A DNA stretch of 64,000 bases from Bdellovibrio sp. KM01 (GTDB taxonomy: Bacteria > Bdellovibrionota > Bdellovibrionia > Bdellovibrionales > Bdellovibrionaceae), in assembly GCF_013752535.1 (NCBI RefSeq), contig NZ_CP058348.1:434001-498000 (forward strand). Reading direction: 5' to 3'. Positions within the stretch are counted from its first letter, which is position 1. Each line of letters begins with the position of its first letter. A program made the translations under genes and the position numbers. Below the pieces are notes generated by a model. The model had not been told where the DNA came from. It saw only the letters and a program-made list of their open reading frames with translations, and did not search any database. Positions 1 through 64,000 of the stretch are shown piece after piece.

Positions 1-1
1 C

Positions 2-292
2 CAGAATGGAAATCTTAAAGATGCCATCGGTGCTTTAAGAGAAGCGAAAGCTATTGATCCAGAAAATCCAGAGGTACCACCAAGAATCGAAAAGATGGTG
101 TTGGAACTTCGTAAGCAGATGATGGCTTTGTATCAAGAAGGTATTCTTGAAGAAAGCTTTGGTAACGTCGATGGTGGCGAATCCAAAGCTGGTGCCAAAG
201 AGAAATGGAAGAAAATCCTGGAGCTCGATATTTCTGACGGCGAGTATTATAAGAAAGCCTATATCAAGCTTAAGAAATACGGAGCTATGTAA
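2..292 (+). CDS. C-terminal part of a TPR-like protein (partial)
   Basis: The reading frame is open from the left edge of the window to a TAA at 290-292, so only the last 96 residues are visible. The visible part contains a helix pair of tetratricopeptide character (DAIGALREAKAIDPENPEV, with the usual small and aromatic spacing and the DP-N-P turn), then a Lys/Glu-rich C-terminal helix. TPR proteins act as docking scaffolds. The next gene starts one base after the stop, so the two are probably co-transcribed and may work together. The rest of the protein, including any signalling domain such as FHA, lies outside the window, so no specific function is assigned. Confidence 0.65.
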   Translation, partial: QNGNLKDAIGALREAKAIDPENPEVPPRIEKMVLELRKQMMALYQEGILEESFGNVDGGESKAGAKEKWKKILELDISDGEYYKKAYIKLKKYGAM

Positions 293-293
293 A

Positions 294-971
294 ATGAAAC
301 TTCAGGAACGCTCTTATAGCAGCAAGATCATGCGCCCTAAGCCTCAGATCCATGTGGAAGAGGACGGGTCATTGATCGTTGTTGTGACGGCTTGGGGGCA
401 ACCTGAGCACGGGGAGCGAGCATTAACTGAAGTTGTGAAATACGTCAGTGCCGCCAAGGCAGACGTCGAAGTGACTTCGCCATTTGAATTCCTAACTTGT
501 ATAAGTGATGAAGCGAACTATGTGCGCACAGCTTTGATGATCGCCAATGATGCCCTTTATAGAGGTGAAAATCGTAAAGAATACGCCTCTGGAGTGGAAG
601 TCCTGGCATTGTTTAGACGAGGCACGCAAGTTGCCTGGGCCCAAGTGGGAGCTCCCAGCATTTTTGTACAAAGACAGAATCAACGGGTGCAGCCTTTAAG
701 CGTCGCAAGTGATTTGGCATCGGAACTTCGCGATGGTCACAGCCTGCCGCCACTTCCAGCTCAGCTTTTAGGATTGGATCCAACGGTCAATATCCAGACG
801 GGACACACTCACGTGAATGAGGGTGATAAGTTGATCTTGCTTGCCGGAACCTCTGTGGCGACTGCGTTGTGGGGTCTTCAATCCTATGAAACTGATTTGA
901 ATCTTATTACTCAGTCGATGGTTCAAGAAGAACCCGAATTGCCATTCTGGCTGGGGTTGATTGCTGTTTAA
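294..971 (+). CDS. PP2C-fold protein, probably catalytically inactive
   Basis: A 225-residue cytoplasmic protein starting one base after the upstream TPR-like gene. The order of motifs follows PP2C serine/threonine phosphatases: an ANDALY helix, a GVEVLALFRRGTQVAWAQVG strand pair, a VQPLS turn, and a GDKLILLAGTS strand near the C terminus. In active PP2C enzymes the VGD and SDG positions supply metal-binding aspartates. Here they read VGA and LAG, and the N-terminal DG-G motif is replaced by TAWGQ. I therefore infer a pseudophosphatase that binds or senses rather than dephosphorylates. The sulfatase-like gene on the other strand ends immediately after its stop. A longer upstream reading (from 147) exists but overlaps the upstream gene and is rejected. 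Confidence 0.6.
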   Translation: MKLQERSYSSKIMRPKPQIHVEEDGSLIVVVTAWGQPEHGERALTEVVKYVSAAKADVEVTSPFEFLTCISDEANYVRTALMIANDALYRGENRKEYASGVEVLALFRRGTQVAWAQVGAPSIFVQRQNQRVQPLSVASDLASELRDGHSLPPLPAQLLGLDPTVNIQTGHTHVNEGDKLILLAGTSVATALWGLQSYETDLNLITQSMVQEEPELPFWLGLIAV

Positions 972-2813
972 CTATTCTTCCTGATCAATTGTTGCCAGGG
1001 ATTTATAAACCTGGGTGCGGATTTTTGCATATTCCGGCAGGTGTAATGCCAGTTCTGCGCGCGATGGTGCATAGCTACTTTCGCGAGCTGTATCCCAGAT
1101 CATTCCTAAAGCTATATTGCTGCGCTGGATCTCTTGATCAAGCATATAGTTTTTAAAAGAGCGTTCAAATTTTTTGCGCTGAGTTTCTTTGGAAAGCCCG
1201 CGAATATCTGAACGAAGCCAATCCACCAACTCAATAAAAAGATTGTCATTGCACTCTTTCAAGTGAGAGCTGTCGATTTCTTTGATGGATAAAAGCTCTA
1301 TGCAAGAATCCGTATTTTTCAGATTCTTGGCATTTAGATTCTTATCGGCGATGTATTGCCATAACGGCACATTGTTTTTCTTACCCAAAGTACGCAAAGT
1401 TTCCCAATCTTTTTGGTTCAATGCGACCTGGGCTGTCCAATTAAGAATATTCAGGCTGTGATAGTTGCTATTGCTGCTGAGGCGTTTTAAATCGCGAAGC
1501 AACAAGGGCTCTTGATCTGCGCGAGTCCAACGATCATAAGGAATGCTTAGTCTTGCCATCCACTCTTCATTTGGAGGCGTGAATGAAGGGAATTGATTTT
1601 TCTTAAGCAATGCTTGGATGCGATTTGTGGTAGGCAACAAACTTTGTTGCAAAAGAGGCAAGGGATTTAATTCCATGCGATCCACCAAAGTGTTGAATAG
1701 CTTGGGATTCGCGTCGTTGATGTACAAGACATGGTGAGAAATCGCAGCCGTACGTAAAGGGCCCGCATTTCTCCACAAAGACCAACCAGATTCCAAAATA
1801 AAAGGCCGATCCTCTGCCCAGTCCGCCACAGGGGATTTCAAAACACCCGCCAAAGAGTGAGCCGGGAAATCACTGTTGTCGTTTTCCACGACGCTTTCCC
1901 CAAGAATTTCAAAAAGCGTTTTACCCAGGTCTGCGAGATTTACGTTTTGATCGACTTTCCAGTAAATCGGCTGTTCTGTTTTCTTTTTTTGAGCAGGCTT
2001 GATGAAAAGCGCCACTTGGGTGTTTTCAGAGTGTAAATTCAAAGTCGAAAGATCGCGGTGGTCGCCGTTTTCATGACCACTTAAGCCGACCAAAATCACC
2101 GTCGTGTTATCCCAGCGACGAGCTGTTTTCATCTGCGTAAATAACTCATGAAGGCTTTCGTCGAACTCATCGATTTGCGATTCGAAACTTAAATTTCGAG
2201 TCTCGCCCAGTTCTGTTGTGGTGATGGTATTGGTGAATTGCAAATCGGGTGCGTAAAGTACACTGAAGAACGGACCGTTGCCTACATCATGGCGAAGCCA
2301 CTGCATGAAGCTGCTTGCGTTCTTTTTAAAGGGTCGAAATAGATTCGAAAATCCTGGAACCAGGGAGTCATCAAATAATTCGAAACCCTGATTTAATCCT
2401 GAGCGACGAAAGATCGGTGGCCCACCTGTGAAGAAGCTGGTGCGATATTCCTGATGAACGGCAATTTCTGATGCGAGTTCAAACTCGGGGGCCAAACCCG
2501 GTGCGCCATTGTGTCGCACATTATGTTCGTAAGGATAGAGACCCGTCAGAATAGAACTCAACGCGGGTGCGCTCAAAGTAGAAGTCGTAAATGCATGGGT
2601 AAAGCGAACTGACTCGTTGCAAAGCAATTGAAAACCAGACTTAGTACCGGAGATGGTGTCAGGAGAACAAGAGATATCCGACACTGCAAGATTGTCTGCA
2701 GCGATAATAAGAATTGAACTCTTGTCACTTGATTGGCAACCAATCTGGACCAGGCTCAATACGCATAGTGCGAAGGCTAAAATGATTCTCTGCATATCTT
2801 GACCACGTGTCAT
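972..2813 (-). CDS. Sulfatase-like (alkaline phosphatase superfamily) lipoprotein
   Basis: A 613-residue protein with an N-terminal signal ending in VQIGC, compatible with lipidation. The first 150 residues follow the sulfatase/phosphoglycerol-transferase pattern: ILIIAADN near residue 37, then a SAPALSSILTGLYPYEHNVR segment matching the nucleophile loop C/S-x-P-S-R...LTG-YP. The loop keeps a Ser at the formylglycine position but lacks the following Arg. The second metal site, usually SDHGE--GEH, reads SGHENGDH, so the Asp is lost. The C-terminal third (about residues 400-613) is helical and unrecognised. I infer a surface-exposed or periplasmic protein with weakened or changed chemistry. The start could also be the Met at codon 7 (2795). 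Neither start has a clear ribosome binding site. Confidence 0.6.
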   Translation of the reverse strand: MTRGQDMQRIILAFALCVLSLVQIGCQSSDKSSILIIAADNLAVSDISCSPDTISGTKSGFQLLCNESVRFTHAFTTSTLSAPALSSILTGLYPYEHNVRHNGAPGLAPEFELASEIAVHQEYRTSFFTGGPPIFRRSGLNQGFELFDDSLVPGFSNLFRPFKKNASSFMQWLRHDVGNGPFFSVLYAPDLQFTNTITTTELGETRNLSFESQIDEFDESLHELFTQMKTARRWDNTTVILVGLSGHENGDHRDLSTLNLHSENTQVALFIKPAQKKKTEQPIYWKVDQNVNLADLGKTLFEILGESVVENDNSDFPAHSLAGVLKSPVADWAEDRPFILESGWSLWRNAGPLRTAAISHHVLYINDANPKLFNTLVDRMELNPLPLLQQSLLPTTNRIQALLKKNQFPSFTPPNEEWMARLSIPYDRWTRADQEPLLLRDLKRLSSNSNYHSLNILNWTAQVALNQKDWETLRTLGKKNNVPLWQYIADKNLNAKNLKNTDSCIELLSIKEIDSSHLKECNDNLFIELVDWLRSDIRGLSKETQRKKFERSFKNYMLDQEIQRSNIALGMIWDTARESSYAPSRAELALHLPEYAKIRTQVYKSLATIDQEE

Positions 2814-2872
2814 GGATCTAGAGATAATGGATCAATAATTTTTGCTAGTCAAAGTTTTGAAAGGACAGCTCG

Positions 2873-3502
2873 ATGCTTGCAGAGAAAATTTTTGGTGTTG
2901 CTCATTTGGCCGATCAGGTTGTGTTGTGGTTATTGCTTGTTCTCAGCATTTTAAGTATCGGGATGATTCTTGAGAGATTTTTTGCTTTAAGAAAAGTTTC
3001 TAATGAATCACAACGTGTTAGAGCGAAAATCAAGCTAGCACTACAAAGCAACAGTGTTGAAGACATTGAAGATCTTGCGAAAGATCCAGACTCTTTGGAA
3101 GGTCGCGCAGCTGGTCAAGCGATGAAATACTTACGTGCGTCTGGTAGCAAAGGTTTGGAAGAAATTTTTAACACGATTGCTCTTTCCGAACGCCCTGACT
3201 TGGAAAGATATTTGAACTTTCTGGCAACATTGGGATCGAATGCACCGTATATCGGATTGTTCGGTACAGTTTTGGGTATCATGAAAGCCTTCAATGACTT
3301 AGCGACTGCTGCCGAAGCGGGTCAACAAACAGTGATGGCCGGGATTTCGATGGCCCTGGTCGCAACAGCAGCCGGTCTTTTCGTGGCGATTCCAGCAGTT
3401 ATTGCTTACAACTACTACAGCAAACAAGTGCGCGGTATCTTCAACTCTTTGGAGAGTGTGAAAGAGTTGTGCCTTGCTTACGCTAAGAAAAAAGGTATCT
3501 AA
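2873..3502 (+). CDS. MotA/TolQ/ExbB proton channel family protein
   Basis: A 209-residue inner-membrane protein with three hydrophobic segments: about residues 12-32, then the paired segments near 125-150 and 160-185. The conserved core is present: APYIGLFGTVLGIMKAF, then a Thr/Ala-rich MAGISMALVATAAGLFVAIPAVIAYN. This family forms the pentameric ring that uses proton flow to drive partner rods of the ExbD/TolR/MotB kind. It starts behind an AAAGGA ribosome binding site and lies three bases from an ExbD gene. No TonB or TolB gene is nearby, so whether it energises transport, envelope constriction or gliding cannot be told from this window. Confidence 0.9.
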   Translation: MLAEKIFGVAHLADQVVLWLLLVLSILSIGMILERFFALRKVSNESQRVRAKIKLALQSNSVEDIEDLAKDPDSLEGRAAGQAMKYLRASGSKGLEEIFNTIALSERPDLERYLNFLATLGSNAPYIGLFGTVLGIMKAFNDLATAAEAGQQTVMAGISMALVATAAGLFVAIPAVIAYNYYSKQVRGIFNSLESVKELCLAYAKKKGI

Positions 3503-3505
3503 ACC

Positions 3506-3910
3506 ATGGCAATGAAGAGTGGTGAAAACAACGAAGCCATATCGGACATTAACGTTGTCCCATTGGTCGATATCATCCTGGTGGTTCTGATCATCTTCAT
3601 GGTGACAGCTCCTATGTTCATCAAGCCTTCGATTAATGTTAATTTGCCAAAAGCCGCTAGCGGTGATCAAACCGCGCCAAGCAAATTGAATATCTCGCTA
3701 ACAGCGGATGGTCGTATTAATCTGAACGGAACATTCGTGAATGAAGAAGCTGTCCGCGCGAAAGCGACCGAGGAAGTGACTAAAAATACGGAAGTTCAGG
3801 CGATTATTTCCGCCGATAAAGATGTTCCACATGGCAAGGTCGTCGGGTTACTCGACATCGTGAAATCAGCCGGAGTCAAAAAATTCGCGATCAGCATCGA
3901 TAAAAAATAA
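3506..3910 (+). CDS. ExbD/TolR family biopolymer transport protein
   Basis: A 134-residue protein with a short cytoplasmic N terminus, one transmembrane helix and a periplasmic domain. The pattern ISDINVVPLVDIILVVLIIFMVTAP is typical of ExbD/TolR. The Asp within PLVDI is the conserved proton-carrying residue in the membrane. The periplasmic part has the usual beta-alpha organisation ending in FAISI. It follows the ExbB partner by three bases, so the pair forms one operon. A strong hairpin terminator 12 bases after the stop closes the unit. Confidence 0.9.
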   Translation: MAMKSGENNEAISDINVVPLVDIILVVLIIFMVTAPMFIKPSINVNLPKAASGDQTAPSKLNISLTADGRINLNGTFVNEEAVRAKATEEVTKNTEVQAIISADKDVPHGKVVGLLDIVKSAGVKKFAISIDKK

Positions 3911-3921
3911 GTCTCAAAATG

Positions 3922-3950
3922 AAGGCCTTCTGCAAAGAAGGCCTTTTTCT
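3922..3950 (+). terminator. Rho-independent terminator after exbB/exbD
   Basis: A nine-base perfect stem (3922-3930 with 3937-3945, AAGGCCTTC/GAAGGCCTT), a six-base loop and a T-rich tail, directly after the ExbD gene. Confidence 0.85.
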
Positions 3951-4190
3951 TTCCCGCCACGGCTGTCGCTTTGCGGGACTTATTTTACTTTTCCAAAAAA
4001 TTATTGTTAACCCTTGGTGGAGTTTTTCAGAGGAGATTTGCAGAAAATCTGCTTCGTTTTTAAACTTCGAGAACTCAAAAGCAAATTATCCCCCAGCCGC
4101 CCTTCAAGGCCCGACCATAGAGTGGGCTCTCGAGGGGAATCTCAAATTGATACGGCTAAAGTCCTGCTCGGGAACGCCGATCAAAGAATC

Positions 4191-4697
4191 ATGTTCAAAA
4201 GAGCTGCATCAGAAATTCAATTTATCGCAATCACGTTCATCCTTGTTGTACTTTTGGGTGCACGTACGTTTGCAAGTTTGACTGAAGCAGATAGCGCTAT
4301 GCCAGAAGAAACATCGATGGCCTCTGTCGTTAATTCAAATGCCCGTACTCCTGCATCTTTGCCACCGACGGCGGTTGCTCCCAAAAAAATCGAATCATCT
4401 TTGCACCAATCTGCTGATGTAGATTTGAATTGTGCTAAAAAAAACGGCCAGCTTGAGGTTCATGCGGGGTATGTTCAGTTCAAAGGCAAAAGCTGCACCA
4501 GCGGTGTGCGCATGGGTGAAATCCAAATCGTGAATAAAAGCAACGGTTACACAGCATCTGTGTTTGACCGGGGTTCTGACAAATATCAAACGGACCTCAT
4601 CCAGCTTCAACCAGGCGAAAACGAAATCTCCATTCGTTATGAACGCTCTGGACGTCAAGTTGAAGAAATCATCCGTGTGAGCTCTACCAAAATTTAA
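4191..4697 (+). CDS. Single-pass membrane or secreted protein, unknown function
   Basis: A 168-residue protein beginning MFKRAASEIQFIAITFILVVLLGA, an uncleaved anchor or signal. A Pro/Ala/Ser-rich linker follows, then a compact beta-rich domain with three Cys (LNCAKK, KSCTSG pattern). The domain looks immunoglobulin-like or PEGA-like, ending in GENEISIRYERSGRQVEEIIRVSS, typical of a small surface beta-sandwich. The frame is open further upstream to a TTG at 4014, but that part overlaps the terminator region and has no ribosome binding site, so I place the start at the ATG before the hydrophobic segment. It lies after the proton-channel pair but beyond its terminator, so co-function is only possible. 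Confidence 0.6.
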   Translation: MFKRAASEIQFIAITFILVVLLGARTFASLTEADSAMPEETSMASVVNSNARTPASLPPTAVAPKKIESSLHQSADVDLNCAKKNGQLEVHAGYVQFKGKSCTSGVRMGEIQIVNKSNGYTASVFDRGSDKYQTDLIQLQPGENEISIRYERSGRQVEEIIRVSSTKI

Positions 4698-4761
4698 AAC
4701 TCATTTATTTTTTCTGTTTTCTTTCGCACAATAAAAGAACCACATCTAAAGAGGATCTTTT

Positions 4762-6885
4762 ATGCGCGTTTTGTTGTTGGCATTCGTTATTTGTCTGGTT
4801 CAATGCACCTCTGTAAAAAACAAAGACGCTGATTCCGCACAAAGATCTGCAGCTTCTGCAAAAATGATTTTAGATAAAAGCGGTTACTTGTATGATCCGA
4901 CCGATCGTTCCTGTGATGGTTATCCTCGTCTGATGGTGGAAACTATGCCGGGTACTTGTCTGGGAATGGTTTTGCCACGTGATCGTGCTATGGATCCGGC
5001 GACGAACAAAGGTTTTGTCAAACCGCGCACTATTTTGCAACTTCCAGGCACAGAACAGTTCTTGGTGGTCGACATGGGCGGCTGGGCTCCAAAAAATGGG
5101 CGTCTGTTTTTGTTAAAACCGGGTGCGGGTGGCAACTATGGACTGACTTTGATCAAAGCCGGTTTGGATAATCCCCATGGCTTAAGAATGGGACCGGATG
5201 GTTTCATTTACATCGGCGAGAAAAATCAGATTTCCAAATTCCATTTCGTGAATGGCAAGATCGCTGACTGGAGACTTGTCTTCGGTAACGTGCCTCGTAA
5301 AGAGGGCTATATGCATCCTCTTTCCCAATTCGCTTTTGATCCCAGAAATGGCGACATGTACATCAACTCCGGATCGCCGAGTGATCACTGCATCGTGCAG
5401 GGAACTGGTGAATACAAATACTGCTCAGAAGATCAAGCCCAAGGGAATGGTGCGATATATCGCATTCCCGCACATCTGCTGCAGAAACTTCCTCCTGAGG
5501 GAGTCGAGATATTTGAATATGCAGCAGCGGGTTTAAGAAACTCCATGGCAATGGTGGTATCCAATGCGGGATTCCTGGTGCAAGGTGAAAACAGCCGCGA
5601 CTTTCCAGAACTTGAAGAACCGTATGAAGAAATGAATGTGATTGATTTGGAGAAGGGCAGAGTCGCGCATTACGGTTGGCCTTACTGCTATGATTTCCAT
5701 GCGACTTCCCCGGAATGGGAATTTCCTGAAAATAAAAAACTTCCGATTCACAAACAATTCAGAAAGCCGGTTAACTGTGCGCAAGCCAGTGCCCAAGGGC
5801 CGGGCGAGTATCAACCTCCGTATATCTTAATGCCTCCGCATGTGGCGCCATTGCATATGGATTATTATCGCGGGAATATGTTCCGTGATTCTTTGGGTGG
5901 AAAGTTATTAGTGACGTGGCACGGTTATCAACCAAGTGGCCAGCGCCTGGTGGCCTATAATGTTGATGAAAAAGGTTTGCCAGTATTGGACGCCTCAACA
6001 GCGAAAGCTTCGTATCAGTTTAATCAACCGGGCGGTTGCCCGATTCCGAAACCATTCCAACCACGCGGGGGAATGGATCGTCATGCTTCCTATACAGAAG
6101 TAATTTCCAAATGGAATGAAGTGAAAGGCCAACGCCCCAAAGGTGCACCAGTTGCATTCACCGAAGCAAGTGATGGTTCTATCTGGATTGTGGAAGATCG
6201 TGAGAATCGCACGATCGTTCGTTTGGCTCGCACTCAGACGGCGAATTTCCGTGAAGCTTGTGATCGCTCTGTCATTACGTTTGATCCGCAAGTGCAAATG
6301 CTAGCCTGGAGATCCGCGGTTAAAGAAGATCCAAAATTGCTTGAAGGATATAAGGGCATTCAAAGTCAGCTGATTCAAAACTATTGCACGGGTTGCCACG
6401 GCAATCTGGAGGCCGATGATATTGCCAAAGATCGTTTCAGCAATCTTGATTTCCTGGTGAAGAATGGCTGGATCGCACCGCAGGATTTGGAACGCAGTAA
6501 AGCTTATGGTGCCATTGCACACCTAGAGGGATATACACCCATGCCTCCTGCTGATAAGCCGCAATTTTTCGGAACCGCAGAGGGGGACAAGTTAAACAAA
6601 CTGGTTTCTCAATGGGTGAATGCTTTACCAAAAGACATTGATTCCAGTTATGCCAAATACACAGCAAAAGATAAGCGGAACATTCGTCTTCAGCCGTCGA
6701 CTTCAGCAAAAGCTTGCGGTCAGTTAAATCCTGGAGATATCGTGTTCATCGATCCAAGATCCAGCCGAGGAATTTCACAAGATGGCTACAAATGGAGTCG
6801 AGTGTATTTGGTTCCGGCGCACAGCCGCCTGTTCAAGGACGCATGTCCTGCTCCTGAAGATGGCGTTTATTATATCGCGCAATAG
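4762..6885 (+). CDS. Sorbosone dehydrogenase-like beta-propeller fused to a c-type cytochrome domain
   Basis: A 707-residue exported protein. The N terminus (MRVLLLAFVICLVQC) is a signal, possibly lipidated. Residues about 90-500 read as a PQQ-dependent sugar dehydrogenase/L-sorbosone dehydrogenase propeller: LDNPHGLRMGPDGFIYIGE, DPRNGDMYINSGSPSDHC, AAAGLRNSMAM, YGWPYCYDF, IVEDRENRTIVRL. A haem-binding CTGCHG motif follows, with Cys542, Cys545 and His546, and MPPADKP later supplies a plausible axial Met. A last domain (about 640-707) is unassigned. I infer a periplasmic oxidoreductase that passes electrons from its substrate to its own haem. The substrate is unknown. Confidence 0.8.
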   Translation: MRVLLLAFVICLVQCTSVKNKDADSAQRSAASAKMILDKSGYLYDPTDRSCDGYPRLMVETMPGTCLGMVLPRDRAMDPATNKGFVKPRTILQLPGTEQFLVVDMGGWAPKNGRLFLLKPGAGGNYGLTLIKAGLDNPHGLRMGPDGFIYIGEKNQISKFHFVNGKIADWRLVFGNVPRKEGYMHPLSQFAFDPRNGDMYINSGSPSDHCIVQGTGEYKYCSEDQAQGNGAIYRIPAHLLQKLPPEGVEIFEYAAAGLRNSMAMVVSNAGFLVQGENSRDFPELEEPYEEMNVIDLEKGRVAHYGWPYCYDFHATSPEWEFPENKKLPIHKQFRKPVNCAQASAQGPGEYQPPYILMPPHVAPLHMDYYRGNMFRDSLGGKLLVTWHGYQPSGQRLVAYNVDEKGLPVLDASTAKASYQFNQPGGCPIPKPFQPRGGMDRHASYTEVISKWNEVKGQRPKGAPVAFTEASDGSIWIVEDRENRTIVRLARTQTANFREACDRSVITFDPQVQMLAWRSAVKEDPKLLEGYKGIQSQLIQNYCTGCHGNLEADDIAKDRFSNLDFLVKNGWIAPQDLERSKAYGAIAHLEGYTPMPPADKPQFFGTAEGDKLNKLVSQWVNALPKDIDSSYAKYTAKDKRNIRLQPSTSAKACGQLNPGDIVFIDPRSSRGISQDGYKWSRVYLVPAHSRLFKDACPAPEDGVYYIAQ

Positions 6886-6923
6886 CGCCTGCCCCTATTT
6901 AGCTCAGTAAGAAAGTATTTTCG

Positions 6924-8144
6924 ATGATCAAGGCCCTAAAGCAACCGCAGTTACAACGTCTTTGGTTAGGGCAGGCATTTTCATCCATCGGTGACGAAAT
7001 TTATCGTGTGGGTTTAACTTGGTTCGCCGTGAATCTGATGGGCTCCAATACGGGATACCTGGCTGCGGGGCAAACGGCATCGTTGATGTTGTTAAGTTTT
7101 ATCGGCGGTAAATGGGCCGATCGTTGGAATCCTCAGCAGACGATGTATCGCGTGGATTTAGTCCGCATGGTCATTGTGCTGATTCCAGTGATGGTTTCAT
7201 TTTTCACGGCTGTCCCACTTTCGCTTTTGATCGTGATGGCATTGATTCTTTCAGCACTCAGTGCATTTTTTGATCCGGCCACTCAAGCCACGATTCCTCT
7301 TCTCGCAAAAGACCTTGAGACTTTGCAGTCCACGAATGGTTTGATGGGCACGACGATTCGTGGTGCACGCATGGTGGGGCCTGCGGTTGTGGGATTGCTG
7401 GCAGCTGTCGTACCGATGATTCATTTCTTTACGATCGATGCGCTAACATTTTTTATTTCGGCTCTTTCCGTACGCTCGCTGAAAAAATACTTACCTGAAC
7501 ACGTACCTTCCCCCAAAGCGCGCACGGGCTTTGCGGAAGCAGTCATGAGTGGTTTTCGTTTAATTCAAGGTCAGTCGGGGATGTTGTATGTTTTTATTTC
7601 ACGTGCGTTGACCGCCGGTGCATGGAATTTATCAATCATCGTGGGATTTGCTTTGTTGGTGCATCAGGTGTCGGGCGGTGATGCTCGCATGTTTGGTTTG
7701 GTGATGGCATCTTATGGCGTCGGCAATCTTACAGGTGCCTTGTATTTTGGAAATCGGTCCCGTGCGGGGCATCGTTTGTTGTTTTTAATGTATGGCGGTT
7801 ACGTTCTGTGGGGATTGGGAATTGCTGCGGTTGGTTTTGCTCCAACAGTGGCCTGGATTGCCGTCGCCTCCATTTTCACTGGATTCATGGGGCCTTTAAA
7901 TGATCTTGCTTTCATCGATTTGATGCAAAGAAAGTTTGCTGTCTCTGATCTCACCAAAGTGTTTCGACTGCGCATGGCTTTGGAGTCATTGGGTACATTG
8001 ATTTTTACTTTGGCGTCTCCGTGGTTGATCCAAATGACTTCCATTCGCGCGGTGATGGTCGGGTGCGGACTTCTTTGGATAATCTGCGGGGGAGTGGGGT
8101 TGTTACTAAAACCTCTTCCTGCTTCGTCATCCACAAGTTCCTAA
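6924..8144 (+). CDS. Major facilitator superfamily exporter
   Basis: A 406-residue membrane protein with about twelve hydrophobic segments and the MFS loop motif GKWADRWNPQQTMYRVD between helices 2 and 3. The N terminus LKQPQLQRLWLGQAFSSIGDEIYRVGLTWFAVNL resembles the EntS/MFS_3 subgroup, which exports small molecules such as siderophores. No biosynthetic genes are next to it, so the substrate is unknown. It begins 38 bases after the preceding dehydrogenase and may be read from the same transcript. The last residues are a polar Ser/Thr tail. Confidence 0.85.
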   Translation: MIKALKQPQLQRLWLGQAFSSIGDEIYRVGLTWFAVNLMGSNTGYLAAGQTASLMLLSFIGGKWADRWNPQQTMYRVDLVRMVIVLIPVMVSFFTAVPLSLLIVMALILSALSAFFDPATQATIPLLAKDLETLQSTNGLMGTTIRGARMVGPAVVGLLAAVVPMIHFFTIDALTFFISALSVRSLKKYLPEHVPSPKARTGFAEAVMSGFRLIQGQSGMLYVFISRALTAGAWNLSIIVGFALLVHQVSGGDARMFGLVMASYGVGNLTGALYFGNRSRAGHRLLFLMYGGYVLWGLGIAAVGFAPTVAWIAVASIFTGFMGPLNDLAFIDLMQRKFAVSDLTKVFRLRMALESLGTLIFTLASPWLIQMTSIRAVMVGCGLLWIICGGVGLLLKPLPASSSTSS

Positions 8145-8207
8145 ATCCTGAATTTTGACAAAGAAAAGTGCCTCTGTGATTTGCATAAGTTGAGGTAAAT
8201 CATAAGG

Positions 8208-8235
8208 TTGATGCAAGCGGCTAGAGTAGTATCAT
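8208..8235 (+). promoter_or_regulatory. Sigma70-type promoter candidate for the 8278 gene
   Basis: TTGATG at 8208-8213 and TATCAT at 8230-8235, 16 bases apart, 43 bases before the start codon of the kinase-like gene. Identified by pattern only. Confidence 0.4.
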
Positions 8236-8277
8236 TTAAATTGATCTTGCTCCGTTGAGCCTTTAAGTTGAGCTCGA

Positions 8278-8934
8278 ATGATTACAGAAGGATTCTTTAA
8301 CTTGGTCGATCTTAAGAAGCGCTCGGACATTCATTATGCTCGAAAAATTTGGCATATGACGGCAGTCTTTGCCATGTTCTTGGCGTACGTCTATCTTCCT
8401 AAGGAAGTATCGGGCACGTTGTTGGTTGTCGCTTGGCTTTTGTTCGTTCCCTTTGATTTTTTGCGCCACCGCTACGCAGTCTTAAATGACTTCGCAGTTC
8501 ACGCCTTCAAACCCATCATGCGCCAAAGCGAAGTTAAAAAGCTCGCTGGAACAACGTTTTTGTTGTCAGGTGTTCTGATTGTTTACGCTATTTTTCCGCG
8601 TCCAATCGTTGCTTTAACATTGTTGTTCTTGGCTTTCGCGGATCCTATCGCCAGCTATTTCGGAATTCTATACGGTAAAGACAAAATTTTCGGTCATAAA
8701 TCCATCCAAGGTTTCATGGCTGCATTCTTTGTTTGTGCCGCACTGACTTTGTCTTTCTTGTTATATCACAACTATCTAACGGATCGCGTGATCGTGGTAA
8801 GCTTGCTTGCCGGTCTTGTGGGCGCATTTGCAGAGTTGATTCCAATCGGAAAATTGGATGACAACCTGACGTTGCCGTTGATGAGTGCCGTTGGACTGTC
8901 TATCCTCTTTTATTTCTTTGGATTTTTCGCTTAA
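8278..8934 (+). CDS. Diacylglycerol/polyprenol kinase family protein
   Basis: A 218-residue integral membrane protein. The signatures match the CTP-dependent dolichol/diacylglycerol kinase family (SEC59/DGK1-like, related to CdsA): RKIWHM at the N terminus, FADPIASYFGILYGK in the middle, HKSIQGFMAAFF, and the C-terminal AELIPIGKLDDNLTLPL. Members phosphorylate a lipid alcohol in the membrane. The next gene, 18 bases downstream, makes phosphatidylserine, so a role in phospholipid or polyprenol recycling fits the context. Which lipid is used cannot be read from the sequence. Confidence 0.8.
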   Translation: MITEGFFNLVDLKKRSDIHYARKIWHMTAVFAMFLAYVYLPKEVSGTLLVVAWLLFVPFDFLRHRYAVLNDFAVHAFKPIMRQSEVKKLAGTTFLLSGVLIVYAIFPRPIVALTLLFLAFADPIASYFGILYGKDKIFGHKSIQGFMAAFFVCAALTLSFLLYHNYLTDRVIVVSLLAGLVGAFAELIPIGKLDDNLTLPLMSAVGLSILFYFFGFFA

Positions 8935-8952
8935 GTCGGCTAAAACCGATAC

Positions 8953-9816
8953 ATGGCAAACGATCATACAGCAAATTCGCATTTAGATACTGAAGAAGCA
9001 CGCGCTCAGCGCTTGCACATGTACATTTATATCCTTCCAAATTTGATGACCACTGGAAATCTGTTCTCAGGTTTCTTTGCAGTTATTCAATCCATCAAAG
9101 GCAACTTTGAATGGGCAGCATACGCAATCGTCGTCGCAGCTGTGTTCGACCAATTAGATGGTCGTTTAGCACGTTTGACTCGCTCAACAAGTAAGTTCGG
9201 AGCGGAATATGATTCACTTTGTGATCTAGTCAGCTTCGGCATGGCACCAGGTGTGTTGTTGTTCTTGTGGGCATTGCAACCATTCGGTCGTTTAGGCTGG
9301 GTTGCATGTTTCCTTTTCGTGGCTTGTGGAGCTTTGCGCTTGGCTCGTTTTAACGTGCAAGCAAACGTGGTCGAGAAAAACTACTTCCAAGGTCTCCCAA
9401 TTCCGATGGCTGCAGGTATCGTGGCTTCTTCTGTTTTGGCGATCAAAGACTTGGGCTTAGAACCATCTGGCAACTACGGTTTGTTGGTGATGGCGATTTT
9501 GCTGGCGTTGGTGATGGTTTCAAACTTCCGTTTCCGCAGCTTTAAAGATCTGGATTTGAAAGAGCGTCTGCCATTCCGCTATTTGATTTTGGGAGTCGGC
9601 GTTCTTGTTATCGTCGCACTTCGCCCTGAAGTGATGTTGTTTGTGCTGTTCATGGGTTACGCAGCTCTTGGTGCCGTTTTCGGTGTCTTCAGATTGGGTA
9701 AAAACATCCGTAAGATCAGACCATCAGTTTATGCACCGGCCGCGGTTCATGAAAGTGACTTAGTCGAAGAGCTTGAGGAAGAGGAAGAGATCAAGAAAGA
9801 TGAAAAGAAAACTTAA
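8953..9816 (+). CDS. pssA: CDP-diacylglycerol--serine O-phosphatidyltransferase
   Basis: A 287-residue membrane enzyme. The CDP-alcohol phosphotransferase signature D-G-x2-A-R-x8-G-x3-D-x3-D is complete within FDQLDGRLARLTRSTSKFGAEYDSLCD. It joins serine to CDP-diacylglycerol to make phosphatidylserine, the precursor of phosphatidylethanolamine. The C terminus is a Glu/Lys-rich soluble tail (ELEEEEEIKKDEKK). The gene overlaps the start of asd by 17 bases, so the two are translationally linked although metabolically unrelated. Confidence 0.92.
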   Translation: MANDHTANSHLDTEEARAQRLHMYIYILPNLMTTGNLFSGFFAVIQSIKGNFEWAAYAIVVAAVFDQLDGRLARLTRSTSKFGAEYDSLCDLVSFGMAPGVLLFLWALQPFGRLGWVACFLFVACGALRLARFNVQANVVEKNYFQGLPIPMAAGIVASSVLAIKDLGLEPSGNYGLLVMAILLALVMVSNFRFRSFKDLDLKERLPFRYLILGVGVLVIVALRPEVMLFVLFMGYAALGAVFGVFRLGKNIRKIRPSVYAPAAVHESDLVEELEEEEEIKKDEKKT

Positions 9817-10807
9817 AGTAGGCGTTGTTGGCGCGACCGGAATGGTCGGCCAGACGTTCATGACACTTCTTGCAGAGCGTGAGTTCCCGATTGCGGAACT
9901 TCGTCCTTTTGCTTCTGAAAACTCCCTGGGTAAAAAAATCGAATTGCAAGGTCAGCAGTGGCCTTGTCAGGTTTTAAAAGAAGGCTGTTTCGAGGGTCTT
10001 GATCTTGTTTTCTTTTCTTCTGGCGATGATATCTCTGCCGAGTGGGCACCGAAAGCTGTTAAAGCAGGTGCCTTTGCTGTAGATAACTCTGCTGCTTTCC
10101 GTATGGATCCAAACACTGTATTGATCGTTCCTGAAGTGAACGGTCATCTGTTGAACAAGGATTCAAAACCTCAAGTGATCGCAAATCCTAACTGCTCCAC
10201 TATCCAATTGGTGGTTGCATTGAAACCTTTGTCAGAAAAATTCGGCTTGGATGAAGTGCGTGTCAGTACCTATCAAGCAGTAAGTGGCGCTGGCCAAGGT
10301 GGCTATGATGAGTTGATGGAGCAAACCTCCAAAGCAACTCAAGAAAAGCATGAACCAAAAACTTTCCCTCATACAATCTTGTTCAATTGCATCCCGCAAA
10401 TTGGCTCCTTCAATGATGACGGTTTCTGCAGTGAAGAAGTCAAAATCATGAAAGAGACACGCAAGATTTTGGGACTGCCACAATTGAAAGTATCTGCTTT
10501 CACAGTTCGTATCCCCGCATTGAATGCCCACAGTGAATCAGTTTGGGTGACATTGAAAAAAGATACGACACGCGAAGCGATTACGGAGGCTTTGGCATCT
10601 CATGACGGCATCGTGGTTCAAGACGACCCGAAAAGAAGTGTTTACCCACTAGCCAGAGAAGTATCGGGTAAAGACCCTGTGTATGTTGGCCGTATCCACC
10701 GTGATCCTGAAGATTCCAAACTGTGGATGATGTGGGTGGTGTCTGACAATATCCGTAAGGGTGCCGCTTTAAACGGTATCCAAATAGCAGAACAATTGTT
10801 CTTCTAG
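9800..10807 (+). CDS. asd: Aspartate-semialdehyde dehydrogenase
   Basis: A 335-residue NADPH enzyme that reduces aspartyl phosphate to aspartate semialdehyde, on the route to lysine, diaminopimelate, threonine and methionine. Visible motifs are the nucleotide loop VGATGMVGQ at residues 9-17, FAVDNSAAFR, the catalytic Cys132 in NPNCSTIQ, and the substrate-binding RIPALNAHS with its Arg and His. The start is the ATG at 9800, inside the end of pssA. An upstream in-frame Met gives a lysine-rich extension that the family lacks. The preceding enzyme of the pathway, lysC, is in this window at 40.2-41.4 kb but not in the same operon. Confidence 0.95.
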   Translation: MKRKLKVGVVGATGMVGQTFMTLLAEREFPIAELRPFASENSLGKKIELQGQQWPCQVLKEGCFEGLDLVFFSSGDDISAEWAPKAVKAGAFAVDNSAAFRMDPNTVLIVPEVNGHLLNKDSKPQVIANPNCSTIQLVVALKPLSEKFGLDEVRVSTYQAVSGAGQGGYDELMEQTSKATQEKHEPKTFPHTILFNCIPQIGSFNDDGFCSEEVKIMKETRKILGLPQLKVSAFTVRIPALNAHSESVWVTLKKDTTREAITEALASHDGIVVQDDPKRSVYPLAREVSGKDPVYVGRIHRDPEDSKLWMMWVVSDNIRKGAALNGIQIAEQLFF

Positions 10808-10832
10808 TTCGCTCCGCTAAATCTAACGTATC

Positions 10833-10898
10833 CGATTGAACCGACGAAGGTCTGGATGGGCTGGTTACTTTGACTAACGGCTCGTCCAGTGGTTCGAT
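10833..10898 (+). promoter_or_regulatory. Structured 5' leader before the CFI-box gene
   Basis: Two nested helices can form: ATTGAACC (10835-10842) with GGTTCGAT (10891-10898), and CTGGATGGGC (10852-10861) with GCTCGTCCAG (10880-10889), each with one or two mismatches or wobbles. The outer helix ends seven bases before the ATG at 10905 and would cover the ribosome binding region. No T-run follows, so it is not a terminator. It resembles no riboswitch class I recognise. Confidence 0.4.
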
Positions 10899-10904
10899 AG
10901 AGAT

Positions 10905-12221
10905 ATGCGTCTGTTGAAGCTTTCCGCTTTATTTGCAACATCCTTGTTTGTGTCGTCGATGGCGATGGCGGCGTCGTTTACGTCAGTCACTATCGGTGGA
11001 GCTTCCTACTATGATTTGACGACAACCCCGTCCAAGCCTGTGATCTATGGTGGGTTTGCGGGGTCTTGTACTGGGGATGGAAATTCAACTTGCAACAGTT
11101 GTACGGGGTCTGGCTTGGCTCCTTGTAATCAAAACGCGGCTTATCCGAATTTGATTCTGACTCTGACCTTAACGGCGGATGTATCTCTTCCGACGAATGG
11201 AACGGTGACGGTAAAAATCGATGATAATTCTGTCAGTTTGAACACGGCTCCCTATATTTCCGGCAGTACGTTGACGGTAAAAATGTTGTGGTCGCAGATT
11301 TGTTTGAAATCTGCAAATGGCGTTCAAGACTGCTCTAATAATGTGGATTCGGATTTAGTGGTTACGATTACCGGCTCGGGAACCACGACGACGACGGTTT
11401 CAGCAACGATGCACATTATCACTTCTGCCGCGTCGACCGCAACTTATACGGATTGTCCTGTGGGTACAACGGGAGCAGCGAATACAGGTTTTTGCAATTT
11501 CACGGCGTTTCCGGGTGATTCGAAAATGTATACCGATCCTATCGTCTCTGAGGGGTATCCAACCAGTACGACAGGAATTGATTTCAGAGATTTGGTATTC
11601 TTTTACGAAGAACAAATTCCGGCGGATGGAAATGACCCGGCGACGACAGTGGGAAGAATTACGAATGCGTCCCCAACTTCCGTTATGCCAGTCTCGTCCA
11701 CAACGTTTCCACCTGATGTCGATGATCGTTTAACGGGTCTAACAAATGGAAAAACTTATTGTGCTGTCATGGCGAATCGGGATCTTGCGGGAAATATTTA
11801 TTACTTTACCCCAGTAGCCACGGTGGATCCCACGACTTTGTGTGCAACACCTGAACCAGTTGTGGGATTGCTTGATGATAAACATTGCTTCATCGCGACA
11901 GCGGCTTTTGGCAGTGACATGGCCCCTGAGGTTCAAAGTTTCCGCGAATTCAGAAATAAATATTTGATTCCATATTCCTGGGGTCAACAGTTCGTTAAGA
12001 CGTACTATAAATACAGTCCAAAATACGCCGCAATGATTTCACAAAGTGAAACGGCTAAAATCGCCGTGCGCGGTATTTTGTGGCCGTTGTTATTCTTTGC
12101 TCGCTTAAGTGTCGCTTTGGGATTCTGGTTCGCGCTTGCAATCACAGTTTTCGGTTGCTTGACGATTTGGGGCTTGTACCGTCGCTTGATCTTGGGACAA
12201 AACGTACGAGGTGAACTATGA
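10905..12221 (+). CDS. Secreted CFI-box-CTERM domain protein
   Basis: A 438-residue protein with a clean signal peptide (cleavage likely after SSMAMA). About 300 residues of Thr/Ser/Gly-rich beta structure follow, with paired Cys near the N terminus (GSCTGD, STCNSCTGS, APCNQ). The C terminus carries the motif CFIATAAFGS, then a conserved PEVQSFREFRNKYLIPYSWGQQFVKTYYKYSP block, a hydrophobic helix and a final RRL. This architecture matches the CFI-box-CTERM family, thought to mark exported proteins for handling at the envelope. It overlaps the downstream barrel gene by four bases (ATGA), so the two are made together. Function unknown. Confidence 0.75.
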   Translation: MRLLKLSALFATSLFVSSMAMAASFTSVTIGGASYYDLTTTPSKPVIYGGFAGSCTGDGNSTCNSCTGSGLAPCNQNAAYPNLILTLTLTADVSLPTNGTVTVKIDDNSVSLNTAPYISGSTLTVKMLWSQICLKSANGVQDCSNNVDSDLVVTITGSGTTTTTVSATMHIITSAASTATYTDCPVGTTGAANTGFCNFTAFPGDSKMYTDPIVSEGYPTSTTGIDFRDLVFFYEEQIPADGNDPATTVGRITNASPTSVMPVSSTTFPPDVDDRLTGLTNGKTYCAVMANRDLAGNIYYFTPVATVDPTTLCATPEPVVGLLDDKHCFIATAAFGSDMAPEVQSFREFRNKYLIPYSWGQQFVKTYYKYSPKYAAMISQSETAKIAVRGILWPLLFFARLSVALGFWFALAITVFGCLTIWGLYRRLILGQNVRGEL

Positions 12222-13372
12222 AATCGCTATGGTTGGTCTTAGTTGCCTTACTTGCTGTTTCGATTTTTCATACAGCAAACGCCCAAACAAAAGAGTCGGC
12301 CCCCAAAGAGCCACCTTTCGTTGAAGAAAGCGAATTCGATGCTCCACCAGCGGCTTCTGCAGATCCTTTGCAATCGGAAACCGACGATGCATTAAGCATT
12401 GAAAACGAAATCCTGCAAAGTGGTGGCGAGCCCCTTGCCACTCCTCCACCAGCTTCCAATACCGTTGATTTGAATAAAGATGTTCCTGAAGCGGGTTCCT
12501 CACTTCCAGATGATTTGATTTTGGAAGACGAAGCTCCAGCGATCGCAGCACCAAATAATGAAATTCCATCCAGTGAAGCGCCGATCGAAGAGCCCGTGAA
12601 GGTAAAGCCTGCCCCGGTCGTTTACAGTAATGAAGTGGTCCGTAAATCTCCGTCGGGCGGGGTTGAATACATTCATCATCCTCAAGCCGCAGTCGGTTTG
12701 ATTCGCATCGAAAAGGACGGTACTTACATTTATAAAACGAAAGACAAAGGCGAAGTTAAATCGACGGGCTCTTTCCGTTTCGGGGCCATGGATGCTCCGA
12801 TCATCAAAGCAGCGGACGGAGTTACAACGTTTGAAACCATGTATTCTGGTCCTTCAGTTCCTGTTTTGACTTTTGAATACGAATGGCAACCTTTGAAAAT
12901 ATCCCAGAACTTGAAAGTCCAAGCTGGTTTCAATCTGATGATGGCAAACGGTAATGGTCGCTTCGCTGAATCGAATCCGAACGGTGGAACGCCTCAAGCC
13001 GGGGACAAAGCTCGTGAGGAATATACTTTCGTAGCCATTCCGTTGAATCTGGGGCTTGCGTATCGTTTCCAATATATGGACCGCCAGGTCTTCGCACCTT
13101 ACATCGCTGGCGGTGGATCTTACATTCCCGTAGTCGAGTATCGTGATGACGGTAAGAATACTAACATGGTTGGCACTCCTGCAGGTTTTGGCGGCGGTGG
13201 ATTGCTTATCAATGTCGGAGCGATGGACCGCGAAACTGCATTTACTCTGAGATCTGAGTATGGTGTGACGAATTTGTGGGTCACATTAGACTATCGATAT
13301 TTAAAATCTGTTAGTGAAGATGTCGATTTCTCTTCAAACGTGATCACCGCCGGCGTCTCCGTAGATTATTAA
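12218..13372 (+). CDS. Outer-membrane beta-barrel protein with an acidic, Pro-rich N-terminal region
   Basis: A 384-residue protein with a signal peptide ending at HTANA. Residues about 22-130 are low-complexity and very acidic, rich in Pro and Ala. From about residue 145 alternating amphipathic strands appear (FEYEWQPLKISQNLKVQAGFNLMM, LGLAYRFQYMDRQVFAPYIAGGG, TLDYRYLKSVSEDVDFSSNVITAGVSVDY), ending in an aromatic Tyr, as outer-membrane barrels do. It is translationally coupled to the CFI-box protein. I infer that the barrel anchors or exports its partner. The acidic arm could bind calcium or the partner. Confidence 0.65.
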   Translation: MKSLWLVLVALLAVSIFHTANAQTKESAPKEPPFVEESEFDAPPAASADPLQSETDDALSIENEILQSGGEPLATPPPASNTVDLNKDVPEAGSSLPDDLILEDEAPAIAAPNNEIPSSEAPIEEPVKVKPAPVVYSNEVVRKSPSGGVEYIHHPQAAVGLIRIEKDGTYIYKTKDKGEVKSTGSFRFGAMDAPIIKAADGVTTFETMYSGPSVPVLTFEYEWQPLKISQNLKVQAGFNLMMANGNGRFAESNPNGGTPQAGDKAREEYTFVAIPLNLGLAYRFQYMDRQVFAPYIAGGGSYIPVVEYRDDGKNTNMVGTPAGFGGGGLLINVGAMDRETAFTLRSEYGVTNLWVTLDYRYLKSVSEDVDFSSNVITAGVSVDY

Positions 13373-13388
13373 ATCTTGGAGAAAATTC

Positions 13389-13658
13389 ATGAGCAGGCTA
13401 AGCCACGTTGATCTTAATGTTTCTGATTACGCTAAAAGTATTCGTTTTTATGATTTGATTTTGCTGCCACTGGGGTGGAAGCGGGTTTCTTGTCGTACTG
13501 ATTGTACGACTTACTCTGATGGAAATATGAAGATCTGCCTCGGTGAGACTGAGTCTAAATATAAGTCGGCCGGTTTCCATCGTAAAAAGACGGGGCTCCC
13601 GAGCATTAGACTAATACATTCGAAGATAACTTCGATCCTTACGCAAAATAAGTTCTAA
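13389..13658 (+). pseudogene. Truncated VOC (glyoxalase/bleomycin resistance) family gene
   Basis: The first 70 residues (SRLSHVDLNVSDYAKSIRFYD, GWKRVS, TTYSDGNMKICLGE, RKKTGL) match the N-terminal beta-alpha-beta module of VOC proteins, with the metal-ligand His in SHVDLNV. After TGL the expected NHLAFR strand is missing. The frame runs into unrelated residues and stops after 89 codons instead of about 125. The following 250 bases hold toxin remnants, so this is a decayed patch. Read as a pseudogene created by deletion or frameshift near 13605. Confidence 0.65.
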
Positions 13659-13731
13659 GTTATATCCAATCTACGGTGGCACTTCGTTCGAAATTTGTCC
13701 TAACGGCCGTTTGTTGAACAGCGTGGATTAA

Positions 13732-13905
13732 AGTGCGGACGGCCGCACCTCCGCAGCGGAAGTAGAAATTGCATTGTTGTCATGGTTAGAGAATTTGCTC
13801 GTTAAGGGTTACTACAGCATTCGAATAAATGATCAGTGGCGGATTACATTTAAGTGGCAGCAAGACACTGCTTTGGAAGTTAGTATTGTCGACTATCACA
13901 AATAA
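13732..13905 (+). pseudogene. higB: C-terminal remnant of a HigB/RelE-type toxin
   Basis: The frame ending in TAA at 13903-13905 encodes YYSIRINDQWRITFKW and EVSIVDYHK, the conserved C-terminal strands of HigB mRNA interferases, including the Arg in SIR and the final DYHK. The N-terminal two thirds are absent: upstream the frame holds no toxin-like sequence and meets a stop at 13729-13731. There is no start codon with a ribosome binding site, so this is a dead fragment. It lies directly before a higA homologue, the usual toxin-antitoxin order. Confidence 0.7.
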
Positions 13906-13913
13906 GGAACGAG

Positions 13914-14181
13914 ATGAAAAATAGAGTTTAAAAATCCATTTCATCCGGGTGAAGTTTTGTTGGAAGAGTTCCTGATTCCCATGGGAATTTCTCAGGCAGC
14001 CTTTGCGGATAAGCTTGGTTGGACGAAGGCGAAACTAAACGAGCTTATTAAGGGCAAGCGGGGAATCACAGCTGAGACGGCCTTGGATTTGGCCGATCAG
14101 CTCGGGACGAGTGCGAAGGTGTGGATGAATTGGCAATCCAGTTTTGATTTGGATAAGGCTCGCAAAGATCGCGCGGGATAA
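13914..14181 (+). pseudogene. higA: HigA-type XRE antitoxin gene with a one-base frameshift at its start
   Basis: From 13921 the frame reads IEFKNPFHPGEVLLEEFLIPMGIS, a helix-turn-helix (QAAFADKLGWTKAKLNELIKGKRGI), then TAETALDLADQLGTSAKVWMNWQSSFDL, a near-perfect HigA antitoxin of the VapI/HigA family. The natural start ATGAAAATAGAG is interrupted by an extra A in an A-run at 13917-13921, so the ATG at 13914 now reads MKNRV and stops. Translation could still begin at the TTG at 13957, giving 74 residues with the DNA-binding motif intact. With the toxin gone, the antitoxin is no longer needed. Confidence 0.7.
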
Positions 14182-14221
14182 TCCCTGAAAAAACTGCCCC
14201 GCACAGCGCCTCGAGTGAAGC

Positions 14222-14243
14222 AAAAGGTGCCTGGCACCTTTTT
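14222..14243 (+). terminator. Perfect GGTGCC palindrome with T-run upstream of truA
   Basis: A nine-base stem AAAAGGTGC/GCACCTTTT around a CTG loop, followed by another T. It can act as a bidirectional terminator for the higA remnant. A partial copy of the same motif (AAAAGGTGCCAGG) is at 54451-54463, suggesting a dispersed repeat. Confidence 0.6.
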
Positions 14244-14263
14244 ATGTGTTAAATCCTCGGCCG

Positions 14264-15055
14264 ATGGAAAAGACCAAAGTTAAATTCACAGTCTCTTACG
14301 ACGGCACAGGTTACTGTGGCTGGCAAAAACAGAAGCCCGAAGATCAGGTTTCTGTAGCGCAGGTGATTGAGAAAGCTTTGTCGCGCATCTTTAATGAACC
14401 GATTCATCTGTTCGCTTCGGGTCGCACAGATGCCGGGGTTCATGCCCTGAATCAGGTCTGCCACTTCACGACGACTCGAAAACTGGATCCTGCTAAGAAA
14501 TGGGATCTGTGTTGGGCTCTTAATTCCCAGTTACCGCCGGGAATCGTGGTGAAAAAGGCTTGGATCGCTCCCGATGATTTTCACGCCACTCTTTCCGCAA
14601 CTCATAAGACATATAGATATCTGATGCTAAATACCCCTCGCCCGAGCGCTCATATGAATCGCCATGCGGGGTGGGAGCGTCTGCCTATCAATATCGAGCA
14701 TTTACAGGCTAGTTCTAAATTTCTTTTGGGAAATCAAGACTTTAAGAGCTTTCAATCGGTCGGAACTCCGGTCAAAGATACTATCCGCGAGATCTATCAG
14801 GCGGATTGGGAATGGCGTAAACCGGGGCTTTTGCAGTTCACGGTCACCGGCAGTGGCTTCTTGAAGCAGATGGTTCGCAACATCGTGGGTACCTCTTTGC
14901 TTTTAGAAAAGCAGGGGCTAAGTGCTGAGAATATGAAGGGAATTATCGATGCTAAGGATCGTGCTAAGGCCGGTCCTCCAGCTCCCGCTCAGGGCCTGTA
15001 CCTCATGCGAGTTTATTATCCCAAGGACCTTGACAATAGGTGCCTAGAACTTTAA
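14264..15055 (+). CDS. truA: tRNA pseudouridine(38-40) synthase
   Basis: A 263-residue enzyme that isomerises uridines 38-40 of tRNA anticodon stems. The catalytic Asp lies in SGRTDAGVHA. Other family blocks are VSYDGTGYCGWQ at the N terminus, ATHKTYRYLM, DFKSFQS and the C-terminal FLKQMVRNIVG. The ATG at 14264 is preferred over the in-frame GTG at 14246 because TruA proteins begin just before the YDGT strand and the GTG lies against the hairpin stem. Confidence 0.93.
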   Translation: MEKTKVKFTVSYDGTGYCGWQKQKPEDQVSVAQVIEKALSRIFNEPIHLFASGRTDAGVHALNQVCHFTTTRKLDPAKKWDLCWALNSQLPPGIVVKKAWIAPDDFHATLSATHKTYRYLMLNTPRPSAHMNRHAGWERLPINIEHLQASSKFLLGNQDFKSFQSVGTPVKDTIREIYQADWEWRKPGLLQFTVTGSGFLKQMVRNIVGTSLLLEKQGLSAENMKGIIDAKDRAKAGPPAPAQGLYLMRVYYPKDLDNRCLEL

Positions 15056-15170
15056 AACATCCCTTCCCGCAAACATAGTGTAAGAGCCCGTTGTTAAACT
15101 CAAACATCATATTTGCCGAATGGCCGGACGGTAAACCCGGGTATTCAAAAAGAAAACTGGAGACTCTCAA

Positions 15171-15611
15171 ATGAAAACTTTCAATGCAAAAGCAGAAGAA
15201 GTTGAAAGAAAATGGTGGATCGTTGATGCCGCTGACCAAAAAGTTGGTCGTGTTGCAACTCGTATCGCTACTATTCTTCGTGGTAAAAACAAAGCTATCT
15301 ACACTCCGAACGTAGACACTGGTGACTTCGTTATCGTGATCAACACGGACAAGATGGAACTTTCTGGAACTAAATGGGATGACAAAACGTACTACCGTCA
15401 CAGCCGTTTCTTTGGTTCAATGAAAGAAATGACAGCAGCTCAAGCGAAAGTGAAAGATTCAACTTTCATCATTCACGAAGCTGTTCGCGGTATGCTTCCA
15501 ACAAACAAGCTATCTCGTCATGTCATCATGAAAATGAAAACTTACACTGGCGCAGAGCACCCTCATGCAGCTCAAAAACCAGAACTTCTAACACTTCCAA
15601 CTAAGAAGTAA
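15171..15611 (+). CDS. rplM: 50S ribosomal protein L13
   Basis: A 146-residue large-subunit protein. Recognised by KWWIVDAADQKVGRVATRIATILRGK, YYRHSRFFGSMKEMT, and AVRGMLPTNKLSRHVIMKMKTYTGAEHPHAAQKP. It sits behind a CTGGAG ribosome binding site and directly precedes rpsI, the universal rplM-rpsI pair. Its codon choice is visibly restricted, as expected for a highly expressed gene. Confidence 0.97.
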   Translation: MKTFNAKAEEVERKWWIVDAADQKVGRVATRIATILRGKNKAIYTPNVDTGDFVIVINTDKMELSGTKWDDKTYYRHSRFFGSMKEMTAAQAKVKDSTFIIHEAVRGMLPTNKLSRHVIMKMKTYTGAEHPHAAQKPELLTLPTKK

Positions 15612-15627
15612 TTGGAGAGGATAGAAT

Positions 15628-16026
15628 ATGGCAGCAGCAGAAAAATTCTTTTATGCAACTGGAAGAAGAAAAACGTCATCAGCACGTGTTTTCTTGAAGC
15701 CTGGTAAAGGCACTATCACTATCAACGGTAAAAAATCTGAAGACTACCTTAGCCGTATGCAATCTCGCATGGTTATCGTACAGCCTTTGGATCTTTTGAA
15801 CCAAATCGGTAAGTTCGACGCAAACATCACTGTAGCAGGTGGTGGTGAGTCTGGACAAGCTGGTGCGATCCGCTTGGGTATCACTCGTGCATTGATCGCT
15901 TTCAACCCAGAGTTCAAAGGAACTCTTAAGAAAGCTGGATTCATCACTCGTGACCCTCGTATGGTTGAGCGTAAAAAATACGGTAAAGCCGGCGCTCGTC
16001 GTAGATTCCAATACTCTAAACGTTAA
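15628..16026 (+). CDS. rpsI: 30S ribosomal protein S9
   Basis: A 132-residue small-subunit protein. The core [22 protein letters not shown], then [19 protein letters not shown] and the basic tail [25 protein letters not shown] are diagnostic. The C-terminal Lys-Arg reaches the P-site tRNA in the ribosome. It lies 16 bases after rplM, followed by a strong terminator. Confidence 0.97.
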
Positions 16027-16059
16027 AATTTGGAGTGTCCGAATCTGGACCAGAATCAA

Positions 16060-16087
16060 AAAGGGAGCCTTTGGCTCCCTTTTTTTA
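16060..16087 (+). terminator. Terminator of rplM-rpsI
   Basis: AAAGGGAGCC pairs with GGCTCCCTTT around a short TTT loop, followed by a long T-run. Confidence 0.85.
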
Positions 16088-16161
16088 TTTGTTTAATGAT
16101 GACCCTGTAATTGGGGTGCTCTTTAAATTAATGGTAATTTCATTCTCGCAGCTGAGGACTT

Positions 16162-16620
16162 ATGAAGTTATCAAAATATCTTTTCGCACTCATCGCCATT
16201 TCGATTTTCCACTCCATCGCTCAAGCCTCCCCCGTGAATGACACAGGAACAGGTATTGTTGCGCGAGCAGGAGACTGTGGAACTTTGAATGTTCAAGATG
16301 CTTACTTCACCTGGTTCGGTTTTCATGGATCTTTAGGGAAGGCCTTGATCATTAAGGCGCAAATTCGCAATGATGCTTTTGAAAAGATCGTGCGTATAAC
16401 TCACAGTCGCGGCTCGGTTGAGGTGGCTGAAAATTCACCCTCAGCACGCCGTCTACGTATCGAGTATCAAGGTCAAATTGGGAATATGGATCAAGTTGAG
16501 TTGACCGATCGAACGATCGGTATGGAGCTGTCAGGACTTTATATAATGTCTGTGACGATGGCTGGAGTGACTTCGGAATGTGTCTTTCAAGTGGATCGTA
16601 AGATAGCAGAGCTCAGATAA
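16162..16620 (+). CDS. Small exported protein of unknown function
   Basis: A 152-residue protein with a signal peptide (MKLSKYLFALIAISIFHSIAQA). The mature part has two Cys (GDCGTL near residue 38, SECVF near 140) that could form one disulfide, and a beta-rich pattern (KALIIKAQIRNDAF, LRIEYQGQIGNMDQVEL, YIMSVTMAGVTSECVFQV). No family recognised. It is a single gene between two terminators. Confidence 0.6.
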   Translation: MKLSKYLFALIAISIFHSIAQASPVNDTGTGIVARAGDCGTLNVQDAYFTWFGFHGSLGKALIIKAQIRNDAFEKIVRITHSRGSVEVAENSPSARRLRIEYQGQIGNMDQVELTDRTIGMELSGLYIMSVTMAGVTSECVFQVDRKIAELR

Positions 16621-16648
16621 AAAAAGGCGGAAGAATCCGCCTTTTTTG
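16619..16648. terminator. Bidirectional terminator between convergent genes
   Basis: AAAAAAGGCGGA pairs with TCCGCCTTTTTT around AGAA. A-rich and T-rich flanks on both sides serve the 16162 gene and the opposite-strand peptidase. Confidence 0.85.
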
Positions 16649-16652
16649 TTTT

Positions 16653-18776
16653 CTATTTTAGTTTTTCCCACAAGTAAGTGGTTTTCAAAGACTCCCACAA
16701 AATGCTTTGTTCGATGTTTGCATTTCCTGCGTGACCGCCTTCGGTATTTTCATAGTAATAAACTGGATGCTTTTGTTCTTTCATGCGGGCTACGAATTTA
16801 CGAGCATGCCCTGGGTGAACACGATCGTCTTTTGTACTCGTCATTACGAAGACCTCTGGATACTTCGCTGTCGGACTTAATTTCTGATAGGGGGAGTATT
16901 TCAAAATCGCTTTGCGCATTTCTGGATCGTCGGGATTACCGTACTCATCCATCCAACTCGCTCCCGCCAGCAACTTGTGATAGCGAAGCATATCCAGTAA
17001 CGGAACGCCGATCACGGCCGCTTTATAAAGATCAGGACGAAGAGTCACAGTCGCACCAACTAACAAACCACCATTAGATCCACCGGAAATTGCCAGATGT
17101 TCTGGCGACGTAAATCCACGCGCAATCAAATCTTCGGAAATAGCGACATTGTCTTCGTAAACTTTATAGCGGTTTTCTTTTAAGACAGCTTGATGCCATT
17201 TCGGACCGAACTCTCCGCCACCACGCAAGTTAGTCAGAACGTATACGCCCCCTTTTTCTGCCCACACTTTTCCGAAAGCACCTAGATAAGAAGGAGTCAT
17301 TGATTGCTGAAACCCTCCGTACCCATACTGCAAAGTGGGATGGCTTCCATCCAGCTTCAGATTTTTTTTGTGAACCACAAAGTAAGGAATCTTAGTTCCA
17401 TCTTTACTGGTGGCTTCAAAGCGAGATGTCGTCAGAGACGAAGAATCAAAACGCTTCGCTGCTTGTTTTAGCAAAGTGAACTTATTCTTCGGATCAGAAG
17501 CATTCGCCATATAGTACGAAGTTGGTGTTAAGAAATCCGTGTAGGTCGCCAGATAAATGTCGGAGTCGTCGTCACCGTCATAGCAGGAAGCCATACCATT
17601 GCTGCCCAGTGCGATGGGTTCTGATTTCCAAGTATTTGGAGGAGTGAATGTGACCTTTTCCATCTGCGTAAGAACGTTGTTGGAAACCACCATGATCATA
17701 TGGTTTTTGATATTGCATCCTCCCTCGATGAATCGCTTGTCCGTCGGTGCGAAAACGACTTGCGCCTGGCTTATCGCTTTTTCACCCAAATCCAGATTAC
17801 CCAGAGGAATCGCAAGCAACGTACCTGCTTTCATATCCTTATAGTCAGAGCGAAGTTCGATCAAAAGATTGCCTTTGAACAAGCTCCAGCTTTCAGCATC
17901 ATCTGGTTTTGGAACCAGCACGGCTTTTCCAGATTTGTCGTGGTACCACAATTTAGTGGAGTAAAAGCCTTTGCGAATCTGATGGAAGTAAAATGGTTTG
18001 CCTTCGTCATACAAAGTGTAAGCATAAGCGGACATGTCAGTCGTGTTTGCTTCTGCCAGAGTCTCAGCAGATGTCAGGGGAGTTCCGCGTTTCCAAGTTT
18101 TCACGATGCGTGGATAACCTGAAGTCGTCATCGATCCTGGGCCCCAGTCAGTCCCGACAAACAGGGTGTCTTGATCTTTCCAGGAAGCATTTGTTTTTGA
18201 TTCAGGAATAAAGAATCCGTCTTTCACAAATGATTTAGTCTTTAGATCGAATTCACGAACGACCACAGCATCTTTCCCGCCGCGGGAAAGGTGAAGCAAG
18301 ACGCGATCATAACCCGGGCGACGGAAGCTTGCGCCTTTCCATACCCAGTTTTCATTTTCAGCTTTAGAAACTGCGTCCAGATCTAAAATTACATCCCATT
18401 TTGGATTTGCAGTTTGATAACTGGCTACGGATGTTTTTCTCCAAACACCGCGCAAGTTTTTTTCGTCCTGCCAGAAATTGTAAAGCTCACCATTGGTCAA
18501 CGTGACGGCAGGAACACGGTCTTTGGCAAAAAAGATTTTGCGATAATCCGCTTCGATATTTTTAAAATCGGGGTTGGATTTGAAGTGCTTGATTGTCACA
18601 TCATTTTCGGCTTTTGCGAAGTCAAGGGCCTTGGTGCCTTCAACTTCCTCTAACCAAAGATACGGATCTTGTTCTGATTGTGACATGGATTTTAACTCCT
18701 TTTGAAAAGAGGAGCTTTTGCAGCCAGCAAGCAGAAGGGTCGCCAGCAAGAGTTTCGATACCGGGAATGATTTCAT
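16653..18776 (-). CDS. Prolyl oligopeptidase (family S9A) lipoprotein
   Basis: A 707-residue serine peptidase cleaving after proline in short peptides. The N terminus ends in LLLAGC, a clear lipobox, so it is exported and lipid-anchored. After the SQSEQDPYLWLEEVEG start typical of S9A comes the seven-bladed propeller (about residues 80-430), then the alpha/beta hydrolase domain. The catalytic residues are Ser567 in GGSNGG, Asp650/651 in TKDDRVHPGH and His682 in EGGHAGN. Single gene on this strand, with the chemoreceptor gene upstream. In a predator it may help digest prey peptides, which is inference only. Confidence 0.92.
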   Translation of the reverse strand: MKSFPVSKLLLATLLLAGCKSSSFQKELKSMSQSEQDPYLWLEEVEGTKALDFAKAENDVTIKHFKSNPDFKNIEADYRKIFFAKDRVPAVTLTNGELYNFWQDEKNLRGVWRKTSVASYQTANPKWDVILDLDAVSKAENENWVWKGASFRRPGYDRVLLHLSRGGKDAVVVREFDLKTKSFVKDGFFIPESKTNASWKDQDTLFVGTDWGPGSMTTSGYPRIVKTWKRGTPLTSAETLAEANTTDMSAYAYTLYDEGKPFYFHQIRKGFYSTKLWYHDKSGKAVLVPKPDDAESWSLFKGNLLIELRSDYKDMKAGTLLAIPLGNLDLGEKAISQAQVVFAPTDKRFIEGGCNIKNHMIMVVSNNVLTQMEKVTFTPPNTWKSEPIALGSNGMASCYDGDDDSDIYLATYTDFLTPTSYYMANASDPKNKFTLLKQAAKRFDSSSLTTSRFEATSKDGTKIPYFVVHKKNLKLDGSHPTLQYGYGGFQQSMTPSYLGAFGKVWAEKGGVYVLTNLRGGGEFGPKWHQAVLKENRYKVYEDNVAISEDLIARGFTSPEHLAISGGSNGGLLVGATVTLRPDLYKAAVIGVPLLDMLRYHKLLAGASWMDEYGNPDDPEMRKAILKYSPYQKLSPTAKYPEVFVMTSTKDDRVHPGHARKFVARMKEQKHPVYYYENTEGGHAGNANIEQSILWESLKTTYLWEKLK

Positions 18777-18840
18777 ATGAGCTCCGATGTTGACCTAGAA
18801 ATTAAAGATCAAACCGGAGCGACTGACAAGGATTACAGGA

Positions 18841-20280
18841 TTATGCTGCGGATTTTTCGTCTTCCCAGCTGGCTTTTTTGCGGCCTTGGAGCATTAGGTT
18901 GAGTTCATCAGTTGCTGCACTTAGAGATTCCGCTTCCCCGAGCAATATACTTGAGGATTGGGAGAGATCTTCAGCAACAGCCGCGTTTGTCTGAGTTGTT
19001 TTGTCGATTTCGCTCATTGCTTGGCTTAATTGTTTGATGCCGAGAGCTTGCTGTTGGCAGGCTTCGGAGATCTCGCCATTCAGTGCAGACACTTTTTCGA
19101 TTGAGCTGATAATTTTTGTCAGGGCAGCACCAGAATTATCTGCTACTTTTGTTCCGCGTTCGGCTTGGCCGACGCTTTCTTTGATAAGACCGCTGATCTC
19201 TTTTGCAGAGTTTGCTGATCTTTGTGCTAAAGTTCTTACGGCGTCAGCAACGACCGCAAAACCTTTACCCTGTTCGCCAGCGCGCGCGGCTTCCACGGCG
19301 GCATTTAATGCCAATAAATTTGTTTGGAAAGCGATATCATCGATAACGGAAATGATCTCTTCGATTTTTTTGGAACCTGAATAGATTTCTTTCATATAAG
19401 TGATCAGGCGTTCAATTTCCTGGCCACCTTCCGTCGCAGCTTTCGTGCTTTGAGTGGAAAGTTCCGCAGCTGTCGCAGCACCTTCGGCATTTCGTTGGAT
19501 CATGCTGGACATTTCTTCCAGTGAAGCCACAGTTTCTTCAATAGAGGCGGCTTGTGTCGTGGAAGATTGTGACAGTTTAACGTTGGATTCAGAAATGCTT
19601 TGTGATTTGGAAGTTGTTTCGACCACAGAGTGGTGAACACGTTCCACAACTGATTTAAGTGCGGTGACCAGACGTTTTTGGAACAAGAATCCCAGACCCA
19701 CAACAGAAATAACCAGAGTGCAAATCATGCTCAGCAACAGTTTCTTTTTGTTCATGCTGTCTTTTTCTGCGTCAGCAAGAAGAGTGGCTGTGAGTTTGTC
19801 TGTTTCGGTCGCCGCTTTATCCAACTTATCGAAAATTTTCTCGGCAATTGGATTTAGGTTATTCAGAATTTTATTGGCAGAATTTGGCAAGTCGTTTTTC
19901 GCCAAAGAGCCCTGGATATCCTTCCAGGATGCTTCATATTTTGACAGATCTTCATCGATCGATTTGCAATTTTCTCCACATTTTTCACGAAGTGATTTCA
20001 ATTCTTTGATAAAACCACCCACAAGTTCCACGCGGATATCCCGCGAGTCTTTATCAGTATCGGCTGCGAGTGGCAAGATGTTGGAGTGCACCAGGGCCAT
20101 TGATTTAATGAGCTTGTTTTGTATAGACAAAGAGGAGATTCCGAATTCACTCGCTTTTCCTAAAGCATTCAAAGCCTGTTGGCTGGTATAGAAAAAAGCG
20201 CATCCTACTATAAGGACAAAAGATGCTGACGCGAAAACGTACAATAACAAAGATTTACCGATGCCAATTTTCTTGAACAC
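18841..20280 (-). CDS. Methyl-accepting chemotaxis protein
   Basis: A 479-residue receptor. It starts at a GTG behind AAGGAG. A transmembrane helix lies at about 12-30, then a four-helix-bundle sensor domain (about 35-185) with a Cys pair (EKCGENCKS), then a second membrane helix ([20 protein letters not shown]). There is little room for a HAMP domain. The signalling hairpin tip reads [43 protein letters not shown]. It couples to CheA/CheW to steer flagellar rotation. The sensor type resembles simple 4HB receptors for small ligands. Confidence 0.92.
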
Positions 20281-20554
20281 TTCAGACTCCTTAGAGGCGT
20301 TTACTCATATATAAATCGGAGTCATAACTAAAATACTTGACCGAATATTTACCACATTTGCTATCTCCACCCCCCTCCTTTCATCACTTTCGTCCAGTAA
20401 ACTTGATGATTTTATGGAAGAAGGTCCAGAGTGATTCATACCAAAGTCCTGCTTTTCTCCTTGACCTTCGTCAAACTCTGTCAAGTTCCGTTGACCGCAT
20501 TGTGAGAGAGTTTCAGGCTGAACTTGTTGATTAGAACACCTAATTGGAGGATGT
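20281..20554. other. Divergent intergenic region, no gene seen
   Basis: 274 bases between the chemoreceptor and a small secreted-protein gene. TTGAC-like blocks recur between 20460 and 20505 (CTTGACCTTCG, TGTCAAGTTCC, GTTGACCGC). An AATTGGAGG ribosome binding site precedes the 20555 gene. No convincing RNA gene is seen. Confidence 0.4.
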
Positions 20555-20806
20555 ATGTCGAAATGGGTCGTGTCGACTCTCGCACTAGTATCATTCCTTT
20601 CTGGCCACCACGCGATGGCAGAAGGAAAAGTAGAACAAGTTCAAAACGCAGTAAAAAAAGCCTGCAGTAAAGACCTGGCAAATGATGAAGCTCTCAGACA
20701 AGTTAAGAATCTGTTCTTGTCCTGTGTTCCAGGTGACAAAGTGGACGTGGATGGTTGCAAAGTTCCGTGTCTGAAAGAAAACTCTGGCGCCGTTGTCGGT
20801 CAATAA
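20555..20806 (+). CDS. Small exported Cys-containing protein
   Basis: An 83-residue protein with a signal peptide (MSKWVVSTLALVSFLSGHHAMA) and a strong GGAGG ribosome binding site. Mature residues carry four Cys (KKACSKD, FLSCVPGD, DGCKVPC) within about 40 residues, suggesting two disulfides in the periplasm or outside the cell. It lies 20 bases before a porin gene and is likely in its operon. No family recognised. Confidence 0.7.
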   Translation: MSKWVVSTLALVSFLSGHHAMAEGKVEQVQNAVKKACSKDLANDEALRQVKNLFLSCVPGDKVDVDGCKVPCLKENSGAVVGQ

Positions 20807-20826
20807 TCATCTCAAGGAAAAACATC

Positions 20827-22173
20827 ATGAAAAACAATTTCAAAAAAATTTCGGCAGCATTCATTGCGGGTATGTTGATGGTTCCAACAGCTCAAGCGGC
20901 GACTCTTGAAGAGCGCGTAGCAGAGTTGGAAGCAAATCAATCCCTTAACATTTTCAGTTTCAGCGGTACTTTCAATACTCGTTTTGATGACATTCTTTCT
21001 GCAAAACAAACTCAGCCTGCAACTGTGTTGGGGCAGCCTGCTACATTTGACACTAAAGATTTGACGTATCTTCGTATGAAGTTCCAGTTCAATATCGACG
21101 CTAACGTTTCTAAGAACGTGAAATTCTATTCTCGTTTGACGACAAGTAAGCACTTCAATACTTTCTATCAACAATCTTATGCAGCTCCTGCGGTGGGTGC
21201 TGATCTGGGATCTTCAAATGACTACTCAAGCACTAATGTGGTTCTTGAGAAAGCCTATGTTGATATGACAATGCCAGATACAGGTTTGACATTCTTTATC
21301 GGCCGTCTTCCAACAGTAGATGGTCAGCCACAAAACTATAAAGACGGCCGTGCTCGCATGGGTACTTACCCGATGTTGTCTTACGATTCCGTCCTGGATG
21401 GTATGGGTCTTTCTTATAAATTGGATCAGTACATGCCTCAGGGACACCAATTGGCCTTGCGTGCATTGTACACTCCATTTGCTCAGTATTATGCAGGTAC
21501 GTCAGGTGGATATTACACTCAACCTTCTAAACAAGCAGGTGGTAGCCTTCCAACATCTCAAGCTGGTTACGGTTTAATGGTTGATTACGGTTTGAATGAT
21601 ATGAGCTGGGCTGACAACATGGGCTTGGTTCTTTTGAACTTCCAGACTGCTGATTTGTATTATCCGGCGCCATCGTCTGCCGGTTCGTCGAGCAGTTTGA
21701 CTCTAGCGGTTGGTGGTACAACTCTAGCTTGGGAATTGAATGGCATTGCAAAAACGGGTTGGGATCTTTCAGCTTCTTACCTTGCAAGCTCATTGAAATC
21801 TAACGGCAGATACATTTCTTCAACTCCAGGAACTGGTTTCGGTACAAGCAAAGATGAAGACACTTCAACGGGTGGAGTGATGTTGCTATCGACTCGTTAT
21901 AGACTGGGTTCATGGATTATTGGTGGTGAGTGGGTGAATGGTTCTGAAAACTCATTCTACTATGCAACTGCGGCTGAAGATTTGACTCAGTTCTATAGTA
22001 CGCATGGTAACGGTTACCATTTGTATTTCACTAAAAAGTTCGGTCAAAACATTGCGGCTCGTGTTGGTTATATGTTGCAAGACTACGATTACACACCGAC
22101 AAGCGTTGGTGCGGTGGTTGAGTCTGATCGCAAAATCGAGACAGCATACGCAAATCTTCGTCTAGATTTCTAA
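20827..22173 (+). CDS. Outer-membrane porin-like beta-barrel protein
   Basis: A 448-residue protein with a signal peptide ending AQA. A short coiled-coil (LEERVAELEANQSLN) follows, as in periplasmic N-terminal stalks of trimeric porins. The rest is amphipathic strands (GTFNTRFDDILS, FQFNIDANVSKNVKFYSRL, SWIIGGEWVNGSENSFYYA) and the protein ends in the barrel-closing Phe of YANLRLDF. The start is the ATG at 20827, not the longer upstream frame, which overlaps the preceding gene. Likely an abundant general or specific pore. It resembles DUF3373-type deltaproteobacterial porins, but I am not certain of the family. Confidence 0.8.
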   Translation: MKNNFKKISAAFIAGMLMVPTAQAATLEERVAELEANQSLNIFSFSGTFNTRFDDILSAKQTQPATVLGQPATFDTKDLTYLRMKFQFNIDANVSKNVKFYSRLTTSKHFNTFYQQSYAAPAVGADLGSSNDYSSTNVVLEKAYVDMTMPDTGLTFFIGRLPTVDGQPQNYKDGRARMGTYPMLSYDSVLDGMGLSYKLDQYMPQGHQLALRALYTPFAQYYAGTSGGYYTQPSKQAGGSLPTSQAGYGLMVDYGLNDMSWADNMGLVLLNFQTADLYYPAPSSAGSSSSLTLAVGGTTLAWELNGIAKTGWDLSASYLASSLKSNGRYISSTPGTGFGTSKDEDTSTGGVMLLSTRYRLGSWIIGGEWVNGSENSFYYATAAEDLTQFYSTHGNGYHLYFTKKFGQNIAARVGYMLQDYDYTPTSVGAVVESDRKIETAYANLRLDF

Positions 22174-22203
22174 TCAAATCAGTTTCAATTTCCTGATTTG
22201 ATG

Positions 22204-22234
22204 AAGGCTCCGGCTCAGGCTGGGGCCTTTTTAT
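22204..22234 (+). terminator. Terminator after the porin gene
   Basis: AAGGCTCC pairs with GGGGCCTT (one wobble) around a ten-base loop, followed by a T-run. Confidence 0.75.
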
Positions 22235-22254
22235 TTGTTGAAAACAGAAATAAA

Positions 22255-22286
22255 AAAAGGGAGCGCAGTGGCTCCCTTTTTCATTC
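22255..22286 (-). terminator. Terminator of the 22303 gene
   Basis: AAGGGAGC pairs with GCTCCCTT, with A-run and T-run on the two sides, placed just downstream of the opposite-strand gene's stop. Confidence 0.75.
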
Positions 22287-22302
22287 TTAATTTCTTTACT
22301 AA

Positions 22303-22698
22303 TTACTTAGTGCAAGAAACTGGATAGATGTTGCCGTTAGCAGCCATGAAACCAGAGAATGAAGCACCTTTGTTGTCAGAAGAAACGCCGAAGAAACCAG
22401 TGTTTCTGATAACGCCGTCTTCAGTTTGAGCAGACTTTTCAGTCAATGCCAACATTTGTAGGTAACCTTGTTTCAGTTGGTTAGCTACAGTGCCTTTATC
22501 CAATTGAGCAAAGAAAGTTGAAGAACCCGTTTTTTCCGAAACTTCCATAGTCAGGAAATCAACAGAAGTGTCGTCGCCCAAAGTTACGTTGATAGTTGCT
22601 GCTTTACCTTTAGAAGGTGCAGAGCATTTCAAAACAGTTGAGTCAGCGAAAGCAGTAGAACCAGCAAGTATAAGAGCTGCTGCGATAAGTTTTTTCAT
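22303..22698 (-). CDS. Small exported protein, unknown function
   Basis: A 131-residue protein with a textbook signal peptide (MKKLIAAALILAGSTAFA). The mature part begins with a Cys (VLKCSAP) and ends with a Cys (YPVSCTK), probably one disulfide closing a small beta-barrel or sandwich (INVTLGDDTSVDFLTMEV, GASFSGFMAANGNIYPV). The general layout (Cys near both ends, glycine-rich strands) is shared with the 39844 gene, but sequence identity is low. No family recognised. Confidence 0.65.
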   Translation of the reverse strand: MKKLIAAALILAGSTAFADSTVLKCSAPSKGKAATINVTLGDDTSVDFLTMEVSEKTGSSTFFAQLDKGTVANQLKQGYLQMLALTEKSAQTEDGVIRNTGFFGVSSDNKGASFSGFMAANGNIYPVSCTK

Positions 22699-22767
22699 GG
22701 GATGTCTCCTTAGTTGTTAATTCGAATTTGTTGACCTGATCGAGGCTATTTCACGGCCCTTGGTCTA

Positions 22768-22785
22768 GCAATGCAAATGCATTGC
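22768..22785. promoter_or_regulatory. Operator-like palindrome between divergent genes
   Basis: GCAATGCA-AA-TGCATTGC, two perfect eight-base half-sites with a two-base centre, 70 bases upstream of the opposite-strand gene and 110 before the 22895 gene. The size and symmetry suit a dimeric regulator. Confidence 0.4.
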
Positions 22786-22894
22786 GCAATATATGCGATT
22801 TGGAGTGCCCTATTGTGAGAACACAAGGAATTTCGCCGTACCAAGGTCAAGTTTCTTACAACGCTTACCGATGAGTCATGAACGGGGGATTGTG

Positions 22895-23428
22895 ATGAAT
22901 AGAGGCTGGTTGGTTATTCTTGCCGGGTGTCTCATATTGGGATTTCAAAACTGCAGTCAGACGAATCTTTCTGCGTCTGATTTTCCCAGCACCAGTTCGC
23001 ACATCGTAACTCCGTCCGTTGGTAGCGGTTCTGATGCCGACGAATCACAAAAAATTTCTGCACTAGAAATTCCCGTTAGCGGCGGAGTGCTTTCTATCGA
23101 TGCTTCGACAGGACGAATTTCACTCGTTGGTCAAAATCAACAAGTGCTCGAAGAATCCTGTCTGCCAGCCGCGGAAATCGCAGAGTTACAAAGTTATTTA
23201 AAATCCAGCAACATCTGCGGAAAATCCGTTGATGCTTCTTTGCAGTGCGCACAAGTTTACTCGCCAGGTTACGCAAGCTTGATCATCGGTGATCAAAAAA
23301 TGAATTTAGGTGAGAGCTATGATTCCTGCGGCAGAGGCTTCAAAGACATCTGTGGCGATCAAGCGCAGTCTTTCCGTGGTCTCGTGGCCTACATCCAAAA
23401 AAACTTCCACGGCCTACTCTGCGAATAG
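22895..23428 (+). CDS. Exported lipoprotein of the FQNC type, unknown function
   Basis: A 177-residue protein starting at the ATG behind GGGGGA. The signal MNRGWLVILAGCLILGFQNC ends in FQNC, a lipobox variant I associate with many Bdellovibrio lipoproteins. The mature domain has six further Cys (ESCLP, NICGK, LQCAQ, DSCGRG, DICGD, LLCE), consistent with three disulfides. The longer upstream frame lacks a ribosome binding site. Its stop codon (TAG at 23426-23428) overlaps the first arm of the 23-base inverted repeat. Confidence 0.65.
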   Translation: MNRGWLVILAGCLILGFQNCSQTNLSASDFPSTSSHIVTPSVGSGSDADESQKISALEIPVSGGVLSIDASTGRISLVGQNQQVLEESCLPAAEIAELQSYLKSSNICGKSVDASLQCAQVYSPGYASLIIGDQKMNLGESYDSCGRGFKDICGDQAQSFRGLVAYIQKNFHGLLCE

Positions 23429-23531
23429 GTACGGACACACTTTCTCCATATCTAAAAATAAAAAGGCCGGTGTAAATTACACCGGCCTTTTTATTTTTCT
23501 GAAACAAGATGGAGAAAGTGTGTCCGTACCT
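23427..23531. repeat. Perfect 23-base inverted repeat enclosing a terminator, tying together two stop codons
   Basis: Arm one is 23427-23449 (begins AGGTACGGACACAC), arm two is 23509-23531, its exact reverse complement. Between them 23461-23475 and 23477-23491 form a second perfect hairpin (AAAAGGCCGGTGTAA) with T-runs on both strands. Arm one begins on the TAG of the 22895 gene and arm two ends on the TAA of alaS. The element is both a bidirectional terminator and a REP- or MITE-like repeat. Confidence 0.85.
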
Positions 23532-26254
23532 TATAGGCCTAGGGTGCTGCGTACTTTTGTGAATGCATCACCGATTTTAGAGCGGTCAGGAGCTGCACCT
23601 TGAGCAAAGTCAGGGCGGCCGCCACCTTTACCACCCATGATCGCAGCCACTTCTTTTAGAACATCGCCGGCCTTCAAATCGCCAGTCAGGTCTTTAGAAA
23701 CGGAAACGATGATGGGGTTGGAGCCATCACCTTGGCCGACAACCACGACAATTCCAGATTGGATTTTGTTTTTAAGATCGTCAGTTACTTTTGCCAAAAC
23801 TTCACGGTCATCCATCGGTACATCTGCCAAAACCAGTTTTGCAGAAACGCCAGATTTAGATTTGAATGCCATTGCCTTACCCGCAAGTTCATCCACGTTC
23901 ACTTGGCCACCTTGAAGTTTCTTGATTTCTTTCTCAAGAGTTTTCACTTGTTCTTTGATCGACTCCACACGATTCGCCAAAGTCGCTTTTTCGCCAGTCA
24001 CTTCCAGGTGCTTTAAGTAGTGAGCAGATTTTTGCAAACCAGCTGCTGCCAAAGCCTCATCCAAGTGGGCGATCGAGCTCATCGCGTATTTAACCGCAGA
24101 ATCACCCGTGATTGCTTCCACGCGACGTACACCCGAGCTTACGCCAGATTCAGAAACGATTTTGAACAAGCGGATGTTCGCTGTATTTTTAACGTGAGTA
24201 CCGCCGCAAAGCTCGCAAGAAAAATCACCCATTGTCAGTACGCGAACGTCGTTAGCGTACTTTTCGCCGAACAAAGCCATAGCGCCTTTTTCGATCGCTT
24301 GTTTGTGGGGCATCAATTCAGTTTTTACTTCAAGACCGCGAGCGATTTGTTCGTTCACCATGTCTTCGATCTTGCGGATTTCCTCGGTGCTTACGGGTTT
24401 ATTGTGAGTGAAGTCGAAGCGAGTTTTATCAGCATCTACCAAAGAACCGGCTTGAGTAACATGAACGCCCAAAACTTTACGAAGAGCTGCATGCAACAAG
24501 TGAGTCGCTGAGTGATTACTTGCTGTGTTTCTTCTTTCGACGGGATCAACACCGCTGAGAACTTTTGCGCCAGTTTTAAAGGAGCCGTGTTCAACTTCAA
24601 CGTGGTGAAGAATGATGTCGTCGATTTTCGTCGTGTTCGCTACGCGAGCGCGGTTGGTGTCTTGCATGATGTAACCAACGTCACCAGCTTGACCGCCGCC
24701 TTCACCATAGAACGCAGTTGCATCCAGGATGATAAGACCCGTGTCGCCCGTTTTAAGTTCGTTTACAACCGCTTGGCCATTAGAAAGAGCCATCACAGTG
24801 CCGTCACCGATGGTGCCATCGTAACCCAAAAACTTCACGGACTTGCCGGATTGAAGATAGTCTTTGGCAAATTTGATCATGTGAGCTTCGTCAGCCCCCA
24901 TGGATTTGCCTTTCCACGAAGCTTTGGATTTCGCACGATTTGCTTCCATTTCTTTTTCGAAAGCATCTTCGTTTACTTCAATACCGTTTTCATTCGCGAT
25001 CACGCGAGTCAAATCGGCAGGGAAACCGTAAGTGTCGTACATGCGGAAGACAACTTCGCCAGAAAGTTCTTTAACTCCTGCTGCTTTTGCTTTTGCAAGC
25101 TCGGCTGTCAGGATTTCAGTTCCTTTATCTAAAGTTGCCAAGAAGCGGTCTTCTTCGTCACGGATCGTGTTTAGGATGTGATCACGACGAGAGGAAAGTT
25201 CCGGATAAACTTTGCCCATATTTTCGATCAAGGCTTCCGCCATACCTGGCAAGAATGATTTGTCGGCAGAAAGTTTACGTCCGTAACGGATTGCACGTCT
25301 CATGATACGGCGAAGAACGTAACCACGGCCTTCGTTTGATGGCAAAGCACCGTCCGCGATCAAGAATGAAGTCGAGCGGCAGTGGTCAGCCAATACGCGA
25401 AGAGCAGAAGTTGTTTCTGCCGCCTTTGCATCAGTCGTCAATACTTTTTTGTCAGTGATGTATTTTACGCCACCGATTTTGCAAGCCAGTTCAATCATAG
25501 GCAGGAACAAATCTGTATCGTAGTTATTGAATTTACCCTGCATCGCTGCCGTCACACGCTCAAGACCTGCGCCAGTATCCACAGATGGTTTTGGAAGCGG
25601 AGTCAAAGTCCCTGGAGGATTTTCGAAGTACTGCATGAATACCAGGTTCCAAATTTCAACGAAACGGTCTTCACCAGCTTCGATACCTTTGAACGGATCA
25701 GAAATTTTACCTGCTTCAGGACCGTGATCGTAGAAGATCTCTGTACAAGGACCGCAAGGACCTGTGTCGCCCATTTTCCAGAAATTGTCTTTGTCGAAGC
25801 GGAAGATGCGATCGCGAGGGATGCCTTCTTGAGTGTGCCAGATGTCGGCCGCTTCATCGTCAGAGATATGAACCGTGACATAAAGCTTTTCTTTTGGAAT
25901 AGCCAAAGTCTTAGTCAGGAATTCCCAAGCAAAATGAATCGCGTCTTTCTTGAAGTAATCGCCAAAAGAGAAGTTACCCAACATTTCAAAGAAAGTGTGG
26001 TGACGTGCTGTGAAGCCTACGTTTTCCAAGTCATTGTGTTTCCCGCCGGCGCGCACACATTTTTGCGAAGTCACGGCACGGGAGTAGTCGCGCTTTTCAA
26101 GACCCAAGAAAGTATTTTTAAATTGATTCATACCCGCATTTGCAAAAAGCAACGTCGGATCGTTTTCTGGAATCAAAGAAGAAGAAGCGACAGCTTTGTG
26201 TCCATTCTTTTCGAAGTATTGAATAAAAGCATTTCTGATCTCAGAGCTTTTCAT
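23531..26254 (-). CDS. alaS: Alanyl-tRNA synthetase
   Basis: A 907-residue class II synthetase that charges tRNA-Ala and edits misactivated serine or glycine. Motifs in order are SSEIRNAFIQYFEKNGHK, the ATP-site FANAGMNQFK, GGKHNDLENVG, the editing-domain HSATHLLHAAL, and CELCGGTHV, whose Cys and His bind zinc. The C-terminal DHHA1 region contains GGKGGGRPDFAQG. The start is the ATG at 26254 behind AAAGG. The upstream ten codons of the longer frame lie in recX. It overlaps recX by 14 bases. Confidence 0.97.
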   Translation of the reverse strand: MKSSEIRNAFIQYFEKNGHKAVASSSLIPENDPTLLFANAGMNQFKNTFLGLEKRDYSRAVTSQKCVRAGGKHNDLENVGFTARHHTFFEMLGNFSFGDYFKKDAIHFAWEFLTKTLAIPKEKLYVTVHISDDEAADIWHTQEGIPRDRIFRFDKDNFWKMGDTGPCGPCTEIFYDHGPEAGKISDPFKGIEAGEDRFVEIWNLVFMQYFENPPGTLTPLPKPSVDTGAGLERVTAAMQGKFNNYDTDLFLPMIELACKIGGVKYITDKKVLTTDAKAAETTSALRVLADHCRSTSFLIADGALPSNEGRGYVLRRIMRRAIRYGRKLSADKSFLPGMAEALIENMGKVYPELSSRRDHILNTIRDEEDRFLATLDKGTEILTAELAKAKAAGVKELSGEVVFRMYDTYGFPADLTRVIANENGIEVNEDAFEKEMEANRAKSKASWKGKSMGADEAHMIKFAKDYLQSGKSVKFLGYDGTIGDGTVMALSNGQAVVNELKTGDTGLIILDATAFYGEGGGQAGDVGYIMQDTNRARVANTTKIDDIILHHVEVEHGSFKTGAKVLSGVDPVERRNTASNHSATHLLHAALRKVLGVHVTQAGSLVDADKTRFDFTHNKPVSTEEIRKIEDMVNEQIARGLEVKTELMPHKQAIEKGAMALFGEKYANDVRVLTMGDFSCELCGGTHVKNTANIRLFKIVSESGVSSGVRRVEAITGDSAVKYAMSSIAHLDEALAAAGLQKSAHYLKHLEVTGEKATLANRVESIKEQVKTLEKEIKKLQGGQVNVDELAGKAMAFKSKSGVSAKLVLADVPMDDREVLAKVTDDLKNKIQSGIVVVVGQGDGSNPIIVSVSKDLTGDLKAGDVLKEVAAIMGGKGGGRPDFAQGAAPDRSKIGDAFTKVRSTLGL

Positions 26255-26726
26255 AAATAACCTTTCTAACGGTCTCGGAATCAAATCCTCGAGAAGTCAG
26301 CAAGCGTCCCACGCGGGCTTTTTCCTCTCGAGAAAACTTATAATCTTCATTAAACTTGTTCGTTATAATCGCCATTGCCTTATCCAGCTCCAGCGCAGAA
26401 TCGGACTCCACAGTGGGCAGGCCTTTTTCTTTCAGGTAGTTGTTGATGTAACAGATACCCTTGTTGCGGCGGTGAAGCGTGTCTGCCAGGCGAGCAGCAT
26501 AGTCAGAAGGATCCCCCAACCAATTTTTTTCATTGGCGAAAGAGATGGCTTCCTCGATGGCTTCATCGCTGCCATCCTCGTCTGCGAATTTTCCACGCAA
26601 CTTAGTTCTAAGCTCTTGCTCAGAATGATCACGTGCCGCCAACAAATCCATCACTTTGCGTTTAGCAGCAGCGATTCTGTCTTGTTGGCTTTCCGATTCA
26701 TTTTGTGGGTCTTTTTCGTCAGACAT
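26241..26726 (-). CDS. recX: Regulatory protein RecX
   Basis: A 161-residue helical-repeat protein that modulates RecA filaments. Family features are KVMDLLAARDHSEQELRTKLRGKF, AISFANEKNWLGDPSDYAARLADTLHRRNKG and the C-terminal RVGRLLTSRGFDSETVRKVI. Its N terminus is a charged, low-complexity stretch. It is translationally coupled to alaS, whereas in many bacteria recX follows recA. Here recA is 5 kb away in the opposite orientation. Confidence 0.88.
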   Translation of the reverse strand: MSDEKDPQNESESQQDRIAAAKRKVMDLLAARDHSEQELRTKLRGKFADEDGSDEAIEEAISFANEKNWLGDPSDYAARLADTLHRRNKGICYINNYLKEKGLPTVESDSALELDKAMAIITNKFNEDYKFSREEKARVGRLLTSRGFDSETVRKVIYEKL

Positions 26727-26763
26727 AGGCAGTTAGAAATCTATCTGTTCCTGCCTGCGCATG

Positions 26764-27915
26764 TCATGCTTTTTTCAGAGTAATTTCGGTCAGTTCGCAG
26801 AACGTTCCTAGACGTAGACTGGGTCCCCAGTAACCTGTTCCTTGATTGACATACAGCCGCATGTTTTTGAGGCTGTAAAGGCCTTTAGGATAGCGTTGAA
26901 AGAATACGATCAGGAAGTTCCAAGGGAAAAATTGTCCACCATGAGTGTGGCCGGAAAGCTGTAAATCAAAGCCTTTGTCACAAGCCTTGTCCGCGATGGC
27001 GGGTTGATGGGCCAAAAAGATCTTAAACGCCTCTGGTTTTTGCTGGCTTACTAGTTTGTCCAGATCTGCGGGCTCTTTTCCGAACTGACGAGCAGCGGGA
27101 TCTGCCACCCCGGAAACTTGCAAAGTCGCGCCGTTAACTTGAAGAGTTTCGGTATTGTTAACCAAAACGTGATAACCGATTGAACGAAAAGCCGCGAGAG
27201 CCGTGTCGATATTCCAATAGTACTCATGATTTCCGGCGACATAAAAAGTGCCAAGTTTGGATTGGACCGATTTCAGAATCTCAAACTCAGGAAGATGGCG
27301 GATCGCATGATCGTCCAGGATATCTCCCGTAAAGACCACCATGTCGGCTTTTAAGTTATTCGCTTTATCCACAAGCTTTTGAACAAACTGAACGGGCAAA
27401 CCCGCTGCCAGATGTAAATCCGTGATGTGCAGGATGCGCAGACCATTCAAGCCATCTGGCATATTGGCAAAGGGAATCTCAACTTTGATAACTTTAACTC
27501 CCAGGCGAACTACCAAGGTTCCCAAAAGCAAAAGGACCAAGGGAATGACTAAAAGCAACCCGGTTGCTTCGGTGCCGTAAAGTTTGGTGCCGACGAATTC
27601 TGGATTTGTGTAGTTCAAAATGAATCCGGCAATGTCTCGCAGGATAATGAAGGTTAACAAAAAGCTGATATAGGCCATCGAAAAGTGGGCCGCGCTGAAA
27701 TAAGCATCATGCCATGGTTTTGATTCGCCTCTTGCATCGCTGCGGGACCAAAAGAACAGCGGCATCGATATCACGATGGCAAACAACGCTCCCAGAAAAG
27801 CAATGATAAATAAAGTTTGGGCTCCAGATAAGTCGGCATATCTCACCATTTGGTGAGCGACGTACATGAATACCGCGAAAAATAGACCAACGATAATTGC
27901 GCGAAATGCAGCCAT
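26764..27915 (-). CDS. Membrane-anchored metallophosphoesterase (YkuE/YaeI type)
   Basis: A 383-residue protein with four or five N-terminal transmembrane helices (residues about 8-140) followed by a calcineurin-like phosphoesterase domain. The metal-binding blocks are complete: ITDLHLAAG, VFTGDILDDH, YVAGNHEYYW, LAHQPAI and LSGHTHGGQFFPWN. Relatives act on lipid-linked phosphates such as UDP-diacylglucosamine or phosphatidylglycerol phosphate. The substrate here is not evident. It may be transcribed independently of recX-alaS, which start 38 bases beyond its stop. Confidence 0.87.
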   Translation of the reverse strand: MAAFRAIIVGLFFAVFMYVAHQMVRYADLSGAQTLFIIAFLGALFAIVISMPLFFWSRSDARGESKPWHDAYFSAAHFSMAYISFLLTFIILRDIAGFILNYTNPEFVGTKLYGTEATGLLLVIPLVLLLLGTLVVRLGVKVIKVEIPFANMPDGLNGLRILHITDLHLAAGLPVQFVQKLVDKANNLKADMVVFTGDILDDHAIRHLPEFEILKSVQSKLGTFYVAGNHEYYWNIDTALAAFRSIGYHVLVNNTETLQVNGATLQVSGVADPAARQFGKEPADLDKLVSQQKPEAFKIFLAHQPAIADKACDKGFDLQLSGHTHGGQFFPWNFLIVFFQRYPKGLYSLKNMRLYVNQGTGYWGPSLRLGTFCELTEITLKKA

Positions 27916-28024
27916 GATTATTTATAGCACGTGAGTCTGTGTTTGCACAGAAAGTTGCAAAAACACAAATCCTCGAAGAGCTGCGTCAGTGATAATCTTA
28001 AACAGGCATTGTAGGAGGTGTTCG

Positions 28025-29734
28025 GTGGCATTAAATAACGAATTCAAACAAGCTCGTGACTTCTTGATTTTACATCGTGCGGATTATGATTATGCCACTC
28101 GGGAATTCAAATGGCCGGAGTTAACGAACTTTAACTGGGCCCTGGATTATTTTGATCCCATGGCCGAGGGTAATAACAACCTTGCTCTATGGATCACGGG
28201 GGAAGACGGTCATGAAGAAAAATACAGTTTTGCCGATATCTCAGCGCGCTCTTCGCAAGTTGCGAACTATCTGCGACGACTGGGATTAAAAAGAGGCGAC
28301 CACGTTTTGCTTTATATGGGAAATGAAACGGCCCTGTGGGAATTGATGCTCGCTTGTATGAAATTGGGAGCGGTCATGATTCCGACCAGTCCCTTGGTGG
28401 CTTTGGATGAATTGCAAGACCGTTTGGTTCGTGGTGATGTCAAACTGATAGCCACCACCCTGGCGGAATCAGTGAAATTCGATGTGCAATCGCCAACCGC
28501 AATCAAGTTAACCATCGATGGTAAAGCCCAAGGCTGGGAAGACTATTCTGAGGCCACCCGGGAAAGTGCGAACTTTCAGGCGGAGGGTGAAACCAAAGCC
28601 ACAGATCCACTTTTGCTTTATTTTACGTCGGGTACAACTGCCAAGCCCAAGCTTGTTGAACACACTCATCAAAGCTATCCCGTCGGCCATTTGTCGACCA
28701 TGTTTTGGATCGGACTAAGACCGGGAGATATTCACTTGAACGTCAGCTCGCCAGGGTGGGCAAAACATGCGTGGAGTAGTTTTTTTGCCCCATGGAATGC
28801 CGAGGCCACGGTTTTTATTCACAAACAGCAAAGATTCGATGTGCAGGTGATGTTGGAAACTTTGGAGAAAAAAGGAGTTACTTCTGTTTGTGCTCCGCCG
28901 ACTGTTTGGCGGATGTTGGCTGTCGAAGACCTGGGTCGATATAAAATCCGTCTGCGTGAAGCTGTCAGTGCCGGCGAGCCTTTGGATGCAGAAATCATTC
29001 GCAAATTTCAAGAGGCGTGGGACCTGACCATCCGTGATGGTTATGGACAAACAGAAACCACCGCTCTCATCGGAAATTCACCGGGCCAGAAAGTTCATCC
29101 GGGCACTATGGGAAAACCACTGCCGGGTTATCGAATTACTTTGTTAGATCGTGATAACAACCCGGGGCCTGAAGGTGAAATCTGCATCGATCTTACCAAT
29201 CATCCGCTGGGCGTGATGAACGGATATCGGGAAAGCGATGTCGCACAAACTCCTAACGCCAGTTATTATCGCACCGGTGACATGGCCGTTCGTGATGAAC
29301 ATGGTTGTTACACGTTTGTGGGGCGCGGAGATGATATTTTTAAATGCTCCGACTATCGAGTCAGTCCTTTTGAAGTTGAAAGTGTTTTGCTTGAACATCC
29401 CGCTGTGCGCGAAGTTGCGGTCATCCCAAGTCCTCATCCCTTGAGACAAAATGTCCCGAAAGCTATTATTTTTTTAGCTAAAGGTATGGAGCCAACGCGG
29501 GAGCTGGCATTGCAGATTTTGAATCACTCACGATCGCGTTTGACCCCATTTAAGCGTATTCGTCGTATAGAATTCTCGGATTTGCCAAAGACCACGTCAG
29601 GCAAAATTCGCCGTTTAGAACTGCGTGTTCGTGAACAAAAACGCGTAGCTGCGAATGAGAAATCGCAATACGAGTTTTGGGAGGAAGATTTCAAAGCAGT
29701 TCTGCCCGACACTTGGTCTCAGGATCTGCCTTAG
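28025..29734 (+). CDS. AMP-binding acyl-CoA synthetase
   Basis: A 569-residue ANL-superfamily enzyme that activates a carboxylic acid as acyl-AMP and then acyl-CoA. Core motifs are LLYFTSGTTAKPKLVEHTH (P-loop), DGYGQTETT, YRTGDMA, GRGDDIFKCSDYRVSPFEVE and the C-terminal catalytic Lys in PKTTSGKIRR. The overall pattern resembles medium-chain or acetate-type synthetases. The GTG at 28025 is chosen because GGAGG lies seven bases upstream. The longer frame from 27989 has no ribosome binding site. Confidence 0.9.
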   Translation: MALNNEFKQARDFLILHRADYDYATREFKWPELTNFNWALDYFDPMAEGNNNLALWITGEDGHEEKYSFADISARSSQVANYLRRLGLKRGDHVLLYMGNETALWELMLACMKLGAVMIPTSPLVALDELQDRLVRGDVKLIATTLAESVKFDVQSPTAIKLTIDGKAQGWEDYSEATRESANFQAEGETKATDPLLLYFTSGTTAKPKLVEHTHQSYPVGHLSTMFWIGLRPGDIHLNVSSPGWAKHAWSSFFAPWNAEATVFIHKQQRFDVQVMLETLEKKGVTSVCAPPTVWRMLAVEDLGRYKIRLREAVSAGEPLDAEIIRKFQEAWDLTIRDGYGQTETTALIGNSPGQKVHPGTMGKPLPGYRITLLDRDNNPGPEGEICIDLTNHPLGVMNGYRESDVAQTPNASYYRTGDMAVRDEHGCYTFVGRGDDIFKCSDYRVSPFEVESVLLEHPAVREVAVIPSPHPLRQNVPKAIIFLAKGMEPTRELALQILNHSRSRLTPFKRIRRIEFSDLPKTTSGKIRRLELRVREQKRVAANEKSQYEFWEEDFKAVLPDTWSQDLP

Positions 29735-29878
29735 GTACTGTGTCCTAAACGACGCTCGCATTTGAAAATTATTGGACGTTGTTCCAGCGCGGGTTCTTGC
29801 AATTCTGGTTAAATTTATATCACTGACGGCGAGTGGAGATCGCTGTTGGTATTTAAAAACAACTGGAGAGAGGGCCTT

Positions 29879-30181
29879 ATGTCGGAACAAGAGAAAGTCG
29901 ACGCAAGAGAAACTGGTAAAAGAATTTTGTGTTCTATCTTGAATGAAATGTTGGATCACGCAGAGCAAGTTGCTGTGAACTATTCTGTCGGAGATCGTAC
30001 GACAATTTACAAAGTAAATTGTCATCCACAAAGCCTGGGGCAATTGATCGGTGCCAAAGGGAAAAACATTGGTGGTATTCGTGCCGTGATTTCTGCCATG
30101 ATGGCGCGCAAAGGGATTCGTGCAATTATCGAAATTCCTTACGTGGCTCATAGTAACAACCGCATGGAATTCAGTGAATAG
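29879..30181 (+). CDS. KH-domain RNA-binding protein (KhpA/YlqC-like)
   Basis: A 100-residue protein with one type II KH domain. The RNA-gripping loop is GAKGKNIGGIRAVISAMMARKG (GxxG within), preceded by TIYKVNCHPQSLGQLI. KhpA-type proteins bind many transcripts and influence cell division and elongation in Gram-positives. The role in this lineage is not established. The start at 29879 has a GGAGAGAGG ribosome binding site. The 11 extra codons upstream would include it, so they are rejected. Confidence 0.82.
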   Translation: MSEQEKVDARETGKRILCSILNEMLDHAEQVAVNYSVGDRTTIYKVNCHPQSLGQLIGAKGKNIGGIRAVISAMMARKGIRAIIEIPYVAHSNNRMEFSE

Positions 30182-30521
30182 TTTCTTGACCTGTTAAATC
30201 TTCAACTGCGTGATGTATTTTAGAGCGTTGTGAGTTTGCCTGGAGCTGTTGAAGATATCGATGAGGAGCTTTGCAAGATTGGCGAAGCCCTCTCAAAGTG
30301 CAAGTCTTCCGTGGCACTTTGTAAGAGAGAGAGCCTCGCTTCAAAATAATATCAAAAGCGGACATTCAGATTCTGATAAATGCTTCGCAAAGTCGAATCG
30401 CTAATTTTAATACCATCCATAAAACTAACTCGCTATGTCATATCTACTCCGCTGAAGGCAGGGGTGCTCGGCTCACTGCATTTTAATTGCCTCCACATGG
30501 GGGTCGGCGTACCTCCTTGGT
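30182..30521. other. 340-base intergenic region with hairpin-forming sequence
   Basis: No plausible protein gene. A perfect eight-base helix CAAAGTGC (30294-30301) with GCACTTTG (30314-30321), extended by CTCTC/GAGAG with a small bulge, gives a strong stem-loop. No T-run follows, so it is not a typical terminator. Just before pgpA the DNA reads ACCTCCTT (30511-30518), identical to the 16S rRNA 3' anti-Shine-Dalgarno sequence instead of its complement. A small RNA or leader is possible but unproven. Confidence 0.4.
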
Positions 30522-31001
30522 ATGAGAAAATTCCTTCTAAAGTTGGCTACATTTTTTGGTGTTGGGTTAAGTCCCAAAGCGCCGGGAACTGTTGCGACTG
30601 TTGCTACCATTCCATTGGTTTTGCTTCTTAATTGGGCAGGTCCATTCATTTATATGGGTGCGACAATGGCTATTACGATCTTGGGAATTCTTGCTGCGCA
30701 AGCTTATGAAGACGACAAGGGCGGCCACGATCACAGCGAAATTGTGATCGACGAAGTTGCTGGTTTTCTGATTGCGATGATCTGGCTGCCGATGACATGG
30801 CAGGCCATTTTAATTGGTTTTGGGCTGTTCAGATTGCTGGACATTACCAAGCCTTTATTCATAGGATATTTAGATAAGAAGATCCAAGGAGGTCTTGGTG
30901 TGATGATTGATGACGTTGCCGCTGGTATTGTTGTCAGTCTGATCATGCAGTTTCTTTACAGCCACACCAATTGGTTGGGCTCGCAAGTTTTGGTCGGTTA
31001 A
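30522..31001 (+). CDS. pgpA: Phosphatidylglycerophosphatase A
   Basis: A 159-residue membrane phosphatase that converts phosphatidylglycerol phosphate to phosphatidylglycerol. Signatures are GLSPKAPGTVATVATIPL, HDHSEIVIDEVAGFLIAM with metal-binding acidic residues, FGLFRLLDITKPLFIGYLDKK and GLGVMIDDVAAGI. An upstream start is excluded by an in-frame TGA at 30453 and no initiation codon after it. The next gene begins immediately after its stop, giving an operon with the CinA-type gene, a common arrangement. Confidence 0.9.
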   Translation: MRKFLLKLATFFGVGLSPKAPGTVATVATIPLVLLLNWAGPFIYMGATMAITILGILAAQAYEDDKGGHDHSEIVIDEVAGFLIAMIWLPMTWQAILIGFGLFRLLDITKPLFIGYLDKKIQGGLGVMIDDVAAGIVVSLIMQFLYSHTNWLGSQVLVG

Positions 31002-31490
31002 ATGACTGAGATTCGCGCTAAGAGACTACAAGATTTCATTCGATCCCTTCGCGACCAAAAACTCACAGTGGGTTTTGCGGAAAGTTGTACTGGAGGTGCA
31101 CTTTCGGCTTTTTTGACAGAGCAAGCAGGTATATCCGACATCTTTTTAGGCTCTGTGGTTTCTTACTCTAACGAGGCGAAGGTGGATCTTCTGGGGGTCC
31201 GTCGAGACACTCTCATGCAAGAGGGTGCGGTGAGCGAAAGCGTCGCTCGTCAAATGGCGCACGGAGTGCGTCGACAGCTGAAAACTGATTGGTCTGTGGC
31301 AGTTACAGGTATTGCTGGTCCGAGTGGTGGAACACCCGGAAAGCCAGTAGGCACTGTCTGCTTCGCCATTGCTGGACCGAACTTTGAAGATTCGCGAAAA
31401 GAATTCTTTTCGGGAAATCGCAAAGACATCCAGCAAGCGGCAGTGGACTATTCCGTGAATTGGCTGTGTGAAGTTCTCGACAGGAAATAG
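31002..31490 (+). CDS. pncC: Nicotinamide-nucleotide amidase (CinA C-terminal domain)
   Basis: A 162-residue stand-alone CinA C-terminal domain. The sequence LTVGFAESCTGGALSAFLTEQAGISDIFLGSVVSYSNEAKVDLLGV is the family hallmark, with the catalytic Ser in AESCTGG. AVTGIAGPSGGTPGKPVGTVCFAI follows. PncC deamidates nicotinamide mononucleotide during NAD recycling. No N-terminal MoaB-like CinA domain is present. It sits between pgpA (zero-base gap) and recA, echoing the cinA-recA order seen in many bacteria. Confidence 0.88.
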   Translation: MTEIRAKRLQDFIRSLRDQKLTVGFAESCTGGALSAFLTEQAGISDIFLGSVVSYSNEAKVDLLGVRRDTLMQEGAVSESVARQMAHGVRRQLKTDWSVAVTGIAGPSGGTPGKPVGTVCFAIAGPNFEDSRKEFFSGNRKDIQQAAVDYSVNWLCEVLDRK

Positions 31491-31518
31491 AAACAGGTAG
31501 CCCCCAGATGGAAGATGG

Positions 31519-31539
31519 AAAATCGAAAATCGAAAATCG
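31519..31539 (+). repeat. Three tandem AAAATCG units upstream of recA
   Basis: Three perfect head-to-tail copies of the seven-base unit AAAATCG, 80-100 bases before recA. It could be a slippage-prone spacer or protein-binding site. No function is assigned. Confidence 0.6.
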
Positions 31540-31545
31540 AGGACC

Positions 31546-31596
31546 TTGGACCGTCAGCTGCTAAAAATAACAATAAGATTTGTGGTGAGTACCACA
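31546..31596 (+). promoter_or_regulatory. recA promoter with an overlapping palindrome
   Basis: TTGGAC (31546-31551) and TAACAA (31568-31573), 16 bases apart, form a sigma70-type promoter. Starting eight bases after the -10 is a perfect palindrome TGTGGT-GAGT-ACCACA (31581-31596), where transcription should begin. This suits a repressor operator. It does not match the TTAC-N3-GTAA box that I recall for Bdellovibrio LexA. Confidence 0.5.
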
Positions 31597-31617
31597 TAAA
31601 TAGAGAGGGATACGCAG

Positions 31618-32763
31618 ATGGCAAACACAACTGTGGCAGATGCAAAAGCACAAAACGAAAAAAACAAAGCCTTGGAATTGGCAGTTTCATCTATTGAAAA
31701 GCAATTCGGTAAAGGTTCAATCATGCGTTTGGGCGCTAACGATTCTTTGGTTAAAGACGTTGAGGCGATCAGCACGGGCGCATTGAGCTTGGATTTGGCT
31801 CTTGGTATCGGCGGTCTTCCTAAAGGTCGTATCGTAGAAATCTACGGACCTGAATCTTCTGGTAAAACAACTCTTTGCTTGTCTGTTATCGCTCAAGCTC
31901 AGAAAAAAGGTGGCGTTGTTGCATTCGTGGATGCTGAGCATGCATTGGATATCAACTACGCTCGTAAATTGGGTGTGAACACTGAAGACATGTTGATCTC
32001 TCAACCAGACACTGGTGAGCAAGCTCTTGAGATCGTGGAAACTTTGGTTCGCTCTGGCGCGATCGACGTATTGGTTGTCGACTCCGTAGCAGCGTTGGTT
32101 CCTCGTGCAGAGATCGAAGGCGACATGGGGGATTCTCACGTAGGTCTTCAAGCTCGCTTGATGTCTCAAGCTCTTCGTAAATTGACTGCCGCTGTAAACC
32201 GTTCCAACACACTAGTTATCTTCATCAACCAACTTCGTATGAAAATCGGTGTGATGTTCGGTAACCCAGAAACAACTACTGGTGGTAACGCGTTGAAATT
32301 CTATTCTTCTGTTCGTTTGGATGTACGCCGTGTGGGCGCGATCAAAGACGGTGAAGACGTAACTGGTAACCGTACTGCAGTTAAAGTTGTGAAAAACAAA
32401 ATGGCTCCTCCGTTCACTAAAGTTGAATTCGACTTGATGTACGGTGAAGGTATTTCTGAAGAAGGCGATTTGCTGGATCTAGCAGTGACTGCAAATATGG
32501 TTGAAAAATCTGGCGCATGGTTCTCCATCAATGGCGAGCGTATGGGTCAAGGCCGTGATGCTGCGAAAACATTCTTGAAGCAACATCCAGAGTACATGAC
32601 ACAATTGCGTACTAAGATCTTGGCAGCTAACGGTATCGGCAAACTTTTGGTTGATGCTGAAATGGCTAAAGACGGTGAAGACCATGAAGGTACTGAGCCA
32701 ACTGAAATGCCAACAGAAGACGCAGCTCCGAAAAAAGAAAAAGTTAAAAAAGGTAAGCACTAG
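31618..32763 (+). CDS. recA: Recombinase A
   Basis: A 381-residue RecA. Diagnostic blocks are [12 protein letters not shown], the Walker A loop GPESSGKTT, Walker [40 protein letters not shown], and the DNA-binding loops [26 protein letters not shown]. The C terminus carries the usual acidic tail, unusually extended and ending in Lys-rich [10 protein letters not shown]. It polymerises on single-stranded DNA for strand exchange and SOS signalling. Preceded by GAGGGA and followed by a strong terminator. Confidence 0.98.
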
Positions 32764-32802
32764 TCGCTGACCGCGTTTAGCTGAAACATCCTTGGAAACA
32801 CC

Positions 32803-32836
32803 AAACCCGCTTCTAACCCAAGCGGGTTTTTTATTT
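32803..32836 (+). terminator. recA terminator
   Basis: AACCCGCTT pairs with AAGCGGGTT around CTAACCC, followed by a T-run. It belongs to a series of near-identical hairpins in this region. Confidence 0.88.
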
Positions 32837-32886
32837 GTAGCAGAGATTACATTACGACTCGGTGGGGAACGGCGTAGTTTAATTAA

Positions 32887-33630
32887 ATGAAGCATTGGTT
32901 ACTGGCAATTCTACTTATCATTCTGGGTATTTCTTTTGCTGAAGCCAGCACGGCCGCTCCTCGTAAAATAGTTTTGGTCGGTGCTTATGGTTTCGCGCCT
33001 TACTATGACCTGGAAAAGGGTCGGGGAATCATAACGGATGTTTTAGAACAGTTAAATTCTATGCAGCCTGATTTTCAATTCAAGGTGGTGGAAATTCCCA
33101 GTCGTCGTCGCTATCAAAGTTTTGTCGAACGCAAAGTGGACATGATTTTTTTTGAGGACCCTCGTTGGGATTGGAAGGACATTGCTCACTATGCTTTGCC
33201 AGTGGGTGTTCAAGATGCTGAGGTCTATATCGCTCTTAAGAAAAAGGCGAAGGATCAAAGCTACTTTAGTTCTTTAAAGAATAAACGAATTGCCGTTATT
33301 CTGGGGTACCACTATGGTTATGCAAAATTCAATGCTGATGAAGCCTATCTGCAATCCAATTTTAAAATCTCCCTGGTCAGTCATAACTTAGCCTCTGTGC
33401 GATTGGTTTTGCATGAGCGAGTGGAAGTGGCTGTTGTACCGCTGCCCTTTATCCGTCGCTACTTGCGTGAAAATCCCGATAAAAATGCCGAAGTATTAGT
33501 TTCAGAAAAAGTCGATCAACATTATGATTTGCGATTAATTGTGAATCCCAAAGCGGCCATTGCCCGCGACCGTTTAGAAAATCTGATGTCTAAACTGGTG
33601 AAAGAACCCGCTTACCAAGCACTCTTCTAA
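32887..33630 (+). CDS. Periplasmic solute-binding protein (family 3 type)
   Basis: A 247-residue protein with a signal peptide (cleaved near FAEAS). The order KIVLVGAYGFAPYYDLEKGRGIITDVLEQLN, VVEIPSRRRYQSFVERKVDMIFFEDPRWDW, SLKNKRIAVILGYHYG and RVEVAVVPLPFIRRYL follows amino-acid-binding-type periplasmic proteins. No permease or ATPase gene is near. It may be an orphan receptor feeding a chemoreceptor or signalling protein. Ligand unknown. Confidence 0.8.
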   Translation: MKHWLLAILLIILGISFAEASTAAPRKIVLVGAYGFAPYYDLEKGRGIITDVLEQLNSMQPDFQFKVVEIPSRRRYQSFVERKVDMIFFEDPRWDWKDIAHYALPVGVQDAEVYIALKKKAKDQSYFSSLKNKRIAVILGYHYGYAKFNADEAYLQSNFKISLVSHNLASVRLVLHERVEVAVVPLPFIRRYLRENPDKNAEVLVSEKVDQHYDLRLIVNPKAAIARDRLENLMSKLVKEPAYQALF

Positions 33631-33817
33631 AATTTCCCGTGACTAAAACAGTGAACACTTATCAAGCAATGAAACATAAAAGTTGGAATTGTCGTTTTTT
33701 TGTTAGTTTTGGTTTTCAAAATCTAAAAAACTGCTGACCATCGAACAAATGAATGCTGGAGTATTATAGATACGTGATCACAAGAAGTGATTACATAAAC
33801 TGACATAAAGGGATTTT

Positions 33818-33901
33818 ATGTTGAAGACGTCACTGACGACGAAAAATGCATCTGCATATGCGGGTGATGGTGATAACCGTCCTGTACCGTGGCCGTGGTA
33901 A
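33818..33901 (+). CDS. 27-residue peptide with a Pro/Trp-rich C terminus
   Basis: An isolated small gene: AAAGGGA lies five bases before the ATG and a strong terminator begins right after the TAA. The peptide starts MLKTSLTTKNASAYAGD and ends GDNRPVPWPW. There is no clear signal peptide, so a cut between the polar leader and the DGDNRPVPWPW tail is possible but unproven. The preceding 187 bases hold AT-rich sequence and a small ATCAC/GTGAT hairpin. It could be a signalling peptide, a modified-peptide precursor or a translated leader. Coding status is inferred from the ribosome binding site and terminator placement only. Confidence 0.45.
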   Translation: MLKTSLTTKNASAYAGDGDNRPVPWPW

Positions 33902-33902
33902 T

Positions 33903-33936
33903 AAAAAACCCGCTCTTTCGAAGCGGGTTTTTTATT
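33903..33936 (+). terminator. Terminator directly after the small peptide gene
   Basis: ACCCGCT pairs with AGCGGGT around CTTTCGA, with A- and T-runs on both sides. It may also serve the opposite-strand lipoprotein gene ending at 33993. Confidence 0.85.
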
Positions 33937-33992
33937 TTTGGGCTATGCCATTTTTTAGAACAAGAAATGGCTGCTCGAAATGCCTATTCCAC

Positions 33993-34535
33993 TTAGCGAG
34001 TGAATGTTCCGTAGATGTAAACTGGGTCCTGCACATAGTGGCAGTCTTCATACGGTGGGCGGTGATTGTCGCCAGGGTACCAGCGGCATTCGCGGCGTTG
34101 GCGCATTTCACGAAGGATTTGCATCTGTAACTTAACGTTACCGTTCTTCTCTTTGAAATCGACATAGGCTTTGCGACCTTGAACCATCAAAGCACAACGA
34201 CCACGGTCAAAATCAAATTCTACGGCGTCGACTTGCGGGTTCGATTTTTTGCCCGTGATATACACTGTTCTTAAATTCCCGAAAGAAGATTGGCAGTTGT
34301 TATTCAAGATATCAGTGCCCATTTCGTTGCGGTACTTCAGGATGGGCTTGTTACCTTCAAAGCTCAATATCAACTCGCCATATACGCCGTTGAATTGGCC
34401 AGAGTAAACACCTTCATACTTTTTGGCTTTTGAAAGATAAGCGTTTGGAACGCGGCCATCTTTGATTTCGACAGTTTTGCAGCCAACAGCCGCAAACAAC
34501 ATAAGACCTGCTATCAGAGCTTTAATAAAGTTCAT
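33993..34535 (-). CDS. Lipoprotein, unknown function
   Basis: A 180-residue protein with a clear lipobox (MNFIKALIAGLMLFAAVGC). The mature part is beta-rich (YEGVYSGQFNGVYGELILSFEGNKPILKYR), ending in an Arg- and aromatic-rich tail with two Cys (RRECRWYPGD, EDCHYVQDPVYIYG). Other Cys are NNNCQSS and GRCALM. No family recognised. It is transcribed alone towards the terminator shared with the small peptide gene. Confidence 0.65.
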   Translation of the reverse strand: MNFIKALIAGLMLFAAVGCKTVEIKDGRVPNAYLSKAKKYEGVYSGQFNGVYGELILSFEGNKPILKYRNEMGTDILNNNCQSSFGNLRTVYITGKKSNPQVDAVEFDFDRGRCALMVQGRKAYVDFKEKNGNVKLQMQILREMRQRRECRWYPGDNHRPPYEDCHYVQDPVYIYGTFTR

Positions 34536-34690
34536 AGATCCCCCTCAATAAGGTGAATAAATCATAGGCATTGCCAGAGAGCAAAAAGAAAACGAATATT
34601 GCCGTGCTCAAATACACGAGGGGTCTAGTTGCTTGCTTGAGGGGGCCAAGCGAAAATTGGGTGTCCATAAACACTGTAAAAGGAGACCCT

Positions 34691-34927
34691 ATGAAAATGG
34701 CAATGGTAGCGCTGCTCCTGGTTGGCGGCACAGCAATGGCACAGATGCCCGATACCTCTAAAATGATGGATCAAGCCAAGGGCAAGGCCACAGACATCAT
34801 GGCGGCTTGCAAAGAGGATAAGATCAAGTTCTGTGATAAGGTCACAGAGATGAACGCGATCAAAGAGTGCCTGAAGAAAAATAAAGACGGCCTGAGTGCC
34901 GGCTGCAAATCTACTCTGGGCTTATAA
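34691..34927 (+). CDS. Small exported protein with a GLG1-like cysteine-rich repeat
   Basis: A 78-residue protein behind AAAGGAGACCCT with a signal peptide ending AMA-Q. The mature domain has the spacing C-x7-C...C-x10-C in AACKEDKIKFCDKVTEM, AIKECLKKNKDGLSAGCKSTLG. This matches the cysteine-rich repeat of Golgi GLG1-type proteins, which also occurs as single repeats in proteobacterial periplasmic proteins. The longer frame upstream overlaps the opposite promoter region and lacks a ribosome binding site. Role unknown. Confidence 0.7.
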   Translation: MKMAMVALLLVGGTAMAQMPDTSKMMDQAKGKATDIMAACKEDKIKFCDKVTEMNAIKECLKKNKDGLSAGCKSTLGL

Positions 34928-34930
34928 TAA

Positions 34931-34962
34931 AAAAAACCCGCTCGATGGAGCGGGTTTTTAAT
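34931..34962 (+). terminator. Terminator after the Cys-repeat gene
   Basis: AAACCCGCTC pairs with GAGCGGGTTT around GATG, with a T-run. Bidirectional, also downstream of the opposite-strand gene ending at 34981. Confidence 0.88.
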
Positions 34963-34980
34963 TTCAGAGTTTTAAAGCTC

Positions 34981-35661
34981 TTACTTGTTGTAAGCGATTT
35001 TCTGTCTGCCCACCAAGCCACTTGATTTCTTAGGCAACGATGCACGCGTCACCTTAGACATCCCAGCTTGGTAGGGGCTTAAATTTGAAATCTGTCTTTT
35101 TTGAACTGGTTTAGATTTAGCAACTTTGAAACTCATTGATTCAAGAACCAAGGGCTTCGCTGTTGGAACTTGCACAACAGTGTCGACTTGCGGCTGTTGA
35201 CGGGCCATTGCCATGGCTTTCACAGGAGCCGCTTTTACCGGAGCTTTAGTCATCGCTACAGAAGCTGGAGCACGGTTAGCTTTCATAACAGGTGCTTTCG
35301 CAACTGCCACAGGTTTTACTGCTTTAACGCTGGATTTAGCTGCAATTGCTTTTGGTTGAGCCACTTGCTTAGCAACCATAGGTTTGGGCATAGAAGCTGG
35401 CATACGTTTCTGAGTTGGATCTACATAAGTTTTAGTTAGCAATGCCTGATTATTCGTTGGGGAGTTGGCTGCCTTAGGCGCTTCATAAACTACACGGCGA
35501 GCTGGATAGATAGACCAAGTTTTCACAACGCGTTTTTGTTTTTTATAACCTGGTTCAGCTTTCAAAGTAACTTTGAGGTCTTCAGAAGATGATGTGTTCC
35601 CCTGCGCGATCGCGCACAGCGGGAAGAATGCTAGAAGTGTCAAAACGATGCGATGTCTCAT
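34981..35661 (-). CDS. Exported basic Lys/Ala/Pro-rich protein
   Basis: A 226-residue protein with a signal peptide (cleavage after CAIA). The middle (about residues 90-165) is low-complexity with recurring KAPV/KAxPV units (VAKAPVMKANRAPASVAMTKAPVKAAPVKA). Nearly all charges are positive, so it should bind polyanions such as LPS, nucleic acid or teichoic-like polymers. The N- and C-terminal parts (RRVVYEAPK, SPYQAGMSKVTRASLP) are unrecognised. The function is not inferable beyond a disordered, positively charged envelope protein. Confidence 0.6.
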   Translation of the reverse strand: MRHRIVLTLLAFFPLCAIAQGNTSSSEDLKVTLKAEPGYKKQKRVVKTWSIYPARRVVYEAPKAANSPTNNQALLTKTYVDPTQKRMPASMPKPMVAKQVAQPKAIAAKSSVKAVKPVAVAKAPVMKANRAPASVAMTKAPVKAAPVKAMAMARQQPQVDTVVQVPTAKPLVLESMSFKVAKSKPVQKRQISNLSPYQAGMSKVTRASLPKKSSGLVGRQKIAYNK

Positions 35662-35991
35662 TTGCGGAACCTCTACTTTTGAATCTATAAACCAATATGC
35701 AAGGGAAATGCCGTCTATAAACTAATCAGGTGTCAATGAAGCAGTATAGTTGGCGAAGGAATCGACACTGTCTAAAATAAGTTAGGCAGTCAAAATGAGT
35801 CGATCATATTGAGTCGACTTCACTGGTGTCGTTCGGTTCACGCCGCTCTGTTTCACATAAAAAATCGGAGACAAAATGTCTCTGAAATTTTCTGACATTT
35901 CTCTGAAAACGTATCTGTTGCAGAAGATACATTTGAGAGGTTGGCAGGCTCCTTGTATATAGGAACCGCACAGTATACACGGGGGTTAAAA
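35662..35991. other. 330-base divergent intergenic region with short repeats
   Basis: No gene seen. Short repeats are present: TCTATAAACCAAT and TCTATAAACTAAT in the first 100 bases, TGAGTCGA twice near 35794-35820, CGACAC/GTGTCG arms, and TCTCTGAAA twice at 35878-35916. The right end holds a good promoter for the 35992 gene. Confidence 0.45.
35933..35961 (+). promoter_or_regulatory. Sigma70-type promoter for the His/Gly-rich protein gene
   Basis: TTGAGA (35933-35938) and TATATA (35956-35961) separated by 17 bases, 31 bases before the ATG. Confidence 0.55.
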
Positions 35992-36390
35992 ATGAAAAGC
36001 GTATTGGTATCACTTGTAGTTATTGCATTCAGCGCATCAGCGTTTGCAGGTCGTGGTCATCACGGGGGCGGTTACGGTCCTGGTCCGGGACATGGTCACG
36101 GTGGTGGATATCATCATGGCGGTCGTGACGACAGCAACGAAGTGGCTTCGATTCTAAGTGCATACACTGGAGTTTTGATGCTGACATCTGCGACTGCATG
36201 CGGATCCGGTGATGGTTGTGCTTACAAGCAAGTGATTATGGATTCTAAGGACGACGCAGCTCTATACATTGCTACAGAAGGTGATGAGAAGGGTGTGAAA
36301 TTCGTTCGTGCAGTGGAGCTTCTTCGCAAGATGGATCCAAAAACTCAAAGTTCAGACTTTGAATTGGCTGAAGACATCATCAACTGGTAG
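35992..36390 (+). CDS. Exported His/Gly-rich protein with a DUF2388-like domain
   Basis: A 132-residue protein with a signal peptide ending AFA-G. The first mature segment (about residues 20-45) is almost only Gly and His (HHGGGYGPGPGHGHGGGYHHGG), a likely site for nickel, copper or zinc. The rest (AYTGVLMLTSATACGSGDGCAYKQVIMDSKDDAALYIATEGDEKGVKFVRAVELLRK) resembles the short periplasmic DUF2388 family, in which a damaged-looking EG-x2-RG... helix follows a DDAA motif. Two Cys may form a disulfide. I suggest a periplasmic metal buffer, as inference. Confidence 0.6.
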   Translation: MKSVLVSLVVIAFSASAFAGRGHHGGGYGPGPGHGHGGGYHHGGRDDSNEVASILSAYTGVLMLTSATACGSGDGCAYKQVIMDSKDDAALYIATEGDEKGVKFVRAVELLRKMDPKTQSSDFELAEDIINW

Positions 36391-36393
36391 TTG

Positions 36394-36804
36394 TTAAGAA
36401 GCTATTTTCTTTTCAACATGTGACATGACTGCCTGGGTTCTTAAGTACTCGTTGTATCGAGGGTTGCCCAGGTGGTCTTCATAAACTTCCGTCCATGATT
36501 TCATCGGTGTATAAACCACCGTCGCGTAAAGCTCTTTGCTTCCAAAAGAAAACAAATGATCTTTTCCTGTTGAATCGACTCCGCAGAAAGTATCGTAGTC
36601 CGGAAACTTCGCAATGAAGTCCTGGGTGTGATCGTGATTCACGCCTTTAAGCATATCATCCACAACATATTCAAATGCTGAAATTTTAGTGAAGTGATAA
36701 ATCGTAAATGTTCGCGGAGTGAAATCCTCGAATTGAATTTCCGATCTAACTTTTCCATAAAGTTCAAAGGCATCTTTGGCTTGAATGATTTTTCCTGTTT
36801 TCAT
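36394..36804 (-). CDS. Cytoplasmic protein, unknown function
   Basis: A 136-residue protein with no signal peptide or membrane segment. It contains aromatic-rich mixed alpha/beta sequence (IQFEDFTPRTFTIYHFTKISAFEYVVDDML, FIAKFPDYDTFCGVDSTGKDHLFSFGSKELYATVVYTP). One Cys. It ends four bases from the convergent His/Gly-rich gene with no terminator between. No family recognised. Confidence 0.55.
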   Translation of the reverse strand: MKTGKIIQAKDAFELYGKVRSEIQFEDFTPRTFTIYHFTKISAFEYVVDDMLKGVNHDHTQDFIAKFPDYDTFCGVDSTGKDHLFSFGSKELYATVVYTPMKSWTEVYEDHLGNPRYNEYLRTQAVMSHVEKKIAS

Positions 36805-36903
36805 GAATGACTTATCGGCCAGCTGGACCGGGGTCTAGAGAAAAATCTGAAAGATTTGAATAGTGTCTAATTTTTGGTCGAAGGACGCCTCAGATTTTGG
36901 GCA

Positions 36904-36938
36904 TAAAAAAACCCGCTCGGGGGTGAGCGGGTTTAATA
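36904..36938 (-). terminator. Terminator of the small Cys-rich gene
   Basis: ACCCGCTC pairs with GAGCGGGT around a G-rich loop. The run of A on the left is the T-run for the opposite strand. Confidence 0.8.
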
Positions 36939-36963
36939 ACTACAAAAACGAAACTACTAAATA

Positions 36964-37263
36964 CTAGTGAGCAAGTTGTGCGCAAGTAGAGTAGTTGTAA
37001 CCTTGAGCAACACACTCATTGATAGCTGCGTTTGAACCACCAGAAGCGCGTGGGCAAAGGCTAGCTGCGCGAGAGTAGTCGTAACCAGTTTTAGCCATGA
37101 TAGCGCCTACGTTGCAAGTAGCTGTAGTGCTTTTAGTACAAAGAGCTTTAGCTTGATCCAAGAAATAACCTTGTTGAAGGTAGCTAGTGATACATGCGTT
37201 TGTAGAAGTTGCGAAAGCTGGAGCTGCTGCGAAAACTGAAAGAGCGATAACTAGTGATTTCAT
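36964..37263 (-). CDS. Small exported six-cysteine protein
   Basis: A 99-residue protein with signal MKSLVIALSVFAAAPAFA and a strong AAAAGGA ribosome binding site. The mature part holds six Cys in short repeats (NACITSYLQQGYFLDQAKALCTK, ATCNVGAIMAKTGYDYSRAASLCPR, NECVAQGYNYSTCAQLA), reading as three similar 25-residue helical units of the form C...G-(Y/F)-x-(Y/L)-x-x-A-x-x-L-C. This internal repeat suggests a disulfide-stapled helical array. No family recognised. The 11-codon longer start is rejected because the signal peptide begins at 37263. Confidence 0.65.
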   Translation of the reverse strand: MKSLVIALSVFAAAPAFATSTNACITSYLQQGYFLDQAKALCTKSTTATCNVGAIMAKTGYDYSRAASLCPRASGGSNAAINECVAQGYNYSTCAQLAH

Positions 37264-37443
37264 GTTAAATCCTTTTTTAAATTTGTTTTTCAAACGTTAA
37301 TTTCGATGGACATGATTTCGTTTATTATCGCGAAAGAGTCAATACGGTGAAGGCACAAAGCCTTCACCGTGCGTGTGAAAGGGTCTTCACAAAGCTTGTG
37401 AAAACCTTATGAGAACAGGTGGTCAAAATGACGATTTTCCCTC

Positions 37444-37929
37444 TTAAGAAAGGGCTTTTTGGATGTCTTCGACCATGTCTTTGGGCTCGTCATTGGGAGC
37501 ATATCGCTTTAAAACTTTTCCATTTTTACCAATCAAAAACTTGGTGAAGTTCCATTTGATAAGTTCGGTGCCCAGGAGGCCCGGCGCAGATTCTTTCATC
37601 CATTTGTATAATGGATCGGCTTTGCTGCCATTTACATCGACCTTGGCCATTACTGGAAATTGCACACCGTAATTCAGTGAACAGAACTGCTGAATCTCTT
37701 CGTTGTTGCCCGGTTCTTGCGCTCCGAATTGGTTGCAGGGGAAGCCCAATATAGTAAAGCCTTGGTCTTTGAATTTTTCGTAGAGCTCTTCCAAGCCTTT
37801 GTATTGGGGAGTGAATCCGCATTTGCTTGCTACGTTCACTACCAGGACCACTTGGCCTTGGTACTTTTCAAGTGGAATATCGCGACCTGCGGAGTCTTTA
37901 ACAGTGAATGACTGAAGTGATTGTTCCAT
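37444..37929 (-). CDS. Glutathione peroxidase family (thiol peroxidase)
   Basis: A 161-residue thioredoxin-fold peroxidase. The peroxidatic Cys37 lies in NVASKCGFT, followed by ILGFPCNQFGAQEPGNNEEI with a second Cys and the catalytic Gln, then KWNFTKFLI with Trp and Asn. It is the Cys (not selenocysteine) type that usually accepts electrons from thioredoxin. It detoxifies hydroperoxides in the cytoplasm. Single gene, no visible operon. Confidence 0.93.
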   Translation of the reverse strand: MEQSLQSFTVKDSAGRDIPLEKYQGQVVLVVNVASKCGFTPQYKGLEELYEKFKDQGFTILGFPCNQFGAQEPGNNEEIQQFCSLNYGVQFPVMAKVDVNGSKADPLYKWMKESAPGLLGTELIKWNFTKFLIGKNGKVLKRYAPNDEPKDMVEDIQKALS

Positions 37930-38080
37930 GGAGTTCTCCTAATTCTGTAATCTAGCCTAGTCCTAATCTCTATATTTGAATACAGATTTAGCGCTGTATC
38001 AAATTGAGATTTTCAGTCTGGGGACGACTGGGTATTTCATCAAGTTAAACCCTTGTGATGCCGATATGTTACCTATGGGA

Positions 38081-39466
38081 ATGAATATCTTTTTTCGCAC
38101 ATTTCTGCTTTGCCTTTTTGCCTTTTCGTATTCGATCGTCGCAAAAGCGCAAAACTATACAGACAGTAGTTGCAATAACGCCTGTGGCAGTGGTTACAAG
38201 TGTGCTGTCGTCAGCAACAGTGGGAATACAAGAATTTTTAATTGTATAAAAAGCGGCACTACTTCGCGCACTTCAGGTGTGACGACGGGAGCAACTGTGT
38301 GTTCCATGCAGTTTCAAAAACTGATGGCGCAATGCTCGAATGAAATCGCATCTACGGATGGCAATTGTGATCAAAAAAATAATCAGGGTATGAACAGCGC
38401 TTCATCGATGGCGAGTCAAATGGCTTTGGCCTATGGTGCGAAAGCGGCTTCCAGCATTTCAGAGTCCTGCACTAGCATGGCGGCATTATCCGCGACGATC
38501 AATGCGGCAGTAGCAGCGTATCGTCTGACTTGTTCCAGTGCGATTAAAGACTGTAATTCGACGTGCTCTTCGGCTCAAAGATATTTAGCCACTACGGCTG
38601 CTTGTCAAACGGACCCTAATTTGACTGCGATGAAAGCCCAAGCGTCCGATTCAGTTTATCAATGTGCATCTTACACCGCAAAAATTGGTGAAGCCCAACA
38701 GGCTATGACGAACATCGCGCAAACTGCTGCGAATGCTTCTCAGTGTGCTTCGTTGACTTCGGCGGATGGTTCTTCCGATTTGGCTTCATTGTGTGCGGCA
38801 AATCCAAGTCTTGCGGGGTGTGAAAACGTCGTGATGGATTGTAACAACCCAACGATGGCTTCTAATAAGGTTTGTATCTGTTCTAAAAACCCAAGCGACC
38901 CTTCCTGCTTGGGCACTTCAAATGTTGTCGGTGATTCAGGTGGTGGATTGGCGACGATTGATAATTCATCCCGTACAGGTAGCTCCGCTAGCGCGAGTGA
39001 TTTCACTGGCGATCTTCCAAATATTGGTATCGAACAAGCTGAGCTTAGCTCTAGCGGTAGCGATGCGGGTATTGATGGTAAGCAAGGTGGCGGCGTTTCT
39101 TTCGGGGGTTCCAGCGGTGCCAGTGGCTCCGGTGGTAAACAGGGTGGTGAAGGCACTGATCCTGCGAAAAGCACAGCTGTAAACGGGGGATTCCGTGGCG
39201 GTGGTGGCGGCGGAGGAATGTTTGGTGGTGGAGGCGGCTCTGATGGCGAAGGCCAAGGGGGCTTCTTTAATTCTGCTGCGAATGCTTTAGCAGCTAAAGG
39301 CGGACCTGATCTTCGTCAGTTCTTACCGGGTGGGGGGAAGTACAATCCCAATGCTCGTGGGGTTGCTGGAGCTACGGGGCCTGATGGAATTACGGGTCCT
39401 CACACGGACATTTGGAAGAAAGTTCAGAACCGTTATCAAGTGATGAGTCCTTCGTTACTTCCTTAA
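38081..39466 (+). CDS. Large exported protein: Cys-rich N-terminal half, Gly-rich C-terminal half
   Basis: A protein of about 461 residues with a signal peptide (MNIFFRTFLLCLFAFSYSIVAKA). The N-terminal half has about 20 Cys in patterns such as SSCNNACGSGYKCAVV, AIKDCNSTCSS and NKVCICSKNPSDPSCLG. From about residue 320 it becomes Gly/Ser-rich (GGGGGGMFGGGGG), with a short collagen-like GATGPDGITGP and a conserved-looking end TDIWKKVQNRYQVMSPSLLP. The start is uncertain: in-frame starts also exist at 38066 and 37976 (TTG). Possibly a disulfide-stabilised surface or fibre protein. Its last codons recur inverted 210 bases downstream. Confidence 0.6.
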   Translation: MNIFFRTFLLCLFAFSYSIVAKAQNYTDSSCNNACGSGYKCAVVSNSGNTRIFNCIKSGTTSRTSGVTTGATVCSMQFQKLMAQCSNEIASTDGNCDQKNNQGMNSASSMASQMALAYGAKAASSISESCTSMAALSATINAAVAAYRLTCSSAIKDCNSTCSSAQRYLATTAACQTDPNLTAMKAQASDSVYQCASYTAKIGEAQQAMTNIAQTAANASQCASLTSADGSSDLASLCAANPSLAGCENVVMDCNNPTMASNKVCICSKNPSDPSCLGTSNVVGDSGGGLATIDNSSRTGSSASASDFTGDLPNIGIEQAELSSSGSDAGIDGKQGGGVSFGGSSGASGSGGKQGGEGTDPAKSTAVNGGFRGGGGGGGMFGGGGGSDGEGQGGFFNSAANALAAKGGPDLRQFLPGGGKYNPNARGVAGATGPDGITGPHTDIWKKVQNRYQVMSPSLLP

Positions 39467-39693
39467 TTTTTTAACTCTTTAAAATCTTCGATCGCGGGAC
39501 CTGAATCGGCCCCGCTGTTCGCTGCCTGCAGCGCCGTCGACACGCCATCGTGGCTCACCGTCGCCCGCCTTTGGCGGGTGCGCGCATCCATGCGCCGACG
39601 GAGGTCGACTTTGTGCAGGCATCGACCATCGGGGCCGCTTCAGGCCCCTCGGTCTTCTATTTTTCGTGTTAAATAATTAAGGAAGTAACGAAG
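39450..39693. repeat. Roughly 244-base imperfect inverted repeat at a gene's 3' end
   Basis: The arms begin inside the last codons of the secreted-protein gene: 39450-39468 is repeated inverted at 39675-39693 (19 bases, perfect). Pairing continues inwards with TTTAAC/GTTAAA, CCTGAATCGGCCCC (39500-39513) with GGGGCCGCTTCAGG (39631-39644, one mismatch), TGCCTGCA/TGCAGGCA, GTCGAC/GTCGAC and CCGTCG/CGACGG near the centre. The middle 160 bases are much richer in G and C than the flanks. This looks like one folded element, larger than a terminator. Confidence 0.8.
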
Positions 39694-39843
39694 TCTTCGT
39701 GTGGGCCGAGATTTTTCTTTTGCTGAAGTGTTAACTTTATGTGTGGTGTTTTTTGGTGAAAATAATATCTGGGGGGTTTTGGGATCGGGGTTGGGTGGAG
39801 TAGGTTCTTTTTCGCGATATTATTTTTTAAACAGGAGATTTAC
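39694..39843. other. Intergenic G/T-rich leader before the 39844 gene
   Basis: 150 bases with no gene. The + strand is dominated by G and T (for example TGTGTGGTGTTTTTTGGTG and CTGGGGGGTTTTGGG). AGGAGA precedes the GTG start at 39844. Confidence 0.4.
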
Positions 39844-40179
39844 GTGAAAAAGACTATTCTTGGTTTTGCTTTGGTTTCGGCTTTTGGTGTGAACGCTTTG
39901 GCTGGTGTTGTTGTTTGTGAGGGTGATAAGCATACTGTTGTTGCTGATTCAGATGCACAAACTGTATTGTTGGCGCCTGAGATGACGGTGGCTGTTGCTG
40001 GTTTGGTTGGTAATGGGCCAGAGGAGAATACTTTTGTTGCTACGGATTCATTGCCTGAATCTAATAAGATCGGTTCATTCTTTGTTTTTATGGGTGCTCG
40101 TAATGGTCAGATGAAGGCTAACTTGTTCATCGGGCAGAATGGTGAGCCTGAAGCTTTGACTTGTACTGGTAGCTTTTAA
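39844..40179 (+). CDS. Small exported protein, unknown function
   Basis: A 111-residue protein starting at a GTG seven bases after AGGAGA. The signal peptide is MKKTILGFALVSAFGVNALA. Mature residues start VVVCEGDKHTVVAD and end EALTCTGSF, one Cys near each end, so a single closing disulfide is likely. The middle is beta-rich. The general layout resembles the 22303 gene. Third codon positions are almost all T or G, unlike neighbours. Confidence 0.65.
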   Translation: MKKTILGFALVSAFGVNALAGVVVCEGDKHTVVADSDAQTVLLAPEMTVAVAGLVGNGPEENTFVATDSLPESNKIGSFFVFMGARNGQMKANLFIGQNGEPEALTCTGSF

Positions 40180-40202
40180 TTTTGATGCTAAATTTTGAAA
40201 TA

Positions 40203-40236
40203 AAAAAAAAGCCAGGTGTTGAACCTGGCTTTTCTA
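40203..40236. terminator. Bidirectional terminator between the 39844 gene and lysC
   Basis: AGCCAGGT pairs with ACCTGGCT around GTTGA, with A- and T-runs on both sides. Confidence 0.85.
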
Positions 40237-40239
40237 TTT

Positions 40240-41427
40240 TTAGATCAGAGCGTGTAGGGATTCGATGGCTTGTTTTCTTGAAGTGGAATCTACTACTACG
40301 GTGACGCTCATGGCGCTCATTATTAGTTTGTGGGCTTGGAGTTGTGCGCTGTCCATTTTTTCTAGGACTTTTTGGGGGATTTCTGGGGAGGTGGCGCCTG
40401 TGCACGTTAGAGTTACTGTTGAGAAATCGGTTGGGTTGAGGGTGAAGCTTTTTTGAGCTTGTAGTTCGCGCTTTACTGCACCCATGGTTTCTTGGGGGCC
40501 TGTTAGCAGGATTTCTGCGTGGTCTTTGTTAATTTCACAGTGCAGAAGTTGCGGGAAGGCGATTTGTTTTTCTTCGAACAGAGCTTGCAACTGCTTTAGG
40601 GCTTTTGCTGTGTTTTTTTCCTGGGATTTGATTTCCAGAACTGTTTCGTGGGAGTTCAGTGACAAAGCTTTGCAGGACTCGAACATATTCAATCCTTTTT
40701 TTACGAGGGTGCCGTCAGAAGTTTTGTTGGATGCGGGGCCGATGTACAGTGTGACTTCGCGGACTTTCGCTAACTCCACTGAACGATAATGCAGAACTTT
40801 GGCGCCCCAGAAAGTCATTTCCATTAATTGATCGTAGTTCAGCTCTTGCAAGGGCTTTGCTGATTTAACGATATTTGGATCTGCGGTAAATACTGCGGGT
40901 ACGTCTTTTAGGATTTCGCAGCGTTCAGCATTGAAGGCTGCTGCCATCGCAACGGCGGAAGTGTCGGAACCCCCGCGACCTAATGTTGTGATTTCTTTTG
41001 TGGTTGGAGAAACACCTTGGAATCCGGCCAGGATCACTACCTTTTCAGATTTAAGGGCTTCTTCCACGCGGAAGGCTTTGACGTCTTTGATGAATGCGTT
41101 AACGTGAGAGTCGTCAGTGAAGATTCCCGCTTGGCTTCCCGTGAAGCTGATCGCGGGACAACCCAAATCATTCAGTGCCATGGATACCAGCGACATACTG
41201 ATGCGCTCGCCCACACTCATTAACATATCCATTTCGCGACGTTGTGGATGAGTGGAAACTTGGGCTGCCAAATCAATCAAAGAATTTGTGGTTTTACCCA
41301 TCGCACTGACGACGACGATTAATGAATTGTCGTTAGCTTGGTTCGCCACGCGTGCGGAAACGGCTTTGATCTTTTCGGGATCAGCAAGTGTAGCTCCGCC
41401 GTATTTTTGCACGATCAGGGGTTTCAT
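40240..41427 (-). CDS. lysC: Aspartate kinase
   Basis: A 395-residue enzyme that phosphorylates aspartate, the first step to lysine, diaminopimelate, threonine and methionine. Key blocks are IVQKYGGATLAD, VVVSAMGKTT, EMDMLMSVGERISMSL, TLGRGGSDTSAVAMAAAF, CEILKDVPAVFTADPNIV and FWGAKVLHYRSVELA. The C-terminal 130 residues hold two ACT-type regulatory modules (ETVLEIKSQ..., TVTLTCTGA...) that normally sense lysine or threonine. Start at 41427 behind TGAGG, six codons inside the longest frame. The final third of the gene has unusual third-position choice (C/A on its coding strand). Confidence 0.95.
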   Translation of the reverse strand: MKPLIVQKYGGATLADPEKIKAVSARVANQANDNSLIVVVSAMGKTTNSLIDLAAQVSTHPQRREMDMLMSVGERISMSLVSMALNDLGCPAISFTGSQAGIFTDDSHVNAFIKDVKAFRVEEALKSEKVVILAGFQGVSPTTKEITTLGRGGSDTSAVAMAAAFNAERCEILKDVPAVFTADPNIVKSAKPLQELNYDQLMEMTFWGAKVLHYRSVELAKVREVTLYIGPASNKTSDGTLVKKGLNMFESCKALSLNSHETVLEIKSQEKNTAKALKQLQALFEEKQIAFPQLLHCEINKDHAEILLTGPQETMGAVKRELQAQKSFTLNPTDFSTVTLTCTGATSPEIPQKVLEKMDSAQLQAHKLIMSAMSVTVVVDSTSRKQAIESLHALI

Positions 41428-41451
41428 GAAATGGACCTCAATCAAAACGTA

Positions 41452-42417
41452 CTAATTGCGATTTGCAAAACTTGACGCCATCAACGCTGCACCCTTTGGT
41501 ACGCGGATCGCGTGTTTTCCAACCTGACGAGGAATGTACCCCAGGTACAGCTCGGCATTCAAATCTTTTAGTGATTTTCTTGTGACCCCTAAATGATCAG
41601 CAAGTGAATTCAGCTCGGTGCCGCCAGGAACATAAACTGTTTCGTACTCAAGCGGATCCATTTTTTCCAGGTCGCGAAAGCCATAAAGGTTCGGAGCTTT
41701 CGATATAAGCATCGCTGCAAGAATTTTCGGAACGTACTCTTGGGTTTCTACAGGAAGTGCGGAGAGTTTGATGAGTGTCCAGTAATCTTTGGTGCCATAT
41801 TTTTTAATCTGACGACGAAGACCGTTTTCACCCATGTTATAGCTTGCTGCAACCAAGTACCAAGAGCCGAACTCTTCATAGAGGTCTTTCAAATATTTAA
41901 TCGCGGCCGTTGTGCTTTTATGCAAATCACGGCGTTCATCAAGCCACCAATTTTTATTCAAACCGTAACGCACACCTGTCGGTTCAATGAATTGCCAAGG
42001 GCCTACAGCTGCTGCCGAGCTGACAGCATTCGGGGCAAAGCCACTTTCAATCATCACCATATAAGCAAGATCCGTTGGCAGGTTCGCTTTTCTTAATTCC
42101 GATTGAATGAAGGGCATATACTTGTACGAGCGCTGCAACCACTCTCTGAACCACTTGTTGCCTTTAACTTGATAATAAGAAACCCACTTGCTGACTTTGT
42201 TATTGTAAGTCACCGGCAAGTCGAAGATCAGATTGTCGGATTGAACATGGGTCGAACGTGCGGTCAGGGCTTTCAGTTTTTCTTTTAAAGTAAGAGCACT
42301 TTGTGGAGCCACGGGGCTTGGTGGAAGCATCGGTATTGCTGCCTTAGGATTGGCTTCTGCAAAGGCAGAAGCAGACATCTGAAATGTAAGCAAACCAGCG
42401 AGCAACGTTCTTTTCAT
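41452..42417 (-). CDS. Membrane-bound-type lytic transglycosylase (MltD-like, SLT domain)
   Basis: A 321-residue exported enzyme. A signal peptide (MKRTLLAGLLTFQMSASAFA), a Pro-rich linker, then an SLT (family 1D) domain: the catalytic Glu lies in YMVMIESGFAPNAVSSAAAVGPWQFIEPTGVRYGL, with LVAASYNMGENGLRRQI following. A C-terminal LysM-like module (VYVPGGTELNSLADHLGVTRKSLKDLNAEL) binds peptidoglycan. It cleaves glycan strands in the wall. The start at 42417 is preferred because the 37 extra residues upstream are not signal-like. Adjacent to the flagellar rod operon, transcribed divergently. Confidence 0.9.
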   Translation of the reverse strand: MKRTLLAGLLTFQMSASAFAEANPKAAIPMLPPSPVAPQSALTLKEKLKALTARSTHVQSDNLIFDLPVTYNNKVSKWVSYYQVKGNKWFREWLQRSYKYMPFIQSELRKANLPTDLAYMVMIESGFAPNAVSSAAAVGPWQFIEPTGVRYGLNKNWWLDERRDLHKSTTAAIKYLKDLYEEFGSWYLVAASYNMGENGLRRQIKKYGTKDYWTLIKLSALPVETQEYVPKILAAMLISKAPNLYGFRDLEKMDPLEYETVYVPGGTELNSLADHLGVTRKSLKDLNAELYLGYIPRQVGKHAIRVPKGAALMASSFANRN

Positions 42418-42544
42418 AAGCCTTATTATGAAGTCGATTCTTTGACACTGTCGACAAAGAATTGCCGCCAACGAGACACCATGACGAAGGTCCTTGCTTC
42501 GGTCAAATCGCAGAAAACTTGAGTCCATAAATTTTCATCACGAC

Positions 42545-42583
42545 AGAAGTCTAGTCGTGGAGTTCTTTTCCTAGACTAAGATC
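42545..42583. promoter_or_regulatory. Paired inverted repeats upstream of the flgF sigma54 promoter
   Basis: Overlapping repeats: CACGAC/GTCGTG near 42538-42559 and AGTCTAG/CTAGACT near 42549-42577. They lie about 25-60 bases upstream of the -24 element. In sigma54 systems activators bind such sites, usually further upstream. A role as an activator site is inference. Confidence 0.35.
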
Positions 42584-42598
42584 GGTCCTGTCAAATGC

Positions 42599-42614
42599 TG
42601 GCATACACCTTGCT
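42599..42614 (+). promoter_or_regulatory. Sigma54 (-24/-12) promoter of the flgFGAHIJ operon
   Basis: TGGCATACACCTTGCT matches TGGCAC-N5-TTGC(A/T) with one change. The invariant GG and GC are exactly ten bases apart. Transcription should start about 12 bases later, leaving a short leader before the flgF start at 42639. Confidence 0.75.
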
Positions 42615-42638
42615 GCTCAACAGGAAGAGGGAGATCTG

Positions 42639-43460
42639 ATGAGTGTAAAAGGCGTCTATACTGCACTGAGCGGAGCGATGGCACAAAGTACGAAACTGGA
42701 TACGATCGCCAATAATCTGGCGAACGTGAACACGCCTGCGTTTAAACGCGACCAGCAACTCTTTCAAGAGTATCTGACGGCCAACGAAAAACCTCCTGAA
42801 GTTATTCAAATCCCTCGTGATGTCGCTTCGATAGAAAGCTTCTATAACATGCAGGGTGGCGACAAAAGCTATGTCGACACTAAAGGGACATTCACGGATT
42901 TCTCTCAAGGTGGATTAAAACCCACGGGCAATACTTTAGACGTGGCGATTGATGGCAAAGGTTTCTTTGAAGTGGCAACTCCGGGTGGCGTGAAACTAAC
43001 ACGCGCCGGGAATTTTACATTGGATGGCAACGGTCAATTGGTAACTAAAGATGGTCATCCAGTTCTTAGAGCGGATGCTGCTGGTGGAGCAGATCCTGCT
43101 TCCCGCGTTTTCCGATTAGAGGCTGGCGGTGGTCCTATCACTATTGCAGATAATGGCGATGTGGTTCAGGGCACCAATAATTTGGGCAAACTTTCTTTGG
43201 TGAACGTGGCTAATCCCGATTCTTTGCAAAAGATGGGGAGTTCATTGTACGGATTTAAACCCAATATGAATGCGGAAGTGACTAATATTGCGAACCCAAG
43301 TGTTCGTCAGGGTTTTATTGAAACTTCCAACGTCAATGTCGTGCAAGAAATGACGGACATGATTCAAACCAACCGTGTTTTTGAAAGCACGCAAAAAGCC
43401 ATCCACGCCTATGACCAAATGGCTGAGAAGATGGTTAACGTCGTTGGTAGCGTTAAGTAA
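42639..43460 (+). CDS. flgF: Flagellar basal-body rod protein FlgF
   Basis: A 273-residue proximal rod protein. The N-terminal rod signature is VYTALSGAMAQSTKLDTIANNLANVNTPAFKRDQ, and the C-terminal block is QGFIETSNVNVVQEMTDMIQTNRVFESTQKAIHAYDQM. The central domain GNTLDVAIDGKGFFEVATPGGVKLTRAGNFTLDGNGQLV is shared with FlgG. It is assembled through the flagellar export apparatus. First gene of the operon, behind GAGGGAG and a sigma54 promoter. FlgF and FlgG are close homologues. Being the shorter-lived first gene before FlgG supports FlgF. Confidence 0.88.
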   Translation: MSVKGVYTALSGAMAQSTKLDTIANNLANVNTPAFKRDQQLFQEYLTANEKPPEVIQIPRDVASIESFYNMQGGDKSYVDTKGTFTDFSQGGLKPTGNTLDVAIDGKGFFEVATPGGVKLTRAGNFTLDGNGQLVTKDGHPVLRADAAGGADPASRVFRLEAGGGPITIADNGDVVQGTNNLGKLSLVNVANPDSLQKMGSSLYGFKPNMNAEVTNIANPSVRQGFIETSNVNVVQEMTDMIQTNRVFESTQKAIHAYDQMAEKMVNVVGSVK

Positions 43461-43508
43461 TAGATCTAAAAGTTTTTAGTTAGTGAAAAATTCCAGGAGG
43501 GAATTTAA

Positions 43509-44291
43509 ATGCTTAAGAGTTTGAATACAGCGGCTACGGGCATGGCGGCACAACAGACAAATATGGATGTTATTGCCAATAATATTGCCAACTCCTCGAC
43601 GTCAGGTTTCAAAAAGTCACGCGCTGAGTTCGAAGATCTGATGTATCAAACTCAAAAAGAGCCAGGAGCGGTGACCGGCATGAATTCGGTTTCTCCAAAC
43701 GGTGTGCAAACAGGTTTGGGCGTTCGCACAGCAGCGATTCAAAAAGATTTTGAAAATGGTAATGCGCAAGTCACAAAAAATCCTTTCGACATTCAAGTTG
43801 AAGGTGCAGGATTTTTCCGCGTGATGACTGGCGATGGCGAAGTGGCTTATACGCGCGATGGTTCATTTAAAAAAGATCCAACAGGTCGTTTGATTGATAA
43901 AAATGGCAATACTTTGCAGCCTGAGATCACGATTCCCATGAACGTTTCCGGCGTCGAGATCACTCCAACCGGGGAAGTTCGTACTATTCAAGGTAACGAA
44001 GCTCCACAAGTCGTGGGCAATATCGATTTAACAACGTTCGTGAACCCGGCTGGGTTGAAAGCCATGGGTAAAAATCTGTTCACGCAAACTCCAGCCAGCG
44101 GTCAACCGGTGACTTCACGTCCTGGTTTGAACGGCACAGGCTATTTGGCACAAGGTCAGTTGGAATCCAGCAACGTGAATATCGTTGATGAGATGGTGAA
44201 CATGATCACGGCTCAACGTGCTTACGAAACAAACTCTAAAGTGATTCAAGCTTCTGATCAGATGCTTCAATCCATCAACAATTTGAGATAA
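43509..44291 (+). CDS. flgG: Flagellar basal-body rod protein FlgG
   Basis: A 260-residue distal rod protein. Signatures are LNTAATGMAAQQTNMDVIANNIANSSTSGFKKSRAEFEDL, the FlgG-specific QTGLGVRTAAIQKDFENGNAQVTKNPFDIQVEGAGFFRV and the C-terminal QGQLESSNVNIVDEMVNMITAQRAYETNSKVIQASDQM. It continues the rod from FlgF through the periplasm, inside the P and L rings encoded downstream. Good AGGAGGG ribosome binding site. Confidence 0.95.
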   Translation: MLKSLNTAATGMAAQQTNMDVIANNIANSSTSGFKKSRAEFEDLMYQTQKEPGAVTGMNSVSPNGVQTGLGVRTAAIQKDFENGNAQVTKNPFDIQVEGAGFFRVMTGDGEVAYTRDGSFKKDPTGRLIDKNGNTLQPEITIPMNVSGVEITPTGEVRTIQGNEAPQVVGNIDLTTFVNPAGLKAMGKNLFTQTPASGQPVTSRPGLNGTGYLAQGQLESSNVNIVDEMVNMITAQRAYETNSKVIQASDQMLQSINNLR

Positions 44292-44293
44292 TA

Positions 44294-45226
44294 TTGATGA
44301 AAGTACTTTTGGCTCTGACTTTACTAATGAGTACTCAAGCCTTTGCAAGGCCTGAGATTTCCATTCCGGCAACGGTGGAGATTTCCCAACGTCCCTTGTT
44401 GCGTTTGGGCGATGTCGCTGTTGTTAAGGGTGCCAATGAGTCTTTGGTTGCGCAAATCGAGTCGATCGTTATTCGTGAAGATGCCCGTGAACTTTTGATC
44501 TCTCAAAAGCTGGAAGCTAAGGAAGTTTTGACCATTCTAAAAAATGAAATGGAAAACAACGAGGACTTCCGCAATTCCAAACCTGCGTTTCGTATTCCCA
44601 GTGTGGTGAAAGTGGAGTTTGCAAAATCTCCGGTTTCCCGCCAGGAAGTAGAGCGCAAAATTACTAATTACCTAACGGCGCGCTGTGCAGATTGTGAATA
44701 CAAGATTACAATTCAATCCACGCCAAATCCGGCCAATCGTGCCTGGGACCTGGATATGTCGCAGCTAAGCACGAAAGGTGGTTTCCTGTTGCCGGTACGC
44801 GACGGAGACTCACGTCAAATTAAATGGATTTCGGGCACTATTCGCGTTTCGAAATTAACCCCGGTGACGACAAAACTGATCTCACAAGGGGAGCGTGTTA
44901 ATTCCCAGGATCTTCAAATGCAAATGGTCGATGTGACCTTTGCGAAAGACAGTGGTCTGCGTATTGAAGATGCCAATGGGCAATTGGCCGCTCGCGCACT
45001 TCCCGTCGGAACTCCAGTATGGGCTTCCGATCTCAAACGTGAACCGGCAGCTAAGAGGGGACAGATTGTTAAAGCCATCATCGGCGATGACACGTTCGAA
45101 GTCTCTGTCAACGTCCAAGCAGAGGACACGGGCTACATCGGTGATTTGATTAAGGTTAAAAATCTGGAAACACAAAAAGTTCTTTCAGCGATTATCGCTG
45201 AAAAAGGCGTGGTGAAGTTACAATGA
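44294..45226 (+). CDS. flgA: Flagella basal body P-ring formation protein FlgA
   Basis: A 310-residue periplasmic chaperone for P-ring assembly. A signal peptide (MMKVLLALTLLMSTQAFA), a middle region of SAF-type, and a C-terminal SAF domain: LISQGERVNSQDLQMQMVDV, AARALPVGTPVWASDLKREPAAKRGQIVKAIIGDDTFEVSVNVQAEDTGYIGDLIKVKN. It is longer than the common 220-residue form because of an extra N-terminal domain. It begins two bases after flgG and overlaps flgH by four. Confidence 0.9.
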   Translation: MMKVLLALTLLMSTQAFARPEISIPATVEISQRPLLRLGDVAVVKGANESLVAQIESIVIREDARELLISQKLEAKEVLTILKNEMENNEDFRNSKPAFRIPSVVKVEFAKSPVSRQEVERKITNYLTARCADCEYKITIQSTPNPANRAWDLDMSQLSTKGGFLLPVRDGDSRQIKWISGTIRVSKLTPVTTKLISQGERVNSQDLQMQMVDVTFAKDSGLRIEDANGQLAARALPVGTPVWASDLKREPAAKRGQIVKAIIGDDTFEVSVNVQAEDTGYIGDLIKVKNLETQKVLSAIIAEKGVVKLQ

Positions 45227-46002
45227 TGAATTTTGGTAAAACCCCATTCGTTAAGTTTGCTGCCGTTATGGCAATTTTCACGGCGATGATCCTGGCAACA
45301 GGTTGCGCAACAGTGAATGATTTCGTCACGTCTCTTAAGGGCAAAGAAGAAAATCCTCCGTTGGAAAAAATCGATCAGGCGCCACGCTATTCGGATGCCG
45401 CGAACATGAAAGTACCAACGGATCGTCAGTATAAACGCATGACGAAAAACCGCATGGAAGAAGAATCCGAATTGCAGGCCAATGCAGGTTCCACTTGGGT
45501 GATGGAAGGACAAGGTTCTTACCTATTTGCTCAAAATAAAATGCGCCGTGAAGGTGACATGTTGAATGTGAAGCTGGATGGTTCAGCTCAAAAGCAGGTT
45601 GAAACCAAAGTCAGCGTTATCAAAAAACTGTTGAAGCAATTGGAAGAACAGGAAAAAGGTGCGCAAGCTCCGTTAAACAACGGCTTAGCTGCGACTGCAG
45701 AAGGTGGTCGTTCGCCAGCGGCTGCGGCTCCGGCTGCACCTGCGAAAGAAGAAGCTAAAGATGACAAAGAAGGATTGGCGGATGTGCAAAACATCCCATC
45801 TAAAATTGTCGAAAAGTTGGCAGATGGAAATTACCGTGTGAAAGGTCAACAACCTTTCATGATTGGCAAGCGTGAATACAAAGTGATTTTGACGGGTATG
45901 CTACGTCCCGAAGATTTCAATGACGAGGGCATCACTTCTCAAAAACTACTCGACCCTCAGTATGATGTTGTCAGCATCAGAAGGAACGCCACACATGAAT
46001 AA
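45223..46002 (+). CDS. flgH: Flagellar L-ring protein FlgH
   Basis: A 259-residue outer-membrane L-ring lipoprotein. The N terminus ends in a lipobox (MILATGCATV). Family blocks are GSYLFAQNKMRREGDMLNVKLDG, then NIPSKIVEKLADGNYRVKGQQPFMIGKREYKVILTGMLRPEDFNDEGITSQKLLDPQYDVV. An Ala/Pro/Lys-rich insertion (residues about 150-185) separates two parts of the domain. Coupled by four-base overlap with flgA and overlapping flgI. Confidence 0.92.
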   Translation: MMNFGKTPFVKFAAVMAIFTAMILATGCATVNDFVTSLKGKEENPPLEKIDQAPRYSDAANMKVPTDRQYKRMTKNRMEEESELQANAGSTWVMEGQGSYLFAQNKMRREGDMLNVKLDGSAQKQVETKVSVIKKLLKQLEEQEKGAQAPLNNGLAATAEGGRSPAAAAPAAPAKEEAKDDKEGLADVQNIPSKIVEKLADGNYRVKGQQPFMIGKREYKVILTGMLRPEDFNDEGITSQKLLDPQYDVVSIRRNATHE

Positions 46003-47005
46003 GCTATTTAAAATTATCACTCTGGGGTTGGTGTTGTTGGCAGCTTCTGCGGAAGTGGCCCAGGCCGCGCGTTTGAAAGACATCGCGACAATTCGTGGTG
46101 TGCGTGAAAATCAATTGATCGGTTACGGTATCGTTGTGGGCCTTAAAGGCACGGGCGACGGTAAAAATGAGTTCATGAGCAAATCCATGGTGCGCATGTT
46201 TGATAAGCTGGGCGTGAAACTTGAGGGTCAAGATTTCTCAAGTAAAAACGTGGCAGCAGTTATCATCACAGCATCCATGCCGGCATTTGGTAAAGCGGGA
46301 AATCCAATCGATATCACAGTGAGTGCGATTGGTGACGCATCATCATTGGCCGGTGGTACTTTGCTGCAATCGCCTTTGCGCGCAGGGAATGACGAAGTCT
46401 ATGCGGTCGCACAAGGTTCCATCATCATTGGTGGTGATCCAAAAGATGCTCATCTAACTTCCGGAAGAATCCCTAATGGTGCGACGATTGAAAGAGACAT
46501 GACAGCGGACTTTGCGACTCGCAAAATGTATCGTCTGACATTGATCAATCCGGATTTCACGACAGCGGCTCGTTCTGTGTTGACCATCAACAAAGAGCTT
46601 GGCGGCCACTATGCCTCTGCTAAAGATGGCGGTACGATTGATATTATCACGCCATTTGCCTATGAAAATCGTGGTGTCGAGTTGCTGGCAACGATCGAAT
46701 CTATCGACATCAATCCTGATATGAAAGCGCGTGTTGTTGTGAATGAAAAAACCGGCACGATCGTGATCGGTGATAAGGTGAAGATTTCAAAAGTTGCGAT
46801 CTCTCATGGTTCACTCTCAGTGAAAGTGGGCGATGGCAAAAAAGGAACTGTTGAAGAAAAGGTCGCAGTTCTTGAACCGGGTGTCAGTGTCGGTGACCTT
46901 GTGCAGGCTCTTAACAAAATGGGAGTCACGCCAAAGGACCTGATAACTATACTTCAGTCCATCAAGGCAGCTGGAGCTTTGCACGGGGAACTCGAAGTAT
47001 TATGA
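45995..47005 (+). CDS. flgI: Flagellar P-ring protein FlgI
   Basis: A 336-residue periplasmic P-ring protein with signal peptide (cleaved at AQA). Diagnostic sequence: ARLKDIATIRGVRENQLIGYGIVVGLKGTGDGKNEF, NPIDITVSAIGDASSLAGGTLLQSPL, the long TGTIVIGDKVKISKVAISHGSLSVKV and the end LVQALNKMGVTPKDLITILQSIKAAGALHGELEVL. It surrounds the rod at the peptidoglycan layer. It starts inside the end of flgH. Confidence 0.96.
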   Translation: MNKLFKIITLGLVLLAASAEVAQAARLKDIATIRGVRENQLIGYGIVVGLKGTGDGKNEFMSKSMVRMFDKLGVKLEGQDFSSKNVAAVIITASMPAFGKAGNPIDITVSAIGDASSLAGGTLLQSPLRAGNDEVYAVAQGSIIIGGDPKDAHLTSGRIPNGATIERDMTADFATRKMYRLTLINPDFTTAARSVLTINKELGGHYASAKDGGTIDIITPFAYENRGVELLATIESIDINPDMKARVVVNEKTGTIVIGDKVKISKVAISHGSLSVKVGDGKKGTVEEKVAVLEPGVSVGDLVQALNKMGVTPKDLITILQSIKAAGALHGELEVL

Positions 47006-47361
47006 AATTTTTGTTTCATAATGACGCACCTTTTAATAAACTGAATTTATATGTCTTAGACACATGGAAGTGTTTAGGACGCGGGGAGGGTGAGGAAGAG
47101 ATCGCGAACCATGGATGGTCAAGAGTACAAGTTTTCTCGCAGGAAACAGAAGCAAAAGATCAGCAAGGTCACGGAGTGACCAAATTGAGCGGACGCTACA
47201 CTCTAAAGAGTCAAGCACAGGATGTGCATGATTCTCCGAATCTCACTCCCCATTTTTTTTCTTCATTTCGATTTGAAATTTCTAACGACGACGGATTGTC
47301 GAAGGGCTCCCAGCGGAGCTTTTCTCTTCGGACAGTCCTCGCTCTTGATGAGTCTAATTAA
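47002..47361 (+). CDS. Doubtful ORF overlapping the end of flgI
   Basis: A 119-codon frame that overlaps the flgI stop as ATGA. It has no recognisable domain, mixed composition (FHNDAPFNKLNLYVLDTWK, GHGVTKLSGRYTLKSQ) and its last third lies in the first arm of the inverted repeat. Translational coupling to flgI is possible. Without conservation data I regard it as more likely non-coding. Confidence 0.2.
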   Translation: MKFLFHNDAPFNKLNLYVLDTWKCLGRGEGEEEIANHGWSRVQVFSQETEAKDQQGHGVTKLSGRYTLKSQAQDVHDSPNLTPHFFSSFRFEISNDDGLSKGSQRSFSLRTVLALDESN

Positions 47362-47459
47362 TTTCTATGAATAGTGGTTCGATGTTTTCTTTTCTTTCTT
47401 CTATTCCCACAGGGCTGCGGAACTTGATAAAAGCTCCGCTGGGAGCCCTTCGTCAATCC
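47293..47459. repeat. 31-base inverted repeat flanking 105 bases at the start of the flgJ-like gene
   Basis: Arm one 47293-47323 and arm two 47429-47459 are reverse complements with one mismatch (24 perfect bases nearest the spacer, containing GGGCTCCCAGCGGAGC). Each arm also holds a small GCTCC/GGAGC hairpin. The spacer 47324-47428 contains the ATG at 47367. Arm two lies inside the longest flgJ reading frame. It may be a terminator/antiterminator pair, a translation-blocking hairpin or an invertible segment. Confidence 0.85.
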
Positions 47460-48530
47460 TCTTCGGTAACTTCATCGAATGATGAAACTAAATTGGGGAG
47501 TGGGAATGGAGATCATGCACGCCTTTTGAGATCCAATGGTGATCTAGAGGTCCCTGTGGCGTCGGGGAATTATCTTCTTCCGTTTGTTCCGGTTAAGTAT
47601 GTGGCTTCTGTTTCTTTGGTTGTGTTTGGCTTGCTTGCTTTGCAAGCTCGCGCGGAGATGATGGAGATTCCTTTGCGGCAGAATCCTGCTGTGCAGGCGC
47701 AGGTTGAGGCTCGTGAGAAGGCGGAGGCTGATGCTAAGGCGGCGGCTGCTTCGCAGGCTGCGGCGGCTAAGAGTGGGGTTGCTTTGGATCCTGCGGCGGC
47801 TTCTGTTGATCGGTCTAAGTTTAAGGCTATGCCTTCTCGGTTTATGGGTAGGCCGGTGCAAAAGTCGGCTGATGAGAAATTGAAAGATGTTTCTAAGATG
47901 TATGAGAAACATTTTTTGGGTGAGATGATGAAGGCTATGCGATCCACTGTTCATGAGAGTGGATTTATTCAGGTGAATCAGGCTGAAAAGATTTTTCGTG
48001 AGCAGCTTGATGGTGAATATGTTGATAAGTGGAGTGAGAAGGGTGGCATTGGGCTTTCTTCGATGATCTATGATCAATTGGTGCAACGTTATGGTGCGCA
48101 GTTGGGGATTGCCAAGAAAGAATTGAAACCGATGGGGCCGATTGCTTTGAATGAGAAAAGTAATTTTACGGCTCATCAATTTCGTCATCCCGGGCGTGCC
48201 AAAGATTCTATGTCGTATCGCATTTCTCGAACGGCTCCTCCGGTTGCGGGGGCAAAAGCTGTTGAAGCATCTGAAAATCAGGTGAAAGCCCCTTGGGGTG
48301 GGACTTTGCGGGCTGTGCGTAACTTGGTGGATAAGCAAACAATGGTGGAAATTGAGCACGACAATGGTCTAAAAAGTCAGGTCGTGTTTTTGGGCGAAGT
48401 GTCTCAAATTGAGACAGGTAAAAAGGTCCAAGCTGGCGAGACCCTTGGCATTTTGAGCTCAGAGGCAAAAAGCCTCTATTGGACGGTGGAACCAGACCAT
48501 CCGACAGGACAAGAAACTGTCTCAGAATGA
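47367..48530 (+). CDS. flgJ: FlgJ-type rod-binding protein fused to a degenerate LytM (M23) domain
   Basis: A frame of 387 codons. Residues about 165-235 match the FlgJ rod-binding domain: LKDVSKMYEKHFLGEMMKAMRSTVHES, EKIFREQLDGEYVDKWSEKGGIGLSSMIYDQLV. The C terminus has the LytM pattern KAPWGGTLRAVRNLVDKQTMVEIEHDNGLKSQVVFLGEVSQIETGKKVQAGETLGILSS, but the zinc ligands (the H in Y-x-H and the H-x-H) are absent, so it cannot be an active peptidase. A signal peptide appears only at residues 70-98 (VPVKYVASVSLVVFGLLALQARA), so a GTG at 47556 behind AGAGG is an attractive start (324 residues). Third codon positions are strongly G/T. Confidence 0.75.
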   Translation: MNSGSMFSFLSSIPTGLRNLIKAPLGALRQSSSVTSSNDETKLGSGNGDHARLLRSNGDLEVPVASGNYLLPFVPVKYVASVSLVVFGLLALQARAEMMEIPLRQNPAVQAQVEAREKAEADAKAAAASQAAAAKSGVALDPAAASVDRSKFKAMPSRFMGRPVQKSADEKLKDVSKMYEKHFLGEMMKAMRSTVHESGFIQVNQAEKIFREQLDGEYVDKWSEKGGIGLSSMIYDQLVQRYGAQLGIAKKELKPMGPIALNEKSNFTAHQFRHPGRAKDSMSYRISRTAPPVAGAKAVEASENQVKAPWGGTLRAVRNLVDKQTMVEIEHDNGLKSQVVFLGEVSQIETGKKVQAGETLGILSSEAKSLYWTVEPDHPTGQETVSE

Positions 48531-48573
48531 TTTGGTAGAAATGTCTCGTTATGGTACTATGTTAAGAATAGAA

Positions 48574-48617
48574 AGAGTGTTTTGTAACACTCACGGACTC
48601 TGAAATTCAGAGTTAGA
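48574..48617 (+). promoter_or_regulatory. Two hairpins in the flgM leader
   Basis: GAGTGTT-TTGT-AACACTC and ACTCTGAA-A-TTCAGAGT form two perfect stems directly before the AGAAAGAGGAG ribosome binding site. GGA lies between them, as CsrA prefers. Possible CsrA or attenuation control, inference only. Confidence 0.4.
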
Positions 48618-48631
48618 AAGAGGAGCTGTCG

Positions 48632-48961
48632 ATGAAAATTACACACAACAAAGTAGGTCAAAATCTGAACCTTACTGATGCTGGTAAATCCGACAAAGCT
48701 GCGGGCGTAGCAGGTAAAGCTGCAAGCAAAATTGCCGACGTAAAAGCGGATGCAATTGCGCAAGCTCAAGATGAATCTTCAAAAGTTCAATTGTCTCCTC
48801 GCGCACAAGAAGCGAAACGCATCAAGGAATTGGCAATGTCAGCTCCGGATGTTGATGAAGCGAAAGTTGCGAAGTTCCGCGATATGATCGACAAAGGAAC
48901 TTACAAAGTTGATGCGAAATCAATCGCAGACAAAATGGTTGATGAACATCTAGAGTTTTAA
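48632..48961 (+). CDS. flgM: Anti-sigma28 factor FlgM
   Basis: A 109-residue protein. The C-terminal half is typical: SSKVQLSPRAQEAKRIKELAMSAPDVDEAKVAKFRDMIDKGTYKVDAKSIADKMVDEHLE. It binds FliA until it is exported through the finished hook-basal body, which then allows late flagellar transcription. The N-terminal half is Ala/Lys-rich and flexible. It sits at the boundary between rod/ring genes and hook-junction genes. Confidence 0.92.
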   Translation: MKITHNKVGQNLNLTDAGKSDKAAGVAGKAASKIADVKADAIAQAQDESSKVQLSPRAQEAKRIKELAMSAPDVDEAKVAKFRDMIDKGTYKVDAKSIADKMVDEHLEF

Positions 48962-49082
48962 TTTTCACTGTGGCATCGGTAAACACTGATGTCACAACAG
49001 CGACGGACGCTGGCTAATCTCTCCGAATAAATTGCGCACGATGCGCGTGAATAGACAAACCTACTTCACAAGGACGATGAAG

Positions 49083-49607
49083 ATGGATGTAGCAGTAGCA
49101 GAAAGAGCGTTTCAGAAGCTCGAAGCCAACCTTGAAGAACTCACCAAAATTTACCGCACACTTCTTGATCTTGTTCGCAAAGAAAAAGAAATTCTGATCC
49201 GTGCGGATCGTGAAGCCTTGGATGAAAACAACTCCATCAAAGAAGAATTACTCTATAAACTAAGAGCTCAAGATTCTTTGCGTTCCCGTTATGCTATGGA
49301 TCTTGCAGGCGTAGTGGGCGGTGACGTGGAAAATCCACGTTTGTTGGAATTGGCTCAGAAGATGGCTTTCAATCCCGCAGCAGCCGATCGCTTGCGCACT
49401 CAGCATGCGGCTTTGGATATGCTGATCAAACGCATTACTGAAATTAATAAATCCAATGAAGAGCACGCGCAAACGGCGCTACAAACTTTGAACGGTGCCT
49501 TGGATAATATTAAAGAAACTTTGTCTGGTAAGAAAACTTACGAGAAAAAGGGCGGCTACAAGTCAGGCCCTCAAGTTTCCGGTAACTTCGTCAGCAAGGA
49601 AGCCTAG
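49083..49607 (+). CDS. flgN: FlgN-type flagellar export chaperone
   Basis: A 174-residue helical protein (VAERAFQKLEANLEELTKIYRTLLDLVRKEKEILIRADREALDENNSIKEELLYKLRAQDSLR, then DRLRTQHAALDMLIKRITEINKSNEEHAQTALQTLNGALDNIKETL). This is the usual FlgN pattern, keeping FlgK and FlgL soluble before export. The ATG at 49083 is chosen because AAGGA lies eight bases upstream. The flgK gene follows directly. Confidence 0.85.
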   Translation: MDVAVAERAFQKLEANLEELTKIYRTLLDLVRKEKEILIRADREALDENNSIKEELLYKLRAQDSLRSRYAMDLAGVVGGDVENPRLLELAQKMAFNPAAADRLRTQHAALDMLIKRITEINKSNEEHAQTALQTLNGALDNIKETLSGKKTYEKKGGYKSGPQVSGNFVSKEA

Positions 49608-49708
49608 GCTAGTTCCTAAACCTATACTGTTGAAGTACACTAGGTATTAGTAATAAGTAAACGAACCAACCCCACGGATTACCAGGATGGTGATCTCTAG
49701 GAGACAGA

Positions 49709-51115
49709 ATGTCGAAGATTTCGGCAATGATGGACACCGGCAAACGCTCGCTGATGAATTCTCAGACAGCGTTGCAAACGGTCGGTCATAACATCGCCAA
49801 TAAATCCACGGAAGGTTTCTCTCGTCAAAGAGTGGAACTTCTTTCGAACGTTCCTATTGGTGAGGGTGGTTTGCAAATCGGTATGGGTGCCCGTGCCGGT
49901 GTCGTAACGCGCGTTAATAATCCTTGGTTAGAAAAACAAATTCAAAAAGAAGGCATGACCATGGGATTCGAAGATTCCCGTGCGGATGGTCTTTCTCGTG
50001 TTGAACAAATCTATAACGAACAAAACAATAAGGGTCTGAACCAATACGTGACAGACTTTTTCAATGGTTTCCGTGAACTTTCCAACAATCCCGAGTCTTT
50101 GGCTTCCCGTACAATGGTGCGTGAGACAGCTGTGGGGATGGTAAAAGATTTCGGTCGCGTGACTTCTCAGTTGCGTGGTGTTCAGGAAGACCTTGATGCC
50201 CAAATCAAAACAACTATCGGCGAAGTGAATGAGATCACCAAAGAGATCGCCTCTCTGAATGAAAAAATTCAAACAGTTGAGGTGTCAAAAGTTCCGGCGA
50301 ATGACGAACGTGACCGTCGTGATCTTTTGCTAAAAAAACTGGGTGATAAGATCGATATCACTTGGGCTGAAGGCAAAGACGGCATGGTCTCCGTAACTGC
50401 GGGTCGTACAGCGATCCTGGTTTCCGGAACCGGTGCGTCTGAATTGAAAGCTCGTCAAACGGATACTCGTGACCGTATGGAAATCTTCTATCAAGGCACA
50501 GGAACTCCAGCGAATGTGACTGAGCAGATTTCCGGTGGTCGCATTGGTGGTGCTTTGGATGTTCGTGACCATGTGATCGAAGATCTATTGGGTCATATCG
50601 ACAACTTGGCTTACACTTTGGCGACAGAAGTAAATAAAGCCCACATCGAAGGTTTCGACCGTAATGGCAAGACAGGCGTTTTATTCTTTGAACAACCGGA
50701 ATCTGTGAAAGGTGCCGCTGCGAATATTTCGATGAATAAAACTATATTCAATGACGTTTCCAGAATCGCAGCCGGCTCCCGTGCGGATGCCCCTGGTGAC
50801 AATACAGTCGCCAATGTGATCTCGTCTTTGCAATATAAGCAAGTGATGGATGGCGGAACGGCAACAATGGACGACTATTACAACACGCAGGTGGGTCAGG
50901 TCGGTGCCATGGTTCAGCGTGCGGTAAAGTCTCAGGAGTCACAAAAAAACGTCATCAATCAATTGACGAATATCAGGGAATCTATCAGCGGTGTATCTTT
51001 GGATGAAGAGACAACGAAAATGATCGAGTTCCAAAAAACTTACGATGCTTCTGCACGTTTGATCAAAACTGCAGACGAGATGTTCGACACTGTTCTTAAC
51101 TTGAAACGTCTATAA
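49709..51115 (+). CDS. flgK: Flagellar hook-associated protein 1, FlgK
   Basis: A 468-residue hook-filament junction protein. N-terminal signature: ISAMMDTGKRSLMNSQTALQTVGHNIANKSTEGFSRQRVEL, then VTRVNNPWLEKQIQKE. C-terminal signature: NVINQLTNIRESISGVSLDEETTKMIEFQKTYDASARLIKTADEMFDTVLNL. The GGAGACAG ribosome binding site is clear. Its chaperone flgN precedes it and flgL follows 48 bases later. Confidence 0.95.
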   Translation: MSKISAMMDTGKRSLMNSQTALQTVGHNIANKSTEGFSRQRVELLSNVPIGEGGLQIGMGARAGVVTRVNNPWLEKQIQKEGMTMGFEDSRADGLSRVEQIYNEQNNKGLNQYVTDFFNGFRELSNNPESLASRTMVRETAVGMVKDFGRVTSQLRGVQEDLDAQIKTTIGEVNEITKEIASLNEKIQTVEVSKVPANDERDRRDLLLKKLGDKIDITWAEGKDGMVSVTAGRTAILVSGTGASELKARQTDTRDRMEIFYQGTGTPANVTEQISGGRIGGALDVRDHVIEDLLGHIDNLAYTLATEVNKAHIEGFDRNGKTGVLFFEQPESVKGAAANISMNKTIFNDVSRIAAGSRADAPGDNTVANVISSLQYKQVMDGGTATMDDYYNTQVGQVGAMVQRAVKSQESQKNVINQLTNIRESISGVSLDEETTKMIEFQKTYDASARLIKTADEMFDTVLNLKRL

Positions 51116-51163
51116 GCGGCCCTAGCCGAGCAGAGCTGTAGCTGAAGCAGCGAAGGATATGAA

Positions 51164-52246
51164 ATGAGAATCGCGGATAAAATGGCTTTCAATCAGGTGA
51201 ATCAGAACGTGGGCAAAAATCGCTCCGATATGTCTGATTTGCAGAATCAAGCCGCGACTCAAAAACGTATCAATAAGCCTTCGGATGATCCATTGTCTGC
51301 AGCGCGTGTCCTGGCGGCTCGTACTGAAGAGCATGGGAATTCTCAGTTCATTAAAAATATTAACAACGCAAAATCTTTCCTGGAGTTTTCGGATCAGTCC
51401 CTGGGTGAGTTGTCTGATGCCTTGGTGCGTGCGAAAGAACTTGCGATCTCCCAATCTAATGATGCCAGCGGTAACGCTGAGACACGTATGGTGACGGCTT
51501 CGGAGATTGGACAAATCTATAATCAAGCTGTGCAGATCGGTAACCGCAAATTGGGTGAGCGATATGTATTTGCCGGTTACAAAACTCAATCGGCTCCCTT
51601 TGATCACGCTGGAAACTATTTCGGTGACGATGGGGATATGAAGATCCAAACCAACAAAGACTCTTTCGTTGCCATGAATATTTCAGGCAATAAAGTGTTC
51701 ACAGGGCGTGGTTTGGACGGGGATGGCGTGGTTCGTCCTCGCTACGAGACTCCAACGACCGTTCAAGAAGTTCAGGAGTTCAAACAGGAAGAAATCGACC
51801 GTCTTCAAAAAAATGAAGACGTGGAGCGCAATTTCCTAATGACTCGCGGTCCCGCAGGTGAGTTTGAAGGTAACGGCAAGCACAAGCAGGACCCGGTTAC
51901 TGGTGCCCGAGGGGTGAACATTTTCTCGGTTCTTAAGGGCTTGGAAACCAGTCTGAAAGCGAATGACAAGGTCGGTGTCCAGGAGACGATGGATCTTTTG
52001 GATCAAGCGATTTCCCAAGTAGTTTTAGCTCGTTCCGAGGTTGGGTCCAGAGTTATGTCCGTAAATAACACCATGGATTCTCTCCAAAAAGCGATCGTGG
52101 ACAACAAAACGACGGCTTCCCAATTGGAAGACGCTGATGCGTTCCAAGTTATCTCTGACATCAATAAGACGGACAGCACCCTTAAGGCGACTCTCGAAAC
52201 GTCGGGTAAGCTAATTCAACCAAGCCTTCTTGACTTCCTAAGATAA
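51164..52246 (+). CDS. flgL: Flagellar hook-associated protein 3, FlgL
   Basis: A 360-residue junction protein that links FlgK to flagellin. N-terminal flagellin-like coiled coil: MAFNQVNQNVGKNRSDMSDLQNQAATQKRINKPSDDPLSAARVLAAR. The middle has FDHAGNYFGDDGDM. The C-terminal coil is DLLDQAISQVVLARSEVGSRVMSVNNTMDSLQKAIVDNKTTASQLEDADAFQVISDINKTDSTLKATLE. It lacks flagellin's variable domain. Confidence 0.93.
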   Translation: MRIADKMAFNQVNQNVGKNRSDMSDLQNQAATQKRINKPSDDPLSAARVLAARTEEHGNSQFIKNINNAKSFLEFSDQSLGELSDALVRAKELAISQSNDASGNAETRMVTASEIGQIYNQAVQIGNRKLGERYVFAGYKTQSAPFDHAGNYFGDDGDMKIQTNKDSFVAMNISGNKVFTGRGLDGDGVVRPRYETPTTVQEVQEFKQEEIDRLQKNEDVERNFLMTRGPAGEFEGNGKHKQDPVTGARGVNIFSVLKGLETSLKANDKVGVQETMDLLDQAISQVVLARSEVGSRVMSVNNTMDSLQKAIVDNKTTASQLEDADAFQVISDINKTDSTLKATLETSGKLIQPSLLDFLR

Positions 52247-52256
52247 AAATAATACC

Positions 52257-52283
52257 TACAGTTCCGCTAAATTTTACCGATAA
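52257..52283 (+). promoter_or_regulatory. Sigma28 (FliA) promoter of csrA-fliW
   Basis: TACAGTTC (52257-52264) and ACCGATAA (52276-52283) are separated by 11 bases, against the consensus TAAAGTTT-N11-GCCGATAA (6/8 and 7/8 matches, exact spacing). It ends 24 bases before the csrA start. Confidence 0.65.
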
Positions 52284-52306
52284 CGACTGCAGCAAAAGGA
52301 GTTGTC

Positions 52307-52534
52307 ATGCTGGTTCTCACACGGAAGTTGGGTGAAAGCATCGCTATCGATGATCATATCAAGATCAGAGTAGTACAAATCAAAGGGAAACAGGTTCGTC
52401 TAGGAATCGAAGCCCCTAAAGACACTAAGATTCACCGCGAAGAAGTGTATGTCGCCATTCAAGAACAGAATGTGCAATCTGCTGATGTCTCCGCAGACAA
52501 ATCTCGTTCAGTCGCTAAGCTTTTAAAGCCCTAA
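52307..52534 (+). CDS. csrA: Carbon storage regulator CsrA
   Basis: A 75-residue RNA-binding dimer. The family sequence is MLVLTRKLGESIAIDDHIKIRVVQIKGKQVRLGIEAPKDTKIHREEVYVAIQEQN. Its Leu/Arg residues near the start and the RxxV of the C-terminal part bind GGA in hairpin loops. It usually blocks translation of flagellin and other targets. It is followed by fliW, whose product sequesters CsrA in other bacteria. The tail beyond residue 58 (VQSADVSADKSRSVAKLLKP) is longer than in E. coli, as is common where FliW is present. Confidence 0.97.
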   Translation: MLVLTRKLGESIAIDDHIKIRVVQIKGKQVRLGIEAPKDTKIHREEVYVAIQEQNVQSADVSADKSRSVAKLLKP

Positions 52535-52543
52535 GGGGCTTCT
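52526..52543 (+). terminator. Short hairpin at the end of csrA
   Basis: AAGCCC-TAAG-GGGCTT overlapping the csrA stop. No T-run follows, so termination may be weak. Confidence 0.45.
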
Positions 52544-52652
52544 AAGTGGGATGTGCCGCTAAGCAGGCACTTTCCGCGTTGGTCGTCGTCAGCGTACAGG
52601 AGTACGCTTTCCTCCTTCCGCCTTGAAATTGCCTACTTATCGACCCATCTGT
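52543..52652. repeat. Imperfect inverted repeat between csrA and fliW
   Basis: The segment 52543-52568 (TAAGTGGGATGTGCCGCTAAGCAGGC, outer parts) pairs imperfectly with 52631-52652. Inside lie GTGCC/GGCAC and AGCGTAC-AGGA-GTACGCT (a perfect seven-base hairpin). Followed by GC-rich CGCCCCCTTCGGGG. Third example in the window of a 110-250-base folded intergenic element. Confidence 0.6.
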
Positions 52653-52763
52653 TTTGCGCTTCTGGCTTCCGCTTCGCGGGGTCGCCCCCTTCGGGGATGC
52701 GTCATATTAATTAAATTTTATTGAGTCTCCCTGGATTTAGGTCCAGATTTATAAGGGTACTTA

Positions 52764-52803
52764 CCCGAAGTTTATCCTGGCGTGTCTAAGATATGGGTAA
52801 GTC
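52764..52803. promoter_or_regulatory. ACTTACCC/GGGTAAGT inverted repeat upstream of fliW
   Basis: Perfect eight-base arms (near 52759-52768 and 52793-52801) about 30 bases apart, just before the GAGGGGGAA ribosome binding site of fliW. Adjacent GGGTACTTACCC is itself palindromic. Possible operator or leader hairpin. Confidence 0.35.
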
Positions 52804-52827
52804 CGCTTTGTCCAGAGGGGGAATTGA

Positions 52828-53355
52828 ATGATCATTTCAACATCGAGATTCGGCCAAGTTGAGCTGAAACAAGAAGATGTTCTGACTTTTCCGGAAGGTC
52901 TATTGGGCTTTGCGGATCTAAGAAAGTTCGTTCTTCTCGATGATCCAAGTGATGAGATCTTCGCTTGGTTGCAAAGCTGCGAAGCTGCGCAAATCGCATT
53001 TCCTGTTCTAGAGCCTGAATTGTTCGCTCCAGCTTACAAAGCCAACCTGACAAAAGGTGATATGGAGTCGATCAAGCTGACTGCAACAGACAAAGCACGC
53101 TTCTTCTCTATCGTGACTATCCCTGATGATCCAACACAAATGACTGCAAACTTGAAAGCTCCCGTAGTGATTAACGTTGCCGAAAAAATTGCTCGTCAGT
53201 GTGTTTTGCAAGATAACAATTTGGCGATCCGTGAACCTATCTTCACGAAGCTTCAGCAACGTGTTGTGCAAAATCCAGCTGTGGCGATCAAAAATCAATC
53301 CACGGGTATCGATGTAGCGACAAAGCTTCACATAGTAAGAGACGCAGAACTGTAG
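52828..53355 (+). CDS. fliW: Flagellar assembly factor FliW
   Basis: A 175-residue protein. Signature: ISTSRFGQVELKQEDVLTFPEGLLGFADLRKFVLLDDP, then FAWLQSCEAAQIAFPVLEPELFAPAYKANL, VTIPDDPTQMTANLKAPVVINVAEKIARQCVLQDN. FliW binds both flagellin and CsrA, freeing flagellin translation when the hook is complete. A very strong GAGGGGG ribosome binding site. The csrA-fliW order is typical. Confidence 0.95.
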   Translation: MIISTSRFGQVELKQEDVLTFPEGLLGFADLRKFVLLDDPSDEIFAWLQSCEAAQIAFPVLEPELFAPAYKANLTKGDMESIKLTATDKARFFSIVTIPDDPTQMTANLKAPVVINVAEKIARQCVLQDNNLAIREPIFTKLQQRVVQNPAVAIKNQSTGIDVATKLHIVRDAEL

Positions 53356-53382
53356 AAGTTAATACAACGAATGATATGGAAC

Positions 53383-53412
53383 AGGCTTCGATTAAAACCG
53401 AAGCCTTTTTTA
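53383..53412 (+). terminator. fliW terminator
   Basis: AGGCTTCG pairs with CGAAGCCT around an eight-base loop, followed by TTTTTTATTA. Confidence 0.85.
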
Positions 53413-53482
53413 TTACCCGCGAAAAGCCTTTTCTCCTCGAAGAACCATGTTATCCTTGTGTGACCTTTGGAGGCTCGATCTG

Positions 53483-54451
53483 ATGAAGTTATGGGGATTC
53501 CTGACACTGCTTACAAGCAGTTTCATTCTAACAGCGACACTGCCAACGATGGCGGCGCCGGTGCCTCATATCTCCCTGTTTTGGGAAGTTCAGAATTGGG
53601 AATCTGTTTTCGGAGTGGTTACAGCGGCGACGGCGAATGATAAATTCGAAAAAGGCAGCCGCGAACTTTTTAAATCTCAAAAAATTGATCTGACTCAGCC
53701 CTTTGCCAAAATCGAATTCGACGGCAACAAGGTTCGCATGCAAGGTTTGAATGAGCCATTGATCATGGGTGCGACAGCTGCCGAGTTCTCCTATCAAAAT
53801 GTGGCGTTCACTTACAAACCTAAAAAGAGCGTGAAGTCTAACTTCGAAGAAATGCGCAAAGTTTGGAAAGTGTTTCCGGAATTGAATTTTCCAACAAGTC
53901 TTTCGAACCGCAGTCTCGCAAGTTCTGAAGCTCCCGTGTATGCAACGCTCTTTACTATCGTCGGCGCAGCGGCAACATTGGGTGACACTGGTATTCCTGT
54001 GGGTGGTTACTTTGGTTTTAAATGGTACAAGAACTCAGCCGAACCAATTTTGCTGGAGTGTAGCCCCGGTAAAAGCGCTCAGGTGAAGGGCAAAGATCGT
54101 TTAGTGGTCGAGGCCTTGCCTGATGGTCAGCAAGTGTTTTACAGCGAATCTGGAGGCCAAAAGGGCATCCAGGGAGAGCTTGAAAAGATCACTCTGCGCG
54201 GGAAAGAAAGTTTCGCAATCACAAATGGCAATGAAGCTGTGAATGATTTGCGAATCGCCGATGCAGTTGAGTTGAATAAAAAATTAATGGCGATGAAAAC
54301 TTTGTGTGCGAGTCCGGAAGAGGTCGAACACTTCAACAGCTCTTCCCGCCGAATCCAAGAAGCTATCAACGCAGGAAAAGTAAAACTTGCGTCTGAACAC
54401 CGCGCTTCGAATTCAGTAAAAGACCCCGACGCCGTCTCCGGCATCCGCTAA
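53483..54451 (+). CDS. Exported protein, unknown function
   Basis: A 322-residue protein behind TTGGAGG with a signal peptide (MKLWGFLTLLTSSFILTATLPTMA). The mature part starts APVPHISLFWEVQNWESVFG and has mixed alpha/beta content, two Cys (LLECSPGK, TLCASPEE) and a hydrophobic Gly/Ala stretch (ATLFTIVGAAATLGDTGIPVGGYFGFKW, about residues 155-180) that could insert into a membrane. No family recognised. The longer frame from 53447 lacks a ribosome binding site. Confidence 0.6.
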   Translation: MKLWGFLTLLTSSFILTATLPTMAAPVPHISLFWEVQNWESVFGVVTAATANDKFEKGSRELFKSQKIDLTQPFAKIEFDGNKVRMQGLNEPLIMGATAAEFSYQNVAFTYKPKKSVKSNFEEMRKVWKVFPELNFPTSLSNRSLASSEAPVYATLFTIVGAAATLGDTGIPVGGYFGFKWYKNSAEPILLECSPGKSAQVKGKDRLVVEALPDGQQVFYSESGGQKGIQGELEKITLRGKESFAITNGNEAVNDLRIADAVELNKKLMAMKTLCASPEEVEHFNSSSRRIQEAINAGKVKLASEHRASNSVKDPDAVSGIR

Positions 54452-54476
54452 AAAGGTGCCAGGTCCTGTTTCATGT

Positions 54477-54535
54477 TGCATGCAGTTACCGTTGCGGTAA
54501 CCGTACGCGTTGTATTTTCGAGCGCATGTACAACG
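54477..54535 (+). repeat. Cluster of short palindromes after the 53483 gene
   Basis: TGCATGCA, GTTACCG-TTG-CGGTAAC (54485-54501) and CGTTGTA/TACAACG (54508-54514 and 54529-54535) follow each other within 60 bases. The stretch begins with AAAAGGTGCCAGG, a partial copy of the palindrome upstream of truA. Probably the 3' boundary region of two convergent genes. Confidence 0.55.
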
Positions 54536-54549
54536 ATCGAGTATTTTTA

Positions 54550-55683
54550 TTAGTAGAAAACTTGCGAGGAGAACATCAATCCGATGACATCGATAGCGGA
54601 CTGATTGTTAGCGCTTGGAAGGACTTTATAATAATAAGATCCAATAACGATTTCGTTGGCCCGTTGTTTGATGATTAATCCTGCACTGTAAAGCTGTGCT
54701 TCACTGTTTGCGAGTTTGGAGTAAGCGAGACCCGCAACTGGTTGCCATTTGTTTGCGGTGGGCATTTTCCAACCCAAACTGTAGACGAAATTTTCATCGG
54801 TCTTTTTATTGTCGCCGTTATAGTCTTTCGCATTACTGCCGCCGCTATATGAGACGTCGACATAGAGTTCTTGAGCTGAAATCTTAAACTTTTGCCCCAG
54901 TACCGCTCCCACGGATGAAGTTCTGGAAGGGGTGTATGATCTTGATTCCTCTTGGGGAGTTGTGGGAGTTGAAGAGTTTGTTGAGGAGGAGTAGTAAGCG
55001 CCTTCCGACAAAAGAGGTGAGCTTTGGAAGCTTATATTTATTCCTAGGTTGTAAAAATCTGTCGGTTTCCAGAGTGCTGCGGCGATTGCCAAGGGTTGGA
55101 TTTCCTTTTGAAATGTCTGAGAGTACTGTGTTGCTAAGCTGGTAGGACCCGTCACCTGTGAGTACGTATATGTTTCTTGAGTGGTGTAGATGCCGCCTAA
55201 AGTAAATCCCCAAGCAAGTGTATCATCCCAAGGGCGTCCATAAGCGAAACCGCCCATCAGAATGTTACTCTTGAGTGCAAGGCGCAGCGCCAGATTGTAA
55301 CCTGTGAGTGGTAACGAATGGCTTTGAGAAACATTAAAGGCCACGGGATTTGCGATAAATATCGAAGCGTGTCCTTTCGCCAAGGGAGACGTTGTGCTGG
55401 CCAAGGTCGGACGAATGATCACCGTGGAGCTGTTTCCCATGTTCGGGATTTCAAAACTTTGCTGTTCTAGGGCGTTACCGCTGAGGGTGATGCTGACGTT
55501 GTTGTCGTCCAGAAATCCCAAGCCCGCAGGATTATAAATTGCATTTCCTGGGGAGGCTGAAAGTGCAGCACCCGTGTTCGCCATCAAGGCTTCAGTATGA
55601 CCCACCGGGAAAGTCATCTCTGAAAAACTGAGTTGAGAATAAAATAAAATTGAGCAGAAGATGGCGAATAAGCGGAAACTCAT
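54550..55683 (-). CDS. FadL/OMPP1-like outer-membrane transporter
   Basis: A 377-residue outer-membrane barrel with a signal peptide (MSFRLFAIFCSILFYSQLSFS). ALMANTGAALSASPGNAIYNPAGLGFLDDNNVSITLSGN is the NPAG-x2 hallmark of FadL-type long-chain fatty-acid or hydrophobic solute channels. It is followed by amphipathic strands and a final aromatic (SSQVFY). A Ser/Thr/Pro loop (SSSTNSSTPTTPQEES) is surface-exposed by prediction. A role in taking up prey lipids is plausible but inferred. Confidence 0.75.
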   Translation of the reverse strand: MSFRLFAIFCSILFYSQLSFSEMTFPVGHTEALMANTGAALSASPGNAIYNPAGLGFLDDNNVSITLSGNALEQQSFEIPNMGNSSTVIIRPTLASTTSPLAKGHASIFIANPVAFNVSQSHSLPLTGYNLALRLALKSNILMGGFAYGRPWDDTLAWGFTLGGIYTTQETYTYSQVTGPTSLATQYSQTFQKEIQPLAIAAALWKPTDFYNLGINISFQSSPLLSEGAYYSSSTNSSTPTTPQEESRSYTPSRTSSVGAVLGQKFKISAQELYVDVSYSGGSNAKDYNGDNKKTDENFVYSLGWKMPTANKWQPVAGLAYSKLANSEAQLYSAGLIIKQRANEIVIGSYYYKVLPSANNQSAIDVIGLMFSSQVFY

Positions 55684-55695
55684 TCGCCAATTAGA

Positions 55696-56958
55696 CTACG
55701 TGGTTTCCAACTGTGGCAAAGACTTTTCAGTTTTTGCACCCAAGCGTTTTAAATCTTCGACTTGGTCGATCAGATTGCCGCGACCGTCGGAAAGCTTTTT
55801 AGTGACTTCCTCATGGGCTTTTTGAGCAGCACCAAGTTTTTCCCCCAGGTTTTGGATGTCTTTCAAAAGATTTGCGAACTTTTCGTAAAGCAAGCCACCG
55901 CGCTTAGCGATTTCCAAGGCATTCTTTTCCTGACGGTCTTGTTTCCACAAAGCCGTTACTGTTCTTAGGGTTGCAAGCAGTGTTGTGGGACTGACGATTG
56001 CGATATTGCGCTCCCAAGCATATTGGAAGATGTCTGGTTTTAATTTAAATGCCAAGGCGAACGCTGGTTCCAATGGCATGAACAAAATCACGAAGTCTGG
56101 AGAAATTAATTTATCAGCCGCGTGATATTTTTTCTCGGACAAGCCATCGATGTGTTTTTTCAAGGAATCGATGTGGAATTTACCGAACCGTTCTTGTTCT
56201 TCCAAAGTTTCTGCTGACGAGTATTGTTCGTAGGCTACCAAAGTCATTTTAGAATCCACGATCAAGTGTTTGTTGTCGGGAAGGTTTACGATCACATCCG
56301 GACGAAGCATCTGACCGTCTTCACCACGCAGATCCATATCCACACCTTGAACGATATATTCTTCACCTTTGCGCAGGCCCGAACGTTCCAAAATGTTTTC
56401 CAAAATCAACTCGCCCCAGTTGCCCTGGGTTTTCGTTTCGCCTTTAAGGGCCTTCGTCAGATTCTGAGTTTCTGTGGACATGACTTTGTTCAGTTCCATC
56501 AACTTGGTCAGCTCACCACGCAAAACACCGCGCTCGGAACGTTCCGTGGAGTAAGACTCTTCGACTTTTTTTTCAAAGTCTTTGATACGTTCTTTAAGCG
56601 GTTCCAAAACAGAGGAAATATTTTTGTGGTTTTGATCTGTGAACTTTGCGGACTTTTCTTCAAAAATCTTTTGAGCCATGTTCTCAAACTGAGTATTCAT
56701 GCGGATTGCGAGTTCTTCTTGCTGTTTGCGAGCTTCACTCATGAGAGATTTGGTTTCACTGAGGTTCTGCGTCAGAAGTTCGTTCTTCATTTGCAAAGAC
56801 TGAACGTCGGCCAGGAGCTGGGACTTTTCAGCCATCGCCTGTGCTTTAGATTTGAAATAAACGACTACTCCGGCAATCAATGCGCCCGCAAAAAAAGCGA
56901 TCAGGGTTACAAAGTTCACGCGGTTCCTCCTGTTGGGTTCACGAATCAGATTTGCCAT
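55696..56958 (-). CDS. rmuC: RmuC family DNA recombination protein
   Basis: A 420-residue protein. One N-terminal transmembrane helix, a long coiled coil (about residues 35-190), then the nuclease-like RmuC domain: GNWGELILENILERSGLRKGEEYIVQGVDM, RPDVIVNLPDNKHLIVDSKMTLVAYEQY, SPDFVILFMPLEPAFALAFKLKPDIFQYAWERNIAIVSPTTLLATLRTVTALWKQDRQ. It limits recombination at inverted repeats in E. coli, which is of interest given how many inverted repeats are in this window. Lies 12 bases from the FadL-like gene. Confidence 0.93.
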   Translation of the reverse strand: MANLIREPNRRNRVNFVTLIAFFAGALIAGVVVYFKSKAQAMAEKSQLLADVQSLQMKNELLTQNLSETKSLMSEARKQQEELAIRMNTQFENMAQKIFEEKSAKFTDQNHKNISSVLEPLKERIKDFEKKVEESYSTERSERGVLRGELTKLMELNKVMSTETQNLTKALKGETKTQGNWGELILENILERSGLRKGEEYIVQGVDMDLRGEDGQMLRPDVIVNLPDNKHLIVDSKMTLVAYEQYSSAETLEEQERFGKFHIDSLKKHIDGLSEKKYHAADKLISPDFVILFMPLEPAFALAFKLKPDIFQYAWERNIAIVSPTTLLATLRTVTALWKQDRQEKNALEIAKRGGLLYEKFANLLKDIQNLGEKLGAAQKAHEEVTKKLSDGRGNLIDQVEDLKRLGAKTEKSLPQLETT

Positions 56959-57002
56959 TAGAAGTGCTTTTGGTCACACGAAAAACGGTGTATGATGCGC
57001 CC

Positions 57003-57881
57003 ATGAGTCAAATTAAGAGTGTTCTTTTAGCTTTCCGCCCAAAAACTCTGACTGCAGCCCTGGTTCCGTGCCTGGCTGCCACAGCTCTGGTTAAAGCCAT
57101 CGGTCTTTCCTGGGATGGGCATGTTTTATTTTTCGCCCTGGCTGCGTCTTTCCTTATCCAAATCGGCACAAATTTAGTGAACGATGCGGTGGATTTCAAA
57201 AAAGGTGCTGACACTGAAAAGCGTATTGGTCCACAGCGTATAACTCAGGCCGGAATTCTTTCCGCCAACCAAGTAATGGCTTTGGGTTCGTTATGTTTTG
57301 CTTTGGCGATCGCCTGCGGGATTCCGTTGGTAATGAAAGGTGGCATGGTTATCGTGGCGATTGGGATCGCTTCGGTGTTGATGGGCTATTCTTACACGGC
57401 GGGACCGTTCCCTTTGGCTTACTTGGGATTAGGTGATCTGTTTGTGATTTTGTTCTTTGGTTTGTTGGCAGTCATGGGCATGGTGTTTTTAAATACGGGT
57501 GACTGGATGATGGAGGCCTTTATTTTGGGGCTGCAAATCGGTTTTCATGCAACGACCTTGATTGCCATCAATAATCTTCGTGACCATACGGGCGACCGCC
57601 TGGTGAACAAGAAAACCTTGGCCGTTCGTTTCGGAGTTAAGTTTTCTCGCTATGAAATCGCAGCCATGGCGTTCTTGCCATTTGTATTGAATTTGTACTG
57701 GTGGTTTGAGGGTTATAAGATCGCAGCCATCGTCCCGATGTTTGCTTTGCCTTTGGCGGTCAAGTTAACAAAAAATGTTTTCAATACTGAGCCGGGACCT
57801 GTTTATAATAAGTTTCTGGGCCAGGCAGCAGGTCTGCATTTGGTCTTTGGACTTTTAATCACCCTAGGATTTGCATTTTGA
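57003..57881 (+). CDS. menA: 1,4-dihydroxy-2-naphthoate polyprenyltransferase
   Basis: A 292-residue UbiA-superfamily membrane enzyme that attaches the isoprenoid tail to DHNA during menaquinone synthesis. About nine helices. The first Asp-rich motif is NLVNDAVDFKKGAD, the second is NNLRDHTGDRLVNKKTLAVRFG. Start at the ATG at 57003, where the family begins. The longer frame runs into rmuC's promoter. It overlaps menC by four bases. Confidence 0.93.
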   Translation: MSQIKSVLLAFRPKTLTAALVPCLAATALVKAIGLSWDGHVLFFALAASFLIQIGTNLVNDAVDFKKGADTEKRIGPQRITQAGILSANQVMALGSLCFALAIACGIPLVMKGGMVIVAIGIASVLMGYSYTAGPFPLAYLGLGDLFVILFFGLLAVMGMVFLNTGDWMMEAFILGLQIGFHATTLIAINNLRDHTGDRLVNKKTLAVRFGVKFSRYEIAAMAFLPFVLNLYWWFEGYKIAAIVPMFALPLAVKLTKNVFNTEPGPVYNKFLGQAAGLHLVFGLLITLGFAF

Positions 57882-58864
57882 TCAAACTTAGCTACTACGA
57901 ATATGTTCTGACGCCATTTACTACTTTGAACGCGGTCAGCGCGGGTCTTCCTCGCCGCGGAGCCTTGATCAAAGTGGAATGGCCTCAGGGATTCGTAGGC
58001 TATGGTGATTTGCACCCTTGGCCAGAACTTGGCGACACTCCTTTGGATGAACAGTTGGCAGCTTTGAAAAAAGGCCGTATCTCGGCGCAAATGGAGCAAA
58101 CCATCTGGCTTGCTCGCAAAGATGCGAACCTTCGTAAAAAAGGTAAAACCATTCTGACAGCTGGGGAGAAAGTTCGTAACAACTTCCTGGTTTCCAATTC
58201 CGCAGAAATCGTTCCGGGTTTCCTGGACGAGTTGAAAAGACAATCGTACTCGACAATCAAATTGAAAGTCGGCCGTGACCTGGCTGCCGAAGCGACAGCG
58301 ATCACTCGCATGGCGGCGGCGGGTTTTAAAATCCGTCTGGATTTTAACGGCACGGGCAGCTGGCAGATTTTTGAAAAATTCTTTTCCGGTCTGACGGCGC
58401 AGGAAAAAGTTTGGATCGAATACGTGGAAGATCCATTCCCTTATGACACCGACACTTGGGCTGATGCTAAAAAACTGGTGAAGGTCGCGTGCGATGCTCC
58501 TTATGAAAAAGTCGATTGGGAAAATTCCGCGAAAGTTCCCTTTGATATACTAGTAATCAAGCCAGCCAAGATGGATGTCGATAAAGCGATCGAGCGTTGC
58601 AAGAAGTTTAATTTGAAGGCGACAGTCACAAGTTACATGGATCACCCCGTGGGCTCAATGGGAGCATTGGCTGTGGCGATGGAGTGTAAAGAACTTTATC
58701 CCAACATTATGCTCGATGCAGGCTGCCTGACTTATCGCTCTTACCAAATGGATCAATTTGCAGCGAACATCAATACGACGGGACCTTTTCTATCCAACGT
58801 TAAAGGAACTGGCATTGGGTTTGATCTTTTGCTTAGAGATTTGCCGTGGCAGAAACTCAACTAA
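57878..58864 (+). CDS. menC: o-Succinylbenzoate synthase
   Basis: A 328-residue enolase-superfamily dehydratase making o-succinylbenzoate. Catalytic groups: the first Lys in STIKLKVGRD, metal-binding acids in RLDFNGTGS, EYVEDPFP and CDAPYEK, and the last Lys in LVIKPAKMD. The start is a TTG that overlaps the menA stop (TTGA). No other start fits as well. It overlaps menE by 19 bases, so menA-menC-menE are coupled throughout. Confidence 0.92.
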   Translation: MIKLSYYEYVLTPFTTLNAVSAGLPRRGALIKVEWPQGFVGYGDLHPWPELGDTPLDEQLAALKKGRISAQMEQTIWLARKDANLRKKGKTILTAGEKVRNNFLVSNSAEIVPGFLDELKRQSYSTIKLKVGRDLAAEATAITRMAAAGFKIRLDFNGTGSWQIFEKFFSGLTAQEKVWIEYVEDPFPYDTDTWADAKKLVKVACDAPYEKVDWENSAKVPFDILVIKPAKMDVDKAIERCKKFNLKATVTSYMDHPVGSMGALAVAMECKELYPNIMLDAGCLTYRSYQMDQFAANINTTGPFLSNVKGTGIGFDLLLRDLPWQKLN

Positions 58865-60006
58865 GCCTGGAGCTTTACTCTGACGATAATCTGATTTTAC
58901 TGAATCCTCGTTGGCCCCAGAGTGATTATAATGATTTAAAAAAAATAGCAGAAACCGCGCAAGCAGAGCGTGGCCTAAAAGGCCACGTGTGGATTGCAAC
59001 CTCTGGTTCCACCGCAGAATCTGCAAGTGCTACGAAGCTGGTGGCTCTTTCAAAAAAAGCCCTGATGGCATCTGCGAAATCCGTAAATCTGCATTTGCGC
59101 GCCACCAATCAAGATGTGTGGACTCAGGTTCTTCCACATTTTCATGTGGGGGGCTTTGGTATTGAAGTGCGAGCTCTGCTATCTGGTGCTCGCGTGGTGC
59201 CGGCATTGAAAGACGGACGATGGGACGTAGATTTCTTTTACGATGTTTTAGTGAAAGAAAAGTGCACACTGTCTGCCTTAGTGCCGACTCAAGTTTTTGA
59301 TTTGGTGGAAAAGGGATATAAATCTCCGGCTTCGTTGCGAGCGATCGTCGTGGGCGGGGGAGCCTTGGAGGTTTCATTGTATGAAAAGGCGCGCGCCTTG
59401 GGGTGGCCGCTTTTACCAAGTTACGGAATGACCGAGACAGCTTCACAGATTGCAACAGCGTCTTTGGAATCGCTTAAGGAATCTGTCTATCCTGAAATTG
59501 AATTGTTATCCCATGCTCAAGCTAAAACCAATTCCGCAGGATTTTTAGAAGTCACTGCGGAATCCTTATTCACTTGTTATGCGCAAAATACTTCAGATGG
59601 TATCAAGCACTGGGATCCTAAAAATGGAATCTGGTTCACGACGGAAGATCGCGGTGAGGTTCAAGGAAATGCCCTCAAAATTTCCGGTCGCAGTAAGGAT
59701 TATATCAAGATTGGTGGAGAGGGGACGAATGTCGCAAGACTTCGTGCTTTGTTAGAACAATCTGCCTTGGACTTTAATCCCCAATGGCCTATGCAAGTGA
59801 CACTATTAGATATGCCGTCAGATCGTTTAGGTTCAGAAATTCACATGGTTAGCACATTGCCAGCGGAAGCAAACCTGAAGATTGCTGAATCGTATAGTGC
59901 AAAAGTTTTGCCGTTTGAAAAAATAAGACAGACCCATGTGGTGGCGGGAATTCCCCGTAGCGATCTGGGTAAGATTCTGTGGCAGCAGTTAAAGAAATTA
60001 TTGTAG
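58846..60006 (+). CDS. menE: o-Succinylbenzoate--CoA ligase
   Basis: A 386-residue ANL-family ligase activating o-succinylbenzoate with CoA. Core motifs are WIATSGSTAESASATKLVALSKKAL (P-loop), LPHFHVGGFGIEVRALLSGA, PSYGMTETASQIATAS, WFTTEDRGEVQGNALKISGRSKDYIKIGGEGTN and the C-terminal catalytic Lys in PRSDLGKILWQQLKK. Short compared with long-chain ligases, as is normal for MenE. GTG start. Confidence 0.92.
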   Translation: MAETQLSLELYSDDNLILLNPRWPQSDYNDLKKIAETAQAERGLKGHVWIATSGSTAESASATKLVALSKKALMASAKSVNLHLRATNQDVWTQVLPHFHVGGFGIEVRALLSGARVVPALKDGRWDVDFFYDVLVKEKCTLSALVPTQVFDLVEKGYKSPASLRAIVVGGGALEVSLYEKARALGWPLLPSYGMTETASQIATASLESLKESVYPEIELLSHAQAKTNSAGFLEVTAESLFTCYAQNTSDGIKHWDPKNGIWFTTEDRGEVQGNALKISGRSKDYIKIGGEGTNVARLRALLEQSALDFNPQWPMQVTLLDMPSDRLGSEIHMVSTLPAEANLKIAESYSAKVLPFEKIRQTHVVAGIPRSDLGKILWQQLKKLL

Positions 60007-60015
60007 GAGTAAGCC

Positions 60016-60321
60016 ATGATTCGCAAAGAAGAAAATCCCTGGAGCGATGCCCTTGTTATGATTTGCACGAAGTGTGGCAAGTCGATCTCTGGTATGAAAG
60101 AAGCGAATGTCGCAGATAATTTAAAAATGTTTTATAAGAAAAGCCTGAAGGACAGCGGCGACGGTAAAAAGATCCGTGTCGTGACTTCAAGCTGTTTGGA
60201 TATTTGCATCGATGAATTTCAAGCGATCACAGTCGCAACGAAAGACAAGACGGAAAGCTTTATCATGCATCCTGAAAAAGACCGCGATGCTTTCTTAGAG
60301 CTTCTAAAAGAGAAGCTCTAA
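60016..60321 (+). CDS. Thioredoxin-like [2Fe-2S] ferredoxin
   Basis: A 101-residue protein with the four-Cys pattern of thioredoxin-fold [2Fe-2S] ferredoxins: CTKCGKSI (Cys17 and Cys20) and SSCLDICIDEF (Cys60 and Cys64). Other residues, such as LVMICTKCGK and IMHPEKDRDAFLELLKEKL, also fit that fold. It may carry electrons to an enzyme linked to quinone chemistry. It starts nine bases after menE, so it is probably in the menaquinone operon. Its stop overlaps the convergent gene's stop. Confidence 0.7.
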   Translation: MIRKEENPWSDALVMICTKCGKSISGMKEANVADNLKMFYKKSLKDSGDGKKIRVVTSSCLDICIDEFQAITVATKDKTESFIMHPEKDRDAFLELLKEKL

Positions 60322-62246
60322 GGGCCTGTCACAGAGAAGTTTCCGTACATAATTGGCAAAGTTAACAAGCCTGTTCCATTGAATATCAATGACAGGCTTG
60401 AGCCAGAGTATGAGCTGGAAAGTTTGATATAGAATTTATACTGATTTGAGTTGTATGGAGCAATCGGAGCATACACATTCTCCGCAACAGCAGTCGATGA
60501 GCAACTTGGATCCGTATATAAAGTCACATCACCGGCAGCGGCACCCGAGCTATTCGAGAAGGCCAAATTAATTGGGTTTAAGGCCGGAATAATTCCCGCA
60601 TAGTCATTTAAAGTCAGCATCACATAATTGCAGCTGCCTTTAACCAGTGTATAGCTTGTCGCTGTTTCAAATCCAAACCCCGTTGCAACGACACTGACGC
60701 TGACGTCACGAGAGACCGTGTTCATGCCCGTCGTAGTCATAGTGATGACGCTTGTGGAGTTTTGTCCTGCCGATGATTTCACGTAAACCTTCGACATCAC
60801 GGCACCCTGAGTAACTACAAGACTTGAAAGTGCGTTCGTACAGTTTGAGTCGGAGTAAAATTCCAGACCTGCTACAGTAGAGCCCGAAGAGAAATTGAAA
60901 GTATAGTCTTTATCCGCGGGAACGGGTGTCCAATTTCCATTTGCGGTTACAACCGTATAAGGACTGCAATAGCTGCGACTGACAGTCGTGGGACCCCAGA
61001 AATCCACATTCGCAATTGTTGTTTTGCTAGATAGATCCACGCGCACCGGGAATGACGGGTTGTCATAGTTGGCATCGCTGACCGTGTAGTTCACTTCCAC
61101 TTTGGTGAAATTCGTCGTCGAAGTGGTGTTGCCCGGTTCATATCTCACGTAAATTTTTGATTGGCTTACGTATGACGCGAAAAACACAGAGCTTGTTTTT
61201 GAACTCGAGTTACAATCATCAGCGGTATAGAAAAGCAATTTCGCATCGGACGGAGCCAGCGCCAGACTGATGGAATCAGTCATACTTCCTGATGTCTTGT
61301 TGTAATCCAAGCGCTGCAGCGTGATCGGATAGCAAACATTTTTATACAATGTGCCCGGAGCATCCGTCATCGAAATGAAACGATGAGACGACGCAGGATC
61401 GCGCAACGTTACAGGAGTCGCGGCCGTCGAAGCTGTTAGTCCGCCCGAAAGCGAAGTCACAGTAAAACCAAGAACCGTATCTATCGGAGTCGTCGGCATT
61501 TTGACGTAAATCTGCAACTGACTTTTATTCGCGGCGATCGTGAATGATGTTTGCGGGCTGTAACTTGAAGAGCAATCCGCGATTGATTTATAAGTCGAAA
61601 TGCTTGTTCCTGCCGGAGGATTTACAGAGAAAGTGGCTGCTGTTCCCGTTGAAGTTTCATTTCCGTTGGCGTCAGTTACAAACACTGTGAACATTTCACA
61701 CTGTCCAGCGCCACCAAAGTCTTTTGGGAAAATTTTGCGCAAAGCAAGTTTCGCAGCCGAGCCGACATTTTCTCCCGAACCTTTTTTAGGATCAGGTATT
61801 GTTAGGGTGCGAGTATCACCAAAGAAAGTGGAACCTTTAATATAAATGTTATCCACCGAAGAAGAATCACTATTCACCGTGATTCCCCAGATGCTGAGCA
61901 AATCTGCGGCTGTCACATAGATATCAAACTTACCATCCGAGCAATCGTTGTCATTGGTCACGCTGCCCAAAGTGGTATTAGAAGTGTCTGGAGACGTTGG
62001 AGCTGAGTGATAATTGATGTCATCGAAACTGATAACCACGGGGCCCACGCGAGGATCGCAAGTACCTGTGATCTCAACGTAGTTCTGCGTATCCATGTCT
62101 TGATCAAAGGGACTGGAGCTAGTCAAAACGGGTGCCGCCAGTTTTCTACCCAAAGTAGAAACTGAAACCGCCGGGTCTTCACAGCCCGCTAAAAAGGTCG
62201 TCGCAGCGATCAATAATAACAGTGGTTTGCAGGTTACGTTCACCAT
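60318..62246 (-). CDS. Large Ser/Thr-rich lipoprotein
   Basis: A 642-residue protein. The N terminus (VTCKPLLLLIAATTFLAGC) ends in a lipobox. The mature chain consists of repeated beta-sandwich-like segments with recurring Ser/Thr/Asp-rich strands (SLALAPSDAKLLFYTADDCNSSSKTSSVFFASYVSQSKIYVRYEPGNTTS, NFSSGSTVAGLEFYSDSNCTNALSSLVVTQGAVMSKVYVKSSAGQNST, NLAFSNSSGAAAGDVTLYTDPSCSS). These can be aligned as at least three copies of a FYxDxxC...VYVK unit, about 100 residues each. A cell-surface adhesin or stalk protein is inferred. Convergent with the ferredoxin gene, overlapping it by four bases. Confidence 0.6.
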   Translation of the reverse strand: MVNVTCKPLLLLIAATTFLAGCEDPAVSVSTLGRKLAAPVLTSSSPFDQDMDTQNYVEITGTCDPRVGPVVISFDDINYHSAPTSPDTSNTTLGSVTNDNDCSDGKFDIYVTAADLLSIWGITVNSDSSSVDNIYIKGSTFFGDTRTLTIPDPKKGSGENVGSAAKLALRKIFPKDFGGAGQCEMFTVFVTDANGNETSTGTAATFSVNPPAGTSISTYKSIADCSSSYSPQTSFTIAANKSQLQIYVKMPTTPIDTVLGFTVTSLSGGLTASTAATPVTLRDPASSHRFISMTDAPGTLYKNVCYPITLQRLDYNKTSGSMTDSISLALAPSDAKLLFYTADDCNSSSKTSSVFFASYVSQSKIYVRYEPGNTTSTTNFTKVEVNYTVSDANYDNPSFPVRVDLSSKTTIANVDFWGPTTVSRSYCSPYTVVTANGNWTPVPADKDYTFNFSSGSTVAGLEFYSDSNCTNALSSLVVTQGAVMSKVYVKSSAGQNSTSVITMTTTGMNTVSRDVSVSVVATGFGFETATSYTLVKGSCNYVMLTLNDYAGIIPALNPINLAFSNSSGAAAGDVTLYTDPSCSSTAVAENVYAPIAPYNSNQYKFYIKLSSSYSGSSLSLIFNGTGLLTLPIMYGNFSVTGP

Positions 62247-62351
62247 GCCTTACTCTTCGACGTCCAAACCTTTTGTCTTAAGACTTAGATTGAGAAACTT
62301 TCAGATTGTAAGGAAGTTGCAAGAACCGCGTTTCGAAATGAGACGGGGAAA

Positions 62352-62807
62352 TTATTTTCCCCAGCCTTTTTCACTTTCGATTTGTTCGCGCAGTTGGCGC
62401 TCGATGCTTTCAGCGGGAACGACTTTTCCACGTCCCACACCGGGACAGAATGCTTTGACATCCTTTGCCCACGATTTTGCATTCATCACTTCAGGCCAGA
62501 ACGGCCAAGTACGGCATTGAGTCGGGCGAGCTTCGTAAACGCCGCAGCCTTTGCCTTTAAGGAACATGCAGTCCGTATTTTTTGGATCTTCTTTCAAGTG
62601 CCAGATGCCGCCGGTTTTTTCGCAGTAGCGACGAGTGAAGGCCGAAGTGCTGATTTTCAAGTGCTTGGCAAAACGTTGGCGGTCCTCAAGGTTCAAATAC
62701 ACAAATCCGTACTCGCCATGGGAAGTACAGCATTTGCCTGAGCCAGTGCATTCGAAACGAACGCCTTCACGCCACCATTCTTTTCCTGTGAACTTGAACT
62801 CTTCCAC
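62352..62807 (-). CDS. YkgJ/CxxCxxCC family cysteine cluster protein
   Basis: A 151-residue protein with the conserved zinc/iron-cluster pattern: RFECTGSGKCCTSHGEYGFVYLNLEDRQRFAKHL, RRYCEKTGG, DCMFLKGKGCGVYEARPTQCRTWPFWPEV, FCPGVG. Eight Cys in total. Members probably bind a metal or an Fe-S cluster, function unproven. GTG start that shares one base with the stop of the thioesterase gene, so they are coupled. Confidence 0.85.
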   Translation of the reverse strand: MEEFKFTGKEWWREGVRFECTGSGKCCTSHGEYGFVYLNLEDRQRFAKHLKISTSAFTRRYCEKTGGIWHLKEDPKNTDCMFLKGKGCGVYEARPTQCRTWPFWPEVMNAKSWAKDVKAFCPGVGRGKVVPAESIERQLREQIESEKGWGK

Positions 62808-63223
62808 TAATTTTTCTCCAGGTAAGGTTCCAAACGGGATTTCATCAATGCGGGAATTGCAGCTTTCTGTTTGGTTTTCAGATCCAAAACAGAATGAACC
62901 ATCGTGACCACCGCGTGAGTTTTATCGCCTTGAGTGAAGACGTACTTCATTTTGAAAGAAGTTTCACCAAAACTTACGACCATCACCGAAATATCGTAGG
63001 TCTCGCCCGGAAAAAATGGAGCCATATAGTTGGCTTCAGAGTGGCGAAGTGGAATCGCATAGTTTTGATCCTGGAAATACTCTTTCCATGTATACCCGGC
63101 ATCCACGATGAATTGTTCGAAAGCGTCGTGGGCAAACCCGTAAATATTCCCAAAAAACATGATTTTCGCGGGGTCTGCTTCCCTGAAAGTCAGGGTCTTT
63201 TTCGATCGGAAGACTTTATTCAT
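62807..63223 (-). CDS. 4HBT-superfamily acyl-CoA thioesterase, possibly DHNA-CoA thioesterase
   Basis: A 138-residue hot-dog-fold thioesterase. The motif READPAKIMFFGNIYGFAHDAFEQFI has the active-site Asp and the HDAFE helix of the 4-hydroxybenzoyl-CoA thioesterase family. A second conserved block is IPLRHSEANYMAPFFPGETYDISV. The family includes the DHNA-CoA thioesterase of menaquinone synthesis. As menA, menC and menE and a polyprenyl synthase are nearby, this is a good candidate for that missing step, as inference. Confidence 0.75.
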   Translation of the reverse strand: MNKVFRSKKTLTFREADPAKIMFFGNIYGFAHDAFEQFIVDAGYTWKEYFQDQNYAIPLRHSEANYMAPFFPGETYDISVMVVSFGETSFKMKYVFTQGDKTHAVVTMVHSVLDLKTKQKAAIPALMKSRLEPYLEKN

Positions 63224-63253
63224 AATGACTGGAACTTTAAGGCCCCTCTGCCC

Positions 63254-63282
63254 TTGACAGCAAGCAAGAATATCAGCATTTT
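63254..63282 (+). promoter_or_regulatory. Possible promoter upstream of the polyprenyl synthase gene
   Basis: TTGACA at 63254-63259 with CATTTT 17 bases later, lying between GGCCCC (63241-63246) and GGGGCC (63283-63288), an inverted pair that may be an operator. The -10 is weak. Confidence 0.3.
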
Positions 63283-63289
63283 GGGGCCC

Positions 63290-63419
63290 GCAGGCTGTTG
63301 AAAAAGGCTCATCCGACTGCGTTGTCGGGCCTTATCTTTCACTCCGACGTGCTTAAAAGTACGCCTCCGTTTCAGATAAGACCCTCCGCCTTGCGTCTGA
63401 ACCTTTTTGAACAGCCTGC
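63290..63419. repeat. Long imperfect palindrome in a divergent promoter region
   Basis: 63290-63307 (GCAGGCTGTTGAAAAAGG) pairs with 63402-63419 with one mismatch, and CTTATCT (63331-63337) pairs with AGATAAG (63374-63380). The intervening bases pair partly, giving a roughly 130-base cruciform with a central CGTGCTTAAAAGTACG. The AGGCTGTT-AAAAAGG arm is reminiscent of dispersed repeats of this genus. Confidence 0.75.
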
Positions 63420-63434
63420 TAATAGGAGTCTTAA

Positions 63435-64000
63435 TTGTCGCGCAATGTCATTGATCTGAAAGTCTATGATTCCAGGGATTTCCCTGCCTACTTACCAAAG
63501 CTGAATAAGCTTTATGATGACCTCTTTTCTGGAGGCAAAGGATTCCGCGCGAAATTGATCCGCATGATGTCTTCCAGTCTTTCCTTGGATGGAAAGTCTG
63601 AACATCTTTTGGCGCAAACGATCGAGTTCATCCACAATGCTTCGTTATTGCATGATGATTTGATCGACCGCTCTCATCTTCGTCGCGGTAAAACGACGGC
63701 GTGGCTTAAGTACACTCCCGAGTACGCAGTTCTTGCGGGTGACTATTTGCTTGCACGCGTGATGGTGAACCTTTCTGGTCACGGCAATATCAAACTTGTT
63801 CAATACACGGCTGAAATTATCTCGGACCTTTTGGAAGGGGAGTGGTTGCAGGACTCTGTGATTGGGGACTACTTTGTGACACTTGAGCAGTTGGACCGTA
63901 TTCATAATTTGAAAACGGCATCCTTGTTCAAATGGTGTATCCGTGCTCCTTTCATCGCGCAAGAGCGCTATGATGCTGAACTTCATCAAATTCTGGAAGA
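63435..64000 (+). CDS. Polyprenyl diphosphate synthase (partial, runs off the window)
   Basis: The first 188 codons of an isoprenyl synthase. Start is a TTG behind TAGGAGTCTTAA. Motifs: SGGKGFRAKLIRMMSSSLSL (substrate Lys and Arg), the first Asp-rich motif LLHDDLIDRSHLRRGKTTAW, EYAVLAGDYLLARV and the KTASLF motif. It condenses isopentenyl diphosphates to a chain used as the tail of menaquinone by MenA. The second Asp-rich motif lies beyond the edge. Its place next to men genes supports a quinone role. Confidence 0.85.
   Translation, partial: MSRNVIDLKVYDSRDFPAYLPKLNKLYDDLFSGGKGFRAKLIRMMSSSLSLDGKSEHLLAQTIEFIHNASLLHDDLIDRSHLRRGKTTAWLKYTPEYAVLAGDYLLARVMVNLSGHGNIKLVQYTAEIISDLLEGEWLQDSVIGDYFVTLEQLDRIHNLKTASLFKWCIRAPFIAQERYDAELHQILE

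Follow-up and report, generated by a model that had tools for sequence, protein, structure and literature searches.

A 27-codon gene downstream of recA in Bdellovibrio ends in a motif also carried by an exported protein whose gene adjoins that of a TPR-winged-helix regulator: a candidate intracellular ligand

The window, that is, the whole 64-kb stretch of DNA that was analyzed, lies in the genome designated G000 (3.96 Mb, single contig). Downstream of recA, a binding-protein-like gene ending at 33630 was followed by 187 bases and then by a short ORF with an ATG start and a TAA stop, which agrees with the non-coding spacer of more than 180 bases given in the original prediction. The signals surrounding this ORF are listed in Table 1. 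Its leader (33766–33820) was predicted to form two hairpins, and hairpins of 7–9 pairs, with partly different arm sequences, were also present at the microprotein leader of the genomes G012, G022, and G005; they may control the translation of the microprotein. The terminator was called from its fold, because a consensus scan of the microprotein region, which returned no terminators and no sigma-70 promoters, had missed it. The folding energy, z-score, and conservation of this element bore out the terminator that had been attributed to the ORF, and it is probably bidirectional and common to the convergent gene at 33993–34535. As this next gene past the terminator runs in the opposite direction, a leader peptide, one of the roles first suggested, found no support.

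A Pfam scan covered the microprotein, RecA, the binding-protein-like protein, two proteins encoded on the minus strand, and a small Cys-rich protein; none of these six was a modification enzyme. The microprotein itself had no family match in Pfam, NCBIfam (among the matches listed), or PHROGs. The Cys-rich protein, encoded at 34691–34927, is small and exported and showed a weak PF00839 match below the cut-off; its gene was conserved in G011 and G022, where it adjoins the convergent lipoprotein-like gene.

Table 1. Features of the microprotein locus (window positions) and of the second locus carrying its terminal motif.
Feature	Position	Strand	Remarks
Microprotein gene MLKTSLTTKNASAYAGDGDNRPVPWPW	33818..33901, stop included	+	27 codons; orthologues in G012, G022, and G005
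Last nine codons, DNRPVPWPW	33872..33898	+	Motif common to the exported protein; synonymous-only changes with respect to G022
Start box CATAAAGGGATTTTATG	33804..33820	+	Small predicted hairpin whose loop holds the ribosome-binding site and whose stem holds the start codon
Inverted repeat GTGATCAC-AAGAA-GTGATTAC, 8 pairs	33774..33794	+	Microprotein 5' leader; 55-nt region, z -3.74
Intrinsic terminator (predicted)	33900..33936	+	Hairpin and T-run, fold -18.9 kcal/mol, z -4.07; conserved in four species
Exported protein, about 185–190 aa	G000:C1:3776645-3777214	-	Carries DNRPVPWPW behind the signal peptide

The microprotein gene was detected in four (G000, G012, G022, and G005) of the 24 genomes of Bdellovibrio species, always downstream of recA and converging on another gene. 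The start box was recovered there with 0, 0, 2, and 1 mismatches in these four genomes; downstream of recA in the other 20, its best match had at least four mismatches and no trace of the gene was found. The G012 microprotein was 89% identical to that of G000, with three amino acid differences (codons 11, 14, and 16) and identical last nine codons. Between G000 and G022, these nine codons differed by four synonymous and no non-synonymous changes, the random-change expectation being about 21% synonymous (P about 0.002). The tail of G005 showed eight non-synonymous changes and one synonymous change with respect to that of G000 and is a different type of motif. All of the length differences within the ORF between genomes were whole codons. 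The recurrence of the ORF, the start box, the terminator, and the position relative to recA, together with the synonymous-only tail and the whole-codon lengths, placed the ORF beyond chance, and it is almost certainly a real gene. The view of it as a small gene that stands alone and has an initiation site of its own was thus confirmed by what recurs in four of the 24 genomes, and the comparison with relatives that had been suggested as a way of refuting it found the frame intact wherever the gene was present.

The same comparison argued against the adjoining binding protein as a partner of the peptide, as had been guessed. The binding-protein gene was located between recA and the microprotein gene in G000 and G012, was absent from that place in G022 and G005, and occurred without the microprotein gene in G011, where about 40 bases separate the neighboring genes.

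A second copy of ten residues, GDNRPVPWPW, was found in G000 directly behind the signal peptide of an exported protein, which was present in all 24 genomes of the genus and in 59 of the 66 of the family. A profile built from the four microproteins found the motif of this protein in 15 of the 24 genomes at E ≤ 10. The motif was the only sequence that the microprotein and exported-protein genes had in common, and the two are very probably related through it. The tail, which had been singled out as unusual, was therefore real and conserved but not unique, and its occurrence within a much larger exported protein told against the precursor of a modified peptide.

An exact search for the tail in 84,980 species genomes, a collection that may omit the genome of the window and those very near to it, gave no matches. 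In the 24 genomes of the genus, PWPW-stop had 13 further matches in frame, which were rejected as chance, all 13 lying within or opposite longer ORFs. The pattern D-R-x3-[WF]-P-x-stop yielded 47 matches in the genus, and among eight regions chosen by their tail, only that of G005 was a free-standing gene. The DRW-type motif pattern matched 18 times in 17 of the 24 genomes; since 17 of these matches were the long exported protein and one was due to chance, there is no second kind of free peptide with the exact DRW motif. A candidate peptide in G019 (L246) was likewise dismissed as a chance match.

The AlphaFold model of the exported protein, made for a relative in L209 (mean pLDDT 71.7, 6-row alignment), was an eight-stranded barrel with a G-x-W segment. 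Its best Foldseek matches (nitrophorin, nitrobindin, and NanoLuc) had E-values of 0.039 or weaker and a TM of about 0.3; hence, a calycin fold is only plausible. The protein belonged to no Pfam, NCBIfam (among the matches listed), or PHROGs family. Residues P48, P56, W57, G62, and W64 were invariant in 22 exported-protein sequences, and the motif lies in a conserved stretch adjoining the G-x-W segment. Given these invariant barrel residues nearby, the motif, which is internal in the exported protein, may serve the folding or the structure of the barrel there.

The gene directly upstream of the exported protein encoded a regulator in which a TPR array is followed by an OmpR-type winged helix at the C-terminus, at all of the 30 loci examined, out of 60 exported-protein matches in 59 genomes. 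PF13424 and other TPR models were above the cut-off, and the Trans_reg_C winged helix was placed at residues 291–351; a weak match to TPR_MalT remained below its cut-off, and none of the NCBIfam matches listed (25 of 31) reached its own. The regulator ORF of G023 (L076:375-1310) breaks off in the winged helix, possibly through a frameshift, a sequencing error, or a real loss, in a genome listed as 100% complete. An in-frame duplication of 17 residues was observed in the winged helix of the regulator from G016 / B. bacteriovorus strain kdesi (L083, L214).

Paralogous pairs of regulator and exported protein also turned up incidentally. G014 and G009 each have a TPR-winged-helix paralog followed by the gene of an exported 135–137-aa protein with GPGDGPIVPWPTS behind its signal peptide, and G074 has a further paralog followed by the gene of an exported protein with GDGMPLPWPFPWAKD. 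This repetition of the arrangement indicated that this type of regulator accompanies an exported protein with a PWP motif at the same place. Paralogous TPR-winged-helix genes at L006:347-1893, L011:1180-2717 (reverse strand), and L013:293-1968 overlapped exported-protein genes, the products of which had GDGPIVPWP or GDGMPLPWPFPW after the signal peptide (VPWP/LPWP motifs).

G000 carries a second TPR-winged-helix regulator (G000:C1, 2019401-2020459), 32% identical to the first, which could be the real target of the microprotein. Directly after it lies a free-standing 47-codon ORF (L252:2757-2900, in G000:C1) with its own AAAGGAG site, a terminator-like hairpin, and no PWP motif, the product of which may be a further small partner of such a regulator. 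Two promoter blocks that are highly conserved in the genus, CATTACATTACTGAAATCAATTC and ACATTGACGAAATCCTGACAATCTG (L062 to L085), lie no more than about 130 bases before the gene of the first regulator and could be its own operator. A comparison of the conserved CCTGACAATCTG of the regulator promoter (-57) with GCTGACCATCGAAC of the microprotein promoter (-85) did not reveal a convincing shared operator, as 63 of 127,974 window positions scored just as well and G005 had no such box.

The motif of the exported protein was DNRP(V/I)PWPW (NRP) in six genomes (G000, G012, G022, G011, G021, and G013) and of DRW types in the other 18. In the regulator, 32 TPR columns had disjoint residues between these two sets, all of them in residues 101–276 (the core) and none in residues 1–100 or in the winged helix. 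Random six-genome sets never yielded even one disjoint column (0 of 2000), and no more than two were obtained when the clade of G000, G012, G022, and G011 was kept and the other two genomes were swapped. On the recA tree, where G010 (DRW) joins four NRP genomes at 100/100, three changes are required to account for the type label, and well supported branches force two or more of these. The TPR-core tree, on the other hand, united the NRP genomes in one group at 100/100, a grouping that was rejected in the flanks, only at p 0.042.

Sliding DNA identity gave the same picture. The core of G010 was like that of G005 (74–90%) and unlike those of its sister species (52–78%), which its winged helix (up to 94%) and barrel part did resemble, and G021 showed the converse. 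Only the core and the motif followed the type; the winged helix, the signal peptide, and the barrel did not. A single transferred tract therefore fails to explain three motif residues following the core. The partial Mantel correlation between motif and core was 0.63 (p 0.00025) with recA, the TPR N-terminus, and the barrel held constant. When only the 13 non-redundant DRW genomes were considered, the partial r was not significant (0.12, p 0.24), while the motif correlated significantly with the TPR N-terminus and with the barrel. The co-variation signal is the NRP/DRW switch itself, which amounts to two or three events.

Furthermore, the type of the microprotein tail was that of its own genome in all four cases, which are effectively two independent ones, because the three NRP cases form one lineage. 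NRP cores were accompanied by DNRPVPWPW tails in G000, G012, and G022. In G005, which has a DRW core, the motif of the long protein was DDRWTHWPW and the microprotein tail DDRFIHWPW, with an unusual H in both.

The type-separating sites were denser on the first helices of the repeats than on the second ones (18/64 vs. 8/66, Fisher p 0.028), six of the 32 falling outside both; the helices were taken from an AlphaFold regulator model of moderate confidence (6-row alignment, mean pLDDT 73.3). In TPR arrays, extended peptides lie in a groove whose walls are formed chiefly by the first helices of the repeats. The nearest Foldseek neighbors of the regulator TPR included LGN, KLC, NprR, and Rap, TPR proteins solved with peptides or other partners, several of the entries being peptide complexes by title. 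Taken with the denser first helices, these peptide-binding neighbors led us to propose that the TPR core reads the motif.

The reading that we favor, with a probability of about 0.5, is that the microprotein acts as a cytosolic ligand, either a mimic or a decoy, of the TPR regulator. The best 9-residue Kyte-Doolittle mean was -0.13, -0.13, 0.21, and 1.9 in the four microproteins (-0.13 in G000), and 2.41–3.74 in the 24 long exported proteins. In view of this lack of a signal-like hydrophobic stretch, the microprotein would be expected in the cytosol together with the regulator. The lack of a hydrophobic stretch and the near-neutral charge also spoke against the secreted and the antimicrobial peptides of the original prediction, and the signaling peptide proposed there survives as an intracellular ligand, its secreted form being unsupported.

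The C-terminal nine residues of the microprotein would reproduce, in free-standing form, a short linear motif that the TPR core (residues about 101–276) would recognize in its groove. The exported protein would present this motif in cis, either while still an unexported precursor or through a fragment that comes back, and the microprotein would do so in trans within the cell, acting as a mimic, a decoy, or a co-effector that sets the activity of the regulator. Export-coupled feedback, in which the regulator is held by the unexported precursor, would be possible, as would the return of a cleaved peptide, and the effect of the microprotein could be activation or inhibition. The microprotein is not a core part of this system, since 20 of the 24 genomes lack its gene. 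The conserved gene, the common motif, the fixed adjacency of regulator and exported protein, the allelic matching of core and motif, and the matching tail type are computed results; it is the physical binding, the direction of the effect, and the identity of the target genes that we infer.

It is unlikely, in our estimation, that some other partner (an export or folding factor, a protease, or the barrel itself) binds both the microprotein and the N-terminal strap of the barrel, with the regulator uninvolved. The location of the motif in a conserved stretch by the G-x-W segment makes a structural role possible, and the lack of a convincing shared operator would also fit. Nevertheless, neither the exact matching of TPR-core and motif types nor the repeated regulator-motif gene pairs would be explained by such a partner, and a partner in the periplasm would be missed by a microprotein without an export signal. 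Rather improbable is an explanation by linkage, in which core and motif recombine together as neighboring DNA and the microprotein is a by-product copy of the N-terminus of the exported gene, with little function. The regulator and exported-protein genes are indeed adjacent, and two or three transfers suffice in the recA tree. However, neither the winged-helix and signal-peptide DNA between core and motif nor the barrel behind the motif follows the type, the microprotein has only the motif in common with the long gene, and the tail changes between G000 and G022, being synonymous only, point to purifying selection.

The predicted stable 5' hairpin and start-codon hairpin (z -3.74) could suggest that what is conserved is RNA, in the form of a small RNA or of a structure (the hairpins of leader and initiation site and the terminator), and that the peptide is incidental. 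This is highly improbable in light of the synonymous tail changes, the whole-codon length differences, and the recurrence of an amino acid motif at an unrelated locus; moreover, Rfam gave no match in the 64-kb window. A secreted signaling or antimicrobial peptide is scarcely credible, even with a Trp/Pro-rich tail and an adjoining binding-protein-like gene (weak PF12974 match, below the cut-off), because the microprotein has no signal sequence, a near-neutral charge, and no family match, and the binding protein is unlinked to it across species. The N-R-P-V of the tail may resemble apidaecin.

Compared with known systems, the cytosolic ligand proposed here recalls the RRNPP regulators (Rap, Rgg, NprR, PlcR, PrgX). 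Both have a cytosolic TPR regulator with a short linear peptide ligand (a putative one in this case), an apparent variation of receptor and ligand in matched types, and a TPR peptide-binding domain, the Foldseek matches of the regulator including NprR (NprR-NprX), RapH, and RapI. The DNA-binding domain here is, however, a C-terminal OmpR-type winged helix, whereas RRNPP receptors have an N-terminal XRE-type helix-turn-helix or phosphatase/effector helices. Their small propeptide gene adjoins that of the receptor, a place taken here by the exported barrel protein gene (30/30 loci). RRNPP peptides are exported and then re-imported by Opp; the microprotein gene is unlinked to the regulator, elsewhere in the chromosome, and encodes no signal sequence. 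The host here is Gram-negative, and RRNPP systems belong to Gram-positive Firmicutes and their mobile elements, according to the survey PMC10075063. By analogy, the regulator/motif system would work like RRNPP sensing, yet it fails the defining features and is not a member.

The kinesin light chain TPR also has a groove that reads a short motif of Trp and acidic residues, as the regulator may do, and KLC2 with a tryptophan-acidic peptide (6f9i) was among the Foldseek matches of the regulator TPR; nonetheless, it is a eukaryotic cargo adaptor and no regulator, and the likeness is one of fold and motif style only. SARP/BTAD proteins and MalT similarly join a TPR array to a DNA-binding domain, but in SARPs the winged helix is N-terminal and the domain order therefore differs. 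The exported protein has the predicted eight-stranded barrel and the G-x-W segment of calycin/lipocalin barrels (nitrophorin, nitrobindin, NanoLuc), but no significant structural or profile match to them. The accessible parts of the literature on Bdellovibrio small proteins, TPR regulators, small RNA, and quorum-sensing peptides contained no account of the gene pair or of the microprotein.

If the proposal is true, the matched receptor and motif types would offer a handle on self-sensing or on the control of export or development in Bdellovibrio, which are poorly understood, and a frame of 27 codons, which gene finders may overlook, would have been linked to a chromosomal regulator via sequence alone. 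Gram-positive bacteria are known to have TPR receptors that bind linear peptides inside the cell. Tentatively, and with more doubt than confidence, the system may be a kind of peptide-motif signaling of its own in a Gram-negative predator, consisting of a TPR-winged-helix receptor, an exported barrel protein bearing the motif of the ligand, and a leaderless mimic microprotein that only some species have, with exchangeable matched core and motif types that would resemble the pherotypes of Gram-positive quorum sensing and would have been reached independently.
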